A stretch of DNA of 64,000 nt from Flavobacteriaceae bacterium. Its GTDB lineage: Bacteria; Bacteroidota; Bacteroidia; Flavobacteriales; Flavobacteriaceae. The notes under the pieces are model-generated. The model was not told the DNA's origin. It saw nothing but the letters and a program-made list of their open reading frames with translations, and made no database searches. Position numbers and translations under genes: made by a program. Positions 1 to 64,000 of this stretch are shown here, piece by piece. The number at the start of each line of letters is the position of its first letter. Position 1 is the stretch's first letter. The stretch is taken from the NCBI GenBank assembly GCA_002721175.1, contig PBJR01000011.1:65016-129015 (forward strand), written 5' to 3'.

Positions 1-1595
1 AAATTATACCTAAATGTATCCCCTTCTCCAACTACCATATTTGGATTTTGTAAATCAAATTGTACTAAATCAAAAGAATCCACATTGAGATAACCAGTAT
101 TACTTCCTAACATATCAATAATTTCAGCAAAATTATGAGACTTTAGCCTTCTGTAGTTTACTGCTGCATTGAAGGTAATATTATCTGATAGAGTAGACTC
201 GACAATTGAATTAGCAGTAAATTGTTGATCATCACTGCGATCTTCATATAACACGTAAGCCGCATAATCACCATTAATATTATTGGTAAGGTTTGCGTCA
301 TAAATACGATTCCAGTTTATTTGTCCATCATTTCTAAATGACTGCTCAGCAAGATAAGCTCCTGAGTAATCTGGACCATTATCGTCAGCTAAAAAATAAC
401 TTGGTAAGGTTTGATAATAAGCTGGAGTTGGATTAGCCCCACCAGCATAATCCAATCGGCTGTTGCCTAGTTTTCCAAATTGATAAGCCAAATTTGTGTT
501 TAATGTTGTTTTATTTGATAAATCCCAGTAATGATTTAACATCAATACTGGTTCAGATATGCGTCGAATTCTTGAATTTCTCTTTTCACCATCATGCCAC
601 CCCCAGTACTCATTATATTTTGTGTCTTTTAAGTCAAAAACTTCTTGCGTGTTAGGTGAAGATTTTCCACGTCTATTTGGAGTGTAAAAACCTACAAAAT
701 TTAAACTATGATTATCATTTATTCTTTTTTCCAGCGAAATAAAAAAGGAGTTTGCATCATAAAAAGTACCATCCTGAAAACCTTCATTACCCCAGCGTCT
801 TCCAAGTGAAAATGCATATGCCCAACCACCCTCTAACAAACCAGAAGAATAAGTTGCCATTAATCTATTTGTATAGCTTCTATTTGAAGATGAATAAGTT
901 ACACGTCCACCTGCTCTATAACTAGATGCTCTTAAATTAATATTTGTTGAGCCTAATAATCCTCCAAAAGTATATGCAGAGGGTGCCAAGCCCATAGTTA
1001 ACTCTTGACCTCTCAGAACATCGTTGAGCCCTCCCCAATTACTCCACTGAGGTCTACCATCAAAAGTTTTATTCATTTCAATCCCGTTCATTAAAACAGT
1101 TCCATTATCAGTATTGAGTCCGCGAACACGGAAAAATGATTGACTAAATTCAAAAGCCGCAGCTCGTTGAAAAATATCTTGTGAAGCAGATAGTAAACCA
1201 GATATATTATCCGCTCCACTCATATCATCGTTTAATTCATCGTCAGAAAGTGTAATAGTAAATAAATCTTCAGACGAATTATCAATTTGCATGAGCAAGT
1301 CCGATAATTCTAAAACCTCGCCGTCAACAACAACGACAGGAAATCTTAAATCTAAATAGTCTATTTTACTTAAATATAAAATCTGATCCCCCAAAGGAAT
1401 ATCTGTAGAAAAAGTAAAGCTACCTGAACTATCAGTTAATAAACTTAGAGAAGTTCCTTCAATTTGTACTAAAACTCCACTCATCGGTTGAGATGAGAGC
1501 TCATCCTTAACAACACCTATTATGGTAGTCTGTTGGGCAAATCCATAAATTGCTGAAAAAGAAATAAACAGGAGACTTAAAAATCGTTTTTTCAT
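1..1595 (-). CDS. TonB-dependent receptor, carboxypeptidase-regulatory-like N-terminus (3' end truncated by window edge)
   Basis: Reverse strand opens with ATG at 1593-1595 (MKKRFLSLLFISFSAIYGFAQQTTIIGVVKDELSSQPMSGVLVQIEGTS...), signal peptide, carboxypeptidase-regulatory-like domain, plug-like FFRVRGLNTDNGTVLMNGIEMNKTFDGRPQWSNWGGLNDV; open to base 1. Confidence 0.88.
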   Translation of the reverse strand, partial: MKKRFLSLLFISFSAIYGFAQQTTIIGVVKDELSSQPMSGVLVQIEGTSLSLLTDSSGSFTFSTDIPLGDQILYLSKIDYLDLRFPVVVVDGEVLELSDLLMQIDNSSEDLFTITLSDDELNDDMSGADNISGLLSASQDIFQRAAAFEFSQSFFRVRGLNTDNGTVLMNGIEMNKTFDGRPQWSNWGGLNDVLRGQELTMGLAPSAYTFGGLLGSTNINLRASSYRAGGRVTYSSSNRSYTNRLMATYSSGLLEGGWAYAFSLGRRWGNEGFQDGTFYDANSFFISLEKRINDNHSLNFVGFYTPNRRGKSSPNTQEVFDLKDTKYNEYWGWHDGEKRNSRIRRISEPVLMLNHYWDLSNKTTLNTNLAYQFGKLGNSRLDYAGGANPTPAYYQTLPSYFLADDNGPDYSGAYLAEQSFRNDGQINWNRIYDANLTNNINGDYAAYVLYEDRSDDQQFTANSIVESTLSDNITFNAAVNYRRLKSHNFAEIIDMLGSNTGYLNVDSFDLVQFDLQNPNMVVGEGDTFRYN

Positions 1596-1703
1596 TTATG
1601 ATTAATTTTATTACACAACATATATATCAAACAAAAATACGTTTCTTATTTCTAAAATTTATATTTTTGACTAGTTAATTAATTATGACCAAATATTATA
1701 CTT

Positions 1704-2768
1704 TTGAAGCCATACCATAACTTTAATTTTTTTTATTTCTCTATACTTTTATTAATATTTTTTAGTTTAAATATAAATGCACAGAAGAAACGAAACTTTA
1801 GAGTTCATACTATTGCTTTTTACAACGTAGAGAACTTATTTGACACTGTAAATGATCCTAAAAAAAACGATGAAGCAAGCCCAATTATGGAGCTAAAAAC
1901 AGATCGTGATAAAATTTATTCAAAGAAATTAGAAAATATTGCAATTGCCATTTCAAAAATAGGTTTTAAAACTTCAAAAAATTCGCCAGCTGTCATTGGT
2001 ATCTGCGAAGTTGAAAACCGTAAAGTTATAGAAGATCTAGCCAATCACTCCGCTTTAATCGCCAAGAATTATGCTATTGTCCACTTTGAGTCTCCAGACG
2101 AGCGTGGGATCGACGTTGCATTAATGTATCAAAAATCTTTGTTCCAACCAATCAACTCTAGCTCTCACGAAATAAAGCTACTAAATAGTGATGGGGAAAG
2201 AGATTACACAAGAGATGTTCTATTAGTTAGTGGTTTTCTGGAAAATGATTTAATACATGTTTTAGTTAATCACTGGCCTTCAAGAAGCGGAGGAGAAGCC
2301 AGAAGCAGATCAAAACGGGAAGCAGCAGCAGCCGTCAACAAGAAATTAATTGATTCTTTACAATTCAAAGACGCTAATGCTAAGATATTTTTGATGGGAG
2401 ATTTAAATGACAACCCCACAAATTCAAGTTTAAAAAAAATATTAAAAACTAAGGGAGAAAGAGAAAGAGCGAGAGCGAAAGACTTATTTAATCCCATGGA
2501 ATCTTTATTTAAAAAAGGTCTTGGCTCAAATGCCTACCGGGACGGATGGAGCTTGTTTGATCAAATAATAGTTTCTGCCTCCTTGATCGAAAAAGATTAC
2601 TCATCATTTAGGTTTTATAAAGCTGGAATTTTCAATGAACAATTTCTAATTAATCAAAAAGGACAATTCAAAGGGTACCCCTTTAGAAGCTTCACTTGGG
2701 GTGGTTTTACTAATGGTTATAGCGATCACTTCCCAGTTTACATTAACCTCATAAAAGAGGTAAATTAA
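1704..2768 (+). CDS. Secreted endonuclease/exonuclease/phosphatase (EEP) family protein
   Basis: Signal peptide; FYNVENLFDT, GICEVENR, VNHWPSRSGGEARSRSKR, LMGDLNDNPTN, NGYSDHFPVYI motifs typical of EEP hydrolases. Apparent TTG start. Confidence 0.88.
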   Translation: MKPYHNFNFFYFSILLLIFFSLNINAQKKRNFRVHTIAFYNVENLFDTVNDPKKNDEASPIMELKTDRDKIYSKKLENIAIAISKIGFKTSKNSPAVIGICEVENRKVIEDLANHSALIAKNYAIVHFESPDERGIDVALMYQKSLFQPINSSSHEIKLLNSDGERDYTRDVLLVSGFLENDLIHVLVNHWPSRSGGEARSRSKREAAAAVNKKLIDSLQFKDANAKIFLMGDLNDNPTNSSLKKILKTKGERERARAKDLFNPMESLFKKGLGSNAYRDGWSLFDQIIVSASLIEKDYSSFRFYKAGIFNEQFLINQKGQFKGYPFRSFTWGGFTNGYSDHFPVYINLIKEVN

Positions 2769-2771
2769 ATA

Positions 2772-3203
2772 TTAGCCAGGCCAAACTTCCCATGGGATTC
2801 TAGAAAGAATTAATAGTAAAGCCAAAAGATAGAAAACTATAATGCTCTTATACTTTTTAAAAGACAGTCTTTGCTTTTTGTGTTTAGAATAACCAACTGT
2901 TACTAGTGTAATTGCAATAACATTGGCGATTGGGTGCTCAATTAAATATAATCTATATGAAGTTACCTCTAAGATCTCACTTAATCCTAGCTCAAACCAC
3001 ATCGAAAATCTCTCATTGCTAAAATATAAAAATAATGAAATTAAAAATTGAATGTGATTAACAATAAGAGCTAATAATGCCAATTGAAACATCTTTGGAT
3101 TATATTCCCTTTTTAAAATTATAGATTTTAAGGCTCTAAAAACAGCGAGGATAAGTGTTATTAAAACTACGTAAGCCCAAAAAGAGTGAATGGTCTTTAA
3201 CAT
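2772..3203 (-). CDS. Small integral membrane protein, about four TM helices
   Basis: ORF 143 aa with hydrophobic helices; resembles an uncharacterised flavobacterial membrane family. Confidence 0.7.
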   Translation of the reverse strand: MLKTIHSFWAYVVLITLILAVFRALKSIILKREYNPKMFQLALLALIVNHIQFLISLFLYFSNERFSMWFELGLSEILEVTSYRLYLIEHPIANVIAITLVTVGYSKHKKQRLSFKKYKSIIVFYLLALLLILSRIPWEVWPG

Positions 3204-3247
3204 GCCAAAAAATATTTAACAATTGTAAATTTAGCAGATTTTGAAAT

Positions 3248-3280
3248 AAAAAAAACCTCTACTTATATAGAGGCTTTTTT
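3248..3280 (-). terminator. Rho-independent terminator (possibly bidirectional) after the 3301..6030 receptor gene
   Basis: CCTCTA (3256-3261) / TAGAGG (3268-3273) stem flanked by A8 on the left (T8 on minus strand) and T6 on the right. Confidence 0.75.
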
Positions 3281-3300
3281 AATATTAATCATTAAAAAAA

Positions 3301-6030
3301 TTAAAAATTGATCCGTAAAGTACCATTCCATGTTGTTCCAAATCCAAACCAAACAGAATTTGTAGTGTCAATTCCTTTCCAAGTATCGACAGTATCATCG
3401 GTGACATGTATATTAGAATTTGACTCAGCTATGTAAACAGTATTAAATAGGTTGTTTATATTTAACCTGAAAGAAGCATTCGTTCCAAAAAGATCAAAAT
3501 TTACTGTCGTACCTAAATCTGCCAACCCAAAAGATGGAAGCTTTAAGGCACCTGGATTATCCGGCTCTAAAAACGCAGAATCGGTGACTGAATAATCTGC
3601 ATATAAATTATCCACAAATCTATATCCAAAATCAAAACTAAAAATACCTGTTCTGTAAACTCCTTCTAGATATGTTACAAATTGTGCAGCATCCCCGACT
3701 TTGGCATCTTTAAGGTACAAAGTTCCAGTACCTATGGACTGTTGATTATCATCAAACAGTTCGGTTGAAAAATCCTTAGTGTATTTCCAATCCCCTGCAG
3801 ATAACATACCTCTTAAAGTAAGCTTTTCAGTTGCAAAATAAGTGGCTTCAATTTCTAAACCGTTGTGTAGAACATCAACGTCTTTAAACTGAGCAGTGCC
3901 ATCAACTCCCTGTTGATTAGAAATACCTCTAGAAATAAATCTGTTACCCCAATTTGTTGAATAAAGATTAACATTTAGCCTTAGCTTATCGCTTGCAAAT
4001 CCATAACCTAACTCCACAGAAGTAATTTCTTCGTTTTGTAAATCAGGATTTACTGTATTTGCGTAATTCGGGAACACCCCATCAAAATTTGGTTGCCTAG
4101 AAATATATCCAGCATTAAAATAAACATTTGATTTATCATCAATGTTATAGTTTGAGCCACCCTTGATATAGCCTCCAGTGATATCCTTCTTTTCAGAAAT
4201 AGGATTAAGTGGAGAATCAAAGTAATCTTCACGCTCAAAAGACTGATTAGAAAGACCAGCTTGTAAAACAGATGTAAATATGTCATCCTTACTGTATTCT
4301 ATCAAACCATTAAATCCAAACCAACCTACATTACCAACATTATAATAGTCAATTTTAGGTCCTTTTATCCCAGTATTGTTAAATGGGGAGGCATCAATTG
4401 TAGTGTTTATAATCTGGCCAGCAGAATTAGCATTCCCTGTTGAATAATAGCCGTCAAAGCCCATCAAGTCGTTCAATGCTCGATAGTGATATCCTTTATA
4501 ACTTCTTAAATCAATACCAACAGAGTATCTCCAATTTCCTGAATTTATTTCTAAATTAGATATAGCACCTACCCAGTCGTGAGAATTTATAGAGGCTCTT
4601 CTGATAAGGCCTGCATTGTTTACACCGTCATCACTAAATCCATTTGAAGAAATTAACATTCCGTCATAATCTGATATGGAACCAGTGTAAGGATCTGTAT
4701 TTGAAAGCTGATAATTAATCAAAGCATCATAATCAATAAATCCGTTAGAGTCTCTTGGCCCTCTTCCATTTTCAAGGTAGTGTTCTGTCAAATCCTTGCG
4801 GTATGGAAGAATATCAGTCTCAGAGTTAAAGAAATTTTGACCTCTTGGCCCAGTTCCACCTCCCCGTCCAGCAGATCCATACAGAGAAGTATTCAGGGCA
4901 ACTTTGTCAGAAATTTCCCAATCCCAGTTGAAAGTCACTAAAGGTTTGTTATAAAAATTTCTTCTCATGTTAAACTCTTCTCCGTTCAGGGTTCCGCCGT
5001 TTGAATTCCAACGCTGATCAATACCTGAGTCACCAAAATTTTGATAATCTCTTATAGATACCCATACATCCCTTTGATGATGCCACTGCCCTGCACCAAG
5101 CAAGGAAAAATTCATGGAATGCTTAGATCCCTCTGGATTGTATCCTACGGCCATAAAATATGTAGTTCCCTCTCCACTAGTATTATATATGTAGCCATCA
5201 CCGGCCCATTTGGAAAGTAAAAAAGAGGAAGCCCAACCACTTTCATTCTTACCAGACGAATAAGAAGCAGTTGTCTTATAGTAACCATCATTCCCTACCA
5301 TCTGAGATATTGAACTTGACTGCATCGCATCTGTAGCTTTAGTGAAAATTGATACAGTTCCTCCAACAGAAGGTATCGCTAAACGTGTAGCTCCAAGACC
5401 TCTTTGAATTTGAATCCCAGAGGCAATATCTGTCAGTCCTTGCCAATTTGACCAAAAAACTCTTCCATTCTCCATGTCATTGACTGGCTGGCCATTAATT
5501 AAAAACGATGTATTAGTTTGATCAAAACCTCTTAAAGAAATTCTTGAATCTCCATAACCACCCTCTTGCTTAGTTGCATAAACTCCTGGTGTTTTGTTCA
5601 TAATTTCTGGGAATTCTTGATTACCAACTCTCAGCGAAATCTCACTGCTTGAAATTGTTGAAACAGCAACAGGTGTTTTTCTTTTAACTGCTAAGTCGAT
5701 AACACCAGAGCTGAGGACAATAACTTCGTCAAGTGAATTGTCTGATAATAAAGAAATTGAACCAAGATCAGTTGATCCATCAAATGAAAGTGTCAAAGAT
5801 TTATAACCGACAAAAGAAATTAATAACTCCCCAGAACTACTTGTGGTATTGATGGAAAAAGTTCCATTAAAATCAGTCATTGTACCATTTGACGTTCCAA
5901 CTTCAATAATATTCGCACCAGAAAGTGGTGCATTAAGTTCTCCATCTGTTACAGTTCCTGTAATTGTACTTTGACTAAAAGCAAATGATGAACTTAAGAA
6001 AAAACTTAAAATAAATAATACTTTTTTCAT
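3301..6030 (-). CDS. TonB-dependent receptor with carboxypeptidase-regulatory-like domain
   Basis: 909 aa; signal peptide, STITGTVTDGELNAPLSGANIIEVGTSNGTMTDFNGTFSI, plug domain, C-terminal beta-barrel ending in LRINF. Confidence 0.92.
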   Translation of the reverse strand: MKKVLFILSFFLSSSFAFSQSTITGTVTDGELNAPLSGANIIEVGTSNGTMTDFNGTFSINTTSSSGELLISFVGYKSLTLSFDGSTDLGSISLLSDNSLDEVIVLSSGVIDLAVKRKTPVAVSTISSSEISLRVGNQEFPEIMNKTPGVYATKQEGGYGDSRISLRGFDQTNTSFLINGQPVNDMENGRVFWSNWQGLTDIASGIQIQRGLGATRLAIPSVGGTVSIFTKATDAMQSSSISQMVGNDGYYKTTASYSSGKNESGWASSFLLSKWAGDGYIYNTSGEGTTYFMAVGYNPEGSKHSMNFSLLGAGQWHHQRDVWVSIRDYQNFGDSGIDQRWNSNGGTLNGEEFNMRRNFYNKPLVTFNWDWEISDKVALNTSLYGSAGRGGGTGPRGQNFFNSETDILPYRKDLTEHYLENGRGPRDSNGFIDYDALINYQLSNTDPYTGSISDYDGMLISSNGFSDDGVNNAGLIRRASINSHDWVGAISNLEINSGNWRYSVGIDLRSYKGYHYRALNDLMGFDGYYSTGNANSAGQIINTTIDASPFNNTGIKGPKIDYYNVGNVGWFGFNGLIEYSKDDIFTSVLQAGLSNQSFEREDYFDSPLNPISEKKDITGGYIKGGSNYNIDDKSNVYFNAGYISRQPNFDGVFPNYANTVNPDLQNEEITSVELGYGFASDKLRLNVNLYSTNWGNRFISRGISNQQGVDGTAQFKDVDVLHNGLEIEATYFATEKLTLRGMLSAGDWKYTKDFSTELFDDNQQSIGTGTLYLKDAKVGDAAQFVTYLEGVYRTGIFSFDFGYRFVDNLYADYSVTDSAFLEPDNPGALKLPSFGLADLGTTVNFDLFGTNASFRLNINNLFNTVYIAESNSNIHVTDDTVDTWKGIDTTNSVWFGFGTTWNGTLRINF

Positions 6031-6147
6031 TGTAAAAATTATTTGATTATATTTTGCAATTTATAACATCCTACGATTGTGGAAAAGAATTCTTAATAAC
6101 ATTGACTAATTGTTAATTATTTAATTACAATAGGTTAATAAAAAGAA

Positions 6148-7767
6148 TTATAGAAAGTTTTTATAGTTATTAATCAATCTTTTTGTTGATGCATCATGAT
6201 CATTTAGTTCATCTTGTGAAAAATCATTAAGTATTCTTCCAGCTAATTTTTTACCAAGCTCAACTCCAAATTGATCATAGCTATAAATATTCCATATAAT
6301 TCCCTGAACAAATATTTTGTGCTCATACATAGCAATTAATTTACCCAAATTTTCAGGGGTTAATTTATCAATGAAAATTGTGTTTGTTGGTCGGTTTCCA
6401 GGAAAAATCTTATATGGAATAATTTCTTTATCGTTTATCTCATCAGCGATTTGATCTTTTGTTTTACCACACAACAAAGCCTCTGACTGTGCTAAAAAAT
6501 TTGAAATCAATTTATCATGCTGAGCAGTGTTACCATAAAGAGACTTTTTAAATGCAATAAAATCTGCAGGAATTAATTTAGTACCCTGATGCATTAATTG
6601 AAAAAACGCATGTTGAACATTAGTTCCCACACCTCCCCAAATTATATTACCTGTCTGATAATCCACTTTTTTACCAAAGCGATCAATGCTTTTTCCATTA
6701 CTCTCCATTACAGCTTGTTGAAGATAAGCAGGCAATTTCCTCAAATTTTGCGAATATGGTATAATAGCCTCACTATCTGCGTTAAAAAAATTATTATACC
6801 AAATACTTAACATTGCAGTGATGATTGGAATGTTTTCTTCAAACGGAGCGTTTTGGAAATGTAAATCCATTTTATGGGCTCCATCTAACAATCTTTCAAA
6901 GTTGTCATTGCCAAGGGCCAAATTAATACTTAGTCCTGCTGCGCTCCACAAAGAAAATCGTCCTCCAACCCAATCCCAAGTTTTAAATACATTTTTAGAT
7001 TCGACCCCGAAATCATTGGCCGCCTTAATATTAACTGTAACCGCAACTAAATGCTTCTTTAGATCATGACTAGAAGCGGATTTCAAAAACCATTTCTTTA
7101 TGGTATGTGCATTTGAAATAGTTTCTTGTGTCGTAAAAGTTTTTGATACAATTACAAAAAGAGTAGTCTCAGGATTTAATCTTTTTAAGACTTCAGAAAC
7201 GTAATCACCATCAATATTATTTATAAAATGTAATTTCAAATGATTTGAATAATATGTCAAAGCGTTAATAACCATTGAAGGGCCTAGATCAGATCCACCT
7301 ATACCAACATTAACAATATCCGTAAAATTTTTGTTAGTATATCCCTTCAGCTGGCCTGATATCACACCATTTGAAAATTGGCTAATTTTGTTTTTTACTT
7401 CAAATATTTCTGAAATAATATTAATGCCGTCAACTTCAATTTTTGAATCTTTCGGCGCTCTCAATGCGGTATGTAAAACTGATCTGTTTTCAGTTTTATT
7501 TATTTTAAAACCACTAAAGTATTTTGAAATCGAAGAATTTAATTTCATTTCATCAGCCAAAGCTTTGAGAAGCGAAAGTGTTTCTGTTGTAATTCTGTTT
7601 TTAGAATAGTCCAAAAGAAATTCATCCCAAATAATTGACATTTCATTTGCTCGTTCAGGGTTTTCAACAAACAAATTCTTCATCTGCACGTCCTTAATAA
7701 TTTCATAATGATCTTTTAGATCATTCCACGCCTTGGTTTTTACTGGATTTATAGACTTTAAGCTCAC
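6148..7767 (-). CDS. pgi: Glucose-6-phosphate isomerase
   Basis: VNVGIGGSDLGPSMV, VSKTFTTQET, WDWVGGRFSLWSAAGLSI, GNRPTNTIF, QGIIWNIYSYDQFGVELGK are PGI signatures. Confidence 0.97.
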   Translation of the reverse strand: MSLKSINPVKTKAWNDLKDHYEIIKDVQMKNLFVENPERANEMSIIWDEFLLDYSKNRITTETLSLLKALADEMKLNSSISKYFSGFKINKTENRSVLHTALRAPKDSKIEVDGINIISEIFEVKNKISQFSNGVISGQLKGYTNKNFTDIVNVGIGGSDLGPSMVINALTYYSNHLKLHFINNIDGDYVSEVLKRLNPETTLFVIVSKTFTTQETISNAHTIKKWFLKSASSHDLKKHLVAVTVNIKAANDFGVESKNVFKTWDWVGGRFSLWSAAGLSINLALGNDNFERLLDGAHKMDLHFQNAPFEENIPIITAMLSIWYNNFFNADSEAIIPYSQNLRKLPAYLQQAVMESNGKSIDRFGKKVDYQTGNIIWGGVGTNVQHAFFQLMHQGTKLIPADFIAFKKSLYGNTAQHDKLISNFLAQSEALLCGKTKDQIADEINDKEIIPYKIFPGNRPTNTIFIDKLTPENLGKLIAMYEHKIFVQGIIWNIYSYDQFGVELGKKLAGRILNDFSQDELNDHDASTKRLINNYKNFL

Positions 7768-7780
7768 TTTAGATTTTTAA

Positions 7781-9043
7781 TTATTTTATTGAGTCTAATT
7801 GTTGTTTCAATGGTTTTATAAAGTTAAGAAAATCAGGCTTATAATCGCCTGAAAGTTCTTTAGCATCTGGAAGTTTTTGTCGGAAAGGGTCTACTTGGCG
7901 ACCATTTTTCCAAAATCTATAGCAAACATGAGGACCACTTGTATTACCTGTCATTCCAACTTTACCGATTACATCCCCTTGCTTCACATAGTCTCCAACT
8001 TTAACCATCCGCTTGCTCATGTGCAAATACTGAGTTGAATAAGTAGAATTGTGCCTGATCTTGACGAATTTGCCATTACCTCCCCTTTGAGTAGATTCAA
8101 CAACTGTCCCGCTAGCTGTAGCTAGTATAGGGGTTCCGACTGAAGCAGCAAAATCAGTTCCCTTGTGAGGACGAACGACATTACCATAATAAGCGATACG
8201 TCGCTTTAGATTAAATCTGGAAGTAATTCGGCTAAATTTAATAGGGCTTTTTAAAAATGCTTTTCTTAAACTTTTACCATTATAGTCATAATAATCGGTT
8301 TGATTTTTAGAATCTGGTGTTATATAATTAAATGCATAAATTGATTCTCCTTTGTGTTTAAAGTAAGCAGCGTCAATACTTTCGATACCTGCATTTACGT
8401 TGCCATCAACAAATCTTTGTTTGTAGATAACCTTAAAAATATCACCCTTTTGAATTCTAAAAAAATCAATTGTCCATGCGTATATATCATCTGACATATC
8501 ATATATAAGCTCAATGGGTAGGCCCTGTTTTTCCATTGTTTCAGACAGGGAACTTTCAATAAATCCAATAGCTGTTTTCTCTACTATTATAAAAGGTTTT
8601 TTTTCTTCAAAAATTTTGATAGAATCACAAAATTCAATAACTAAATAGTCAATTTTATTTTGCTCATAAATAAAACATAGTGGTTCGTCAGTACCATCTT
8701 TGGAAATTAATATTGTGTAAGGTTTGCCTACTTTCAAACGACTTACGTCAAAAACCTCTTTAGTACTCTCCGCAATTTGATAAATTTTTGAATACGGTAA
8801 ATTATTTTTTTGTAAAATTCCCCCAAAACTGTCGCCCAGCCGAACCGTATCATTTACAACAAAATAATTGTCGAGGTTGTATCCATATTTTTGATTTTCC
8901 TCTAATTTTTGAGATTCAATAACAATCGTTTCTTCATCCTTTTCTGGCTTAAAATTCTTGCTGAAAAAAAGTAAAAGAACTATTAGTAGCCCGGCAATTA
9001 AAAATTTATTGTTTAATACAAATTGGTTAATTTTCAACTTCAT
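7781..9043 (-). CDS. M23 family peptidoglycan metallopeptidase
   Basis: N-terminal TM anchor; RPHKGTDFAASVGTPI, YLHMSKRMVKVGDYVKQGDVIGKVGMTGNTSGPHVCYRFW. The HxH motif reads HVC. Confidence 0.9.
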   Translation of the reverse strand: MKLKINQFVLNNKFLIAGLLIVLLLFFSKNFKPEKDEETIVIESQKLEENQKYGYNLDNYFVVNDTVRLGDSFGGILQKNNLPYSKIYQIAESTKEVFDVSRLKVGKPYTILISKDGTDEPLCFIYEQNKIDYLVIEFCDSIKIFEEKKPFIIVEKTAIGFIESSLSETMEKQGLPIELIYDMSDDIYAWTIDFFRIQKGDIFKVIYKQRFVDGNVNAGIESIDAAYFKHKGESIYAFNYITPDSKNQTDYYDYNGKSLRKAFLKSPIKFSRITSRFNLKRRIAYYGNVVRPHKGTDFAASVGTPILATASGTVVESTQRGGNGKFVKIRHNSTYSTQYLHMSKRMVKVGDYVKQGDVIGKVGMTGNTSGPHVCYRFWKNGRQVDPFRQKLPDAKELSGDYKPDFLNFIKPLKQQLDSIK

Positions 9044-9965
9044 GCCCCCAGTTATCTTTTTCTTTAGAGCTCCAAAGTTCTGGGAAAAAAATTCTTTTTT
9101 GATACTTCGGATGCATATATTTTTGCCAATTACTACCTCCCGTTCCTTCTATCTCATTATTGGAATTAGATGAAATATAATGCTTTGCAGCATTATAATG
9201 ACCTTTTACCCATTTTATATTAACAGTATAATCATAATGCCGCATAGCTTTTATTAAGCTTTTATTTTTTCGTTTCAAGCTTGGAAGATCTTTAAAACGA
9301 GACCATAGGTTCTTAGTGTTGTAAACCTTCATAAAGGTAATGAATTCTTCTTTGTATTCTGACTCAAAACTTGTAAGTAAAATTGATTTATTATTGGTTT
9401 TATAGTCTTTACCAGCTGCTTGCCAATAAAGGTGCTCAAGTGCATGCTCAAAGGGAGTGTCCCTGTCAATAGTTTTTCTGTAGCGAGGGTCTATTAGGTT
9501 AATTAGTTCAGTTGATGCGAATTCAATCTTTCTATATTGGGCGCTTTGAAATCCGCTTCCTGGTGCCAAAGCATGTCTGAATTTATTGTATTGAGCGACA
9601 TCCATACCCTCCTGCATAATAATAAAGGAAGAGGTTAGCATATCAAAGTAGCGACTAATTCTCATAAGCTTCTCTTCAAAAAATGAGACTTTCAAAATAG
9701 TTTCTTCAGCAACCTGTTGTAATTCCCATAAAATCATTTTAAAAATTAATTCATTTATTTGATGATAAACAATAAAAACCATCTCATCTTTGTAATTAGT
9801 CTTTTGGATTTGCAATCCAAGTAGAGAATTTAACTGAATGTAGTCCCAATAAGTTATTGGTTTAGTGTGAAGGAGCCCTTCTAAGTGGTTGTTCTTGTCT
9901 AAGCCTAATGAGTTACACTTCTCATCAATTTTTTTGATAATTTCTTTTGTTGAATCACTTTTCAT
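9027..9965 (-). CDS. kynA: Tryptophan 2,3-dioxygenase family protein
   Basis: VYHQINELIFKMI, APGSGFQSAQYRKIEFAS, HLYWQAAGKDY, EGTGGSNWQKYMHPKYQ motifs of the TDO family. Confidence 0.85.
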   Translation of the reverse strand: MKSDSTKEIIKKIDEKCNSLGLDKNNHLEGLLHTKPITYWDYIQLNSLLGLQIQKTNYKDEMVFIVYHQINELIFKMILWELQQVAEETILKVSFFEEKLMRISRYFDMLTSSFIIMQEGMDVAQYNKFRHALAPGSGFQSAQYRKIEFASTELINLIDPRYRKTIDRDTPFEHALEHLYWQAAGKDYKTNNKSILLTSFESEYKEEFITFMKVYNTKNLWSRFKDLPSLKRKNKSLIKAMRHYDYTVNIKWVKGHYNAAKHYISSNSNNEIEGTGGSNWQKYMHPKYQKRIFFPELWSSKEKDNWGHEVEN

Positions 9966-9975
9966 TTAATTTAAT

Positions 9976-10749
9976 TTATTGAATTTCAAGTTGGTGCTTT
10001 AATCCTTTATAGGAATCAAGATCAGCTATTAATGAACCAACTCGCAAATCAGCTTTAATTTTTAATGGAACCTTGTTCCTGTCCGCACTAATCCACAAAG
10101 TCAGACTTTCTTCCTCTTTAAAAACACGATCCGCAACAACATAGGGCCTAAACTTTAAACATTTTATATATCCAAATTTGGTCTTGATTTTATCATGTCC
10201 CAAAAACTTAAGTTTAAAATTATAAATCTCATAATCAAAAAACATTTTTAGTTCAATAGAGCTTCCGACTTCAATATTATTTGTGTCATAATAATTCCTT
10301 AAATAATAATAGGATGATAACATGTCTTGAATATCTGATTGTATAGATGAACTTTTTTTAACCCCAGTTTTGAGGTCGTCAACATGAGCAAGATTCTTTT
10401 CATAATCAAAATAAATAATACGATTTTTAATATGACCACCTTCGTAAATCTTTCGAATAAACTTGTATGGTTTTAATGACTGCTTATCAAAATAACTTTC
10501 ATACCTGTCGTTTACTTTAAAAAAAAACTTTATAGCGCCTGTGGTCCAACCTTTCCCAATTACATGATAAACTGGATTGTTTTTGTATGTAGAATTTTTT
10601 ACTTCCAGAGTTGAATAGCCTGCTTTAAACCAACCACTGTAACTAAGTTTAAACTTTAGCCACTCGCCTGCCTTAAACGACGATTCCTCTTGAGGATAAG
10701 AAATATTAAAAATTATTACAACAATTAGACAAGCTAAGTAATGTCTCAT
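9976..10749 (-). CDS. DUF3108 domain-containing exported protein
   Basis: Signal peptide; FKAGEWLKFKLSYSGWFKAGYSTLEV and LTLWISADRNKVPLKIKADLRVGSLIADL are DUF3108-like. Confidence 0.8.
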   Translation of the reverse strand: MRHYLACLIVVIIFNISYPQEESSFKAGEWLKFKLSYSGWFKAGYSTLEVKNSTYKNNPVYHVIGKGWTTGAIKFFFKVNDRYESYFDKQSLKPYKFIRKIYEGGHIKNRIIYFDYEKNLAHVDDLKTGVKKSSSIQSDIQDMLSSYYYLRNYYDTNNIEVGSSIELKMFFDYEIYNFKLKFLGHDKIKTKFGYIKCLKFRPYVVADRVFKEEESLTLWISADRNKVPLKIKADLRVGSLIADLDSYKGLKHQLEIQ

Positions 10750-10841
10750 TAAAATTTAAATATAAACCTTAACAAATTTGCAATTATTATTTTAAAAGAA
10801 AAACTTGTTTAATCTAATTTTTAAATTGAAACCGTGTTTAC

Positions 10842-13058
10842 TTAAAACCAATAACCTAAATTTATAAAAAATCCGTTAAAATTATTTTTTACAGACCAAT
10901 GATATTTTAGCTCTATTGGACCAAAAAGTGTTTCCAAACCATATCCGAGTGAATATCCATTGTATGTTGGTATCTTCAACCAATCTCCACTTAGAAAAAT
11001 ATTATTGCCTATGTTAGAGAAATTACCGCTAAAGTTCAAATGATGTCGCTTTGTAAATTCATAGTCTGCCACGAAATTAGCTTTAATAAAACTATTCCCT
11101 GAGAGGCTAAAAAAATCATAGCCAAATAAATTGAAATAATTATTTGGTGAATTGTGTGAATAGCCACCAAGTCCAAAGTTTAAACTCGTTATATTATCAT
11201 TACCTATTCTAAAGCCACTATCTAAGCCAATTAGAAAAGAAATATTCCTCTTAAATGAAAAAGCTTTTGATAAATTAGTTCTTATATTAAAAAATTGGCT
11301 GAAATCATCATAATCAAGAGCTGACAAATATAAATCAACATCAGATTCAAACATTAGCCCTGTTGTTGGAAAAAAAATATCATCAAAAGTATCGTACTTA
11401 ATATTACTGTTTAACTTAAAAAACCCTGTGTTTTCAATTTCATAATTTGCTGAAGCTAAAGAAGTACTAGAAGCAGTAATATCTAAAGTTCTCTGCGTTA
11501 CACCAAGTTTTAATGAAAAGTCTTTAGTCAATAATGTTTCAACGAAAAAACTAGCTGTCAAATCAGAAATTTCTGTAGGGATTCTATTATCAATTTGAGT
11601 TGAAAATATAGGGTCAAAAAATATTGGATTAATATTATATTGAAATGAAAGATACTTTAAGTTAAATCCTATGCTCCAATAAAACCCCTTGTCAATATAA
11701 TAATCAAAATTAAATCTCGAATTGTCTCCTAAAATAAAGTCTAAGGACAAAACATCGTTTTTGAGTAATAACTGTTTTTTTGTTAAGTTCAACAGTACTG
11801 AACTTTTAAAAACTTGATCATAATGAATACCAAATTTTAATAAAGCAGTATTTGTTGTTTCTTTAATATAACCCCGAAGGTTGTAAGTTTGGGGTTTATC
11901 AGATTTGAATTCATATCGAAAACTATCAAAGTTATTTGTTGCAAGTAGATTATTGACCCCATTACTAAAGTCATTAAAGCTAACAACATCGCCGCGCCTA
12001 AATCTCAACTTCCCAAAAATATATGAATCAGTATATTTCTTATTCCCAATGATTTCAACTCTATTAAACTTAATTGAATCCAGTGGTCTGATCTCCTTAG
12101 GTTTTTTTACAAAATTCTGAGATTTAGCGACATTGATTAAATCAGCCAAAAAGGGCTCTACAGATTTTTGCCCTTGTTTTATAATTTTTGACCCCTTATT
12201 AAATGATATAATAGAGAAACTACTTACATCAGGTTCTATAAAAATATCGGTGTCTTGTATCTTTTCTAAGAGTTCTTTTTTGGTTCTGAAGTTATTGATT
12301 TGGGTAAAAATATCTGATATTGATTTAATTTCCTCCTTGGATAATAAATCTGCTTCAACATTAACTCCAATAATTAAATCCAAGTTTTTGTTTTTTAAAT
12401 ATTCAACTGGGTAATTATTTGAAATTCCACCATCCATCATTAATAAACCATTTCGCTCTACAGGCTGAAACAAGGAAGGTAATGTGCTGCTGATTAAAAT
12501 TGCTTCTGCTAGATTACCTTCTTCTAACAATATTGTCGAACCTGTTTCCATATCAGTAGCAGTGCAAAAAAATGGAATTGGAAGTCTATTAAATTCTGAA
12601 ATTGAATTTACGTCCATTGTTAATTTTGTAAATAAATTAAATAGGTTTTGTCCTCTTGATATCGAAGTCGGTAATTTAATTTTAAAATTATCTATTGGAA
12701 GAGATAATCCATACTTTTCATAATTTTTCCTTTCATAGAATGTTCTAGATGGACGAGGAACTTTATCAACAAGTAAAATATCAAAATCAATCCCTGAGAA
12801 AATTGAATCAAGTTGCTTTCCAGAATAACCACATGCATAAAGTCCTCCAACTGCAGCACCCATGCTAGTACCGCCAATATAATCAACTCTAACTCCCAAG
12901 CTGTCTATAAACTTTAAAACCCCGATATGAGCTAAACCCTTAGCTCCACCTCCGCTTAAAACCAATCCAACCCTTGGATTATATTTTGAATTACTTTGGC
13001 CAAGACAAGTTGCCGAAAATAAAGCGAATGCAATGAAAAATATTAAATTAAACTTCAT
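10842..13058 (-). CDS. Patatin-like phospholipase fused to POTRA/Omp85-type beta-barrel
   Basis: RVGLVLSGGGAKGLAHIGVL (oxyanion GGGxKG), GGTSMG (GxSxG), MDGGISNNYPV (DGG); C-terminal beta-barrel ending INLGYWF. Confidence 0.9.
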   Translation of the reverse strand: MKFNLIFFIAFALFSATCLGQSNSKYNPRVGLVLSGGGAKGLAHIGVLKFIDSLGVRVDYIGGTSMGAAVGGLYACGYSGKQLDSIFSGIDFDILLVDKVPRPSRTFYERKNYEKYGLSLPIDNFKIKLPTSISRGQNLFNLFTKLTMDVNSISEFNRLPIPFFCTATDMETGSTILLEEGNLAEAILISSTLPSLFQPVERNGLLMMDGGISNNYPVEYLKNKNLDLIIGVNVEADLLSKEEIKSISDIFTQINNFRTKKELLEKIQDTDIFIEPDVSSFSIISFNKGSKIIKQGQKSVEPFLADLINVAKSQNFVKKPKEIRPLDSIKFNRVEIIGNKKYTDSYIFGKLRFRRGDVVSFNDFSNGVNNLLATNNFDSFRYEFKSDKPQTYNLRGYIKETTNTALLKFGIHYDQVFKSSVLLNLTKKQLLLKNDVLSLDFILGDNSRFNFDYYIDKGFYWSIGFNLKYLSFQYNINPIFFDPIFSTQIDNRIPTEISDLTASFFVETLLTKDFSLKLGVTQRTLDITASSTSLASANYEIENTGFFKLNSNIKYDTFDDIFFPTTGLMFESDVDLYLSALDYDDFSQFFNIRTNLSKAFSFKRNISFLIGLDSGFRIGNDNITSLNFGLGGYSHNSPNNYFNLFGYDFFSLSGNSFIKANFVADYEFTKRHHLNFSGNFSNIGNNIFLSGDWLKIPTYNGYSLGYGLETLFGPIELKYHWSVKNNFNGFFINLGYWF

Positions 13059-14887
13059 TTACTAGAATTATAATAATTATAAATAATTTGAGCTTTTTTA
13101 AATCCTACAGATTCTTCTAATTCATCAATTTTTAAAGACGAAATTCGCTTTACAGATTTGAATTCTTGCAATAATTTGATTTTAGTTTTCTCACCAATCC
13201 CTGATATAGATTCTAATTCAGAGATAAGTGCCGACTTACTCCTTTTATTTCTGTGATGTTTTATACTAAAACGATGAGCCTCATTTCTTAATTTTTGAAT
13301 AATTTTCAAACTTTCACTTTTTTTATCCAAATAAAGCGGTATTGGATCATTAGGATAAAACAACTCTTCAAGTCTCTTTGCAATTCCAATTACAGATACC
13401 TTGGATTGAAGTTTTAATTGTTTTAAACTTTTCATTGCAGCTGATAATTGTCCCTTACCTCCGTCAACTATTATTAATTGGGGCAATGATTTGTCTTCCA
13501 TAAGGAGTCGTTTATATCTTCTGTAAATGACCTCTTCCATAGATTTAAAATCATCAGGTCCATTAACAGTTTTTAAATTAAAATGCCTGTAATCAGCCTT
13601 ACTAGGCTTTCCATTTTTGAATACTACACAGGCAGACACAGGATTTGTGCCTTGTATATTTGAATTATCAAAACATTCAATATGAACAGGTAAAAAAGGT
13701 AATTTAAGATCTGATTTTAATTGAGAGAGAATTCTATTAAAATGCCTTTCAGGGTCTGTAATTCTAACTTGTTTTAATCGCTCTAGCCGATGATATTTAG
13801 CATTTCGCAAAGAAAGGTTGATAAGGTCTTTCTTTTCTCCAGCTTTAGGAACAATTAATTTTAAATGGCCTGTATTTTCAAGGTTGAATGGTAAGTAAAT
13901 TTCCTTGGAACTAAGTCTAAAACGTTGCCTAATTTCAGTTATAGCAATTAATAAAAGTTCTGAGTCAGTTTCATTTAATTTTTTTTTAAGCTCAAGAGTG
14001 TGTGACCTTATTATAGATCCATGAGATAATTGAAGAAAGTTGATATATGCGTAGCTCTCATCGCTTACTATAGTGTAAACTTCAACGTTACTTATTTTGG
14101 GGTTTACAATCGTAGACTTTGACTGGTAATTTTCTAAAATTGAAATCTTTTCTTTAAAAGCCTGAGCTTCCTCAAATTTTTTTAAGTTTGATAGTTTAAG
14201 CATCTCTTGTACTAATGATTTTTTAATTCCCCCAAATTTGCCATTTAATATTTGCCTGACATAATATATGTTGTTACTATAATTTTTCTCAGAAATATAA
14301 TCAGGTGTTAAATTTTTAGGCTTAGATGCAAAACCTAAAACCAGAAAATGACCATTATGACTGTGTGTTTTTAGAAAGATCTCATTTTCAGGACTATCTA
14401 TTTTTTTTTTTGATAAATTATAATTTTCAAGTCGAATAGGATAAATAGATTTTATCAAATTAATAATTGTACTTACTACCTTGACACTTGCGTAAGGACC
14501 AAAATATTCGGACCCATCATCAATAAATTTCCTAGTCGAAATTATTCTTGGAAAACGTTCATTTTTTATGCAAATCCATGGATAAGATTTATCGTCTTTC
14601 AAAAGAACATTGTATTTGGGTTGATACTTTTTTATAAGATTATTTTCTAGAAGTAATGCATCAGTTTCTGTATTGACTATAATATGTTTTATATCGTGAA
14701 TTTTTTTTACTAATACATCTGTTTTTTTGTGAGTGTGCTTGTTGTGAAAATAAGATCTTACTCGTTTGCTGATATTTTTTGCCTTTCCAATGTAAATTAC
14801 TTTACCTTTGATGTCAAAAAATTGATAAACACCTGGAGTATCAGGTAGTGTTTTAAGCTGAATATCAATAGTCTTACTAAGCATCAT
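13055..14887 (-). CDS. uvrC: Excinuclease ABC subunit C
   Basis: GIY-YIG N-terminus (PGVYQFFDIKGKVIYIGKAKNISKRVRSYF), IECFDNSNIQGTNPVSACVVF, LIIVDGGKGQLSAA, C-terminal HhH. Overlaps the downstream gene by 4 nt. Confidence 0.97.
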   Translation of the reverse strand: MMLSKTIDIQLKTLPDTPGVYQFFDIKGKVIYIGKAKNISKRVRSYFHNKHTHKKTDVLVKKIHDIKHIIVNTETDALLLENNLIKKYQPKYNVLLKDDKSYPWICIKNERFPRIISTRKFIDDGSEYFGPYASVKVVSTIINLIKSIYPIRLENYNLSKKKIDSPENEIFLKTHSHNGHFLVLGFASKPKNLTPDYISEKNYSNNIYYVRQILNGKFGGIKKSLVQEMLKLSNLKKFEEAQAFKEKISILENYQSKSTIVNPKISNVEVYTIVSDESYAYINFLQLSHGSIIRSHTLELKKKLNETDSELLLIAITEIRQRFRLSSKEIYLPFNLENTGHLKLIVPKAGEKKDLINLSLRNAKYHRLERLKQVRITDPERHFNRILSQLKSDLKLPFLPVHIECFDNSNIQGTNPVSACVVFKNGKPSKADYRHFNLKTVNGPDDFKSMEEVIYRRYKRLLMEDKSLPQLIIVDGGKGQLSAAMKSLKQLKLQSKVSVIGIAKRLEELFYPNDPIPLYLDKKSESLKIIQKLRNEAHRFSIKHHRNKRSKSALISELESISGIGEKTKIKLLQEFKSVKRISSLKIDELEESVGFKKAQIIYNYYNSSK

Positions 14888-14971
14888 ATCAAAGGTATAT
14901 TAATTATGATTATAGTAAAAATTGATTTAGCATTTTTAGTATATTGTTTAAAAATTTAATCAAGTTGATTA

Positions 14972-15847
14972 ATGAATATTGTTATTCTGTCAAGAAATAA
15001 AAATTTATTTTCCACTAAAAGATTAGTTGAAGAAGCTGAGGCTAGAGGCCATATTGTTGAAGTGATTGATCCTTTAAATTGTGATTTAATAATTGAAAAA
15101 GAAAAGCCTACAGTTTACTATGAAAATAAGTTTTTAGACTATGTTGATGCTATAATACCAAGAATAGGTGCCTCAGTTACTTTTTACGGTTGTGCTGTTG
15201 TTCGTCAATTTGAGATGATGAATATTTTTTCTACCGTCTCTTCTGAAGCAATTGTACGCTCAAGAGATAAATTGAGAAGTTTCCAGTATTTGTCTAGGGC
15301 TGGTATTGATATGCCTAAAACAGCATTTACTAACTACACAAAAGATGCTGAAGAAGTTGTTGAGCATGTTGGTGGTACACCTGTAGTAATAAAATTATTA
15401 GAAGGTACTCAAGGACTAGGGGTTGTTTTAGCTGAATCAAAAAATGCAGCAGAATCAGTTTTAGAGGCATTCAACGGTCTTCAAGCTAGGGCATTAGTTC
15501 AAGAGTATATTGGAGAATCTAAAGGAGTGGATATTCGCGCATTTATAGTTGACGGACAAGTAGTTGGAGCAATGAAGCGTTACGGAAAACCAGGCGAATT
15601 TAGGTCTAACTTACATCGGGGTGGTTCGTTTGAATATTACAGAATGAGTGAACCTGAACTCAGAATTGCAATGAAATCTGCACGCCAACTAAACTTACCA
15701 ATTTGTGGAGTAGATTTATTAAAATCCAATCGAGGACCACTAATATTAGAGATAAACTCTACACCTGGTTTAGAGGGCATTGAGGGATGCACCAAAAAAA
15801 ATATTGCTAAAGCCATAATTACCTTCATTGAAAGAAATAAAAAATAA
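14972..15847 (+). CDS. rimK: Ribosomal protein S6--L-glutamate ligase-like ATP-grasp protein
   Basis: MNIVILSRNKNLFSTKRLVEEAEARGH..., IPRIGASVTFYG, KLLEGTQGLGVVLAE, GVDLLKSNRGPLILEINSTPGLEGIE: RimK hallmarks. Confidence 0.93.
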   Translation: MNIVILSRNKNLFSTKRLVEEAEARGHIVEVIDPLNCDLIIEKEKPTVYYENKFLDYVDAIIPRIGASVTFYGCAVVRQFEMMNIFSTVSSEAIVRSRDKLRSFQYLSRAGIDMPKTAFTNYTKDAEEVVEHVGGTPVVIKLLEGTQGLGVVLAESKNAAESVLEAFNGLQARALVQEYIGESKGVDIRAFIVDGQVVGAMKRYGKPGEFRSNLHRGGSFEYYRMSEPELRIAMKSARQLNLPICGVDLLKSNRGPLILEINSTPGLEGIEGCTKKNIAKAIITFIERNKK

Positions 15848-15866
15848 AAATGATTAAATGGCAACT

Positions 15867-16244
15867 TTATTTTTGCATATTTTTTGCTTCAATACTTAAA
15901 GTTGCGTGAGGAACAAGTTCCAACCTTTTTTTATTTATAAGTTTTCCTGTAACTCGACAAATACCATATGTTTTATTTTGAATTCTGATAAGGGCATTTT
16001 TTAAATCTCGGATGAATTTCTCTTGTCGTATAGCTAGTTGTGCATTTGACTCTTTACTCATTACCTGACTCCCTTCATCAAATGCCTTAAATGTTGGTGA
16101 AGTATCTTCAGTTCCATTATTTAAATCATTCATATACGCACTTTTAATCAGTTCCAAGTCGTGCTGGGCCTTTTCAATTTTATTTTCAATTAATAATTTG
16201 AATTTTTTTAAATCATTATCTGAATATTTATTTGTTTTTGCCAT
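15867..16244 (-). CDS. TraR/DksA family protein with degenerate zinc finger
   Basis: Coiled-coil N-terminus followed by KTYGICRVTGKLINKKRLELVPHATLSIEAKNM; only one Cys in the zinc-finger segment. Confidence 0.85.
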   Translation of the reverse strand: MAKTNKYSDNDLKKFKLLIENKIEKAQHDLELIKSAYMNDLNNGTEDTSPTFKAFDEGSQVMSKESNAQLAIRQEKFIRDLKNALIRIQNKTYGICRVTGKLINKKRLELVPHATLSIEAKNMQK

Positions 16245-16251
16245 AATTTTT

Positions 16252-19200
16252 CTATTTATCGATTTTGTCTATAAATATCTTCGTTGAAATATCATCAAAT
16301 CGAACTTCAATACCTGCATCAAGATGTGATACAATTTCAATTTTTTCTGACAAAGTCTCATCTTTAATATAATTTAAATTACCATTAACAGCATTATAAA
16401 CTTTTTCTTCATTTTTTATGAAGATATTAATTTTATCGGTTACATCAAAGCCTAAATCTTTTCTATAATTTTGAATTCTATTAACAAGCTCTCTTGCAAT
16501 TCCCTCATATCTTAATTCCTTGGTTATTTGAACATCAAGTGCTACTGTCATGCCTCTATCACTAGCAACAATACAACCATCAATATCTTTAAAGGATATA
16601 ATTACATCATCCTTTTCTAAAATAGCGCTTTGCCCATTGATTTCAATTTCAATTGAACCATTTTCTTCAAAATCTTGAATTGTTCTAGAATCAAATCCTT
16701 CGATCAGTTTAGCCAATTCATTAATACCCCTACCAAATCGTGGTCCTAAAAGCTTAAAATTAGGTTTAATTTGTTTAACAATAATTTCCGATGTACTTCC
16801 CAGAAGTTCAATTTCTTTTACGTTGACCTCATGCTTAATTAGATCACCTACGGCCTCTAAATCTCTTTTATGTTCATCAGAATTTATCGGAATCATAATT
16901 TTTTGTAATGGCTGCCTTACCTTAATTTTTTCTTTTGCTCTGAGAGATAAAACAAGTGAAGAAATTAATTGAGCAGTAGACATCTTGTTCTGTAAATCTT
17001 TATCTATAAGTTTTAAATTAGGTTTCGGGAATTTAGAGAGGTGTACACTTAGATTGGTTTCAAACGCTGTGTTTTGATTCAAATCTAAATATAAAGAATC
17101 CATAAAAAATGGAGCTATTGGAGCAGCTAATTTGGAAATAGTTAAAATACATTCAAATAGAGTTTGATAAGCTGAAATCTTATCTTGGCTCAACTTACCT
17201 TTCCAAAATCTTCTTCTTGAAAGACGAACATACCAATTACTTAAATGTTCTTGTGTGAAAAATGAAATATTCCTTGCTGCCTTTGTAGGTTCATAGTTAG
17301 AATAGTTTGAGTCAACTTTTTCTATAAGAGTATTTAATTCAGATATAATCCAACAATCTATTTCAGGTCTATTTTTGTATTTAATCTGATCTAAAGAATT
17401 ATCAAAATTATCGATGTTAGCATAAAGTGTAAAAAACGAATAAGTATTGTAAAGAGTACCAAAAAACTTTCTCTGTACCTCTCCAACTCCCTCAACATCA
17501 AATTTTAAATTATCCCATGGGTTTGCATTAGCAATCATATACCACCTAGTTGCATCTGGGCCAAAAGCTTTTAAAACTTTAAATGGATCTATTGCATTAC
17601 CAAGTCTCTTTGACATTTTTTGACCATTCTTGTCAAGAACTAGTCCATTAGAAATGACGTTTTTGTAAGCAACTGACCCAAATACAATTGAACTAATCGC
17701 ATGTAAAGTATAAAACCATCCTCTTGTCTGGTCAACTCCTTCTGCAATGAAGTCAGCAGGAAAAGCTTTGCCTTCATTGATCAAATCACTATTCTCAAAT
17801 GGATAGTGCCATTGCGCATAAGGCATACTGCCTGAATCAAACCAAACATCAATTAAATCACTTTCTCTATACATTGGTTGACCATTGGTCGAAATCAATA
17901 CTATATCGTCAACAATATTTTTATGTAAATCAACTTTGGAATAATTAAAGTTTGAATAGTCCCCAACAATGAAGTCATCGAACATTGGTTCACTCATGAC
18001 TCCAGCTTCTACTGCTTTTTCTATCTCGTTTTTAATTTCTTCAATTGACCCTATACAAATTTCTTCTTTGCCATCTTTAGTCCTCCATATTGGTAGGGGT
18101 ATACCCCAATAGCGAGACCTTGATAAATTCCAATCGTTAGCATTTGAAAGCCAGTTACCAAAGCGACCCTCTCCTGTACTCTTTGGCTTCCAGTTTATAT
18201 TATGATTTAATTTAAACATTTCCGATTTTATATCATTGATCTTGATAAACCAAGAATCAAGAGGATAATATAAGATTGGTTTATCTGTTCTCCAACAATT
18301 TGGATAACTATGCTTATACTTTTCAACTTTAAATGCTTTATTTTCTATTTTTAATTTTATTGCAATCTGAACATCAACTGATTTTTTAGGAGCATTATTA
18401 TCTTTGTAGTATTGGTTTTTAACATATTGACCGGCAAAATCTGTAACTTCATTTCTAAAACGCCCTTGTAAATCAACAAGCGGTACTAGGTTTCCAAATT
18501 TATCTTTTACTAACATTGGTGGAATTTCAGGATTAGCTTGTTTTGCAGCTATTGCATCGTCAGCACCAAAAGTGGGTGCGGTATGTACAATCCCTGTACC
18601 ATCTTCCACATTAACGAAATCAGCTGATATTACACGAAAAGCATTTTCTGCATTCTCATGAGGTAAACAATAATCCATCAGCTGGTGATACTTAACACCC
18701 ACAAGCACATCTCCAAGAAATGTATCAGAAACATAATAAGGTATTTGTTTATCACCAGAGTTATATAATTTTAAAATTTTTTCATCATCAACTCTAACAA
18801 AATTACTATTAAATTGCTTCTCTAATAAGTCTGTTGCCAATATCACATTAATAGATTTGAAAGTGTATTGATTATATGTTTTAACTAAAACATATTTTAT
18901 TTTTAAACCAACTGTGAGTGCTGTATTGCTGGGAAGTGTCCAAGGAGTAGTGGTCCATGCTAAAAAATAAATTTTCCCCTTATCCTTTAATATATTTGGT
19001 AATGTTTCGTCTAAAGCTAAAAATTGAGCTACAACTGTTGTATCAGTAATATCTTGGTAAGTCCCTGGTTGGTTTAGTTCATGAGAGCTCAAACCAGTTC
19101 CGGCTTTTGGAGAATAGGGCTGAACTGTATAACCCTTGTAAAGTAAATTTTTGTCATAAATCTGCTTTAAAAGCCACCAAACACTTTCCATATATTTTGA

Positions 19201-19662
19201 ATCATAAGTGACATATGGATTGTTTGTGTCTATCCAGTATCCCATCTTTATGGTCAGGTCGTTCCAGACATGAGTGTAACGCATTACAGCTTCTTTGCAG
19301 GCATTATTGTAATCCTCTATGGAGATAGATTTACCAATATCTTCCTTTGTTATTTGCAACTCCTTTTCAACACCAAGTTCAATTGGGAGTCCGTGTGTAT
19401 CCCATCCTGCCTTTCTTTCTACTCTGTAGCCTTTCATGGTTTTGTAGCGTGGGAAAATATCTTTGATTGTGCGAGCTAAAACATGATGGATTCCAGGTAA
19501 CCCATTTGCAGAGGGTGGGCCTTCAAAAAAAACATATGGTTTTTCTTTATCTCTTTCAGAAACACTCTTTTCAAAAATTTTATGAGTCGCCCAATGATTA
19601 AGAATTTTATCTGCTATTCTAGATAAATCTAATTTTTCGTAATTAGGGAATATTGCTTTCAT
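16252..19662 (-). CDS. ileS: Isoleucyl-tRNA synthetase
   Basis: FFEGPPSANGLPGIHHVLARTIKD (HIGH-like), GWDTHGLPIE, WTTTPWTLPSNTAL, KMSKRLGNAIDP (KMSKS-like). Confidence 0.98.
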   Translation of the reverse strand: MKAIFPNYEKLDLSRIADKILNHWATHKIFEKSVSERDKEKPYVFFEGPPSANGLPGIHHVLARTIKDIFPRYKTMKGYRVERKAGWDTHGLPIELGVEKELQITKEDIGKSISIEDYNNACKEAVMRYTHVWNDLTIKMGYWIDTNNPYVTYDSKYMESVWWLLKQIYDKNLLYKGYTVQPYSPKAGTGLSSHELNQPGTYQDITDTTVVAQFLALDETLPNILKDKGKIYFLAWTTTPWTLPSNTALTVGLKIKYVLVKTYNQYTFKSINVILATDLLEKQFNSNFVRVDDEKILKLYNSGDKQIPYYVSDTFLGDVLVGVKYHQLMDYCLPHENAENAFRVISADFVNVEDGTGIVHTAPTFGADDAIAAKQANPEIPPMLVKDKFGNLVPLVDLQGRFRNEVTDFAGQYVKNQYYKDNNAPKKSVDVQIAIKLKIENKAFKVEKYKHSYPNCWRTDKPILYYPLDSWFIKINDIKSEMFKLNHNINWKPKSTGEGRFGNWLSNANDWNLSRSRYWGIPLPIWRTKDGKEEICIGSIEEIKNEIEKAVEAGVMSEPMFDDFIVGDYSNFNYSKVDLHKNIVDDIVLISTNGQPMYRESDLIDVWFDSGSMPYAQWHYPFENSDLINEGKAFPADFIAEGVDQTRGWFYTLHAISSIVFGSVAYKNVISNGLVLDKNGQKMSKRLGNAIDPFKVLKAFGPDATRWYMIANANPWDNLKFDVEGVGEVQRKFFGTLYNTYSFFTLYANIDNFDNSLDQIKYKNRPEIDCWIISELNTLIEKVDSNYSNYEPTKAARNISFFTQEHLSNWYVRLSRRRFWKGKLSQDKISAYQTLFECILTISKLAAPIAPFFMDSLYLDLNQNTAFETNLSVHLSKFPKPNLKLIDKDLQNKMSTAQLISSLVLSLRAKEKIKVRQPLQKIMIPINSDEHKRDLEAVGDLIKHEVNVKEIELLGSTSEIIVKQIKPNFKLLGPRFGRGINELAKLIEGFDSRTIQDFEENGSIEIEINGQSAILEKDDVIISFKDIDGCIVASDRGMTVALDVQITKELRYEGIARELVNRIQNYRKDLGFDVTDKINIFIKNEEKVYNAVNGNLNYIKDETLSEKIEIVSHLDAGIEVRFDDISTKIFIDKIDK

Positions 19663-19763
19663 TTGTTCTCACTGAAGGGTAAAATTAATAAATTTTAGTA
19701 TAATTTAAATTTACCAATAAAGTAATTTAAAGATATTGAAGTTGAAATAATAATCTAATTTTT

Positions 19764-20444
19764 TTATAATACATAAAAAATAAGTCCAACTTTTAAAATC
19801 CTTATTTTTAAAGGACTTGTTCCAATATTGGCGTTATCAAAAATTGGATTCAAGCCATAATAAATGAATGTATTCCAATTATTATATCCAGCGCTCATTG
19901 TTAATCCGTATTGCCACTTTTTTAGATCTATATTTGTTATGGATATTGACTCATTATAGGACTTAAAAAATGCTCGACTATTTAATAGGTAACTAGCCTT
20001 TAATCCCGCATAAATTCTCCAAAATTTATATAATTTATTATTTGAAGTTCGCCACCGAAATTCTAAGGGAATTTCCAACGCTTGAAAGGAAAATCTGTTT
20101 TTTTCAAAATCTTGATTTAAAAGAATTTCATAATTAAATGAGTCTTCGAATTGATCAGTAATTTTTAAATTTTGAACGAATACATTTAGTGAGTAGCCTA
20201 ATCCAATGGCGATTGCTCTGTTCCGTTTGCTATTTATAGGAAAATCCCGAATAAATCCAGCTCTAAAGCCTGGGGAAAAATTAGTTTGAATTAGTTCATC
20301 GGGGCTATTTAAAAATGTATTGTAAGTTATAGCAAAGTATATTTGGTCCTCTCTATATAAAGAATCAATTGTTTGATCAATAATTCCCTGTGAGTTTATA
20401 AAAAAAGGCATAGCTAACAAAAAAAATATAAAGCTTTTCTTCAT
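19764..20444 (-). CDS. Outer-membrane beta-barrel (porin/PorT-like) protein
   Basis: ORF 19764..20477; internal ATG (MKKSFIFFLLAMPFFINSQG) at 20444 gives a proper signal peptide, and the longer start would lie inside a terminator hairpin. Confidence 0.75.
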   Translation of the reverse strand: MKKSFIFFLLAMPFFINSQGIIDQTIDSLYREDQIYFAITYNTFLNSPDELIQTNFSPGFRAGFIRDFPINSKRNRAIAIGLGYSLNVFVQNLKITDQFEDSFNYEILLNQDFEKNRFSFQALEIPLEFRWRTSNNKLYKFWRIYAGLKASYLLNSRAFFKSYNESISITNIDLKKWQYGLTMSAGYNNWNTFIYYGLNPIFDNANIGTSPLKIRILKVGLIFYVL

Positions 20445-20465
20445 AAGTATTTTATTAAATTGACT

Positions 20466-20492
20466 AAAAAAAGGCATTCTTTATTGAATGCC
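20466..20492 (-). terminator. Rho-independent terminator after second exbD
   Basis: GGCATTC (20473-20479) / GAATGCC (20486-20492) followed on minus strand by T7. Confidence 0.8.
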
Positions 20493-20517
20493 TCAGAATC
20501 TTAAACACATAAACAGG

Positions 20518-21021
20518 TTAATTCATATTAGATAATACATCTTCCTTCTGTCCTGTTGTATAATTGATTTTTAATGCATTTACTTTGCGAAGTTCTTGCT
20601 TTACATCATCTACAATTCCCATATTGGTGTTTTTATCAACCTTCAATGATACTGTTAAAAAAGGAACTGTCTCTTCTCTAAGTGCAGCACGTTCAGAACT
20701 TATAAAAATAGCTATTTCTTCAAGAGATGCTAGTTTATCATTTAACTGAATACGATCAACTTTTAGATTTTCTGATTCAGAAGAGGAGTTGTTTATGTAA
20801 CCTGAACTAGGCTCACCCATGTATATGTAACTTATGGGATTTTTTTTGTCTAGCTTCTCAACTTGATTTGCATCAGGAAGCTTATTTTTAACAAGTTTAT
20901 TATCCTCTCGCATAACTGTTACAACCATAAAAAAGAATAAAAGCATAAAAACAATATCAGGAAGTGAAGCTGTTGATATCGCAGGTAATCCTCCATCTTT
21001 TTTTTTGTTAAATTTTGGCAT
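20518..21021 (-). CDS. exbD: ExbD/TolR family biopolymer transporter
   Basis: STASLPDIVFMLLFFFMVVTVMRE N-terminal TM with conserved Asp. Confidence 0.92.
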   Translation of the reverse strand: MPKFNKKKDGGLPAISTASLPDIVFMLLFFFMVVTVMREDNKLVKNKLPDANQVEKLDKKNPISYIYMGEPSSGYINNSSSESENLKVDRIQLNDKLASLEEIAIFISSERAALREETVPFLTVSLKVDKNTNMGIVDDVKQELRKVNALKINYTTGQKEDVLSNMN

Positions 21022-21036
21022 ATTATAAAATTAATT

Positions 21037-21696
21037 TTATTTAGAAATCTCTGATAATTTAAGAGGATACTCTATTTTAATTTGATCAATTAATTCTTTA
21101 AGTTTCTCTTTGTTTCCCTCAAATCGTGGGTCTTTATAGTTTAGTTTCATTTGTAAAAAGTTCATGTTGCTAAATCCATTTGGTGGTCCAATGCTCAAAG
21201 CCCGTTTATTCCTTAATATATTGTAAGCTTGAAGTAGCTCATTTTGCACTGTTATGTAAGCTCCGTAAGAGGTTTCGCGCCTATTTTCTAAATAAATTAT
21301 AGCCTTATTTGGATTGTCTGACGAATTTGGATCTTTTTTACCATCGCAATATTTACAACTTCCATCTCCGTTATTATCTAAAAATTTTACAGCATCACTG
21401 GTTAACTTTGATACGGTCACGACTCTACCTTCAATAGTCATTTTTAATTTGGAATCAATATCCATATAATCGTTTTCCACAAGTAGTTCGTCTTTGCCAT
21501 TTGTTCTTCTCATCTGAACTGTGAAAATATTTTTTTGCTTTACCTTTGGAGGATCGGTTACTTCCATGGGTGGTAGTTTTCTATTTATGCCAGTATCTTT
21601 TTCAATTGTTGTAGTTACTAGGAAAAAAATCAATAGCAAGAAAGCAATATCAGCCATTGAACCAGCATTAACTTGTGGTGCAGATCGTTTAGCCAT
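21037..21696 (-). CDS. exbD: ExbD/TolR family biopolymer transporter with periplasmic insert
   Basis: NAGSMADIAFLLLIFFLVTTTIEKDTG; extra DNNGDGSCKYCDGKKDPNSSDNPNK segment. Confidence 0.9.
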   Translation of the reverse strand: MAKRSAPQVNAGSMADIAFLLLIFFLVTTTIEKDTGINRKLPPMEVTDPPKVKQKNIFTVQMRRTNGKDELLVENDYMDIDSKLKMTIEGRVVTVSKLTSDAVKFLDNNGDGSCKYCDGKKDPNSSDNPNKAIIYLENRRETSYGAYITVQNELLQAYNILRNKRALSIGPPNGFSNMNFLQMKLNYKDPRFEGNKEKLKELIDQIKIEYPLKLSEISK

Positions 21697-21698
21697 AA

Positions 21699-22214
21699 TT
21701 ATTTAAACATTTTTTTCAGCCCAGATAGAAGCATCGAAAGAATAGAGATTATAATTAATATGTAGAAAGTTATCAATCCTGCACCAACGATCTTTGATTC
21801 AGACTTAGAGGCAATAACACCATCATATTCATAATGTCCAAGTTTAAATGCTTCGTCAGCCCCTTTGGAAATAGCATAAGAAATAATAACGATAAACAAA
21901 AAAGCTCCAATTCCAATTCCAATTTTTTTTAATGAACGATTTTTCTTTAATATTCCACTGACCACAGTGAATAGAGTAGCGCAAATAAGAGCAATAAACA
22001 CAATAGATATTAGAATATATAACGGAGAAATTGTCTCTGTGGCAGCATAAAAAAGATCAGAATTGCCAAAAGGATCCTTAACTAAATCTTTTATCTCGTC
22101 AACACCTGATTCAATTACTAAATTAGAAATAGCATTATTCATCACTGCCCATAGGGTAATTGAGGTAATAGCAGCAAACAAAATAAAAATTGTTGTTAGT
22201 CTTTGTAGTTTCAT
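21699..22214 (-). CDS. Uncharacterised multi-TM membrane protein in ExbB/ExbD operon
   Basis: 171 aa, about four hydrophobic helices, located between exbB and exbD genes with gaps under 10 nt. Confidence 0.75.
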   Translation of the reverse strand: MKLQRLTTIFILFAAITSITLWAVMNNAISNLVIESGVDEIKDLVKDPFGNSDLFYAATETISPLYILISIVFIALICATLFTVVSGILKKNRSLKKIGIGIGAFLFIVIISYAISKGADEAFKLGHYEYDGVIASKSESKIVGAGLITFYILIIISILSMLLSGLKKMFK

Positions 22215-22222
22215 TTGCTAAA

Positions 22223-22993
22223 TTATTTTTTATTTTTTACTAAGATGTCCATTAAAGAAATTGATGCATCTTCCATATCGTTAACAATGCTATCGATCTT
22301 AGATATTATGTAATTATAAAAAATTTGTAAAATGATGGCTACTATCAATCCAAACACGGTTGTAAGTAGTGCAACTTTAATACCGCCTGCAACTAGTGAA
22401 GGATTCATATCTCCCTCGGATTCAATTTTATCAAATGCTTGTATCATACCGATAACTGTACCCATGAATCCTAGCATAGGAGCTAAAGCAATAAATAATG
22501 AAATCCAAGATACATTTTTTTCAAGCTGACCCATTTGAACTCCACCGTAAGCAATTACCGCTTTTTCAGCAGCTTCCAAGTCTTCACCTGCACGATCAAG
22601 GCCCTGATAAAATATGGAGGCAACAGGTCCCTTTGTGTTTCTACACAATTCTTTGGCCGATTTAATACCGCCTGACGACATTGCTTCTTCAACACCTTCA
22701 ACTAACTTTTTGGTATTAGATGTTGATAGATTTAAATATATAATTCTTTCAATGGCAATTGCAAGTCCTAAGATTAGACATAAAAGAACAATCCCCATAA
22801 AAGCTGGACCTCCTTGAATAAAACGCTTTTTTAATTCTTGATGAAAACCGATACTTTTATCTTTTTCAGAATTATTTTGAAAATTTAAAGCCAAATGAAT
22901 AGAATTTGATTTTGTAATTGTTTTGGCATTGGCGCTAAGTGACCCGAAAGCAATTATTAGAGTTATTGCAAAAACTGGAAATATCTTTTTCAT
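22223..22993 (-). CDS. exbB: MotA/TolQ/ExbB proton channel family protein
   Basis: GGPAFMGIVLLCLILGLAIAIERIIYL, APMLGFMGTVIGMIQAFDKIE, GGIKVALLTTVFGLIVAIILQIFYNYI. Confidence 0.93.
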   Translation of the reverse strand: MKKIFPVFAITLIIAFGSLSANAKTITKSNSIHLALNFQNNSEKDKSIGFHQELKKRFIQGGPAFMGIVLLCLILGLAIAIERIIYLNLSTSNTKKLVEGVEEAMSSGGIKSAKELCRNTKGPVASIFYQGLDRAGEDLEAAEKAVIAYGGVQMGQLEKNVSWISLFIALAPMLGFMGTVIGMIQAFDKIESEGDMNPSLVAGGIKVALLTTVFGLIVAIILQIFYNYIISKIDSIVNDMEDASISLMDILVKNKK

Positions 22994-23129
22994 TTTTATA
23001 TTATTAAGATTTAATTTTTAGATGTATTTTCATCTTTATAAAGATATAAAAAATTGTTTTAGAAACAATTTAATAGTATTTATTTTTAGTATTAAACGTA
23101 TAAAAAAAAATTCAAAAATACCCGTTTTG

Positions 23130-23217
23130 CAGAGAGGAAGGGATTCGAACCCTCGATACGCTTTTGGCGTATACACACTTTCCAGGCGTGCGCCTTCGAC
23201 CACTCGGCCACCTCTCT
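23130..23217 (-). tRNA. tRNA-Ser (anticodon GGA)
   Basis: Reverse complement AGAGAGGTGGCCGAGTGGTCGAAGGCGCACGCCTGGAAAGTGTGTATACGCCAAAAGCGTATCGAGGGTTCGAATCCCTTCCTCTCTG: 7-bp acceptor stem, long variable arm, GGTTCGAATCC T-arm, anticodon loop CTGGAAA; no encoded CCA. Confidence 0.96.
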
Positions 23218-23270
23218 ATTTAATGAATTCAAATAAATGAAAAATTGTTTAGTTGTGAAAATTAAAATGA

Positions 23271-24302
23271 TCAATTCTTCGATATCTCTCCACGTAAAGA
23301 ATTTTTAAAAGCTAATTTAAAATCTAGGCCTGTTCTAACTGACAATAAAAACATCATTTTGGTTATTGCTGCTTCTGTTGTCATATCGCTTGCTGAAATC
23401 ACTCCCAAGGATTGCATTTTTGCACTAGTAGCATAATGTCCCATTTCTACTTTTCCGCCTGAACATTGTGTGACGTTAACTATATATATACCATTTAAAA
23501 TAGCTTTTTCTATTAGATCCAAAAACCACTTTGCTGTTGGTGCATTGCCAGATCCATAGGTTTCTAAGACAACTCCCTTTAAATTTTCTGTGTCTAAAAT
23601 TGAAGAAATTATTGTTTGCTGGATTCCTGGAAAAAGTTTTAACAAAGCTACATCAGTACTTAAATCCTTGTGAACCAATAAATCTGAATTTACAGCTGGG
23701 TTTAATAATAAATCGCTTCTCAGGTTTATCCTAACTCCTGAAGTTGCTAAAGGAGGAAAATTTTTTGATGCAAATGCTTTAAAATGATCTGCATTAATCT
23801 TTGTAGATCTGTTTCCCCTAAATAATTTATACTCAAAATACAAACAAACCTCTTTAATTACTGGGATTTCATCTTTTTTTAAACTTGCTAATTGCACTGA
23901 GGTAATAAGGTTCTCTTTGGCGTCTGTTCTTAAATCACCAATAGGTAATTGAGAGCCGGTAAAAATAACTGGCTTTTGGAGGTTTTCCAGCATGAAACTT
24001 AGGGCTGAGGCAGAGTAACTCATAGTATCCGTTCCATGTAAAACAACAAATCCATCGTAATATTTATAATTTTCCTCAATAAGTCCAGCTATTTCAACCC
24101 AATGAAAAGTATTAATATTTGAGGAATCAATAGGTGTTTCCAATGAAATTATTTGAATTTTACAATTCAAAAGCTCAAGCTCAGAAATATTATCTAAAAG
24201 ATTATTAAAATCAATTGGATAGAGCGAAGCTGCATTTGGAGATTTGACCATTCCAATGGTTCCACCAGTATATATCAATAGAACTTTAGAACTCATAAAC
24301 AA
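23271..24302 (-). CDS. ansA: Type I L-asparaginase
   Basis: VLLIYTGGTIGMVKS, VVLHGTDTMSYSASALSFML, TGSQLPIGDLRTDAKENL. Confidence 0.93.
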   Translation of the reverse strand: MFMSSKVLLIYTGGTIGMVKSPNAASLYPIDFNNLLDNISELELLNCKIQIISLETPIDSSNINTFHWVEIAGLIEENYKYYDGFVVLHGTDTMSYSASALSFMLENLQKPVIFTGSQLPIGDLRTDAKENLITSVQLASLKKDEIPVIKEVCLYFEYKLFRGNRSTKINADHFKAFASKNFPPLATSGVRINLRSDLLLNPAVNSDLLVHKDLSTDVALLKLFPGIQQTIISSILDTENLKGVVLETYGSGNAPTAKWFLDLIEKAILNGIYIVNVTQCSGGKVEMGHYATSAKMQSLGVISASDMTTEAAITKMMFLLSVRTGLDFKLAFKNSLRGEISKN

Positions 24303-24304
24303 TT

Positions 24305-25072
24305 TTAAACTCCAAAAACATCAATAGAGTTTTGGGTTGTTACACTAGCAACTTCACTTTTACTAGTTCCATAAATATTAGCAACTTTTTCTAAAATATT
24401 GACCAGATATGCACTTTCATTTCGGCGCCCTCTATATGGAACAGGAGACAAATATGGAGCATCGGTCTCCAAAACAATATCAGAAAGATCAATTTTTGAT
24501 AAAAATTTGTCAATTTTTCCATTTTTAAATGTAACTACTCCACCTATACCTAACTTCATATTGTATGAAATCGCCTTGCGAGCTTGTTGTAAATCTCCAG
24601 TAAAACAGTGGAAAATTCCAAATAAATCCTCAGACTTTTCATCATTCAAAATTTTAAAAATCTCATCAAAAGCATTCCGGCAGTGAATTACTATTGGCAG
24701 CTTATATTCTTTTGCTAGTCCTATCTGCAAACGAAATGCATCTTCTTGTTCTCTGTAAGTAGTCTTATCCCAATATAAATCAATTCCAATTTCGCCAACA
24801 GCAACAAATTTACGCCTTGAGAGTTCATTAGCAATGTGATTTATTTCATCTTTATAATTTTTTTTCACATGAGTTGGATGAAGCCCTGCCATCAAAAAAA
24901 TGTTTTGAGGATACTCATTCGCAAGCTTATACATTTTATTTGTGTAGGTTGAATCTATTGCAGGTAAAAAAAATCGGGTAATTCCAGATTCAAAAGCATT
25001 TCGTATCACAATTTCACGATCGTTATCGAAAGCTTCGCTATATAGATGTGTGTGAGTATCAGTTAAAATCAT
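24305..25072 (-). CDS. tatD: TatD family hydrolase
   Basis: LTDTHTHLY, AGLHPTHV, AVGEIGIDLYWD, PIVIHCRNAFDE, VLETDAPYLSP. Confidence 0.94.
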   Translation of the reverse strand: MILTDTHTHLYSEAFDNDREIVIRNAFESGITRFFLPAIDSTYTNKMYKLANEYPQNIFLMAGLHPTHVKKNYKDEINHIANELSRRKFVAVGEIGIDLYWDKTTYREQEDAFRLQIGLAKEYKLPIVIHCRNAFDEIFKILNDEKSEDLFGIFHCFTGDLQQARKAISYNMKLGIGGVVTFKNGKIDKFLSKIDLSDIVLETDAPYLSPVPYRGRRNESAYLVNILEKVANIYGTSKSEVASVTTQNSIDVFGV

Positions 25073-25091
25073 TATACAAAAATAATATTTT

Positions 25092-25565
25092 GTGTATTAT
25101 ATTTACTATAAATTATTCAAGTTGAAAAATAAATTATTAAAAGAATTTCTTGAAAAAAATAATTTCTGTAGAGCAAAGCTTCACTTTCTAGCAAGCAACC
25201 ACTATAAAGTTCTAGCTAAAATTAATAATCAAAAGGGATGGTTCATTATTGATACTGGTGCCTCGATAACTTTTATTTCAGATAAATTAGTTAATAAGTT
25301 TAATTTAAAAATTGATCAAACAAAAGGAGACGCGCAGGGAGCTGGGAAAGAAAAAATTAAGACACAAATTTCAAAAAAAAATATATTGCAAGTTGGGATT
25401 AAAAAATTTAATAATTATACAATTGGCATAATTGATTTAGATCCTATTAACTCAGCCTTCAAATTAGCCAACTTGAATAAAGTTGATGGAGTTATTGGCG
25501 CTGATTTGTTAAAGCGCGGAAATGCAATTATCGATTACCAAAAAAATTATATCTATTTAAAGTAA
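25092..25565 (+). CDS. Retropepsin-like (clan AA) aspartic protease domain protein
   Basis: GWFIIDTGASITFISDKLV (DTGA), ...DGVIGADLLKRGNAIIDYQKNYIYL. ORF-track start is GTG; TTG at 25122 is an alternative. Confidence 0.85.
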   Translation: MYYIYYKLFKLKNKLLKEFLEKNNFCRAKLHFLASNHYKVLAKINNQKGWFIIDTGASITFISDKLVNKFNLKIDQTKGDAQGAGKEKIKTQISKKNILQVGIKKFNNYTIGIIDLDPINSAFKLANLNKVDGVIGADLLKRGNAIIDYQKNYIYLK

Positions 25566-25568
25566 TTA

Positions 25569-26288
25569 TTATTGTATTACAAAAGAAATCGGAAGTGCAT
25601 ACTGTACAGTGACTGGCTTTCCTCTCTGTCTTCCTGGCTTCATCTTAGGTAAACTTTTAATTACTTTGTCGGCTTCCGTTTCTAAACGAGGATGGGGTGC
25701 TCTGGAGCGAACCTCAACAATATCTCCGTTCTTGTTTATTTTGAATATCACATTTATTCTTTGACGGCCACTTAACCCCAGTTCTTCAGCCAAGCCTATA
25801 TCGAATTTGCGGTTTACATGCCTTGATATTTTTTGAGACATACACTTTTTCCTAGCCTCATTATTTTTTTCCTTTTCGCATCCTGGAAAAATAGGTGCAT
25901 CTTCAACAACCGTGAATGGAACTTCTACATCTTCTTCAAATTCTTCAACCTCAACATCTTCAACTTCAACAATTTCTTCCTCTTGATCAGATTCAGATGT
26001 TTCTACAATATCTTCTTCAATTTCTTCTTCATCTTCGATTACTTCAATTTCTTCAGGGGGTGCAGGTGGTGGTGGTGGTGGTGGTGGAAGCTCTGGCTGT
26101 TGAAAAAAAACATCTTCCTCAATATCCTCTTGATCTAAGTTTAGCAACCTCATATCGCTATCAGATCTATCATACTTTTTCCAATTTACAGTTGTGTAAG
26201 CCAAAAAAGACATTAGTGCCAATCCTAAAGCAAAGTATAATGCTGTATTTCTACCGGGATCAATATTTGGGTTTTTTTTGATTTCCAT
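25569..26288 (-). CDS. tonB: Energy transducer TonB
   Basis: N-terminal TM, PPELPPPPPPPPAPP, acidic linker, C-terminal INVIFKINKNGDIVEVRSRAPHPRLETEADKVIKSLPKMKPGRQRGKPVTVQYALPISFVI. Confidence 0.93.
   Translation of the reverse strand: MEIKKNPNIDPGRNTALYFALGLALMSFLAYTTVNWKKYDRSDSDMRLLNLDQEDIEEDVFFQQPELPPPPPPPPAPPEEIEVIEDEEEIEEDIVETSESDQEEEIVEVEDVEVEEFEEDVEVPFTVVEDAPIFPGCEKEKNNEARKKCMSQKISRHVNRKFDIGLAEELGLSGRQRINVIFKINKNGDIVEVRSRAPHPRLETEADKVIKSLPKMKPGRQRGKPVTVQYALPISFVIQ
26065..26085. repeat. (GGT)7 trinucleotide tract inside tonB (Pro codons on minus strand)
   Basis: ggtggtggtggtggtggtggt at 26065-26085. Confidence 0.9.
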
Positions 26289-26324
26289 TAATGAGTTTCT
26301 GAACGTTAATTTAAGTAAAAATAA

Positions 26325-26711
26325 CTAATTACATAAATGTTTTGAAATTTTTAATAATGAATTTTTGTTTTTCTGAATGAAAATTGACATTAATAACACT
26401 CCAACTAAATTTGCCAAAATATCAAAAGAATCAAAATTTCTGTTAGTTGTTAATTTCATCTGTAAAAATTCAATTACTACTCCAAAAATTATTGAAAAAA
26501 TAATTGATAATTGAAGACTATAAGAAAATTTGTAGATTGAAAATGTTATAAAAACTAATAAACAAAGTACAAAATAAGTTAGAAAATGAATTGTTTTGTC
26601 GTAAAATTTGAAATTTATAACTGTAACATTATTTAAATTAAATAAGCTTCCATAAATAACAGTCAAAATATAAAACAAAACCAGAATCAAAAAAAAATTT
26701 CTTTTAACCAC
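26325..26711 (-). CDS. VanZ family membrane protein
   Basis: 128 aa; KTIHFLTYFVLCLLVFITF and VVIEFLQMKLTTNRNFDSFDILANLVGVLL are VanZ-like. Confidence 0.82.
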   Translation of the reverse strand: MVKRNFFLILVLFYILTVIYGSLFNLNNVTVINFKFYDKTIHFLTYFVLCLLVFITFSIYKFSYSLQLSIIFSIIFGVVIEFLQMKLTTNRNFDSFDILANLVGVLLMSIFIQKNKNSLLKISKHLCN

Positions 26712-27084
26712 TAATTAAAGACTTATATTCTGAAGGAGCTAATAAATTATCCAGTTCTGATAAATCATTACATTTTAACTTAATCATCCAGCCATCTCCA
26801 TACGGGTCTTCATTAACTTTTTCAGGCGCGTCTTTTAAAGCCTCATTGAACTCTGTTATTTCACCAGAAACAGGAAGAAATAAATCTGAAACTGTCTTGA
26901 CAGCTTCTACAGTGCCAAAAACCTCTTCAGAGCCTAAATTTTCGTCTAAGGTGTCAACCTCAACATACACTATATCGCCCAATTCACTTTGAGCAAAATC
27001 TGTTATTCCAATAGTTAATATGTCACCATCGATTCTAACCCACTCATGATCTTTTGTATATTTTAATTCTTCAGGAACATTCAT
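26704..27084 (-). CDS. gcvH: Glycine cleavage system H protein
   Basis: YTKDHEWVRIDGDILTIGITDFAQSELGDIVYVEV, FGTVEAVKTVSDLFLPVSGEI (lipoyl-Lys), EDPYGDGWMIK. Confidence 0.97.
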   Translation of the reverse strand: MNVPEELKYTKDHEWVRIDGDILTIGITDFAQSELGDIVYVEVDTLDENLGSEEVFGTVEAVKTVSDLFLPVSGEITEFNEALKDAPEKVNEDPYGDGWMIKLKCNDLSELDNLLAPSEYKSLISG

Positions 27085-27098
27085 TTTTTTGTTTATTT

Positions 27099-30000
27099 TT
27101 AATTACCGAAATTATAACGTAAAGTAAATCCTGATCTAATAGTTGTTTGGGGAAATGCAGTAGAGATTGCATACTCTGAAAAAGCATAATCAAAATAAAA
27201 AATTGCAGTTAAATTATTACTAAAAGCATAATCTGCAGCATAACGAAAACTCCATATTGTTTGGCCTGCACTAACTTGATTATTTTCTAAATCCAAATAA
27301 CGAACAATTGTTTTATTATTTCTAATCGAAACATCAGCTTTCATATTCAAATCGCTTTTTATTATCTTTCTAGGGCCAGCAAGTTTAGATTTTATTCTTA
27401 AATCCTTGATTCTGTATCCAAGACCAAAAATATATTCAAATCCTTGAATCTCAGTCAATAGGTTGTTATCAAAACTTATCGACAAGCTACGATCTTTTTT
27501 TAATTCTGCAGAAACTTTAACAGAACTTTTCATTTCAAAATCTAGTTTAACTAGAGGGCTAAATTGTTCAACTAAGTTAAGATTACTAAATAGATTTTCT
27601 GACTTGAAATTTCCTGACTGATCAAGAACTTGTGGGTCTTGAAATTCATAAGCCAAATTAGGATCTGCTTTATAATAGTCTAAATTTGTTCTAAATTGAT
27701 TAACAGTGTATGAAGCTCTGTATGCGTGTGTAACTGAAAATCTTCTAAAATATTTTTTGAACCATTTGTTTCTCATAAATCCGGTATATTTCAAATTCCA
27801 ATTTGGAATTGGGATGTCTCTGAAAGCATCGAGGCTAATTTTATTAGGATCTTTTCCAGAGTATGCTGATAGAAAAGCAGGTAACAACACGGATTGACTG
27901 TTTTTACCGAACCCCAACGGAAACCCATCAATGTCGTTTGAATATCCTGACTGACCATAAAAATTATCAGCTAACCTTCTAGCAATTATTATTCTGTTTT
28001 CTTTAAAATCATTAAATGATTCTGACCTAAATTCATCGCTCTTCTTGAATGAAGTTTTTATTAAAGAGGTTGATATATTGAAATTTCCAAATGAATTTTG
28101 AATAAGCGAATTATAAGTATTGCTAAATCCATCACCATTAATATCGGAGGTATTAAAATTTTCTGTGAAATTACTAGAGTAGGTTCTTCCGCCGTTAAAA
28201 TCAATTTTTAAATCATTTAAAGGTTCAGTGTTTATAGAAAAATCCAAGTTTGTATTATGAGCCTCTGCATACTGTTGATTAAACTGGTCGAATGTTGTAA
28301 GCCATCCATTTCTAGCTGAAATATGTCTTATATCGCGCTGACTCCCCAGTGTGTATTGAAAAGTTGGCTTCAAAGTACCAATGAGTCCAGGAATGGGTAA
28401 ATAACCTGGTAAAAATGAGCTATTATTTTCCGAATAATTTATTTGCATCCTGTTAATTCCCGTCAAAAAATTTAGCGAAAAGTCTTTCAGACTGAATTTA
28501 TCCTTTTTATTCCTTGGGCTAGTTCTTGATTGGCTGCCGTCTCTTGACGCCCTGGACATAGAAGAACGACCACTTGATCTAGGCTTTTTAATTCCTAAAT
28601 AATTATAAAATTGCCTCATATCTAAACTTGTGTTTATATTATGCCTGTTAGCATTAGAAATGGTATTACCAAGGTTAAATGTTTGTCCATCAATGTCTAA
28701 TTCACCAAAAAGGTCAGATCCCTTTTCCCATTGAAAATCGCCTGTGTATGAATAATTTGAATTAATAAAACTTAACGTCGGTATTTTATTGAACGGAAGT
28801 TTATAATTTATACCGAGTTGTTGAGTATGTCGGTTTGGATCACCAAAATCAAAGAACTTATCCCATATATCAAGCTTAGGGTCCTGATCGCCGTTCAATT
28901 CATTATCTATAAAATAGTTACGTACAATGTGATTGTTTGATGAACTAAAATTAAGATTTAATGAGCTAGTTAATTGATAATTTACTGTATATTGAAGATC
29001 AAAGGTGTAATTTCTTCTAATCAATTCATCAATAGTTATGTTATTTGTTCCTAAGTCAGCATCTCTGAATTTTTGATTATTATATTGCCTTATAATATCA
29101 GAGTTTACAACTATATTTGACGGTCTCAGGTTTAAGTTAAAATCTTTTAATAATTTCCAATAGCGCCCAGTTAATAAAGAATCATTGTTTCTAAAGGGCT
29201 CAAAGTTTAGTGGCTCAAAACTGTACGTGTAATTAGCTCCTAATCTAACGTTTTGATCCAAAGAATTTTCAATTTCAAAGTCTCGATGTTTTATCTCATT
29301 GAAAGAGTAATTGAAAGTAAAGTTTTCAATATTATGTACCTTTGGCTTTGCATTATTAGTCTTTTGTTTTTTAACTCCAATAAAATTAATACTTTGACGC
29401 TTTGTGTAGTCTTCTGACTGTCCTAGTATTCGCTCCCTTTCATCATCACTTTCCGCAGCATCTAACCTGGTTTGAAGTTTTATATCTTTAAATTGTTGGT
29501 CATATTCAGGAGTTATTAATGTTTCGGCTTGGCCATAATTAAATGGTATTTGAATGCCCCAGGTTTTGGGAAATAATTGCCCTAAATTGATATTTGTAAC
29601 TACGTCATATTGTTTTAAATCTTCTCGACTTCTCTCATTTGGATTTTGATCAATACTACCAAAACCAGCAGTACTCCGTTTTGCAGTTGCATTAATATTC
29701 AAAAAGTCTGCGATATTTGTATCCATACTCAGCATACTAGCCCAACCACCCTCATTATCCATATCAGCTATTCTAAGTTCATTGAACCAAACCTCACTAC
29801 ACAAATCTGTATTTCCAATATTTTTAACACCAATCATCAAATTCCTAATGTCTCCAAAATTAGGATTACCCTTAATTGCAATCCTTTGTTCATATGGAGG
29901 CTCATTTTGACCTGAAATTGAAGTCAAAGAAAAAGCTGAAAATTCATCAACAGGATTCTCTTGTAATACACCTTCAATTACATCGTAAAATATTGGATCT

Positions 30001-33000
30001 TCCTCACTTAAAGTGCCTTGACTAATGCCTAAAGATTTTATTTTTTCTAATAAATCCAAAGAAATATTTATCTCATTTAGTTCAGGCCAGACTTCACTAT
30101 TTGGTGCTCCAATCGCACCCGAAGACTTTCTTAATGGTAACTCTAATTGATAATAATTTTGGGTAAAATCATTTCCTAATCTAACAAATGCAACTAAATT
30201 CCCTTGCTCAAAACTGTTAGCGTCAGTATCCTCTGCATGAATGAACATTTTAATTTTTTTATACTGGCGCATATCGACATTAATATTTTTAAAGACTGCT
30301 CGTGCATCTTCTCCTTCCAAATCACAAACATTTAAAACTAGAGATTGTTCGTTTTGTCTAATAATGTTATTATTGTTATTCAATTGTTCGCGCTCAACAT
30401 TAGGAGGAGATACATAGCTTCCATCATTTTCTTGGATCCCTACAATTCCAACGCTAAAGGAAGTTGGTTCTAATAAAGTAGAAGCATCTGAGTCATTATC
30501 GAGTGACTGCTGAAATCTTCTCCAATCACTTCTAACTAAATCAAAAGTACCAAATCTAAATACAGTAGTTTCTGTAAAATCTTTCAAGTAAAGCCTCGTA
30601 AATCTAATAGATCTAAAATCGGATATTCCACCAATAGAACTTGTGTATTGATTAAGTGGAATTCTAAATTGATACCAATTTATTGTATTTGATATTGTAC
30701 CGTCAGGTAAGGGTATGTTTGTAATTGATTTTCTGTCTACAATAAAAGGATTATTTAGATTATTCAACGATGCAGGATTTATATCAATTTCATATTCAAA
30801 GTAACTATCAATAGTATTCATTGTATTATCTCTGTTAATATCTTCTACATCAGGCTGTATTGTGGATCCTCTATTTGTTTCAGTAAATGTATCTGGGGAA
30901 TTTCCTTCAAGGCCATTGTAATATTTATATCTATCGAAAATATCTCCTGTTGTATTTAAATAAAATACATAATTATCATTAGCTGGATCTGCTAAATTGG
31001 AAAAGGACGAAAATCTTGAATCTACTGAATTTGCTTCTTCAATGTCATCATAACCGTCAAGGCCAACATCTTGATTTTCACGCTCTTGACCCTGAGAAGA
31101 AAATGCGTAAATTAAAGATTGATTTTGTGGAGTAACTGTGCCCCAAGTTGTTTGAGGTAATAGATCTATATTCCCATTTTCAGGTAAACCATTTTCATAT
31201 TGCTTTTTGCCGTCTTTTAAAACGTCCTCTGAAATATTACCAAGATTAAGTACAAGCTTTCCTCCTAAGTTACTTGGATTTTGCATAAAAGGATCCATCA
31301 ACCAAAATTCTATATATTCAACATTAGATTGTTCGAAATCTGTTGACGTTAGTTGTCTTGTAATTCCAGCCCAACTATCTTGAGGGTTTTCTAATATGCC
31401 ACTTTCACTTCCTGGTCTATAATTGTATGGGCCTCGCTCTGATGGTCTATATACTAAATCTAAAGAGTTGATAACTGTATACTGGCCAGTAACTAAATCA
31501 ATTTCTGGAAATAGCTCATCAATAAAAATACGTCTGGTATAAAGATCTGAAATGTCCTGATCTGTAACATCTCCAGGACGCTGGGAACTGTAAAAAATTG
31601 GGTCTATAGTGTACCAGTTTAAAAGTGCTCTATCAAATCCATTTTGATAGCCATTGTCGTCTTCATCTCCCTGAGAATAAATTCTACCTAAATCTCTTGG
31701 CCTACTAGATAAAAACCAAGATTGTGGAGTTAATAAACTTATTCCATTTTGAGTTCCCTCAAAATCATCAATGTATGAGGTTACTTCTCTGTTAAAATCA
31801 GTTCCTTTAGGAGCACCAGGTTTTAAATAAGCAAATTCACCACGAAAAGATAAATTTGATTGTACATCAGTATCAATATTGGGAACTTTATTTATCATTC
31901 TAGTAAAAAATGGAACCTCACTTGAATAATTCGTGTTTATACCAAAAATTGTGTTATTAATTGGCTCTGTTCCATAATTTGCCTTTTGTGTCAGAGGGCG
32001 CTCATTTAAGTTTAAAAGTGTTGCTCCAACAAGAAAATTCTTATCAAATTGATGTTCAACATTAAAGCCTGAAAAGCGCTTTGTCTGTTGAGCAAAAACC
32101 GCATTATTTTCAACAGAAACTTGAATTGGAGTATTTGAGGCCTCTAGTGAAGGATCTAATATTTGAACTGTACCAATTTGATAATTTACAGTGTAGTCTA
32201 CTCCTTCAACAAGTAGCCGACCACCGGCGGAAACTCTAACCGAGCCTCTAGGTACATTAAAAGCCCCTAATGGAATTCCTGACCCACCAGAAGATTTATA
32301 TCTTCCTCGAATTTGAAACTTATTTTTTTCGCTGTCCTGGAGCGCAGCAGTTTTTGTATCTTTATACAAAGATTTATAAACATACTTAGCTTGATTGGGA
32401 TTAAAATTCCCAGGCACCGATTCATCAGCTTCATAGTTTTCGTTAGGATCAAGCCTTAAGGTTTCAAATAAAAAATTACCAAAAGGCTCTACCTTCGTAA
32501 ATATAATCTTACCATTTGATGGAAATATCGTTATGCCTGGAACAAAATCAAAGAAACCGTCTCCTTTATTTTGGGGGTCATTATTAAAATTTAGTCTATC
32601 AAAATTAAATAAACGTATTAACGGAATTTCATTTATTGGGTCTTGATTAGAAATTGGCTCTGGAAATGGAGTTCCTGCTTCAGGAGTTATGTAATTTAAC
32701 GAAGATGTTTCATTGTAAAAAATATTCATTTTAAATTCATCTTGAGACAATTGATAAGCTCCAGTGCTGTAAATATTCTTCATCATCAAATCCCATATTG
32801 GCATATCGACATTTGTAATTGGACTTTTTAGCATTTTTAAAATCAAACTCTGATTGTTTATAATCTGATTACCTGTGTTTATATCAGTTGAGACATCAGT
32901 AGCATTCAAACCATCATTCGCAAATTCACCAACTTGAAAAACTTCACCTCCAACGGTGTACTGAAAAGCAACAGCAAGAATTTCATCATTTTGAAGCCTT

Positions 33001-34352
33001 TGATTCAATGATATAAAGCCTAATTGAGTGTTGAGTGTATACTCACTGCCTTCTGTTAATTTCCTGGCATTTTCTAATTTACCATAATCAAAACCTTCAT
33101 TTACTCCTGTTAATAAAAATCCAGATTCAACTGTTGCTATATCCCTGACTGATTGATTAAGTTGAGAATTGGTTCCACCTACGTCGTTAGGGTCAAAGTC
33201 ATTATTGGAATTATTTGGATAAGAACCGGGTGCAACATTAACAAATCCTGCAGGAACTGAAGTAAGTCCGATTCTATCAGTCTCTCCTAAATCTTGAATC
33301 GCAACAATATTACGAATATTTGCTGTCTGGTTGGTTCTGTTGGTAACCCAAACTTCAATTCTAGTTACTTGAACTTGGGTATTTATGAAGGGATAATTTG
33401 CCAAGGCTTGATCATATTGATTTCTAAAAAAGTGGGCTAAAAAAAAGTGCCTGTTTTCATCATAATCAAGACCAAAAAAATCAAACTCTTGCAAAGTACC
33501 ACCTCCTTGAGCAACAATATTTCTGGTTTCTGACCTCTGCTCCGAAAAAACACCAGTAACCGTAGTCTTACCAAACTGCAATTCGGTTTTAACACCAAAC
33601 AACGATTGAGCTCCATTTATCAATGAGCTATTGAGCGGCATATTGATATTCCCTAATTCTAATTTTTGTAAAATATTATCCTCTCCACCATCAACTGTTG
33701 GGTCAAAATCTAATTTAAACACGTTCTGAAAATCAAAAGTAGATTGAGTATCATAATTTAAATTAGCTTGAAGTCGAGTGCCAACCTTGCCCATCAAACT
33801 TAGGCTAATTCTTTGATCAAAATCAAAAGTAAAATTGTTCTGATTGCGCTGGGAAAACGCTGGATTTTCTTGTTTTGTATACATAACCCCTAAATCCATC
33901 TCAATGGAACCCTGAGGAACTATGGAAATAACATTACTACCGAAAATTGTTTCAAAAAATTTATTATTAACATACAAATCAGGTATTAAATTTGCCATTT
34001 CAGATTCATCACTCTTCAATCCTTCATAAGCATCAATTTTTTGTTTGTAATACTCCTTCAAATTTTGCTTTTGAATAAGAGCTATAAATTCATCTGGTGT
34101 AAGAATAAGAGGATAACTAATATTGTAATCACCAACTTTTGAGGTGTAATAGTAGCGATCAGTAATTGGATCGTAAATATACTGACTTATAATAGCACTA
34201 GGATTGGGAAGATTGAGCTCTGAGAATGAAAATGGAGTAATTGAGTCAGTTAAAATTTGAGATTGTTGACCCCACAAAGTAATATTAATGGTGAAAAGAG
34301 TTACCAGAACACATGCATGTTTCAAAAATATCCCTATATTAAAAATTTTCAA
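27099..34352 (-). CDS. sprA: Cell surface protein SprA (gliding motility / type IX secretion translocon)
   Basis: 2417 aa; signal peptide, RYYYTSKVGDYNISYPLILTPDEF, SYIDDFEGTQNGISL, repeated barrel segments, tail TTIRSGFTLRYNFGN, size and gene context typical of SprA. Confidence 0.93.
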   Translation of the reverse strand: MKIFNIGIFLKHACVLVTLFTINITLWGQQSQILTDSITPFSFSELNLPNPSAIISQYIYDPITDRYYYTSKVGDYNISYPLILTPDEFIALIQKQNLKEYYKQKIDAYEGLKSDESEMANLIPDLYVNNKFFETIFGSNVISIVPQGSIEMDLGVMYTKQENPAFSQRNQNNFTFDFDQRISLSLMGKVGTRLQANLNYDTQSTFDFQNVFKLDFDPTVDGGEDNILQKLELGNINMPLNSSLINGAQSLFGVKTELQFGKTTVTGVFSEQRSETRNIVAQGGGTLQEFDFFGLDYDENRHFFLAHFFRNQYDQALANYPFINTQVQVTRIEVWVTNRTNQTANIRNIVAIQDLGETDRIGLTSVPAGFVNVAPGSYPNNSNNDFDPNDVGGTNSQLNQSVRDIATVESGFLLTGVNEGFDYGKLENARKLTEGSEYTLNTQLGFISLNQRLQNDEILAVAFQYTVGGEVFQVGEFANDGLNATDVSTDINTGNQIINNQSLILKMLKSPITNVDMPIWDLMMKNIYSTGAYQLSQDEFKMNIFYNETSSLNYITPEAGTPFPEPISNQDPINEIPLIRLFNFDRLNFNNDPQNKGDGFFDFVPGITIFPSNGKIIFTKVEPFGNFLFETLRLDPNENYEADESVPGNFNPNQAKYVYKSLYKDTKTAALQDSEKNKFQIRGRYKSSGGSGIPLGAFNVPRGSVRVSAGGRLLVEGVDYTVNYQIGTVQILDPSLEASNTPIQVSVENNAVFAQQTKRFSGFNVEHQFDKNFLVGATLLNLNERPLTQKANYGTEPINNTIFGINTNYSSEVPFFTRMINKVPNIDTDVQSNLSFRGEFAYLKPGAPKGTDFNREVTSYIDDFEGTQNGISLLTPQSWFLSSRPRDLGRIYSQGDEDDNGYQNGFDRALLNWYTIDPIFYSSQRPGDVTDQDISDLYTRRIFIDELFPEIDLVTGQYTVINSLDLVYRPSERGPYNYRPGSESGILENPQDSWAGITRQLTSTDFEQSNVEYIEFWLMDPFMQNPSNLGGKLVLNLGNISEDVLKDGKKQYENGLPENGNIDLLPQTTWGTVTPQNQSLIYAFSSQGQERENQDVGLDGYDDIEEANSVDSRFSSFSNLADPANDNYVFYLNTTGDIFDRYKYYNGLEGNSPDTFTETNRGSTIQPDVEDINRDNTMNTIDSYFEYEIDINPASLNNLNNPFIVDRKSITNIPLPDGTISNTINWYQFRIPLNQYTSSIGGISDFRSIRFTRLYLKDFTETTVFRFGTFDLVRSDWRRFQQSLDNDSDASTLLEPTSFSVGIVGIQENDGSYVSPPNVEREQLNNNNNIIRQNEQSLVLNVCDLEGEDARAVFKNINVDMRQYKKIKMFIHAEDTDANSFEQGNLVAFVRLGNDFTQNYYQLELPLRKSSGAIGAPNSEVWPELNEINISLDLLEKIKSLGISQGTLSEEDPIFYDVIEGVLQENPVDEFSAFSLTSISGQNEPPYEQRIAIKGNPNFGDIRNLMIGVKNIGNTDLCSEVWFNELRIADMDNEGGWASMLSMDTNIADFLNINATAKRSTAGFGSIDQNPNERSREDLKQYDVVTNINLGQLFPKTWGIQIPFNYGQAETLITPEYDQQFKDIKLQTRLDAAESDDERERILGQSEDYTKRQSINFIGVKKQKTNNAKPKVHNIENFTFNYSFNEIKHRDFEIENSLDQNVRLGANYTYSFEPLNFEPFRNNDSLLTGRYWKLLKDFNLNLRPSNIVVNSDIIRQYNNQKFRDADLGTNNITIDELIRRNYTFDLQYTVNYQLTSSLNLNFSSSNNHIVRNYFIDNELNGDQDPKLDIWDKFFDFGDPNRHTQQLGINYKLPFNKIPTLSFINSNYSYTGDFQWEKGSDLFGELDIDGQTFNLGNTISNANRHNINTSLDMRQFYNYLGIKKPRSSGRSSMSRASRDGSQSRTSPRNKKDKFSLKDFSLNFLTGINRMQINYSENNSSFLPGYLPIPGLIGTLKPTFQYTLGSQRDIRHISARNGWLTTFDQFNQQYAEAHNTNLDFSINTEPLNDLKIDFNGGRTYSSNFTENFNTSDINGDGFSNTYNSLIQNSFGNFNISTSLIKTSFKKSDEFRSESFNDFKENRIIIARRLADNFYGQSGYSNDIDGFPLGFGKNSQSVLLPAFLSAYSGKDPNKISLDAFRDIPIPNWNLKYTGFMRNKWFKKYFRRFSVTHAYRASYTVNQFRTNLDYYKADPNLAYEFQDPQVLDQSGNFKSENLFSNLNLVEQFSPLVKLDFEMKSSVKVSAELKKDRSLSISFDNNLLTEIQGFEYIFGLGYRIKDLRIKSKLAGPRKIIKSDLNMKADVSIRNNKTIVRYLDLENNQVSAGQTIWSFRYAADYAFSNNLTAIFYFDYAFSEYAISTAFPQTTIRSGFTLRYNFGN

Positions 34353-34355
34353 AAA

Positions 34356-34937
34356 TTAAAGATTTTTTAAGGCTTCTTTTATAATTTCTTCAACTGATTT
34401 ATTTGGTGATTGACTTATTATTTTTGCAATCACAAGTTCAGTTTGTTTTTTTCCAAAACCCAATACTTCCAATGCAGATAACGCTTCATCTTTATTTGTA
34501 TTGTTTGAAACAGAAGGAGATTTATCAATATTATAAATTTTTAAAACCTTATCCTTTAATTCAATTATAACTCTTTGAGCTGTTTTAAGTCCTATTCCCT
34601 TTACTGATTGTATTAAACCCACATTTTCAGATGAGATTCCGTTCCTAATCTCCTCAGGAGTAAGTGATGATAACATTGTTCTTGCGGTATTTGTTCCAAT
34701 GCCACTGACTGAAATTAGTAATCTAAAAATTTCACGCTCAGTTAGAGTAGCAAAACCATACAATTTATGAGCATCTTCTTTGACTTGTAAATGAGTTAGT
34801 AGTGTTATAGATTCCTGATCTGGTATTTGTGAAAATGTATTTAATGAAATGTGAACGAAATATCCTATCCCATTGCAATCTATAACAACTCCAGTGGGTG
34901 ACTTCTCTACTAATCTTCCTTTGAGGTGAGTAATCAT
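34356..34937 (-). CDS. ruvA: Holliday junction branch migration protein RuvA
   Basis: MITHLKGRLVEKSPTGVVIDCNGIGYFVHIS, LISVSGIGTNTARTMLS, VKGIGLKTAQRVIIELKDK. Confidence 0.97.
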   Translation of the reverse strand: MITHLKGRLVEKSPTGVVIDCNGIGYFVHISLNTFSQIPDQESITLLTHLQVKEDAHKLYGFATLTEREIFRLLISVSGIGTNTARTMLSSLTPEEIRNGISSENVGLIQSVKGIGLKTAQRVIIELKDKVLKIYNIDKSPSVSNNTNKDEALSALEVLGFGKKQTELVIAKIISQSPNKSVEEIIKEALKNL

Positions 34938-35006
34938 TTTTTAATATTTGGAGGTTAAATGTAGTAAATTTATTATAGATTATTATCTCAATTAAAGGAC
35001 ATAAAA

Positions 35007-37283
35007 TTAATTGTTACTCTTTTGCTGAGCATCAACAACTGCCACTGCGGTCATATTGACTATTTCGTCAACGCTAGCTCCAAATTGAATGATATGGACA
35101 GGTTCTTTTAATCCCATCATTATTGGACCAATTGATTCAGCTCTGTTAAGTTCCTTGAGCAATTTGTAAGTAATATTAGCAGACTCTAAATTTGGAAAAA
35201 TAAGAGCATTTACTTTTTTATTAGCAAGCTTAGAAAAAGGAAAATTGGATCTCAATAATTCGCTGTTTAGTGCAAAGTCCGTTTGCAATTCACCATCAAC
35301 AGATAAATCAGGATGACGCCTATGCAGATAATTTACTGCTTCGCGAACTTTCTTAGCACTCTGATCCTTTGATGAACCAAAGTTTGAGTAAGATAACATG
35401 GCCATTACAGGGGTTATTCCAAACATTTTCATAACCACGGAAGTCATCTGAGTAATTTTGATCAAATCATGAGATGACGGATTTATATTTATCGCTGTAT
35501 CACTCAAAAACATGGGGCCGCGTTGAGTAATCATAACATTAGTAGTAGCGATTCTTGTTGATCCTGGAGCAAGACCGATTAATTCTAACATTGGTTTTAC
35601 AATCGATGGATAACTTCTTGAGTAACCTGTAATTAATGCATCTGCATCACCCTCATTTACCATCATTGCAGCAAAATAATTTCGCTCACGCATAAGTTTC
35701 TGGGCAGAAAAAAGAGTTTGACCATGTCTGCGTTGCTGTTTCCAAAAAACTTCTCCATACCTGTTCTTTTGATCAACATGTTCATCATCCTTAGGATCAA
35801 TTATTAATAAATCAGCATCAAATTCTAATTCTTGTTTCAATTGCTGTATCACATTCTTGTTACCTAATAAAATAGGATGTGCGATTCCCTCTTCATGGAC
35901 AATTTGTGCAGCCTTTAATACATCTAATTGATCTGCCTCGGCAAATACTACACGCTTTGGATCTAGTTTTGCACGATCAAATAATAGGCGAACAATTTTA
36001 TTGTCTGCGTTCATCCTATTAAGTAATGTCTCTTTATATTTATCCCAATCAAATATTGGAGATTGTGCAACACCGCTTTCTATTGCTGCTTTTGCCACAG
36101 CTGGAGGTATTTTAGAAATTAGCCTTGGGTCAAAGGGCTTTGGAATAATATAATCTTTGCCAAAGGTTAATCTCATTTTTCCATATGCAATATTAACTTG
36201 CTCAGGGACAGGTTCTTTAGCTAATTCAGCTAGAGCTACTACAGCCGCCTTTTTCATTTCCTCATTAATATTTGTTGCACGAACATCTAAAGCGCCTCTG
36301 AATATAAATGGAAATCCTAAAACGTTATTAACCTGGTTAGGATTGTCACTTCTCCCAGTTGCCATTATAATGTCAGATCTTGTTTTTATGGCCAAGTCAT
36401 ACTTGATTTCAGGGTTTGGATTAGCCATAGCAAATACAATGGGGGATTTTGCCATTGAAGCCAACATGTCAGGTGTAACTAAATCAGAAATTGAAAGTCC
36501 AATAAAAACATCTGCGTCAGTCATTGCCTCTTCTAGAGATTCTATATTTCTGGAAGTAGCAAATTCAGCTTTTTGACTACTTAATCCAGTTCGATCTTTT
36601 CGAATTACCCCCTTACTATCTAACATTACAATATTCGTTGATTTAGCTCCGAATGATTTATAAAGTCGTGTACATGAAATTGCAGCAGCTCCAGCTCCGC
36701 TAACTACAATTTTTACTTCTTCAATCTTTTTGTTTGCTAATTCAAGTGCATTTAGCAGTGCAGCTGCAGAAATAATTGCAGTTCCGTGCTGGTCGTCATG
36801 CATCACTGGAATATTTAAGTCCTCCTTAAGTCTCCTTTCTATTTCAAATGCCTCAGGTGCTTTAATATCCTCAAGGTTAATACCGCCAAATGTTGGTGCG
36901 ATATTTTTAACAGTATTGATAAATTCGTCAACGTCCTCAGTATTTACTTCAATATCAAAAACATCAATATCTGCAAAAATTTTAAATAAAACTCCTTTAC
37001 CTTCCATTACAGGTTTTGCAGCTTCTGGTCCAATATTGCCAAGACCTAAAACTGCCGTACCATTTGAGATGACCGCAACTAAATTGCCTTTGGACGTGTA
37101 TTTGTAAACATCTGATAAGTTTTCTTTTATCTCTAAGCATGGAGCTGCAACTCCAGGTGAGTATGCTAAAGAGAGATCTCTTTGAGTGGCGTATTTTTTT
37201 GTTGGTATGACCTCTATTTTCCCTGCATTAGGTTTGGCATGATATGCAAGTGCCTCTAAGTCTTGTCTAGTTCGCTTGGCCAT
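35007..37283 (-). CDS. maeB: NADP-dependent malic enzyme with phosphotransacetylase-like C-terminal domain
   Basis: YSPGVAAPCLEI, NGTAVLGLGNIGPEAAKPVMEGKGVLFK, MHDDQHGTAI; C-terminal PTA-like domain (VVFAEADQLDVLKAAQIVHEEGIAHPILLG). Confidence 0.95.
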   Translation of the reverse strand: MAKRTRQDLEALAYHAKPNAGKIEVIPTKKYATQRDLSLAYSPGVAAPCLEIKENLSDVYKYTSKGNLVAVISNGTAVLGLGNIGPEAAKPVMEGKGVLFKIFADIDVFDIEVNTEDVDEFINTVKNIAPTFGGINLEDIKAPEAFEIERRLKEDLNIPVMHDDQHGTAIISAAALLNALELANKKIEEVKIVVSGAGAAAISCTRLYKSFGAKSTNIVMLDSKGVIRKDRTGLSSQKAEFATSRNIESLEEAMTDADVFIGLSISDLVTPDMLASMAKSPIVFAMANPNPEIKYDLAIKTRSDIIMATGRSDNPNQVNNVLGFPFIFRGALDVRATNINEEMKKAAVVALAELAKEPVPEQVNIAYGKMRLTFGKDYIIPKPFDPRLISKIPPAVAKAAIESGVAQSPIFDWDKYKETLLNRMNADNKIVRLLFDRAKLDPKRVVFAEADQLDVLKAAQIVHEEGIAHPILLGNKNVIQQLKQELEFDADLLIIDPKDDEHVDQKNRYGEVFWKQQRRHGQTLFSAQKLMRERNYFAAMMVNEGDADALITGYSRSYPSIVKPMLELIGLAPGSTRIATTNVMITQRGPMFLSDTAININPSSHDLIKITQMTSVVMKMFGITPVMAMLSYSNFGSSKDQSAKKVREAVNYLHRRHPDLSVDGELQTDFALNSELLRSNFPFSKLANKKVNALIFPNLESANITYKLLKELNRAESIGPIMMGLKEPVHIIQFGASVDEIVNMTAVAVVDAQQKSNN

Positions 37284-37341
37284 AAAATTTAATTTATTAA
37301 ATGTACAAAGTTAAAAGAATCTAATTTATTGTCATCAAATT

Positions 37342-38268
37342 TTAATCACTTAAAAATTTAATATTTCTAGTAACACCCTTGTATTTAGCTCTTTTCAGAG
37401 CAGATTTCTTAAATACTTTTTTAAAGGTTTGTTCGGTAAGTTCATGCCATTCACCTCTAGTCATAGATATCATTTTAGGATCTGGCTGAAAAAGGGGTTC
37501 ACTGTGATTTTTTGAAAAACGATTCCAAGGGCAAACATCTTGGCAAATATCACAACCAAACATCCAGTTTTCAAACTTACCCTTGTAATCATTTGGAATA
37601 TTTTCTTTAAGTTCAATCGTGAAATAAGAAATACACTTGTCCCCATCCACTTTGTATGGCTCAGAAATTGCATCAGTTGGACATGCATCTATACAAGCCG
37701 TACAACTACCGCAGTGATCTGTCACAGAAGTATCATAATCAAGGTCTATATCTACAATTAACTCAGCTATAAAATAGTAAGAACCAACATTCTTAGAAAT
37801 CAAATTAGTATTTTTCCCAATCCATCCTAAACCCGATCTTTTAGCCCACGACCTCTCCATAACTGGGGCAGAATCAACAAAAGCTCGGCCATGAACATCT
37901 CCTATTTTAGACTTAATAAATTCAAGAAGTTGAACCAACTTTTTCTTTATTACATAGTGATAATCTGTTCCATAAGCATACTTACTTATCTTTGGTGCAG
38001 TTGCATGCACTTGAGTTTTATCCGTGTAATAATTATATGATAATGAAATAACACTTTTAGATCCTTCAACCAACAAAGTTGGATTTAGACGTTTATCAAA
38101 ATGATTTTCCATGTATTTCATCTTACCATGCTTGCCCTCATTCAACCATTTTTCTAGCCTTGGAGCTTCGTCTTCTAAAAACTCTGCTTTACTGATTCCA
38201 CATGATAAAAAACCGATTCTTTTAGCCTCGGCCTTTATAAGCTTTGAATATATCAACTTTGAAGACAT
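37342..38268 (-). CDS. queG: Epoxyqueuosine reductase
   Basis: [65 protein letters not shown] start 38292 overlaps ruvB; the ATG at 38268 ([10 protein letters not shown]) is preferred. Confidence 0.95.
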
Positions 38269-38269
38269 T

Positions 38270-39292
38270 TTAGAAAAGTCTTTCTTGGTCACTCTTTTTC
38301 TCTACGCCCAAATGTTTATATGCAAGTTCTGTCACCTGTCGCCCTCTAGGGGTACGCATTATAAAACCCTGTTGAATTAGAAATGGTTCATATACTTCTT
38401 CAATAGTTTCTTGGTTCTCACTAACTGCTGTAGCAATAGTAGTAATTCCTACTGGTCCACCTTTAAATTTATCTATAATTGTATTTAGAATCCTATTATC
38501 CATTTCATCTAAGCCATATTTATCAACATTTAAAGCTTTTAAACCAAATTTTGCTATTTCATTATTAATAGTTCCGTCCCCCTTAATTTGAGCAAAGTCT
38601 CTTATTCGTCTTAACAAAGAATTTGCAATTCTTGGTGTTCCACGGCTTCTGCTTGCTATTTCAATAGCCGCATCTTTATTAATTGAAACTCCTAAAATTT
38701 TAGCGCTACGCTGAACTATTATGGAAAGTAGCTCAGTTGAATAGTATTCTAAACGACTATTTATACCGAAGCGAGCTCTCATTGGAGCAGTCAAAAGTCC
38801 AGAACGGGTTGTTGCTCCAACTAGCGTAAATGGATTGAGGTTTATTTGAACCGATCTTGCATTTGGCCCAGTTTCTATCATTATATCAATCTTGTAGTCT
38901 TCCATTGCTGAGTATAAATATTCCTCTACTATTGGACTTAATCTGTGAATTTCGTCAATGAATAAAACATCACGAGCCTCCAAGTTTGTCAACAAACCAG
39001 CTAAATCACCAGGTTTATCAAGCACAGGTCCTGAGGTAACTTTAATTCCAACATTCAGTTCATTAGCTAGAATATATGCAAGAGTTGTTTTACCAAGCCC
39101 AGGAGGTCCATGAAACAAAGTATGGTCCAAAGCCTCATTCCTTTCGGCTGCTGCTTTAACAAAAATTTTGAGATTATCTAGTACCTGTTTTTGACCAGAA
39201 AAATCATTAAAGGTCAGAGGTCTTAAGACCTTTTCAATATCATGATCTTCTGATGATAAATTTTTGTCTGTTGGATCAAGGTTATCATTCAT
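38270..39292 (-). CDS. ruvB: Holliday junction branch migration helicase RuvB
   Basis: [33 protein letters not shown] (Walker A), [45 protein letters not shown]. Confidence 0.98.
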
Positions 39293-39356
39293 AGAACAAA
39301 TATAACGAAAAAGGCTATCCAGATTGTATAAAGAAAATCCAATTGACTAATAGCGA

Positions 39357-41135
39357 TTAATGCTGTAACTCTTCTTCTCCTTTTTCTAATGGAATATTTT
39401 GTGGAACAAAATCATCCTCATATCTAGGCTTACTATAGTCATATGCCCACCTATGAACATGTGGGATTTCTCCGTCCCAATTCCCATGCATATGTTTTAT
39501 TGGAGCCGTCCATTCAAGAGTATTAGATCTCCATGGATTTTGGACTGTTTTTTGACCATAGAAAATACTATGAATAAAATTATATAGGAAAACTAACTGA
39601 ACTAAACCTGCAACAAGTGCAAAAACAGTAATAAGAACTTGAACGTTCTGGGTGTCATCAAAAAGGGGAAAGTTGCTATTTGTATAATAACGCCTTGGAA
39701 GGCCTGCCATTCCAATAAAATGCATTGGAAAAAAAACTCCATATGCACACACTGCAGTTATCCAAAAATGGATATACCCCAAATTTTTATTCAACATGCG
39801 ACCAAACATTTTCGGAAACCAATGATAAACACCAGCAAAAAGACCATACAAAGCAGAAATTCCCATTACCAAGTGAAAGTGAGCTACAACAAAATAAGTG
39901 TCGTGTACATTAATGTCAAGTGCACTATCACCTAGAACAATCCCAGTCAAACCTCCAGTAATAAAAGTTGAAACCAGTCCAATTGAAAATAACATGGCGG
40001 GATTAAATTGTAAATTTCCTTTCCATAAGGTTGTTATATAATTAAAAGCTTTAACTGCAGATGGAATCGCAATCAAAAGAGTTGTGAAGGTGAATACTGA
40101 TCCTAGAAATGGATTCATCCCAGAAATGAACATGTGATGCCCCCAAACAATTGTTGAAAGAAATGCTATAGCAATTATTGAAGCAACCATTGCCCTATAA
40201 CCAAAAATAGGCTTTCTTGAATTTGTAGCAATAACTTCAGATGTAATTCCCAAAGCAGGCAAAAGTACTATATACACTTCAGGATGGCCTAAAAACCAAA
40301 ATAAATGTTCAAAAAGAACTGGTGAGCCGCCTTGATAATGAAGTACTTCTCCTTGAATAAAAATATCTGAAAGGAAAAATGATGTACCAAAGCTCCTATC
40401 CATGATCAGAAGTAATGCAGCTGATAAAAGTACAGGGAAAGATACAACTCCAATAATAGCAGTGACAAAAAATGCCCAGATTGTAAGTGGTAGCCTTGTC
40501 ATTGACATTCCTTTTGTTCTTAGATTCAAAACTGTCACAATATAATTTAACGATCCTAATAATGATGAGGCAATAAATATTGCCATGGAAACAAGCCATA
40601 GGGTCATTCCAGCTCCAGATCCTCCCTGTGCTAGTGGTAAGGCACTCAATGGTGGATAGATTGTCCATCCTGCGGCAGCTGGTCCTGCTTCAACGAAAAA
40701 TGAGATTACCATTATCACACTTGATAAAAAGAAAAGCCAATAGGAAACCATATTTAAAAATCCGGATGCCATATCGCGCGCTCCAATCTGTAAAGGAATT
40801 AGAAGGTTACTGAAGGTTCCACTTAGCCCAGCAGTCAAAACAAAAAATACCATTATAGTCCCATGAATAGTAACTAATGCTAAATATATATCAGCATCCA
40901 TCACGCCTTCCTCGGCCCACTTACCAAGCAATGATTTAAAAATTATATTTGGTTTTTCAGGCCATGCAATTTGCATTCTCATTAGAAGAGACATTAAAAT
41001 ACCGATAATACCCATGATTAGTCCAGTGATCAAATATTGCTTAGCAATCATCTTATGATCTTGACTAAAAATATATTTTGTTACAAAAGTCTCTTTGTGG
41101 TGATGGTGTGTATGATTTTCTGTATGTGCTGACAT
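39357..41135 (-). CDS. ctaD: Cytochrome c oxidase subunit I (haem-copper oxidase)
   Basis: HGTIMVFFV, WFLGHPEVYIVLLP, WGHHMFISGMNP, HDTYFVVAHFHLVMG; N-terminal His cluster HTENHTHHHHKE. Confidence 0.97.
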   Translation of the reverse strand: MSAHTENHTHHHHKETFVTKYIFSQDHKMIAKQYLITGLIMGIIGILMSLLMRMQIAWPEKPNIIFKSLLGKWAEEGVMDADIYLALVTIHGTIMVFFVLTAGLSGTFSNLLIPLQIGARDMASGFLNMVSYWLFFLSSVIMVISFFVEAGPAAAGWTIYPPLSALPLAQGGSGAGMTLWLVSMAIFIASSLLGSLNYIVTVLNLRTKGMSMTRLPLTIWAFFVTAIIGVVSFPVLLSAALLLIMDRSFGTSFFLSDIFIQGEVLHYQGGSPVLFEHLFWFLGHPEVYIVLLPALGITSEVIATNSRKPIFGYRAMVASIIAIAFLSTIVWGHHMFISGMNPFLGSVFTFTTLLIAIPSAVKAFNYITTLWKGNLQFNPAMLFSIGLVSTFITGGLTGIVLGDSALDINVHDTYFVVAHFHLVMGISALYGLFAGVYHWFPKMFGRMLNKNLGYIHFWITAVCAYGVFFPMHFIGMAGLPRRYYTNSNFPLFDDTQNVQVLITVFALVAGLVQLVFLYNFIHSIFYGQKTVQNPWRSNTLEWTAPIKHMHGNWDGEIPHVHRWAYDYSKPRYEDDFVPQNIPLEKGEEELQH

Positions 41136-41160
41136 AATAATTTGTATTACAAATTTACAA

Positions 41161-42234
41161 TTAGTTTTGGACTAATGAATTTTTAAATAGTTTCTGTTCA
41201 TTGAACCAGTTTTTAAAGTCCTCTTCGCTCTCAACAATAATTTTCATCTGCATGTTGTAGTGTGATTTACCACATATCTTGTTACAAAGAAGTAAATAAT
41301 CAAATTCATATCGATCTAATGGTTCTTCTCCATTTGCTTGTAAGGCTTTACTTTTCTTATTTCTGATCTTGTTAATATTGGCAACTTTATCATAAATTTC
41401 TGGTCTAATACGCATTTCCTCAGTAGTAACTACCGGGGTAAATGAAAATTGAGTAATCATCCCTGGGACACAATTCATCTGTGCTCTAAAATGTGGCATG
41501 TAAGCGGAATGTAAAACATCTTGAGAGCGCATTTTAAATAAAACAGGCTTACCGGCTGGAAGATGAAGCTCAGTTGTGATTACATCGTCTTGTGCATTAG
41601 GATCAGATTCATCTAAGCCCAAAATATTGGCATTATCTATATTAATCAAGCGAACATTAGCTTTGCCTAGCACATTGTCTTGACCAGCGTATCGAGCTTT
41701 CCAATTAAATTGTTGAGCATATAGTTCTACAACTAACGGATCCTCCTCCTCGTCAATTATCATTATATCATTCCATGTAAACAAACCATACATGATTAAT
41801 CCTGCCAATACAATAACAGGAACAATTGTCCATATAAACTCTAGTTTATCGTTATCGGCATAAAATAAAGCCTTTTTACCTTTTTCACCTTTGTATTTGA
41901 AAGCAAAGTAATGTAGTAAAAACTGTGTAATTGTTTGAACGATAAATATTACAACCATAGTAATTACCATCAAACGATCTATTCTTGGGCCATGCTCAGA
42001 TGCTGAATTAGAGACAAGAGGTAAATCTCCCCACAACACAAAAGATATAATGGTAATTAAGTATATAAATCCCAGGAAAGCTAGCATTAAGTAGCCATTT
42101 CGTGAATTATCCTTATCATTGGCAATTTGAGAATTATCTTTGTTTACTCCTTGAGTCAAATCGTATATTTTTACCATTTGCAGAATTGCAACGGTAACAC
42201 CCAATAAAATCAATATTATTAATAAATTCATCAT
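41161..42234 (-). CDS. ctaC: Cytochrome c oxidase subunit II (CuA)
   Basis: Two N-terminal TM, EFIWTIVPVIVL, QFNWKARY, HSAYMPHFRAQMNCVPGM, CuA motif CNKICGKSHYNMQ. Confidence 0.95.
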   Translation of the reverse strand: MMNLLIILILLGVTVAILQMVKIYDLTQGVNKDNSQIANDKDNSRNGYLMLAFLGFIYLITIISFVLWGDLPLVSNSASEHGPRIDRLMVITMVVIFIVQTITQFLLHYFAFKYKGEKGKKALFYADNDKLEFIWTIVPVIVLAGLIMYGLFTWNDIMIIDEEEDPLVVELYAQQFNWKARYAGQDNVLGKANVRLINIDNANILGLDESDPNAQDDVITTELHLPAGKPVLFKMRSQDVLHSAYMPHFRAQMNCVPGMITQFSFTPVVTTEEMRIRPEIYDKVANINKIRNKKSKALQANGEEPLDRYEFDYLLLCNKICGKSHYNMQMKIIVESEEDFKNWFNEQKLFKNSLVQN

Positions 42235-42256
42235 TGTCTAAAAATAGTTTATCAAT

Positions 42257-43615
42257 TTAATAATGGAACTGTTTACTTTCTTTAATAAATGGATTCCCCT
42301 TTGGTAAAAGCGGAGCCTTTGATAGCGAATAAAATACAACCAAAAGGAATAACCCTGAAAATAGCAATACGGCGCTTAGCTCTGGAACACCTATAAACCA
42401 ACGATCACCAACGGTAGCAGGCATAATCATGTTGAAAACATCTAAATAATGACCGAACAATATTACAACTCCAGCCATAACTATAAACCAAGGAACTCGC
42501 TTATAATCACTATTCATCAGCACTAAAAATGGAAAAATAAAATTTAATACTAGCATTCCAAAGAAGGGTAATTTATAATCCTCAATTCTTGTAATAAAGT
42601 ATGTGACTTCCTCTGGTATGTTTGCATACCATATTAGCATAAACTGTGAAAACCACAAATATGCCCAAAAAACACTAATACCAAACATAAACTTGGCCAG
42701 ATCGTGGAGGTGGCTATCATTTACGAAATCCATAAGTCCTTTTGTTTTTAGGTATATAGTTATCAATGCTATCACTGTTATCCCACTAACAAACATACTT
42801 GCAAAAACATACCATCCAAATAGTGTGCTGAACCAGTGAGGATCAAGACTCATAATCCAATCCCAAGACATTACTGATTCACTGTAGATATAAAAAACTA
42901 GAAACGCTGCTGAAATCTTAAAGTTCTTTTTAAAATAACTGTTATCATTTATATCTGAATTATCTTGAGCTATAGAAAATTTCCTTGAAAAAAATCGATA
43001 CATACTCCACCCTAGAATAAATAAAATCCCTCTAATAATAAACCATTTTTTGTTTAACCAGCTTGACTTACCTTGAATAAGCTCGTCGTGGGCAACTACA
43101 TGTGGGTCCATCCAAATAAAAAGGTGCTTGTCAGCCCAAATGGCTATACCTAAAACAATTATTGCACCAGGTAAGAGATAATATGTAATTGCTTCCATTA
43201 CTCTAAAAAGAACTGGTGACCAGCCAGCTTGAGATGCATATTGTATCCCATAAAAAGCTAATACACCAAGCGAAATCATCATAAAAAAGAAAGCCGCAAC
43301 ATATAACGCAGCGTAAGGTCTGTTGTGCATTTGGTGCAATACATGTTCAGCATGACTACTTTTGTGATGCTCACCCTTGGCATGCGATGAGACATCATGA
43401 TCGTCTTGATGCAATTGAATCATTTCAGAGTGAGAACTCTCATTGTGTGATGATAAATGATCGCCGCCATGATGAGTATCCTCTTCAGCCAGCATAGTTT
43501 TAACATCTTCTAGAGTCAGGTGATGTGAAGAGGTATAGCTTGAAAACCAACCAGTAGCCCCAATAATTATCAATGCTAGGGATAATATTTTCAATCTTTT
43601 TGAAAGCTTATACAT
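42257..43615 (-). CDS. actF: Alternative complex III subunit ActF (quinol:cytochrome c oxidoreductase)
   Basis: 452 aa multi-TM protein in ACIII operon; SWDWIMSLDPHWFSTLFGWYVFASMF; His-rich N-terminal loop. Confidence 0.9.
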   Translation of the reverse strand: MYKLSKRLKILSLALIIIGATGWFSSYTSSHHLTLEDVKTMLAEEDTHHGGDHLSSHNESSHSEMIQLHQDDHDVSSHAKGEHHKSSHAEHVLHQMHNRPYAALYVAAFFFMMISLGVLAFYGIQYASQAGWSPVLFRVMEAITYYLLPGAIIVLGIAIWADKHLFIWMDPHVVAHDELIQGKSSWLNKKWFIIRGILFILGWSMYRFFSRKFSIAQDNSDINDNSYFKKNFKISAAFLVFYIYSESVMSWDWIMSLDPHWFSTLFGWYVFASMFVSGITVIALITIYLKTKGLMDFVNDSHLHDLAKFMFGISVFWAYLWFSQFMLIWYANIPEEVTYFITRIEDYKLPFFGMLVLNFIFPFLVLMNSDYKRVPWFIVMAGVVILFGHYLDVFNMIMPATVGDRWFIGVPELSAVLLFSGLFLLVVFYSLSKAPLLPKGNPFIKESKQFHY

Positions 43616-43630
43616 ATAATTAAATAATTT

Positions 43631-44191
43631 TTATTCTTTATCTTTTAATAATTCTAATCTTAATGCCTCAACATATGCGGTTACTTGCCAACGCTCCTCC
43701 TCGTCTAAAAAATTTGCATACGAGCCCATTGAGTTCTTCCCGTAATATATGACATGATAAATGCTACCTGTTGTTATTGGACGATCTGCATAGCTTGGAA
43801 CTCCCAATATTTTCTCCCGCTTTACAAGTTTACCCATTCCTGCACCTTTGTTACCGTGGCAAATACCGCAGTAAATTTCATATAGTTCTTTACCTCTTTT
43901 TGAATCAATTGCGGATGTTAACAAAGGAGATTTAAGATTTAATAGAGCTAAGTCATAACCCTCATTTGTATTTTCGTAAGGATAAAGAGAATGACCGCGT
44001 GCAAGAGTACCTTCAGGCGGTATTAATGCTTCTTGCCCGTTTGGAAAAACATCATATTCACCATAAGCCTCATAACCAACGGGTTCATACATATTTGGGA
44101 AATATTGATAATTAGGCTTTCGCTTATTTTGGCATGAAGAAACAAGCAGTAAAGCCAAAAACAACATTAAATAATTTAATAATCTCTTCAT
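43631..44191 (-). CDS. actE: Alternative complex III subunit ActE, monohaem cytochrome c lipoprotein
   Basis: LLVSSCQNK lipobox, PEGTLARGHSLYPY, YEIYCGICHGNKGAGMGKLV (CXXCH). ORF-track start 44215; ATG 44191 preferred. Confidence 0.9.
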   Translation of the reverse strand: MKRLLNYLMLFLALLLVSSCQNKRKPNYQYFPNMYEPVGYEAYGEYDVFPNGQEALIPPEGTLARGHSLYPYENTNEGYDLALLNLKSPLLTSAIDSKRGKELYEIYCGICHGNKGAGMGKLVKREKILGVPSYADRPITTGSIYHVIYYGKNSMGSYANFLDEEERWQVTAYVEALRLELLKDKE

Positions 44192-44195
44192 CATT

Positions 44196-44729
44196 TTAAT
44201 TATCATTTTTTTCAATTACATGTAACTCAACTGCACCAGTCTTAGTCAATAGTGACTTTAATTCTTTTTCATTTTCGTTGATTGGGATCTCTACCAAAAA
44301 ATGATCGTCAGTTGTCCTTGGATCCGGATTTTCAGCTCCTTTGAAAGGCCACATCCTACTCCTTAAATAGAATGTAATAACCATCAAATGAGCAGCAAAA
44401 AATACAGTTAACTCAAACATAATAGGGACAAATGCAGGTAAGTTTTCCATGAAGCTAAAACTGGGTTTACCACCAATATTTTGTGGCCAATCTTCAATCA
44501 TAATGTAATTCATCATTAGGACTGCAACAGTCAAACCTACACACCCATACATGAAAGATGCTATGGCAATTCTAGTTGGTTCTAAACCAATTGCTTTGTC
44601 TAAGCCGTGAACCGGAAATGGAGTATATACTTCCTCTATGTAGTGGTTCTCAGCTTTAACTACTTTTACAGCAGCCATGAGCACATCATCATCAGTATAT
44701 AAGGCGTGAATCACTTTATTATTTTTCAT
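44196..44729 (-). CDS. actD: Alternative complex III subunit ActD (DUF3341)
   Basis: HALYTDDDVLMAAVKVVKAENHYIEEVYTPFPVHGLDKAIGL; two TM. ORF-track start 44765; ATG 44729 (MKNNKVIHALYTDDD) preferred. Confidence 0.92.
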   Translation of the reverse strand: MKNNKVIHALYTDDDVLMAAVKVVKAENHYIEEVYTPFPVHGLDKAIGLEPTRIAIASFMYGCVGLTVAVLMMNYIMIEDWPQNIGGKPSFSFMENLPAFVPIMFELTVFFAAHLMVITFYLRSRMWPFKGAENPDPRTTDDHFLVEIPINENEKELKSLLTKTGAVELHVIEKNDN

Positions 44730-46191
44730 CCCTATTTTTTTTATTTGAATTAAAATTTCTAACATTTCCAGAGGTTCGATTGTCAGAAGCAGTCCCTGAT
44801 AAATCGCCGCCTGATTCTCTTATGCTCTTATAACGTTCGCCAGATGACTTTAAAATAGTTTTAACCTCCGCCTGTGCTATGACAGGAAAAGTTCTAGCGT
44901 AAAGTAAAAATAACACAAAGAAAAAACCGATAGTTCCTATAAATATTCCGATATCAACAAATGTTGGAGAAAACATCGCCCATGAAGATGGTAAATAATC
45001 CCTGTGAAGGGAGGTCACAATTATTACAAACCTCTCAAACCACATTCCAATATTTACAACAATTGAAATAAAAAATGAAAACATTATACTAGTCCGTAAT
45101 TTTTTAAACCACATGAACTGAGGTGAAAACACATTACATGTCATCATCGACCAATAAGCCCAAGCGTAGGGGCCTGTAGCCCTGTTCAAAAAGGCATATT
45201 GTTCATATTCAACACCAGAATACCAGGCAATGAAAAGCTCGGTAATATAGGCAACGCCAACAATTGACCCTGTTATCATAATTACTATATTCATGAGCTC
45301 AATGTGTTGAACTGTGATATAATCTTCCAAACTACACACCTTACGCATAATAATTAGCAATGTGTTAACCATTGCAAAACCAGAAAAAATTGCACCAGCA
45401 ACAAAATAAGGCGGAAAGATTGTCGTATGCCATCCAGGAATAACCGAAGTTGCAAAATCAAATGATACGATGGTATGAACTGACAATACAAGAGGCGTAG
45501 CTAACCCAGCTAAAACCAAAGAAACCTCTTCAAAGCGTTGCCAGTCCTTGGCTCTGCCAGACCAACCGAAACTTAAAAGGGAATATATTTTCTTTTGAAA
45601 TGGTCGCACTGCACGGTCTCTAATCATTGCAAAATCTGGCAGAAGACCAGTCCACCAAAAAACTAGCGATACTGATAAATATGTAGAAATTGCAAATACG
45701 TCCCATAGTAAAGGAGAATTAAAATTAACCCAAAGTGATCCAAAAGTATTTGGTATTGGTAGAACCCAATAAGCTAACCATGGTCGACCCATATGAATTA
45801 TTGGAAATAGTCCAGCTTGAATTACAGAAAAAATAGTCATAGCTTCAGCAGAGCGATTAATGGCCATTCTCCACTTTTGTCTGAATAATAAGAGAACTGC
45901 TGAAATCAAAGTACCAGCGTGCCCAATTCCAACCCACCAAACGAAGTTTGTGATATCCCAAGCCCAACCTACGGTTTTATTAAGACCCCATGTTCCTATT
46001 CCGGTCGCAACTGTGTAGACCATACAACCAAGACCATATAGCAATGCGATAACAGATACAGAAAATACAATCCACCATAACCTATTAGCTTTTCCTTCAA
46101 CAGGGGCGACGACATCTAATGTGACATCGTGATAGGATTTTTCCCCTGTCACAAGTGGCCTTCTTATCGGTGCTTCATAATGAGATCCCAT
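44719..46191 (-). CDS. actC: Alternative complex III subunit ActC (NrfD/PsrC-like)
   Basis: Multi-TM NrfD-like: WDITNFVWWVGIGHAGTLISAVLLLFRQKWR, FPIIHMGRPWLAYWVLPIP. Confidence 0.94.
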   Translation of the reverse strand: MGSHYEAPIRRPLVTGEKSYHDVTLDVVAPVEGKANRLWWIVFSVSVIALLYGLGCMVYTVATGIGTWGLNKTVGWAWDITNFVWWVGIGHAGTLISAVLLLFRQKWRMAINRSAEAMTIFSVIQAGLFPIIHMGRPWLAYWVLPIPNTFGSLWVNFNSPLLWDVFAISTYLSVSLVFWWTGLLPDFAMIRDRAVRPFQKKIYSLLSFGWSGRAKDWQRFEEVSLVLAGLATPLVLSVHTIVSFDFATSVIPGWHTTIFPPYFVAGAIFSGFAMVNTLLIIMRKVCSLEDYITVQHIELMNIVIMITGSIVGVAYITELFIAWYSGVEYEQYAFLNRATGPYAWAYWSMMTCNVFSPQFMWFKKLRTSIMFSFFISIVVNIGMWFERFVIIVTSLHRDYLPSSWAMFSPTFVDIGIFIGTIGFFFVLFLLYARTFPVIAQAEVKTILKSSGERYKSIRESGGDLSGTASDNRTSGNVRNFNSNKKNRDEK

Positions 46192-46202
46192 GTTTCCTTT
46201 TT

Positions 46203-49200
46203 TTAAACTTTATCATTATTTCTAACCTTAACTTGATAAACAACATTGGGCTTGGTCCCAACATGTTCCAAAAGATAATAAGCTCTTTCATCTTCAACTA
46301 ATTTAGCAATTGGACTTTCTTTTTCATTAATATCGCCAAATCGCATTGCCCCACTACTGCACGCCGCTGAGCATGCACAAGCATCATTAAATTCACCAAT
46401 TGCTACAGGCCTACCTTCACGCTTGGCTTTAAGGATGACCGCTTGGGTGGTTTGAATACAGAATGAACACTTTTCCATCACACCGCGAGATCTTACAGTA
46501 ACATCGGGGTTAATCACCATTCGTCCTAAATCATTATTCATGTGATAATCAAATTCATCATTACCATTGTATAAAAACCAATTAAATCTACGAACTTTGT
46601 ATGGGCAATTATTAGCACAATAACGAGTCCCAACACACCTGTTATAAGCCATATGGTTTTGCCCCTGTCTTCCATGTGAACTTGCCGCGACGGGACATAC
46701 TGTCTCACAGGGAGCGTGATTACAATGTTGACACATAATTGGTTGAAAAGCTACCTGAGGATTTTCTGAAGGGTATTCCATTTTACCAAATGTGCTTAGT
46801 GAGCTTCCCAAACCACTTATATCATCTTTTGTAGTATTATCACCCTCAAATGTTTCGTCAGACGAATAATATCTATCAATTCTGAGCCAATGCATATCTC
46901 TACTCCTTCTAATTTCTTCTTTACCAACAACAGGAACATTGTTCTCTGCATGACAAGCAATCACACAAGCACCACATCCAGTACAGGAATTCAAGTCAAT
47001 AGAGAGGTTAAAATGGTGTCCAATTGATCTGTCAAACTCATCCCACAAATCAACATCAGGAGAATTAACTGGTGTTTCAATATGATTCAAAGAAACAACT
47101 GGCGTAGGATTCCAATATTCTGGAGATTTTGTATTAAAAACCTCCAAGGTTGTTTCTTTTATTATGTCACCTCTCCCCATCAATGTGTTATGTAATTGAA
47201 CACAAGCAAACTCATGCTTACCTCCAACAGCTTTAATATTTACTGACTGAGCTGAGTCAAAATTTTTATACAACGGAAATGCATTTACACCAGTCTGCAT
47301 TTCAGATTTGAGACCTTTAGATCTTCCATAACCAAACGATAACCCAACTGTTCCTCTAGCCTGACCAGGTTGAACAATCACTGGTGCCTTAACTGTAACT
47401 TCACCCAAATTTATATTGGCATATGTACCATTAAGTCCTCCGGTAGCGTCATGACTGCTTTGATTAAAGAAATTACTGGGGTCTAAATATAATCCTAACT
47501 CTTTTGCATCATACTCAGATACAGTTAAATAATTATCCCATGTTGTTCGCGTTAAAGGATCGGGAAACTCTTGAAGCCATGGATTATTGGCTTGTTGCCC
47601 ATCACCCATGCCTGTCTTAGGGTAAAGTGTAAGTTCAAATTTAGAACTTTTTGAAAGTGAAAGATTTGATAGAATATTACTTAAACTGTAACTCGGTGCA
47701 ATAGTTTTATTGACAGTCTCTAAGGTTGCTAAGGGAGAGCCTGAAAAAACTCCATCGTGCAGAGCTTTTTCCCAATTTGATTCACCCAAAATATTGGCTT
47801 CCCAGTACCACTGAACGTAGTCTCGATAATTTCTGGGGTCATCATTTAACTCAAGAAGAGCTTCTTGGAATTGTTGAGTCTTGAAAAGTGGCCTTATTGT
47901 TGGCTGCATGAGGGTGTAAAATCCAGATTTAATTTCAAGATCACCCCAGGATTCTAAGTAATGAGGTGTAGCGCCAACATACTGAGCAACCTCTGCAGAC
48001 TCATCTTCTTTCATCGCAAAAGCAACTGAAAGTGGTATTTTCTTTAAGCCTTTGACAAATTCACTACTATTTGGAAGAGAATATACAGGATTTACTCCTG
48101 CCATAATAAGTGCACCAATTGAATTCGAATTCAAATCTTTAACGAGCTGATTGACAGATTCATTATCTCCTTGGCGAGTTAAAATAATTGTTTCAGGATT
48201 AAAGGCCCTACTTTTTATAAATTCATTAATTAGTATAACTAAAGATTGGGCATTAACGTCTTGAACGCCCGTCAGAACTACAGCATCGCTTCCGGCAGCT
48301 AATATTTCATTTGTTACTTCGTCAACTGAGAGTTTAAGATTCTCTGGTAACGAAATGGGGCTGGAATCACCTTTCAAGTTCTGATACAACCTAACTAATG
48401 CAAGTTTCTGTTGAGAGGGTTTTAAGGTTATTCTAGTATCGGCGTTAGCACCTGATAGCGACATATTAGATTCAAATTGAATGTGGCGGGACATTGTCCC
48501 ATCCTTTGGTACTCTGCTTTTTGCATAGGCAGAATCAAAACCACCACCTTGCCAATCACCTAGAAAATCTGCTCCAAAAGAAACAATAGTTTTTGCCTTT
48601 GAAAAATCATAGTTAGCAAGCCCCCTTCTTCCATACCTAAACTGATATGCATCAGCAGCAGCTGACTCTGATATTGCGTCGTAAACGACGTGTTCTACAT
48701 TGTTGTATTTAGATTTAAAATCACTAATTAATTTTGAAGTACTAGGACTGGCAAATGTTTGAGTTAATAAAACTATTTTCTTTCCCTCTGCTTGAACGCC
48801 TTTTAATTTTTGTTTTATTTCTTTATAAAATAATTCCCAGGTTAATTCATTTCCATTCTTTGTGGGTCCCGAAAGACGATTACTATCATAAAGGTCTAAA
48901 ACTGAAGCTTGTACTCTTGCATTAGTAGTACCATTTTCACCTGCCAGAGTATTGCATTCAACTTTGATAGGTCTGCCTTCTCTAGTTTTGATAAGAAGGC
49001 TGGCAAAATCATACCCATTAGCTATAGAAGTTGCATAATAATTCGCCACTCCAGGAATAATTTCCTCAGGCTGCACTACATAAGGAATTGATTTAATTAC
49101 GGGACCTTCACAGGCAGCTAATGAGGCTGCAGCTGTACTAAATCCTACAAATTTCAAAAAATCACGCCTAGTTGTTGCGCTTGAAGAGAGGGTTTCCTTA

Positions 49201-49325
49201 TCTGATAAAAATTCGTCAACAGGTATTTGTTCAACAAATTCTCTATACTTAATTTTTGCTACAGAAGGATCAACTGCAGGATTTAAATCCTGAAAATTTT
49301 TCCAATATTTTTTATTTGTTGACAT
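46203..49325 (-). CDS. actB: Alternative complex III subunit ActB (Tat-variant molybdopterin oxidoreductase-like plus Fe-S domain)
   Basis: TTRRDFLKFVGFSTAAASLAACEGP; CTGCGACVIACHAENNVP, CQHCNHAPCETVCPV, CVGTRYCANNCPYKVRRFNW, CSFCIQ. ORF start 49373 overlaps actA; ATG 49325 (MSTNKKYWKN) preferred. Confidence 0.94.
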   Translation of the reverse strand: MSTNKKYWKNFQDLNPAVDPSVAKIKYREFVEQIPVDEFLSDKETLSSSATTRRDFLKFVGFSTAAASLAACEGPVIKSIPYVVQPEEIIPGVANYYATSIANGYDFASLLIKTREGRPIKVECNTLAGENGTTNARVQASVLDLYDSNRLSGPTKNGNELTWELFYKEIKQKLKGVQAEGKKIVLLTQTFASPSTSKLISDFKSKYNNVEHVVYDAISESAAADAYQFRYGRRGLANYDFSKAKTIVSFGADFLGDWQGGGFDSAYAKSRVPKDGTMSRHIQFESNMSLSGANADTRITLKPSQQKLALVRLYQNLKGDSSPISLPENLKLSVDEVTNEILAAGSDAVVLTGVQDVNAQSLVILINEFIKSRAFNPETIILTRQGDNESVNQLVKDLNSNSIGALIMAGVNPVYSLPNSSEFVKGLKKIPLSVAFAMKEDESAEVAQYVGATPHYLESWGDLEIKSGFYTLMQPTIRPLFKTQQFQEALLELNDDPRNYRDYVQWYWEANILGESNWEKALHDGVFSGSPLATLETVNKTIAPSYSLSNILSNLSLSKSSKFELTLYPKTGMGDGQQANNPWLQEFPDPLTRTTWDNYLTVSEYDAKELGLYLDPSNFFNQSSHDATGGLNGTYANINLGEVTVKAPVIVQPGQARGTVGLSFGYGRSKGLKSEMQTGVNAFPLYKNFDSAQSVNIKAVGGKHEFACVQLHNTLMGRGDIIKETTLEVFNTKSPEYWNPTPVVSLNHIETPVNSPDVDLWDEFDRSIGHHFNLSIDLNSCTGCGACVIACHAENNVPVVGKEEIRRSRDMHWLRIDRYYSSDETFEGDNTTKDDISGLGSSLSTFGKMEYPSENPQVAFQPIMCQHCNHAPCETVCPVAASSHGRQGQNHMAYNRCVGTRYCANNCPYKVRRFNWFLYNGNDEFDYHMNNDLGRMVINPDVTVRSRGVMEKCSFCIQTTQAVILKAKREGRPVAIGEFNDACACSAACSSGAMRFGDINEKESPIAKLVEDERAYYLLEHVGTKPNVVYQVKVRNNDKV

Positions 49326-49347
49326 TAGCTTATACTTCCTAAGTTTA

Positions 49348-50619
49348 TTAATAATGACATTTACCACATTCAAGTCCTCCCATTTGAGCAGCAGTCAATT
49401 TATCGACTCCATATTTCTCAGAAAGAGCTTTGTGTATTTTTTCGTAATATCCGTTATCTTCGACTTTGACATTTGTTTCTCTGTGACAATTTATACACCA
49501 ACCCATGGTCAACGGAGAGTGTTGATACATAATTTCCATTTCTTCAACTGGACCATGACACGTTTGGCATTCAATGCCAGCAACAGAAACGTGTTGAGAA
49601 TGATTGAAATATGCAAAATCAGGTAAATTATGAATACGAATCCACTTGACAGGCTTTGTTTTACCTGTATATCTCTGATTTTCGTCATCCCAGCCAACTG
49701 CATTGTATAGCTTTTGAATTTCACCATCATAAAACTCTTTGCTATATTCTTCCGTAGCTGTTGATTCAGCCACCTCATAAATTGATTTGTGACAGTTCAT
49801 ACAAACATTAAGAGATGGAATACCTGAATGTTTGCTTACTCTAGCTGAAGAGTGACAATACTTACAATCGATTCCATTATCACCTGAATGAATCCTGTGC
49901 GAATAATGTATCGGTTGAATTGGTTCATAACCTTGATCGATACCAATTTGCATCAAATAACCATAAACGAAATATGCACTTGATAATAAGAAGATGATTG
50001 CAGTAACAAGCATCAAGAATTGATTTTTCACAAAAGCCTTCCACAGCGAAGGACCCTTAACAGCTTTCTTGACTTCTATGTCATTCTTGTTAGCAAAACG
50101 CCTAAGCGTTTGATTAACTAAAAACAGCCCTAAAGCTAGCAAAGTGAATAAGACGGCCAAGGCTGACAAAACTAACATTTTTGAAAATCCATCCTCGTTG
50201 CTAGAAGTTTGAGTTGTAGCAACAGTTGCTACAGCTGGCGGAGTTACTTTTTCTTGAGCTGTGTATGCTAAGATATTTGAAATATCTTGATCCGAAAATT
50301 GTGGATAAGCTGTCATTGCAGCTCCATTGTACTCATTATATATTCTGTTTGCATAATCGTCACCTGATTTTATCAAAGCAGAACTATTTCTTATCCAGGC
50401 ATATAGCCATTCACGATCTAAACCCTCGTCTTCATAAAGCCTAGTTTCAACATTGCGCAAGGCGGGACCTGTCATCTTTTTATCGAGCTGATGGCATGCT
50501 GCACAGTTAGCATTAAATAATGCTTTACCTTTAATTGGATCATCGTCCTGGGCGTGGGTCAAAGAACTAAAAAATAAAGTAAATATAAGCCAAAGGAGAG
50601 TTAGGCTAAATTTTTGCAT
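49348..50619 (-). CDS. actA: Alternative complex III subunit ActA, multihaem cytochrome c with N-terminal monohaem domain
   Basis: CAACH, CKYCH, CMNCH, CQTCH, CINCH, CGKCH motifs. ORF start 50661; ATG 50619 (MQKFSLTLLWLIFTLFFSSLTHAQ) gives a signal peptide. Confidence 0.93.
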   Translation of the reverse strand: MQKFSLTLLWLIFTLFFSSLTHAQDDDPIKGKALFNANCAACHQLDKKMTGPALRNVETRLYEDEGLDREWLYAWIRNSSALIKSGDDYANRIYNEYNGAAMTAYPQFSDQDISNILAYTAQEKVTPPAVATVATTQTSSNEDGFSKMLVLSALAVLFTLLALGLFLVNQTLRRFANKNDIEVKKAVKGPSLWKAFVKNQFLMLVTAIIFLLSSAYFVYGYLMQIGIDQGYEPIQPIHYSHRIHSGDNGIDCKYCHSSARVSKHSGIPSLNVCMNCHKSIYEVAESTATEEYSKEFYDGEIQKLYNAVGWDDENQRYTGKTKPVKWIRIHNLPDFAYFNHSQHVSVAGIECQTCHGPVEEMEIMYQHSPLTMGWCINCHRETNVKVEDNGYYEKIHKALSEKYGVDKLTAAQMGGLECGKCHY

Positions 50620-50791
50620 ATTATGCTGAAACATATATTTTTGGGACGAGTTATTAAACAAATTCAGTGTTTTTGAAAAATTTTAAAATAACGGCGTAAA
50701 AATACGACATAATCGTCATTCTAAAAGTAATAAATATGAGTAAATTTATAATTTATAACGGTTCTAAATAAACTGTCTGGATAAAAAATAC

Positions 50792-50854
50792 AAAACTCTA
50801 TATTTTTATTTTATATATGCAATATTTAATATAGAGTTTTTAGTTTTTTTTTTT
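50792..50854. terminator. Bidirectional terminator-like hairpin
   Basis: Perfect 13-bp arms AAAACTCTATATT (50792-50804) / AATATAGAGTTTT (50828-50840); T11 at 50844-50854 on plus, A6 at 50782-50787 (T6 on minus). Confidence 0.6.
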
Positions 50855-50863
50855 AAGATTTTA

Positions 50864-50904
50864 TAAACTTATTTTAAGGATTTGAATTCATTAAAATAAG
50901 TTTA
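50864..50904. promoter_or_regulatory. Perfect 14-bp inverted repeat upstream of SPOR gene (candidate operator)
   Basis: TAAACTTATTTTAA (50864-50877) N13 TTAAAATAAGTTTA (50891-50904); TAAATTTG -7-like element follows at 50917-50924. Confidence 0.5.
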
Positions 50905-50941
50905 AATTAATTATTTTAAATTTGTAAATAAATTTTAATCT

Positions 50942-51322
50942 ATGTCCTTAAAATTCTGGCTATTACCTATTTGGCTTGTTGCGTCTAACTTGTTCGCTCA
51001 AAAAGGAGAGCTCAACATACATTTCCATAAGAATATTGAAAAAGTAATTGAACTAAAAAAAGAAATCTACAAGGACAAAAATGGAATCAAAATTCAAATT
51101 TTCAGCGGTTCTAGATATTATGCTGATAAAATAGAAAAAAAGTTTCAAAGAGAATTTCCAGATTACAAAACAGAACTAGTATTCGAAACTCCAAATTACA
51201 AAATCTGGTATGGAAATTTTAATACAAGAATTGAAGCTGAAAGAGAGCTAATTAAAATCAAAGAAAAATTCAAAGAAGCTTTTTACTTTAAACCAAAACT
51301 GTCTAGTAGTTCAAGTTTTTGA
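50942..51322 (+). CDS. SPOR domain-containing exported protein
   Basis: Signal peptide; GIKIQIFSGSRYYADKIEKKFQREFPDYKTELVFETPNYKIWYGNFNTRIEAERELIKIKEKF is SPOR-like. Confidence 0.82.
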   Translation: MSLKFWLLPIWLVASNLFAQKGELNIHFHKNIEKVIELKKEIYKDKNGIKIQIFSGSRYYADKIEKKFQREFPDYKTELVFETPNYKIWYGNFNTRIEAERELIKIKEKFKEAFYFKPKLSSSSSF

Positions 51323-51323
51323 A

Positions 51324-53939
51324 TTACAATTTTTTCTTAACTGCAATCTCTTTAAAAGCTTCCAACACATCTCCTACAATCAAATCGTTGTAATCTCTTA
51401 TCTGAATTCCACAATCATAACCCTTTGCAACTTCCTTTGCATCATCTTTAAACCTTTTTAATGACGCTAAGTCGCACGTTTGGATTACAACACCATCACG
51501 AATAATACGTATTTTGGAATCTCTGTAAATTTTTCCGGTGGTAACCATACAACCTGCAATTGTTCCAATTCTTGAGATCTTGAATGTTTCTCTTACCTCA
51601 GCAGAACCACTTACTTCTTCTTTAAAATCAGGTGATAACATACCCTCCATTGCATCCTTTAGATCATTTATAGCATCGTATATTATAGAGTAGGTACGTA
51701 TGTCAATTTCTTCTTTTTCGGATATTTGGCGAGCATTTCCAGTTGGACGCACGTTAAACCCAATAATAATTGCATCAGAGGCAGAAGCTAAAAGAACATC
51801 ACTTTCAGTAATAGCACCAACTGCCTTGTGGATAATATTAACTTGAATTTCTTCTGTAGATAATTTTTGAAATGAATCCGTTAAGGCTTCAACAGAACCA
51901 TCTACATCCCCTTTAAGTATAATATTTAATTCTTTAAAATCACCAAGAGCTATTCTTCTGCCAATTTCATCAAGTGTAATATGCCTCTGGGTTCTGACAG
52001 TTTGCTCTCGTTGCAACTGAGTTCGTTTAGCTGCTATTTGTTTTGCTTCACGTTCATCGCTAAAAACGTTAAATTTATCCCCGGCTTGAGGTGCTCCATC
52101 AAGACCTAATATTGATATTGGTGTCGATGGTCCAGCGTTGTAGATATCCTGTCCTCTTTCATCATGCATAGCTTTGATCTTACCACTGTTTTTACCAGCT
52201 AAAACATAATCACCAACATTTAGTGTTCCGCCTTGAACAAGAACAGTGGAAACATATCCACGACCTTTATCTAAAAAGGCTTCAACTACAGTCCCTACAG
52301 CTGGTTTTACAGAATTTGCTTTCAATTCTAACAACTCAGCTTCCAATAAAACTTTTTCAAGAAGCTCTTGTACGCCATCACCAGTTTTTGCAGAAATATC
52401 ATGAGATTGTATTTTACCACCCCAATCCTCAACCATTAAGTTCATGTTTGCTAAACCTTCTTTGATTTTGTCTGGATTTGCAGTAGGCAGGTCAACTTTG
52501 TTGATTGCAAAAACAATGGGTACACCCGCTGCTTGTGCATGTGAAATAGCTTCTTTAGTTTGAGGCTTTATATCGTCGTCGGCAGCAATTACTATTATAG
52601 CAATGTCAGTGACCTGCGTACCCCTAGCCCTCATGGCAGTAAACGCCTCATGGCCTGGTGTATCCAAAAATGCAATTTTTTGACCGCTTGATAATGTTAC
52701 ACCATAAGCCCCTATGTGCTGAGTAATACCACCCGATTCGCCTGCAATAACATTTTCTTCTCTTATATAGTCTAGCAATGAAGTTTTCCCATGATCAACG
52801 TGACCCATAACAGTAACAATTGGTGCACGTGGACTTAAATCTTCTTCTTTATCTGTGGTTTCTTCAATGGATTCATCGATGTCAGCCGTTATAAAATCAA
52901 CAGAGTAACCAAATTCTTCCGCTACGATTGAAAGGGTTTCTGCATCCAACCTTTGATTCATTGTAACCATCATGCCAAGAGACATGCATGCCCCAATAAT
53001 TTCAGCTACTGTAACATTCATCATAGTAGCTACTTCATTTGCTGTTACAAACTCCGTTACCTTAAGAATTTTGCTTTCAACAGCTTGCTTTTCAAGTTCT
53101 TTCTCTGTTTGTTGCTTGTGTTGATCTCTTTTATCTCTTCTATACTTTGCTCCCTTCCCCTTAGAAGATTTACCTTGAAGTTTTTCTAGAGTTTCACGGA
53201 CCTGTTTTTGTACCTCTTCAGCAGATGGTTCAAGTTTCTGTGTGTTTTGCTTAAATTTATTTATGCCTCCTTTAGACTTTGGCTTTTGAACTGTAGTTTC
53301 ACCACCAGCTTTACTTATTCTTCTACGCTTTTTCTTTGAGACTTGATTATTATCTTCTTGTTTAGCTGTTTTTGGATCAACGGAATCTGTTTTATCAAAT
53401 TTTGATAAATCAATTGTTTTACCCGTTGATTTTGGACCGCTTAACTTTGCATAATTGGTATCAAGTTTTTCTAAAGCATCTTTATCAATTGGCTTATCCG
53501 TAGATTGTTTTATGTCTTTTTTAGCGTTAACGTTTTCATTCTTATCTGCGTCTGTTAAATCATCATTTGGTTTATTAGCTGGTGTTATATCTTTTTTCAA
53601 ATTGATTGACCCAATTTTTTTTGGACCTTCCAAAGAAATTTTAGTGTTAATAACTTTTTGGATATTCTCATCTCTCTGTTTTTCCTCAATCTCTTTCTCA
53701 CGTTTTAACCTTAGCTCTTCCTTCTCTTTTAGTTTTGCGGCACCAAGTTGATTAGAAGCTACCTTCTTGTTTGCATCAGTTTGAAATTCACCAAAAAGCA
53801 ATTCATAAACTTCTGAAGAAATTTTAGTAGTGGGTCGCTTTTCAACTTGAATACTCTTAGACTCTAAAAAATCAATAGCACGGTCAATTGAAATATTTAA
53901 TTCTCTTAAAACTTTACTCAATCTTACGTTATCCGCCAT
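51324..53939 (-). CDS. infB: Translation initiation factor IF-2
   Basis: [52 protein letters not shown]; Lys/Glu-rich N-terminus. Confidence 0.98.
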
Positions 53940-53974
53940 ATTAAACTCAATTATAATTAAATATAGGTTTTTTT

Positions 53975-55207
53975 TTAATCTTCAAACTCCTCCTTCAAAA
54001 TTCTTATTACGTCTTCAATAGTCTCTTCTTCAAGGTCAGTACGTTTGGCAAGATCATCTAAATCTTGTTCTAAAACACTTTTAGCTGTGTCTAACCCAAC
54101 TTTGGAAAACTCTTCAATAATCCAAGCATCAATTTCATCTGAAAACTCGGATAATTCAACATCTTCCTCAACTCCTTCTCTAAAGACATCAATTTCATAT
54201 CCTGTCAAACGACCAGCGAGTCTAATATTATGACCTCCACGACCTATGGCTTTACTTACTTCCTCAGGCTTTAAAATTACCTCAACTCGTTTTGTGTCCT
54301 CGTCAATTTTGACTGAGGTTACCCTTGCAGGACTCAATGCCCTAGTAATGTATAATTGAAGATTGTTAGTATAATTAATTACGTCAATATTCTCGTTCCC
54401 AAGTTCGCGGACTATACCATGTATTCGAGATCCTTTCATTCCAACACAAGCACCTACCGGGTCAATTCTGTCATCATATGAATCAACAGCAACTTTTGCT
54501 TTTTCGCCAGGTATTCTAACAACATTCTTAATGGTAATTAAACCATCAAAAACTTCAGGAATCTCCTGCTCAAAAAGTTTTTCTAAAAATTCAGGAGCAG
54601 TTCTTGACAATATTATATTTGGCTTGCTTCCTTTCAATTCAACACTTTCGATAACACCCCTAACGCTTTCTCCTTTTCTGAAAAAATCCGATGGGATTTG
54701 TCTGTCCTTTGGCAAAATCAATTCATTCCCCTCGTCGTCTAAAAGAATGACGGCTCTGTGCCTAATATGATGAACCTCCGCAGAGTAAATTTCTCCTTCT
54801 AATTCTTTGAATTGCTTGTAAACATTAGTATTATCGTGCTCTTGAATCTTCGCAATTAAATTTTGCCTCAAAGATAAAATTGATCTTCTACCTAAATCAA
54901 ATAACTTAACTTCTTCAGAAACGTCTTCTCCGACCTCAAAATCGGGTTCGATCTTTCTTGCCTCTGTTAATGATATTTCTTGATTCTCGTTTTCTACCTC
55001 TCCGTCGGCAACAACTATTCTGTTTCGCCAAATTTCCAAGTCACCTTTATCTGGGTTGATAATGATATCAAAATTATCGTCATCGCCAAATTTCCTTTTT
55101 AATGCGTTCCTAAAAACATCTTCCAAAATCGACATTAGCGTTACGCGGTCTATGAGTTTATCATCCTTAAATTCTGAAAATGACTCAATAAGTGCTAAAT
55201 TTTCCAT
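53975..55207 (-). CDS. nusA: Transcription termination/antitermination protein NusA
   Basis: S1/KH domains: GKSV-like [65 protein letters not shown]. Confidence 0.98.
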
Positions 55208-55220
55208 AATTATAAATTTC

Positions 55221-55694
55221 TTAGAATACTAATTTTATTCGTGCGCTATCAATATCATTATAATTGATTTTCACACTTTTTTGTACTGTTACTTTACCTT
55301 TTCCAATTGGCTTAGGTTCCCTTGTCTTCCATTCTAAAAGAATATTTTGATCACTAACATCTTTTAAAACAGCTTCATACTTTTCGTTGTCACATGTAAC
55401 AAGGTTAAGGATTCTTCCTATATTTTTTACATATTGACGACGATGAACAAGTGGTGTATTAGCTCCAGCAGAAGAAACTTCTAAAGAGAAATCTTCGCTG
55501 TCTCTATCCAAATTATTTTCTAAAGACCTACTTAATTGAACACAATCGTCCACGGTTACACCATTATCTCCATCAATTGTAACATTTACTTTATTACCTA
55601 ACGATAATTCAAAATCAATCAAGAACAAGTCTTTTCGCTTTTTAAAATATTCCTTTAATATTTCTGTAATTTTATTTCTCAAAATATGATACAA
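55221..55694 (-). CDS. rimP: Ribosome maturation factor RimP
   Basis: FLIDFELSLGNKVNVTIDGDNGVTVDDCVQLSRSLE, SLEVSSAGANTPLVHRRQYVKNIGR; upstream of nusA. Apparent TTG start. Confidence 0.93.
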   Translation of the reverse strand: MYHILRNKITEILKEYFKKRKDLFLIDFELSLGNKVNVTIDGDNGVTVDDCVQLSRSLENNLDRDSEDFSLEVSSAGANTPLVHRRQYVKNIGRILNLVTCDNEKYEAVLKDVSDQNILLEWKTREPKPIGKGKVTVQKSVKINYNDIDSARIKLVF

Positions 55695-55718
55695 AAAGAG
55701 GGGACTCTCCGTCCCCTC
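55692..55718 (-). terminator. Terminator/attenuator-like hairpin abutting rimP start
   Basis: Minus strand GAGGGGACGGAGAGTCCCCTCTTTTTG: 8-bp GC-rich stem, 5-nt loop, T5 merging into the TTG start. Confidence 0.75.
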
Positions 55719-55744
55719 AAATAATTTTTATTAATTCTTCGTTG

Positions 55745-55776
55745 CAAATATAAGTTATAAAAGTTAATTTTTGCAA
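55745..55776 (-). promoter_or_regulatory. Bacteroidetes-type promoter for rimP-nusA-infB
   Basis: Minus strand TTG-N21-TATATTTG, matching the TTG / TAnnTTTG consensus described for Bacteroidetes. Confidence 0.55.
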
Positions 55777-55836
55777 CTTTAGTGAAGCTTTATTTGATCA
55801 AGCCAAAAAAAGCTCTAATCAAAATAAAAGCTCTTG

Positions 55837-55909
55837 TTGGCCCACTAGGGCTCGAACCTAGACTCTTCTGGACCAAAACCAGACGTGTTGCCAGTTACAC
55901 CATGGGCCA
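55837..55909 (-). tRNA. tRNA-Gln (anticodon TTG)
   Basis: Reverse complement TGGCCCATGGTGTAACTGGCAACACGTCTGGTTTTGGTCCAGAAGAGTCTAGGTTCGAGCCCTAGTGGGCCAA; 7-bp acceptor stem, anticodon loop TTTTGGT, GGTTCGAGCC T-arm. Confidence 0.95.
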
Positions 55910-56058
55910 CTAAATATAATGAGGATGCAAATTTAGAATAATATTTTGATAATTCAATAACATTTTTTGCGATTAAATTTAAAACACTTTTATTAACAAT
56001 GGGTACATTTAAAACCCATAATTTATTATTAAATTCGCTTTGAATTAATTTAAAAAAT

Positions 56059-59000
56059 TTGAATTTAAACTTTAAACGCTGGAATCTGATCTTGGGATGG
56101 ATAGCTTTTTCCATCGCGTTGATTGTATACACAATGACAGTTGAACCAACGGTTGGCTGGTGGGATACTGGTGAATATATTTTAACATCATCAAAACTAG
56201 AGGTTGGCCATCCGCCAGGAGCTCCTCTTTTTCAAATGCTTGGAGCCTTTTTTTCGATTTTTGCTTCAGAGCCAGCAAAAATAGGCTACGTGTTAAATAT
56301 GATGAGCGCTACATCAAGTGCATTCTCCATACTTTTCATGTTCTGGTCAATTGTTTTAATCCTAAAGAAAATTATTGCTCAAAAATCGAAACTAAATGAC
56401 AACTCTAAGATAGCTGTTTTAAGTTCAGCATTTGTTGGAAGTTTAGCTTTTGCTTTTACGGATTCTTTTTGGTTTAATGCAGTTGAAACCGAAGTTTATG
56501 CAATGGCAACCCTCATCATGTCGCTTATGTTTTATTTAGGCCTTAGATGGCAAAATGAAATGCATACTCCCAAAGGAAATCGATGGCTAATTTTAATTTC
56601 TTTTATAGTAGGTCTTTCATTTGGAGTACATTTTATGGGGCTTTTAACAATTCCTGCAATTGGACTTCTTTATTTTTTTGAAAACTATAAAACAATTACT
56701 ATTAAAAATTTTATTGCTGCAAACATTATAGTGACAGGTGTTTTATTATTTGTTTTCAAACTTCTAGCGCCAAATATTTTACGCTACTTCAGTATCCTTG
56801 AAATTTTCTTTGTAAACACAATAGGTCTGCCATTCAATTCGGGGTCAGTCATTGCTTTAATATTATTAGTATACTTAATTTATTGGGGTTTAAAATACAC
56901 AAAAGAAAAAGGTTATGTAAATTTAAATACTGGCTTGATGTGTCTAACATTTGTTATCATTGGGTTTACGTCCTGGCTCATGCTCCCCATTCGTGCTAAT
57001 GAAAATGTACCAGTAAATGAGAACAACCCTTCAAGTGCGAGAGAGTTATTGGCTTACTACAACCTTGAACAATATCCTGAGACTAAACTGTTTTATGGTC
57101 CCCAATTTACAGACTACCTTTCTGATGAAGATGATGAAGAACCATATATTGATGATAAACCAAAATATGAGAAAGATTTAAAATTAGGGAAGTATGTGAT
57201 TGTTAATGATTACAAAGACGCTAAACAAAATTACAATAAAGATCACGCATCATTTCTTCCTCGAATGTGGAGCCCTGAACACACTGAAAATTATTTAGAC
57301 TATACTGGTTTTTTAAATTACAAAATTAGAAATTTCAAATATTTTTTTGATAATTACAATGATCCTCAAAAACTATATGAATCCGTTAAAAAATCCATCT
57401 CCGAAGCTGAGAAAAAAATTGAAACACGGGAAGATTACATTGATTTTCTTAAAGAATTTGGTCAATTAGGTTATATAGATATTGAAAAACCTTCGCTGTT
57501 TGATAACATTTATTACATGTTTGACTATCAATTAGGTTATATGTACTGGCGATATTTTATGTGGAACTTTTCGGGTCGCCAAGATGACATACAGGGGAAA
57601 AAGAATAATCATGGAAATTGGATCACTGGAATAAATCCTTTAGATAGTTATTTGCTTGACATGACTCAAGAAAATCTCCCAAGTGGTGTAAAAAACAATA
57701 AAGCAAGAAACACTTACTTCTTGCTACCCCTTTTATTAGGTCTAATAGGAGTCTTTTTTGTTTTCAAAATAAATAAAAAAATGTTCTGGACAATGCTAGT
57801 ATTTTTTCTCTTTACTGGAATTGCAATTCAGGTCTATACCAATGTAAGACCTTATGAGCCTAGAGAGCGTGATTATTCTGTTGTTGGATCCTTTTACGTC
57901 TTTGCAATGTGGATTGGTATAGGGGTTTATGCTATTTATTATTGGTTAAAAAAATATTTGCAATCAAAGTTTCTGGCACCTGCTATTGGCCTATTGTGTC
58001 TAATTATAGTACCTGGAATTCTAATATCCCAAAATTGGGATGATCATGACCGCTCCGGTCGAAGAACAGCACATGCTGCCGCTATTAATTACTTAGAATC
58101 TTGTGACCCTAATGCAATTATATTTACCATTGGTGATAATGACACCTTTCCCCTTTGGTATGCACAAGAAGTTGAAGGAATTCGTACAGATGTACGAGTT
58201 GTTTGTACGAGTCTTTTTAATGTTGATTGGTATATAGACCAAATGAAAAGGAAAGCCTATGAAAGCGACCCTATCCCGTCTAAACTAACTCATGAAAAAT
58301 ACAAATGGGGAACTCGAGACCAAGTTATTATACCCAAAGACAATATCGTGGAACAGCACATGCAAAAAGTTAATGACTCCTTGCTGAATAATGGAACAGA
58401 TATAAAGAATTTTATAGATTTTATAGCAAGTGATCAAGAGGTCACAAAATATGGTTTCATAAGAGACAGAATAGGTTATCCAATAAACCGTGAGAGAAGA
58501 AATAAAGAAATGCAAATAGACTTTGCCCCAACAAATAAAATAAAAATACCTGTTAATAAGGAAGTCGTTCTCAAAAATGGCATTGTGCCCAAAAAGGATG
58601 CTAATAAAATTGTTGATTTTATTGAGATTGAAATCGAGGAAGGAGCTATAATGAAAAACAGATTAATGATGCTGGATATCATAGCTGAAAATAATTGGGA
58701 GAGACCAATTTATTTCAGTGGCGGATCCTATGCAGCAGCAGATTACATTTGGATGGAAGATTATCTGCAACTTGACGGATATGCTTATAAATTAGTTCCA
58801 ATAAAAAATGATTCCGAAAGTAAATACTCCTTGGGACGCATTGACTCAGAAAAAATGTACAAGCTTGTCAAAAATTGGGAATGGGGCAACAGTGGTAACC
58901 CCAATATGTATCATGACATTGAAACTAGAAGAAATTGTTTCACATATAGACTCTATATGCTGAGTTTAATTGATAAATTATTGGAAGAAGGAGAATTAAA

Positions 59001-59373
59001 AAAAGCAGAAGAAATTGCTGATTTGGCGATGGAAAAAATGCCAATTGAAATTTTTGGAGTTGACTCCATTGACGAATATATGATTTTTTACTACAAACTT
59101 AAAGCAAATGATAAAGCTCGAAATTTGTACCGAAAGATGATATCTAGATTTCAAGAAAATTTAATTTATTATAGTAAACTTTCTGCATCGAATCGATACA
59201 ATTACAGGAATGAATACAAGCATGACATTGAGAGATACGTGTTTATGACAGAAATGATAACTCTTTATGAGGACGAGTCATACGTCAAAACTGAAAATGA
59301 AAAGCTAGTAGGCTTTTACAACCTATTTACAAAAAATGATCCGTTAAATATTGATGAAAAATCGGAAGAATAA
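56059..59373 (+). CDS. DUF2723 family membrane protein (protein O-mannosyltransferase-like)
   Basis: MTVEPTVGWWDTGEYILTSSKLEVGHPPGAPLFQMLG, NAVETEVYAMATLIMSLMFYLGLRW, FTIGDNDTFPLWYAQEVEGIRTDVRVV. Apparent TTG start. Confidence 0.92.
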   Translation: MNLNFKRWNLILGWIAFSIALIVYTMTVEPTVGWWDTGEYILTSSKLEVGHPPGAPLFQMLGAFFSIFASEPAKIGYVLNMMSATSSAFSILFMFWSIVLILKKIIAQKSKLNDNSKIAVLSSAFVGSLAFAFTDSFWFNAVETEVYAMATLIMSLMFYLGLRWQNEMHTPKGNRWLILISFIVGLSFGVHFMGLLTIPAIGLLYFFENYKTITIKNFIAANIIVTGVLLFVFKLLAPNILRYFSILEIFFVNTIGLPFNSGSVIALILLVYLIYWGLKYTKEKGYVNLNTGLMCLTFVIIGFTSWLMLPIRANENVPVNENNPSSARELLAYYNLEQYPETKLFYGPQFTDYLSDEDDEEPYIDDKPKYEKDLKLGKYVIVNDYKDAKQNYNKDHASFLPRMWSPEHTENYLDYTGFLNYKIRNFKYFFDNYNDPQKLYESVKKSISEAEKKIETREDYIDFLKEFGQLGYIDIEKPSLFDNIYYMFDYQLGYMYWRYFMWNFSGRQDDIQGKKNNHGNWITGINPLDSYLLDMTQENLPSGVKNNKARNTYFLLPLLLGLIGVFFVFKINKKMFWTMLVFFLFTGIAIQVYTNVRPYEPRERDYSVVGSFYVFAMWIGIGVYAIYYWLKKYLQSKFLAPAIGLLCLIIVPGILISQNWDDHDRSGRRTAHAAAINYLESCDPNAIIFTIGDNDTFPLWYAQEVEGIRTDVRVVCTSLFNVDWYIDQMKRKAYESDPIPSKLTHEKYKWGTRDQVIIPKDNIVEQHMQKVNDSLLNNGTDIKNFIDFIASDQEVTKYGFIRDRIGYPINRERRNKEMQIDFAPTNKIKIPVNKEVVLKNGIVPKKDANKIVDFIEIEIEEGAIMKNRLMMLDIIAENNWERPIYFSGGSYAAADYIWMEDYLQLDGYAYKLVPIKNDSESKYSLGRIDSEKMYKLVKNWEWGNSGNPNMYHDIETRRNCFTYRLYMLSLIDKLLEEGELKKAEEIADLAMEKMPIEIFGVDSIDEYMIFYYKLKANDKARNLYRKMISRFQENLIYYSKLSASNRYNYRNEYKHDIERYVFMTEMITLYEDESYVKTENEKLVGFYNLFTKNDPLNIDEKSEE

Positions 59374-59376
59374 ATT

Positions 59377-59673
59377 CTACATATATTCTTCAAGTAAACT
59401 AATAATAGTAGTTGCGTCTGATTCTCCACTTTGACGCCATTTCATGTCTCCAAACTTATAGATGATTAATGTTGGTAAGGATTTAATTCGTAGCGCCTGT
59501 GAAAGGTCTTTGTTCTTGTTTACATCAATTTTAATAACTTTAGCTTTATTGCCTAAAGCAGAGGCAACATCGCTAAGAACTTCATGCATAGTTGCAGAAG
59601 AATCGTCCTGTTCTGAAAAAAAATCGAACAAAACTGGAACATCTACATCAATTAAGTCACCAAATTTTGACAT
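59377..59673 (-). CDS. Thioredoxin-fold protein lacking the CxxC motif
   Basis: VPVLFDFFSEQDDSSATMHEVLSDVASALGNKAKVIKIDVNKNKDLSQALRIKSLPTLIIYKFGDMKWRQSG: thioredoxin pattern with cis-Pro (LPTLIIY) but no cysteines. Confidence 0.88.
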   Translation of the reverse strand: MSKFGDLIDVDVPVLFDFFSEQDDSSATMHEVLSDVASALGNKAKVIKIDVNKNKDLSQALRIKSLPTLIIYKFGDMKWRQSGESDATTIISLLEEYM

Positions 59674-59775
59674 CCATTTAAGTTCTAATCTGTTTGAAAA
59701 CTAATACCTCTAAGCTGTTCAATACAATATTAAAAAAAGATATTTAAATCCTCTATTTTTTTTTAATTAATAATT

Positions 59776-61014
59776 TTAAGTTGTTTGTTCTCTTTTTCTT
59801 AGCGTGATGACCGATATTTCAGGCCAAATCCCAACTCTGCCAGGAAATGCTAAATATCCAAACCCTCGATTTACATTTAAAATTTGTCCAGATTCTTCAT
59901 AAAGACCTGCCCAATATTTATAGCGCCATTTAATAGGACTCCATTTAATAAATCCCGGTATTTCAATCCCAAACTGCATCCCGTGAGTGTGACCGCTGAG
60001 TGTTAATTGATAATGAAACTTATCATCAATTACTTCATGATTCCAATGTGATGGATCATGACTTAATAAAATTTTAAAATCATTAGCGTCAATCTTGGAT
60101 GTTGCCTTTTTAAGATTCCCCTTTTGCTTAAATCCCTTACCCCAGTTTTCAACCCCAATGATTGCTAAACGTGAATTCTTCCTAGATATAAACTTAGCCT
60201 CATCAAGAAGTAACTGGAAACCCATTTCCTTTTGAACATCTATCATGTCCTGAAAGTTTTTTTCCTTGTCTTTTTCTGATGGCCATGCAGTATAATCACC
60301 ATAGTCATGGTTACCCAATATTGAAAAAACCCCATCCTTTGCATATAATTTAGAAAACGTAGACTTCCATGGAATCAACTCTGAAGTTCTACTATTTACC
60401 AAATCCCCTGTAAACATAATTGAATCTGACCCTTGCTTATTTATTAAATCAATAGCATATTCAACTTTGTTTTTATTATCTAAACTGCCACAGTGAATGT
60501 CACTGATTTGTGTAATTTTGTATCCTTCAAAATCATCTGGTAAGTCATCAAAAAAAAGATTGTAATTTAAAACTTTAAAATTATATTTCCCTTTTGTTAT
60601 ACCGTGCAAAATAGAAAAAAAAGGCACTGAAGCTAGAGCGAGTGCTAGCTGACTTACAAATTTTCTCCTTGAACTAAAAAAATTAACATTTTTACCTTCT
60701 GTTTTCAAAGACTTGAGAAAGTTAAATAAACCTTCAAATGAGCGAAAAATGTCCTCGGTCAACATTATCCCAACTAAAATAAATTTTGGCACAAATAAAA
60801 GCACAAAAAGCGCAAAGGAAGAATAAAATCCTGGACTCAGCCCTGATAAACGATCAAAAGTTAACGTCTGATAAACAAAATTACCTAGAACCCCTACAGA
60901 GCATAAAACATAACTCAAAGTAACCCAATGATTTCTAGTAATAGCCCTCAGACTTTGAAATGCATAGAAATCAAATGCTAAAAAAATTATCAAGAAAAAA
61001 AGTAATCTTGTCAT
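59776..61014 (-). CDS. Membrane-anchored metallophosphoesterase
   Basis: TM N-terminus; ITQISDIHCGSLD, MFTGDLVNSR, SILGNHDYGDY, LLSHDPSHW, LTLSGHTHGMQFG. Confidence 0.93.
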   Translation of the reverse strand: MTRLLFFLIIFLAFDFYAFQSLRAITRNHWVTLSYVLCSVGVLGNFVYQTLTFDRLSGLSPGFYSSFALFVLLFVPKFILVGIMLTEDIFRSFEGLFNFLKSLKTEGKNVNFFSSRRKFVSQLALALASVPFFSILHGITKGKYNFKVLNYNLFFDDLPDDFEGYKITQISDIHCGSLDNKNKVEYAIDLINKQGSDSIMFTGDLVNSRTSELIPWKSTFSKLYAKDGVFSILGNHDYGDYTAWPSEKDKEKNFQDMIDVQKEMGFQLLLDEAKFISRKNSRLAIIGVENWGKGFKQKGNLKKATSKIDANDFKILLSHDPSHWNHEVIDDKFHYQLTLSGHTHGMQFGIEIPGFIKWSPIKWRYKYWAGLYEESGQILNVNRGFGYLAFPGRVGIWPEISVITLRKREQTT

Positions 61015-61183
61015 TTATAAATTTTGATCAAAAATAATCAAAACTTTAAGACCATTCGCATAATAAAAATTTTTAACGAAGCTTTTAGAATTCTTTAATT
61101 TTAGTATCTTACAAACTCAATTTAATGTGTTAATTAAATACAAAAAACTCTTTCAACGCATAAAAATTTTAGGTTTATAATTT

Positions 61184-62854
61184 ATGACCCAAAAAAATAA
61201 TTCGTCAGCCTTAGCTACTTTAGTAACAGTGTTTTTTTTCTGGGGCTTTATTGCTGCCTCAAATGGAGTTTTTATTCCGTTTTGCAAAACTTATTTTAAT
61301 ATAGACCAATTTCAATCACAATTAGTTGATTTTGCTTTTTATGGAGCCTATTACCTTGGAGCATTATTGTTGTTTATTTGCTCCAGCGCGATAAAAAAAG
61401 ATGTTTTAAATAATTGGGGATACAAAAAAGGAATAGTGTATGGCTTACTAGTCTCTGCCTTGGGGGCTTTAATTATGTTTCCATTTATTGACAATGCACA
61501 GCAAGGAGATACTGCTGTTTTTTATCTTGTGTTAATTGCTCTTTTCGTAGTGGGATTAGGGTTTTCACTACAACAGACTGCAGCTAACCCATTTGTTATT
61601 TCATTAGGAAATCCAAGAAATGGAGCCCAGCGCCTAAATTTAGCTGGAGGTGTAAATTCTTTTGGAACTACCATTGGGCCAATTGTTATTGCGATGATTA
61701 TTTTTGGATCAACCCCACTCTCAGGTGATATGCTTAATGAAATGATTAAAAACAATGAAATTAAACTAACTACAATTCAATATCTATACATTGGAGTAGG
61801 AATTTTATTTTTAGCCGCTGCCGGACTCTTCCATTTTTCAAAAAATCTTTTAAACCCAAAAACTAAGGAAAGTTTTGAGCCTGCAAATAAAGCAAAGACC
61901 AGTTTAATTATTTTAACTCTGATAATAGCAATTTGTTTTTCAATAATATTTTACACTTATACAATTCAAGTCGATAAAACTAAATTAATTGAAAATTTTC
62001 GTCTGCTATTTCTTTCAATCAGCTTAGCCTCAGTCATTGTCTGTGTTTTTTATGCTAACAAAAAAGCCTCAAAAAATTCAAAAGGATGGGGGGCTATGAA
62101 ATACCCTCAATTGGTGCTTGGAATGTTAGCTATTTTTACTTATGTTGGGGTTGAGGTAACTATTCAAAGTAATTTAGGTGAGTTGCTAAAACCATTAAAT
62201 AACTCGCTTGACAACTTAAATGCGCTAGGCACCAAAGGAATGAATGATGCTGAAATAGCGCCATTGATTTCTCTTTACTGGGGCGGACTGATGATTGGCC
62301 GTTGGGTAGGGGCAATAACAGTCTTCAATCCAAGCAAAGGACTTCGGAAATGGCTTCTCATTTTAGTTCCCTACATTGCTTTTGGAGTTATCTTGTTAGT
62401 TAACTTCGGGAAATACTCAGTGTTCGAAATCATTCTCTTTGCTTTTTGTATAGCTATCCAAATTTGCGGATTTTTCCTAGCAAAAGATAGTCCGACTAAA
62501 ACTTTGAAAATATTTAGTTTGTTAGGTATTGTAGGAATGGGTATTGGTGTGTTTGCTTCAGGTGAATTTGCTCTTTATGCATTATTATCAGGTGGGTTGT
62601 TTTGCTCTATAATGTGGCCATGCATATTTACTCTAAGCATAACAGGTCTGGGTAAATATACCTCTCAGGGATCAACGTTTCTAATTATGATGATTTTAGG
62701 TGGTGCTATAATACCCCCACTCCAAGGTAAATTAGCTGATATATTTAGTATACAGTCATCATATTGGGTGGCCATAATTTGCTTCATTTACCTACTTATT
62801 TATGCATACAGAACTAATACAGCCTTAAGTAAACAGGGAATTAACACAAAATAA
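61184..62854 (+). CDS. Sugar MFS transporter (FHS/FucP-like)
   Basis: Multi-[95 protein letters not shown]. Confidence 0.92.
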
Positions 62855-62872
62855 TAAAGGAAGTAGTTTAAA

Positions 62873-64000
62873 ATGGAAAAAGAAAAACGATTATTCCTAC
62901 TTGACGCATATGCATTAATCTTTCGAGGATACTATGCATTTATCAAAAATCCAAGAATTAATTCTCAAGGATTAGATACCTCTGCAATTCTTGGCTTCAC
63001 AAATTCGCTACTAGATGTTATAAAACGAGAGCGACCAGATTATCTTGCGGTTTGCTTTGATAAAGGAGGAAGTGATGATAGAATTAAGATTTTTCCTGAA
63101 TATAAGGCTAACAGAGATGAAACTCCGGAAGGCATCAAAGTTGCTGTTCCTTACATCTTTAAAATTCTGGAAGCTATGCATATACCAGTAATTATTAAGG
63201 AAGGATATGAAGCAGATGATATAATAGGGACAATTGCAAAAAAAGCTGAAAAAGAAGGGTATCAAACCTACATGGTCACACCTGACAAGGATTTCGCACA
63301 GCTGGTTAGTGAAAATATTTTTATGTACCGCCCAATGTTCGGAGGGGGTTATGAAACTTGGGGTGTTGAAGAAGTAAAATCTAAATTTGAAGTAAACCAT
63401 CCGAAACAAGTCATTGACTTCCTAGGAATGAAAGGAGATGCGGTAGATAATATACCTGGTATTCCTGGAGTTGGAGACAAAACCGCAAAAAAATTTATTA
63501 ATCAATACGGTAGCATTGAGGGATTAATTAACAACATTCATGAGCTAAAGGGAAAGATGAAAGAAAAAGTAGAGGCAAACTCTGAGATGGGGCTTCTCTC
63601 AAAAAGGCTTGCTACCATTATACTTGACGCACCAGTAGATTTTGAACCAGAAAATTTTAAAGTAAAGAGTCCAAATCAAAAAAAAGTTACTGATATCTTC
63701 AGTGAGCTTGAGTTTAGAAGGATGGCAGAGAATTTCACGAAAACATTTTCACCATTATCGGAAAAAGAATCTAAATCTGGAAAAATTAATATTGATCAGA
63801 ATAATAATAAAAATCCCTTAGTTGCTGGCAGTGGTCAATTTTCACTTTTTGATGAAGTATCAGAAAGTTCAGAAAAAAAATCTGTTATAAATAGATCCAA
63901 TATCAATTCAACATCACACTTCTACCAATATATTGAATCAGATTTGGCTTTTAATCTATTCTTACAGGAATTATTGAAAAAAAAATCTGTGAGTTTTAAA
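62873..64000 (+). CDS. polA: DNA polymerase I (N-terminal part; truncated by window edge)
   Basis: ATG at 62873: MEKEKRLFLLDAYALIFRGYYAFIKNPRINSQG, YKANRDETPEGI, VTPDKDFAQLVSENIFMYRP, GDAVDNIPGIPGVGDKTAKKFI; open to base 64000. Confidence 0.95.
   Translation, partial: MEKEKRLFLLDAYALIFRGYYAFIKNPRINSQGLDTSAILGFTNSLLDVIKRERPDYLAVCFDKGGSDDRIKIFPEYKANRDETPEGIKVAVPYIFKILEAMHIPVIIKEGYEADDIIGTIAKKAEKEGYQTYMVTPDKDFAQLVSENIFMYRPMFGGGYETWGVEEVKSKFEVNHPKQVIDFLGMKGDAVDNIPGIPGVGDKTAKKFINQYGSIEGLINNIHELKGKMKEKVEANSEMGLLSKRLATIILDAPVDFEPENFKVKSPNQKKVTDIFSELEFRRMAENFTKTFSPLSEKESKSGKINIDQNNNKNPLVAGSGQFSLFDEVSESSEKKSVINRSNINSTSHFYQYIESDLAFNLFLQELLKKKSVSFK

Follow-up and report, generated by a model that had tools for sequence, protein, structure and literature searches.

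A near-constant terminator-like hairpin in the rimP-nusA-infB leader of Bacteroidota is probably a transcription attenuator

We describe a leader element of the rimP-nusA-infB operon whose sequence hardly changes over a large part of the phylum Bacteroidota. The element has the features of an intrinsic terminator placed close to a promoter, and we think it probable that it is a transcription attenuator of the operon, tuned by a protein, which is probably NusA. The operon supplies the maturation factor of the 30S subunit, one of the core factors of termination and the principal initiation factor; the near-letter conservation of a putative attenuator in its leader suggests that termination is the step at which its expression is set.

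The element lies on the minus strand of the window, which is the whole 64-kb stretch of DNA that was analysed. A tRNA-Gln (TTG) gene at 55836-55909 is the upstream neighbour and lies outside the element. It is followed by the rimP promoter (55745-55776), composed of TTG at 55776-55774, a spacer of 21 nt and the -7 box TATATTTG at 55752-55745, and then by an unstructured A-rich leader of ~22 nt (55719-55740), whose length is near-constant and whose sequence is variable among relatives. The hairpin GAGGGGAC-GGAGA-GTCCCCTC occupies 55698-55718, with a perfect stem of 8 bp and a folding energy of -15.6 kcal/mol, and is directly followed by the U-run TTTTT (55693-55697) of the putative intrinsic terminator, where a released RNA is predicted to end. 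The original prediction had listed tRNA-Gln, TTG-N21-TATATTTG, hairpin and TTTTT in this order on the minus strand, and all of them were found at the coordinates given here. The operon continues with rimP, nusA (53975-55207) and infB, which encodes IF2 (51324-53939), the last two being named from their translations and from gene order. The leader as a whole folds with -21.7 kcal/mol, compared with a mean of -10.8 for shuffled sequences (z = -3.65), and 0 of 200 shuffles were equally stable. Both strands of the 64 kb were scanned for strict terminators (7 bp or more in the stem, 5 or more of them G-C, with an abutting T-run), and the hairpin in the rimP leader was the sole match; the same scan of 20 shuffled windows returned 1 match in total.

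The rimP reading frame from its first TTG (55221-55694, minus strand) matches PF02576. That TTG (55694-55692), taken as the start codon in the original prediction, is in frame, open, and overlaps the end of the U-run. Nearly all relatives start rimP at an ATG further down, which in the genus lies 12-15 nt below the stem. Following the stem, TTTTTATACCAAATGTTTAGAGAT is typical of the genus, whereas the window has TTTTTGTATCATATTTTGAGAAAT, and the position of the genus ATG reads ATT (55685-55683) and is followed by TTG (55682-55680). The start of rimP is thus probably within 55680-55685, at 55685 or 55682, which is 9-12 nt below the TTG proposed earlier, and the latter is probably not used. A hairpin abutting the start codon, as initially described, is a picture that probably has to be revised, because the position of the relatives' ATG is lower and the hairpin would sit ~12-15 nt above the start. 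The rimP gene of the window seemingly does not have the ATG of its relatives, and a rare start codon may serve instead.

Hairpin and promoter are held at a near-fixed distance. Of the 121 family leaders, 119 carry the box TAnnTTTG in the 45 nt that precede the hairpin, compared with 34 of 717 control windows, and this recurrence upholds the promoter-like element of the original prediction. The gap between box and hairpin has a median of 26 nt in the 121 leaders and is 26 nt in the window; the RNA 5' of the hairpin is ~21-22 nt long and unstructured in the family. The distance from hairpin to rimP start is mostly 12-18 nt in relatives, but rises to 68-108 nt in four loci (L078, L085, L094 and L099), which indicates that it is the distance to the promoter, and not to the start codon, that is constant. 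The -7 box of the Bacteroidota promoter has been placed at -12 to -5 (PMC9723704). With this placement we infer that the RNA of the rimP operon would start near 55740, and an RNA ended at the U-run is predicted to be ~48 nt long.

We then compared the leaders of the family. Searches located RimP in 10 of the 11 genus genomes and in 142 of the 151 Flavobacteriaceae genomes, and 129 rimP loci were read, corresponding to 121 distinct leaders. A hairpin with a U-run was present above rimP in every one of these 121, the hairpin having been placed by eye in 18 divergent leaders. The exact stem pattern occurred as one copy per genome in 111 of the 151 genomes, and the listed places, where compared, coincided with rimP loci; a reversed control pattern matched 1 genome. 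An alignment of 120 leaders has pairing in 96.4% of its cells, slid controls pair at 74.4% at most, and 0 of 500 shuffles were as good on any of five pairing measures. Compensatory changes in which both sides are altered, which the original prediction had proposed to look for in related Flavobacteriia, were seen at 6 of the 8 stem pairs, in counts that are inflated by the relatedness of the sequences. The U-run is conserved as strongly as the stem. In one clade GTCCCCTC is replaced by GTCCTCTT and pairing is kept through G-U, and the length of the loop varies by several bases among relatives; both features indicate that the hairpin acts as RNA and not as a DNA palindrome. Eight loci (L070, L072, L074, L076, L078, L080, L085 and L094) keep the 5' arm GAGGGGAC together with the 3' arm GUCCUCUU, G-U pairs and a longer U-run. 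The near-identical rimP loci L010 and L011 occur on two contigs (C23 and C48) of one draft (G003), and are probably due to assembly redundancy.

The letters of the stem, and not only its pairing, seem to be constrained beyond what termination requires, save in a few lineages with other stems. This is suggested by 209 other terminator hairpins found in the same loci (0.87 Mb), in which no 8-mer arm was common to more than 6. The 5' arms of these terminators contain CCC in 47 cases and GGG in 19, a polarity opposite to that of the rimP hairpin. A regulon of sites carrying the same hairpin was considered and rejected, since the stem is present as a single copy per genome. A conserved leader peptide was also considered: of 103 leaders, 67 have a T directly before the stem, so that an ATG, GTG or TTG overlaps the stem in 64 of the 103, with no frame kept. 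Because neither frame nor end of such an upstream mini-ORF is kept, and 39 of the 103 leaders have no start overlapping the stem, the leader peptide was rejected.

Conservation extends well beyond the family. We widened the sample by 40 further Bacteroidia genomes, which mostly represent different families of the class, and found a hairpin upstream of rimP in all 40, of which 38 were detected automatically beside a T-run and 2 (L174 and L195) by eye. Twelve of the 40 have the exact 8-bp stem and most others have a G-rich 5' arm, which is absent from L173 and L205; the hairpin lies far upstream of rimP in L171 and L198. Quite different stems, with hairpin and U-run kept, were found in L077, L083, L173 and L205. 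Among 84,980 species genomes scanned for the stem followed by TTTT, at least 118 stretches matched, and among the matches listed 114 of 118 are rimP leaders: 113 precede rimP on its own strand by 10-144 nt, one more (L256) is truncated at the edge of its stretch, and 4 places (L210, L212, L249 and L263) are unrelated to rimP. Hosts named among the matches listed include Flavobacterium johnsoniae, Capnocytophaga, Pedobacter, Mucilaginibacter, Hymenobacter, Fulvivirga and Saprospiraceae. A phylum-wide search with a model of the leader (R1) recovered 39 family genomes and only five weak matches outside the family, owing to strict filters and a narrow model, and direct reading of rimP leaders did better. 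One genome has a second, weak R1 match (E 0.003) away from rimP, at G052:C2:290010-290079. Seven loci (L248, L253, L261, L269, L271, L303 and L322) have AAAA above the hairpin and TTTT below it, flanks with which the site could terminate on both strands.

The conservation across the family leaders and the further Bacteroidia lends good support to the terminator-like leader hairpin with a promoter of its own, and to its reading as an attenuator, as put forward in the original prediction. In the mechanism that we propose, RNA polymerase would start near 55740, make ~22 nt of unstructured RNA, and then meet the hairpin, with its G-rich 5' arm and C-rich 3' arm, and the U-run. Some polymerases would stop, releasing the ~48-nt RNA, and the remainder would read through into rimP. 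We infer that termination occurs at the U-run and that NusA sets the fraction that stops. A classical antiterminator appears to be unavailable, since in 120 leaders the best competing fold reaches -4.9 kcal/mol, with a median of -0.25, compared with a hairpin median of -15.2. With no competing fold, a protein that acts on the polymerase or on the hairpin would probably determine the stopping fraction. The likeliest factor would be NusA, whose gene belongs to the operon and which stimulates intrinsic termination in other systems; it would exert negative feedback. In B. subtilis, NusA has been found to aid the majority of intrinsic terminators (PMC8060035). The stem letters are, however, more constant than a plain NusA-stimulated terminator would need, which hints at a further sequence-reading step, and with 8 bp and U5 the terminator could be strong enough for read-through to depend on an antiterminator.

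The constancy of the stem may also indicate that the hairpin is above all a specific protein-binding site, with GAGGGGAC/GUCCCCUC read by RimP, IF2, the RNA-binding domains of NusA or another factor; the bound protein would switch termination or translation, the terminator being the output part only. An identical 8-bp stem in most family genomes and in several orders is consistent with this, as are the unshared arms and opposite G/C polarity of the other terminators in the same loci, and Naville and Gautheret made the same argument from their motif (PMC2965389). The four loci that keep hairpin and U-run with quite different stems argue against it. No protein is known to bind this hairpin, which also counts against a binding site as the main function, and we regard this explanation as unlikely. 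It overlaps with the attenuator explanation and the two are compatible. A tentative extension, in which we have limited confidence, is a phylum-wide attenuator in which the stem GAGGGGAC/GUCCCCUC would be a fixed recognition sequence, and NusA, RimP or IF2 would read the emerging hairpin and set termination. If true, it would be a sequence-specific, hairpin-reading feedback loop joining transcription and ribosome assembly.

Other functions of the hairpin fit the comparison less well. It may hide the ribosome landing site of rimP, the U-run being incidental, and a start 12-18 nt below the stem, as found in most genomes, is within a normal ribosome footprint. The four loci with 68-108 nt between hairpin and start make such occlusion, which the original prediction had offered as an alternative, unlikely as the conserved function, and the conservation of the U-run also counts against it; we consider a translational block improbable. 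Seen as DNA, the hairpin is a perfect palindrome (8-bp arms, about +23 to +43) and could be an operator that binds a dimeric regulator just below the promoter. The spacing of the arms, however, differs by several bases among relatives, and one entire clade pairs only through G-U, which breaks a DNA palindrome, and on these grounds we reject this explanation as very improbable; the U-run on one side only and a single-copy motif with no regulon also stand against it. Finally, the hairpin could simply end the transcript of tRNA-Gln, whose gene is the close upstream neighbour in the window. Of the 121 leaders, however, only 23 are preceded by a tRNA within 400 nt, always tRNA-Gln, and 98 have none within this distance. 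The upstream tRNA, which the original prediction counted in the layout, is not part of the element. The tRNA usually carries a terminator of its own, and in most loci of the same genus this terminator lies above the rimP promoter (e.g. AAAGCTTTAAC-TTCG-GTTAAAGCTTT-TTT). A terminator of the tRNA transcript should follow the tRNA gene with no promoter between, and here the promoter sits between tRNA-Gln and hairpin. This last explanation, also raised in the original prediction, is scarcely credible, and we take it as refuted. The upstream tRNA-Gln occurs in scattered genera (L001-L011, L013, L015, L017, L022, L028, L046, L079, L081, L084, L098, L116 and L123) and may be the ancestral arrangement; in E. 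coli, an initiator tRNA-Met gene is found at the same place upstream of rimP.

A probable counterpart had been noticed within the family. A structured element 5' of rimP was reported in 2021 in F. psychrophilum and in other Flavobacteriaceae genera, with no match in Rfam (PMC9723704), and is very probably the same element; the main text of that report gives no sequence, terminator reading or mechanism for it. A search of our region against Rfam returned no family other than tRNA, the weak matches being taken as chance. The Gammaproteobacteria rimP leader, RF01770, belongs to the same operon and place, but is a longer leader with two hairpins and differs from the single hairpin described here. 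Its covariance model (cut-off 47 bits) had no match at the element, while the E. coli control scored 102 bits; in relatives it gave sub-threshold matches only, and those listed lie elsewhere. The E. coli hairpin nearest to rimP reads GGGC-UUUAG-GCCC-UUUUUUU. In Bacillus subtilis, a leader terminator of the same operon, ylxS-nusA, is reportedly NusA-dependent, with a model of NusA feedback (Mondal and colleagues, 2016). That leader is ~180 nt long (PMC2965389), compared with ~48 nt here.

The closest likeness is to the rimP-leader of Naville and Gautheret, described in 2010 as the most ubiquitous attenuator and found in Firmicutes, Gammaproteobacteria and other species (PMC2965389); Bacteroidetes do not appear in the main text of that study. 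It consists of a conserved stem with G-rich and C-rich arms and a U-stretch, with no antiterminator, 4-130 nt above rimP, and NusA was considered the best candidate regulator because the operon is reportedly under NusA repression in E. coli (PMC2965389). The element described here shares the location in the 5' leader of rimP-nusA-infB, a predicted hairpin with a U-stretch on the gene strand, the GGG/CCC polarity with conserved letters, and the lack of an antiterminator or larger conserved structure. Its distance to the gene agrees as well, being mostly 12-18 nt and up to 144 among the matches listed, and the motif is likewise absent from other terminators, with one copy per genome and 4 of 118 unrelated places among the matches listed. 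The published core is GGGc(...)gCCC, whereas the fixed 8-bp stem here is GAGGGGAC/GUCCCCUC, with GGGGAC...GUCCCC as the common form; the exact GGGc...gCCC core was found only in some Bacteroidia (L082, L095, L170 and L183), and GGGGC...GCCCC likewise occurs in some Bacteroidia. The element thus looks like the Bacteroidota rimP-leader, with a fixed stem longer than the published core motif, and probably works like the rimP-leader attenuator. It offers a compact test case for how rimP-leaders are sensed, being ~48 nt long, single-copy and free of an antiterminator, and the comparison provides an alignment and model for an element whose coverage in Rfam is limited to Gammaproteobacteria.
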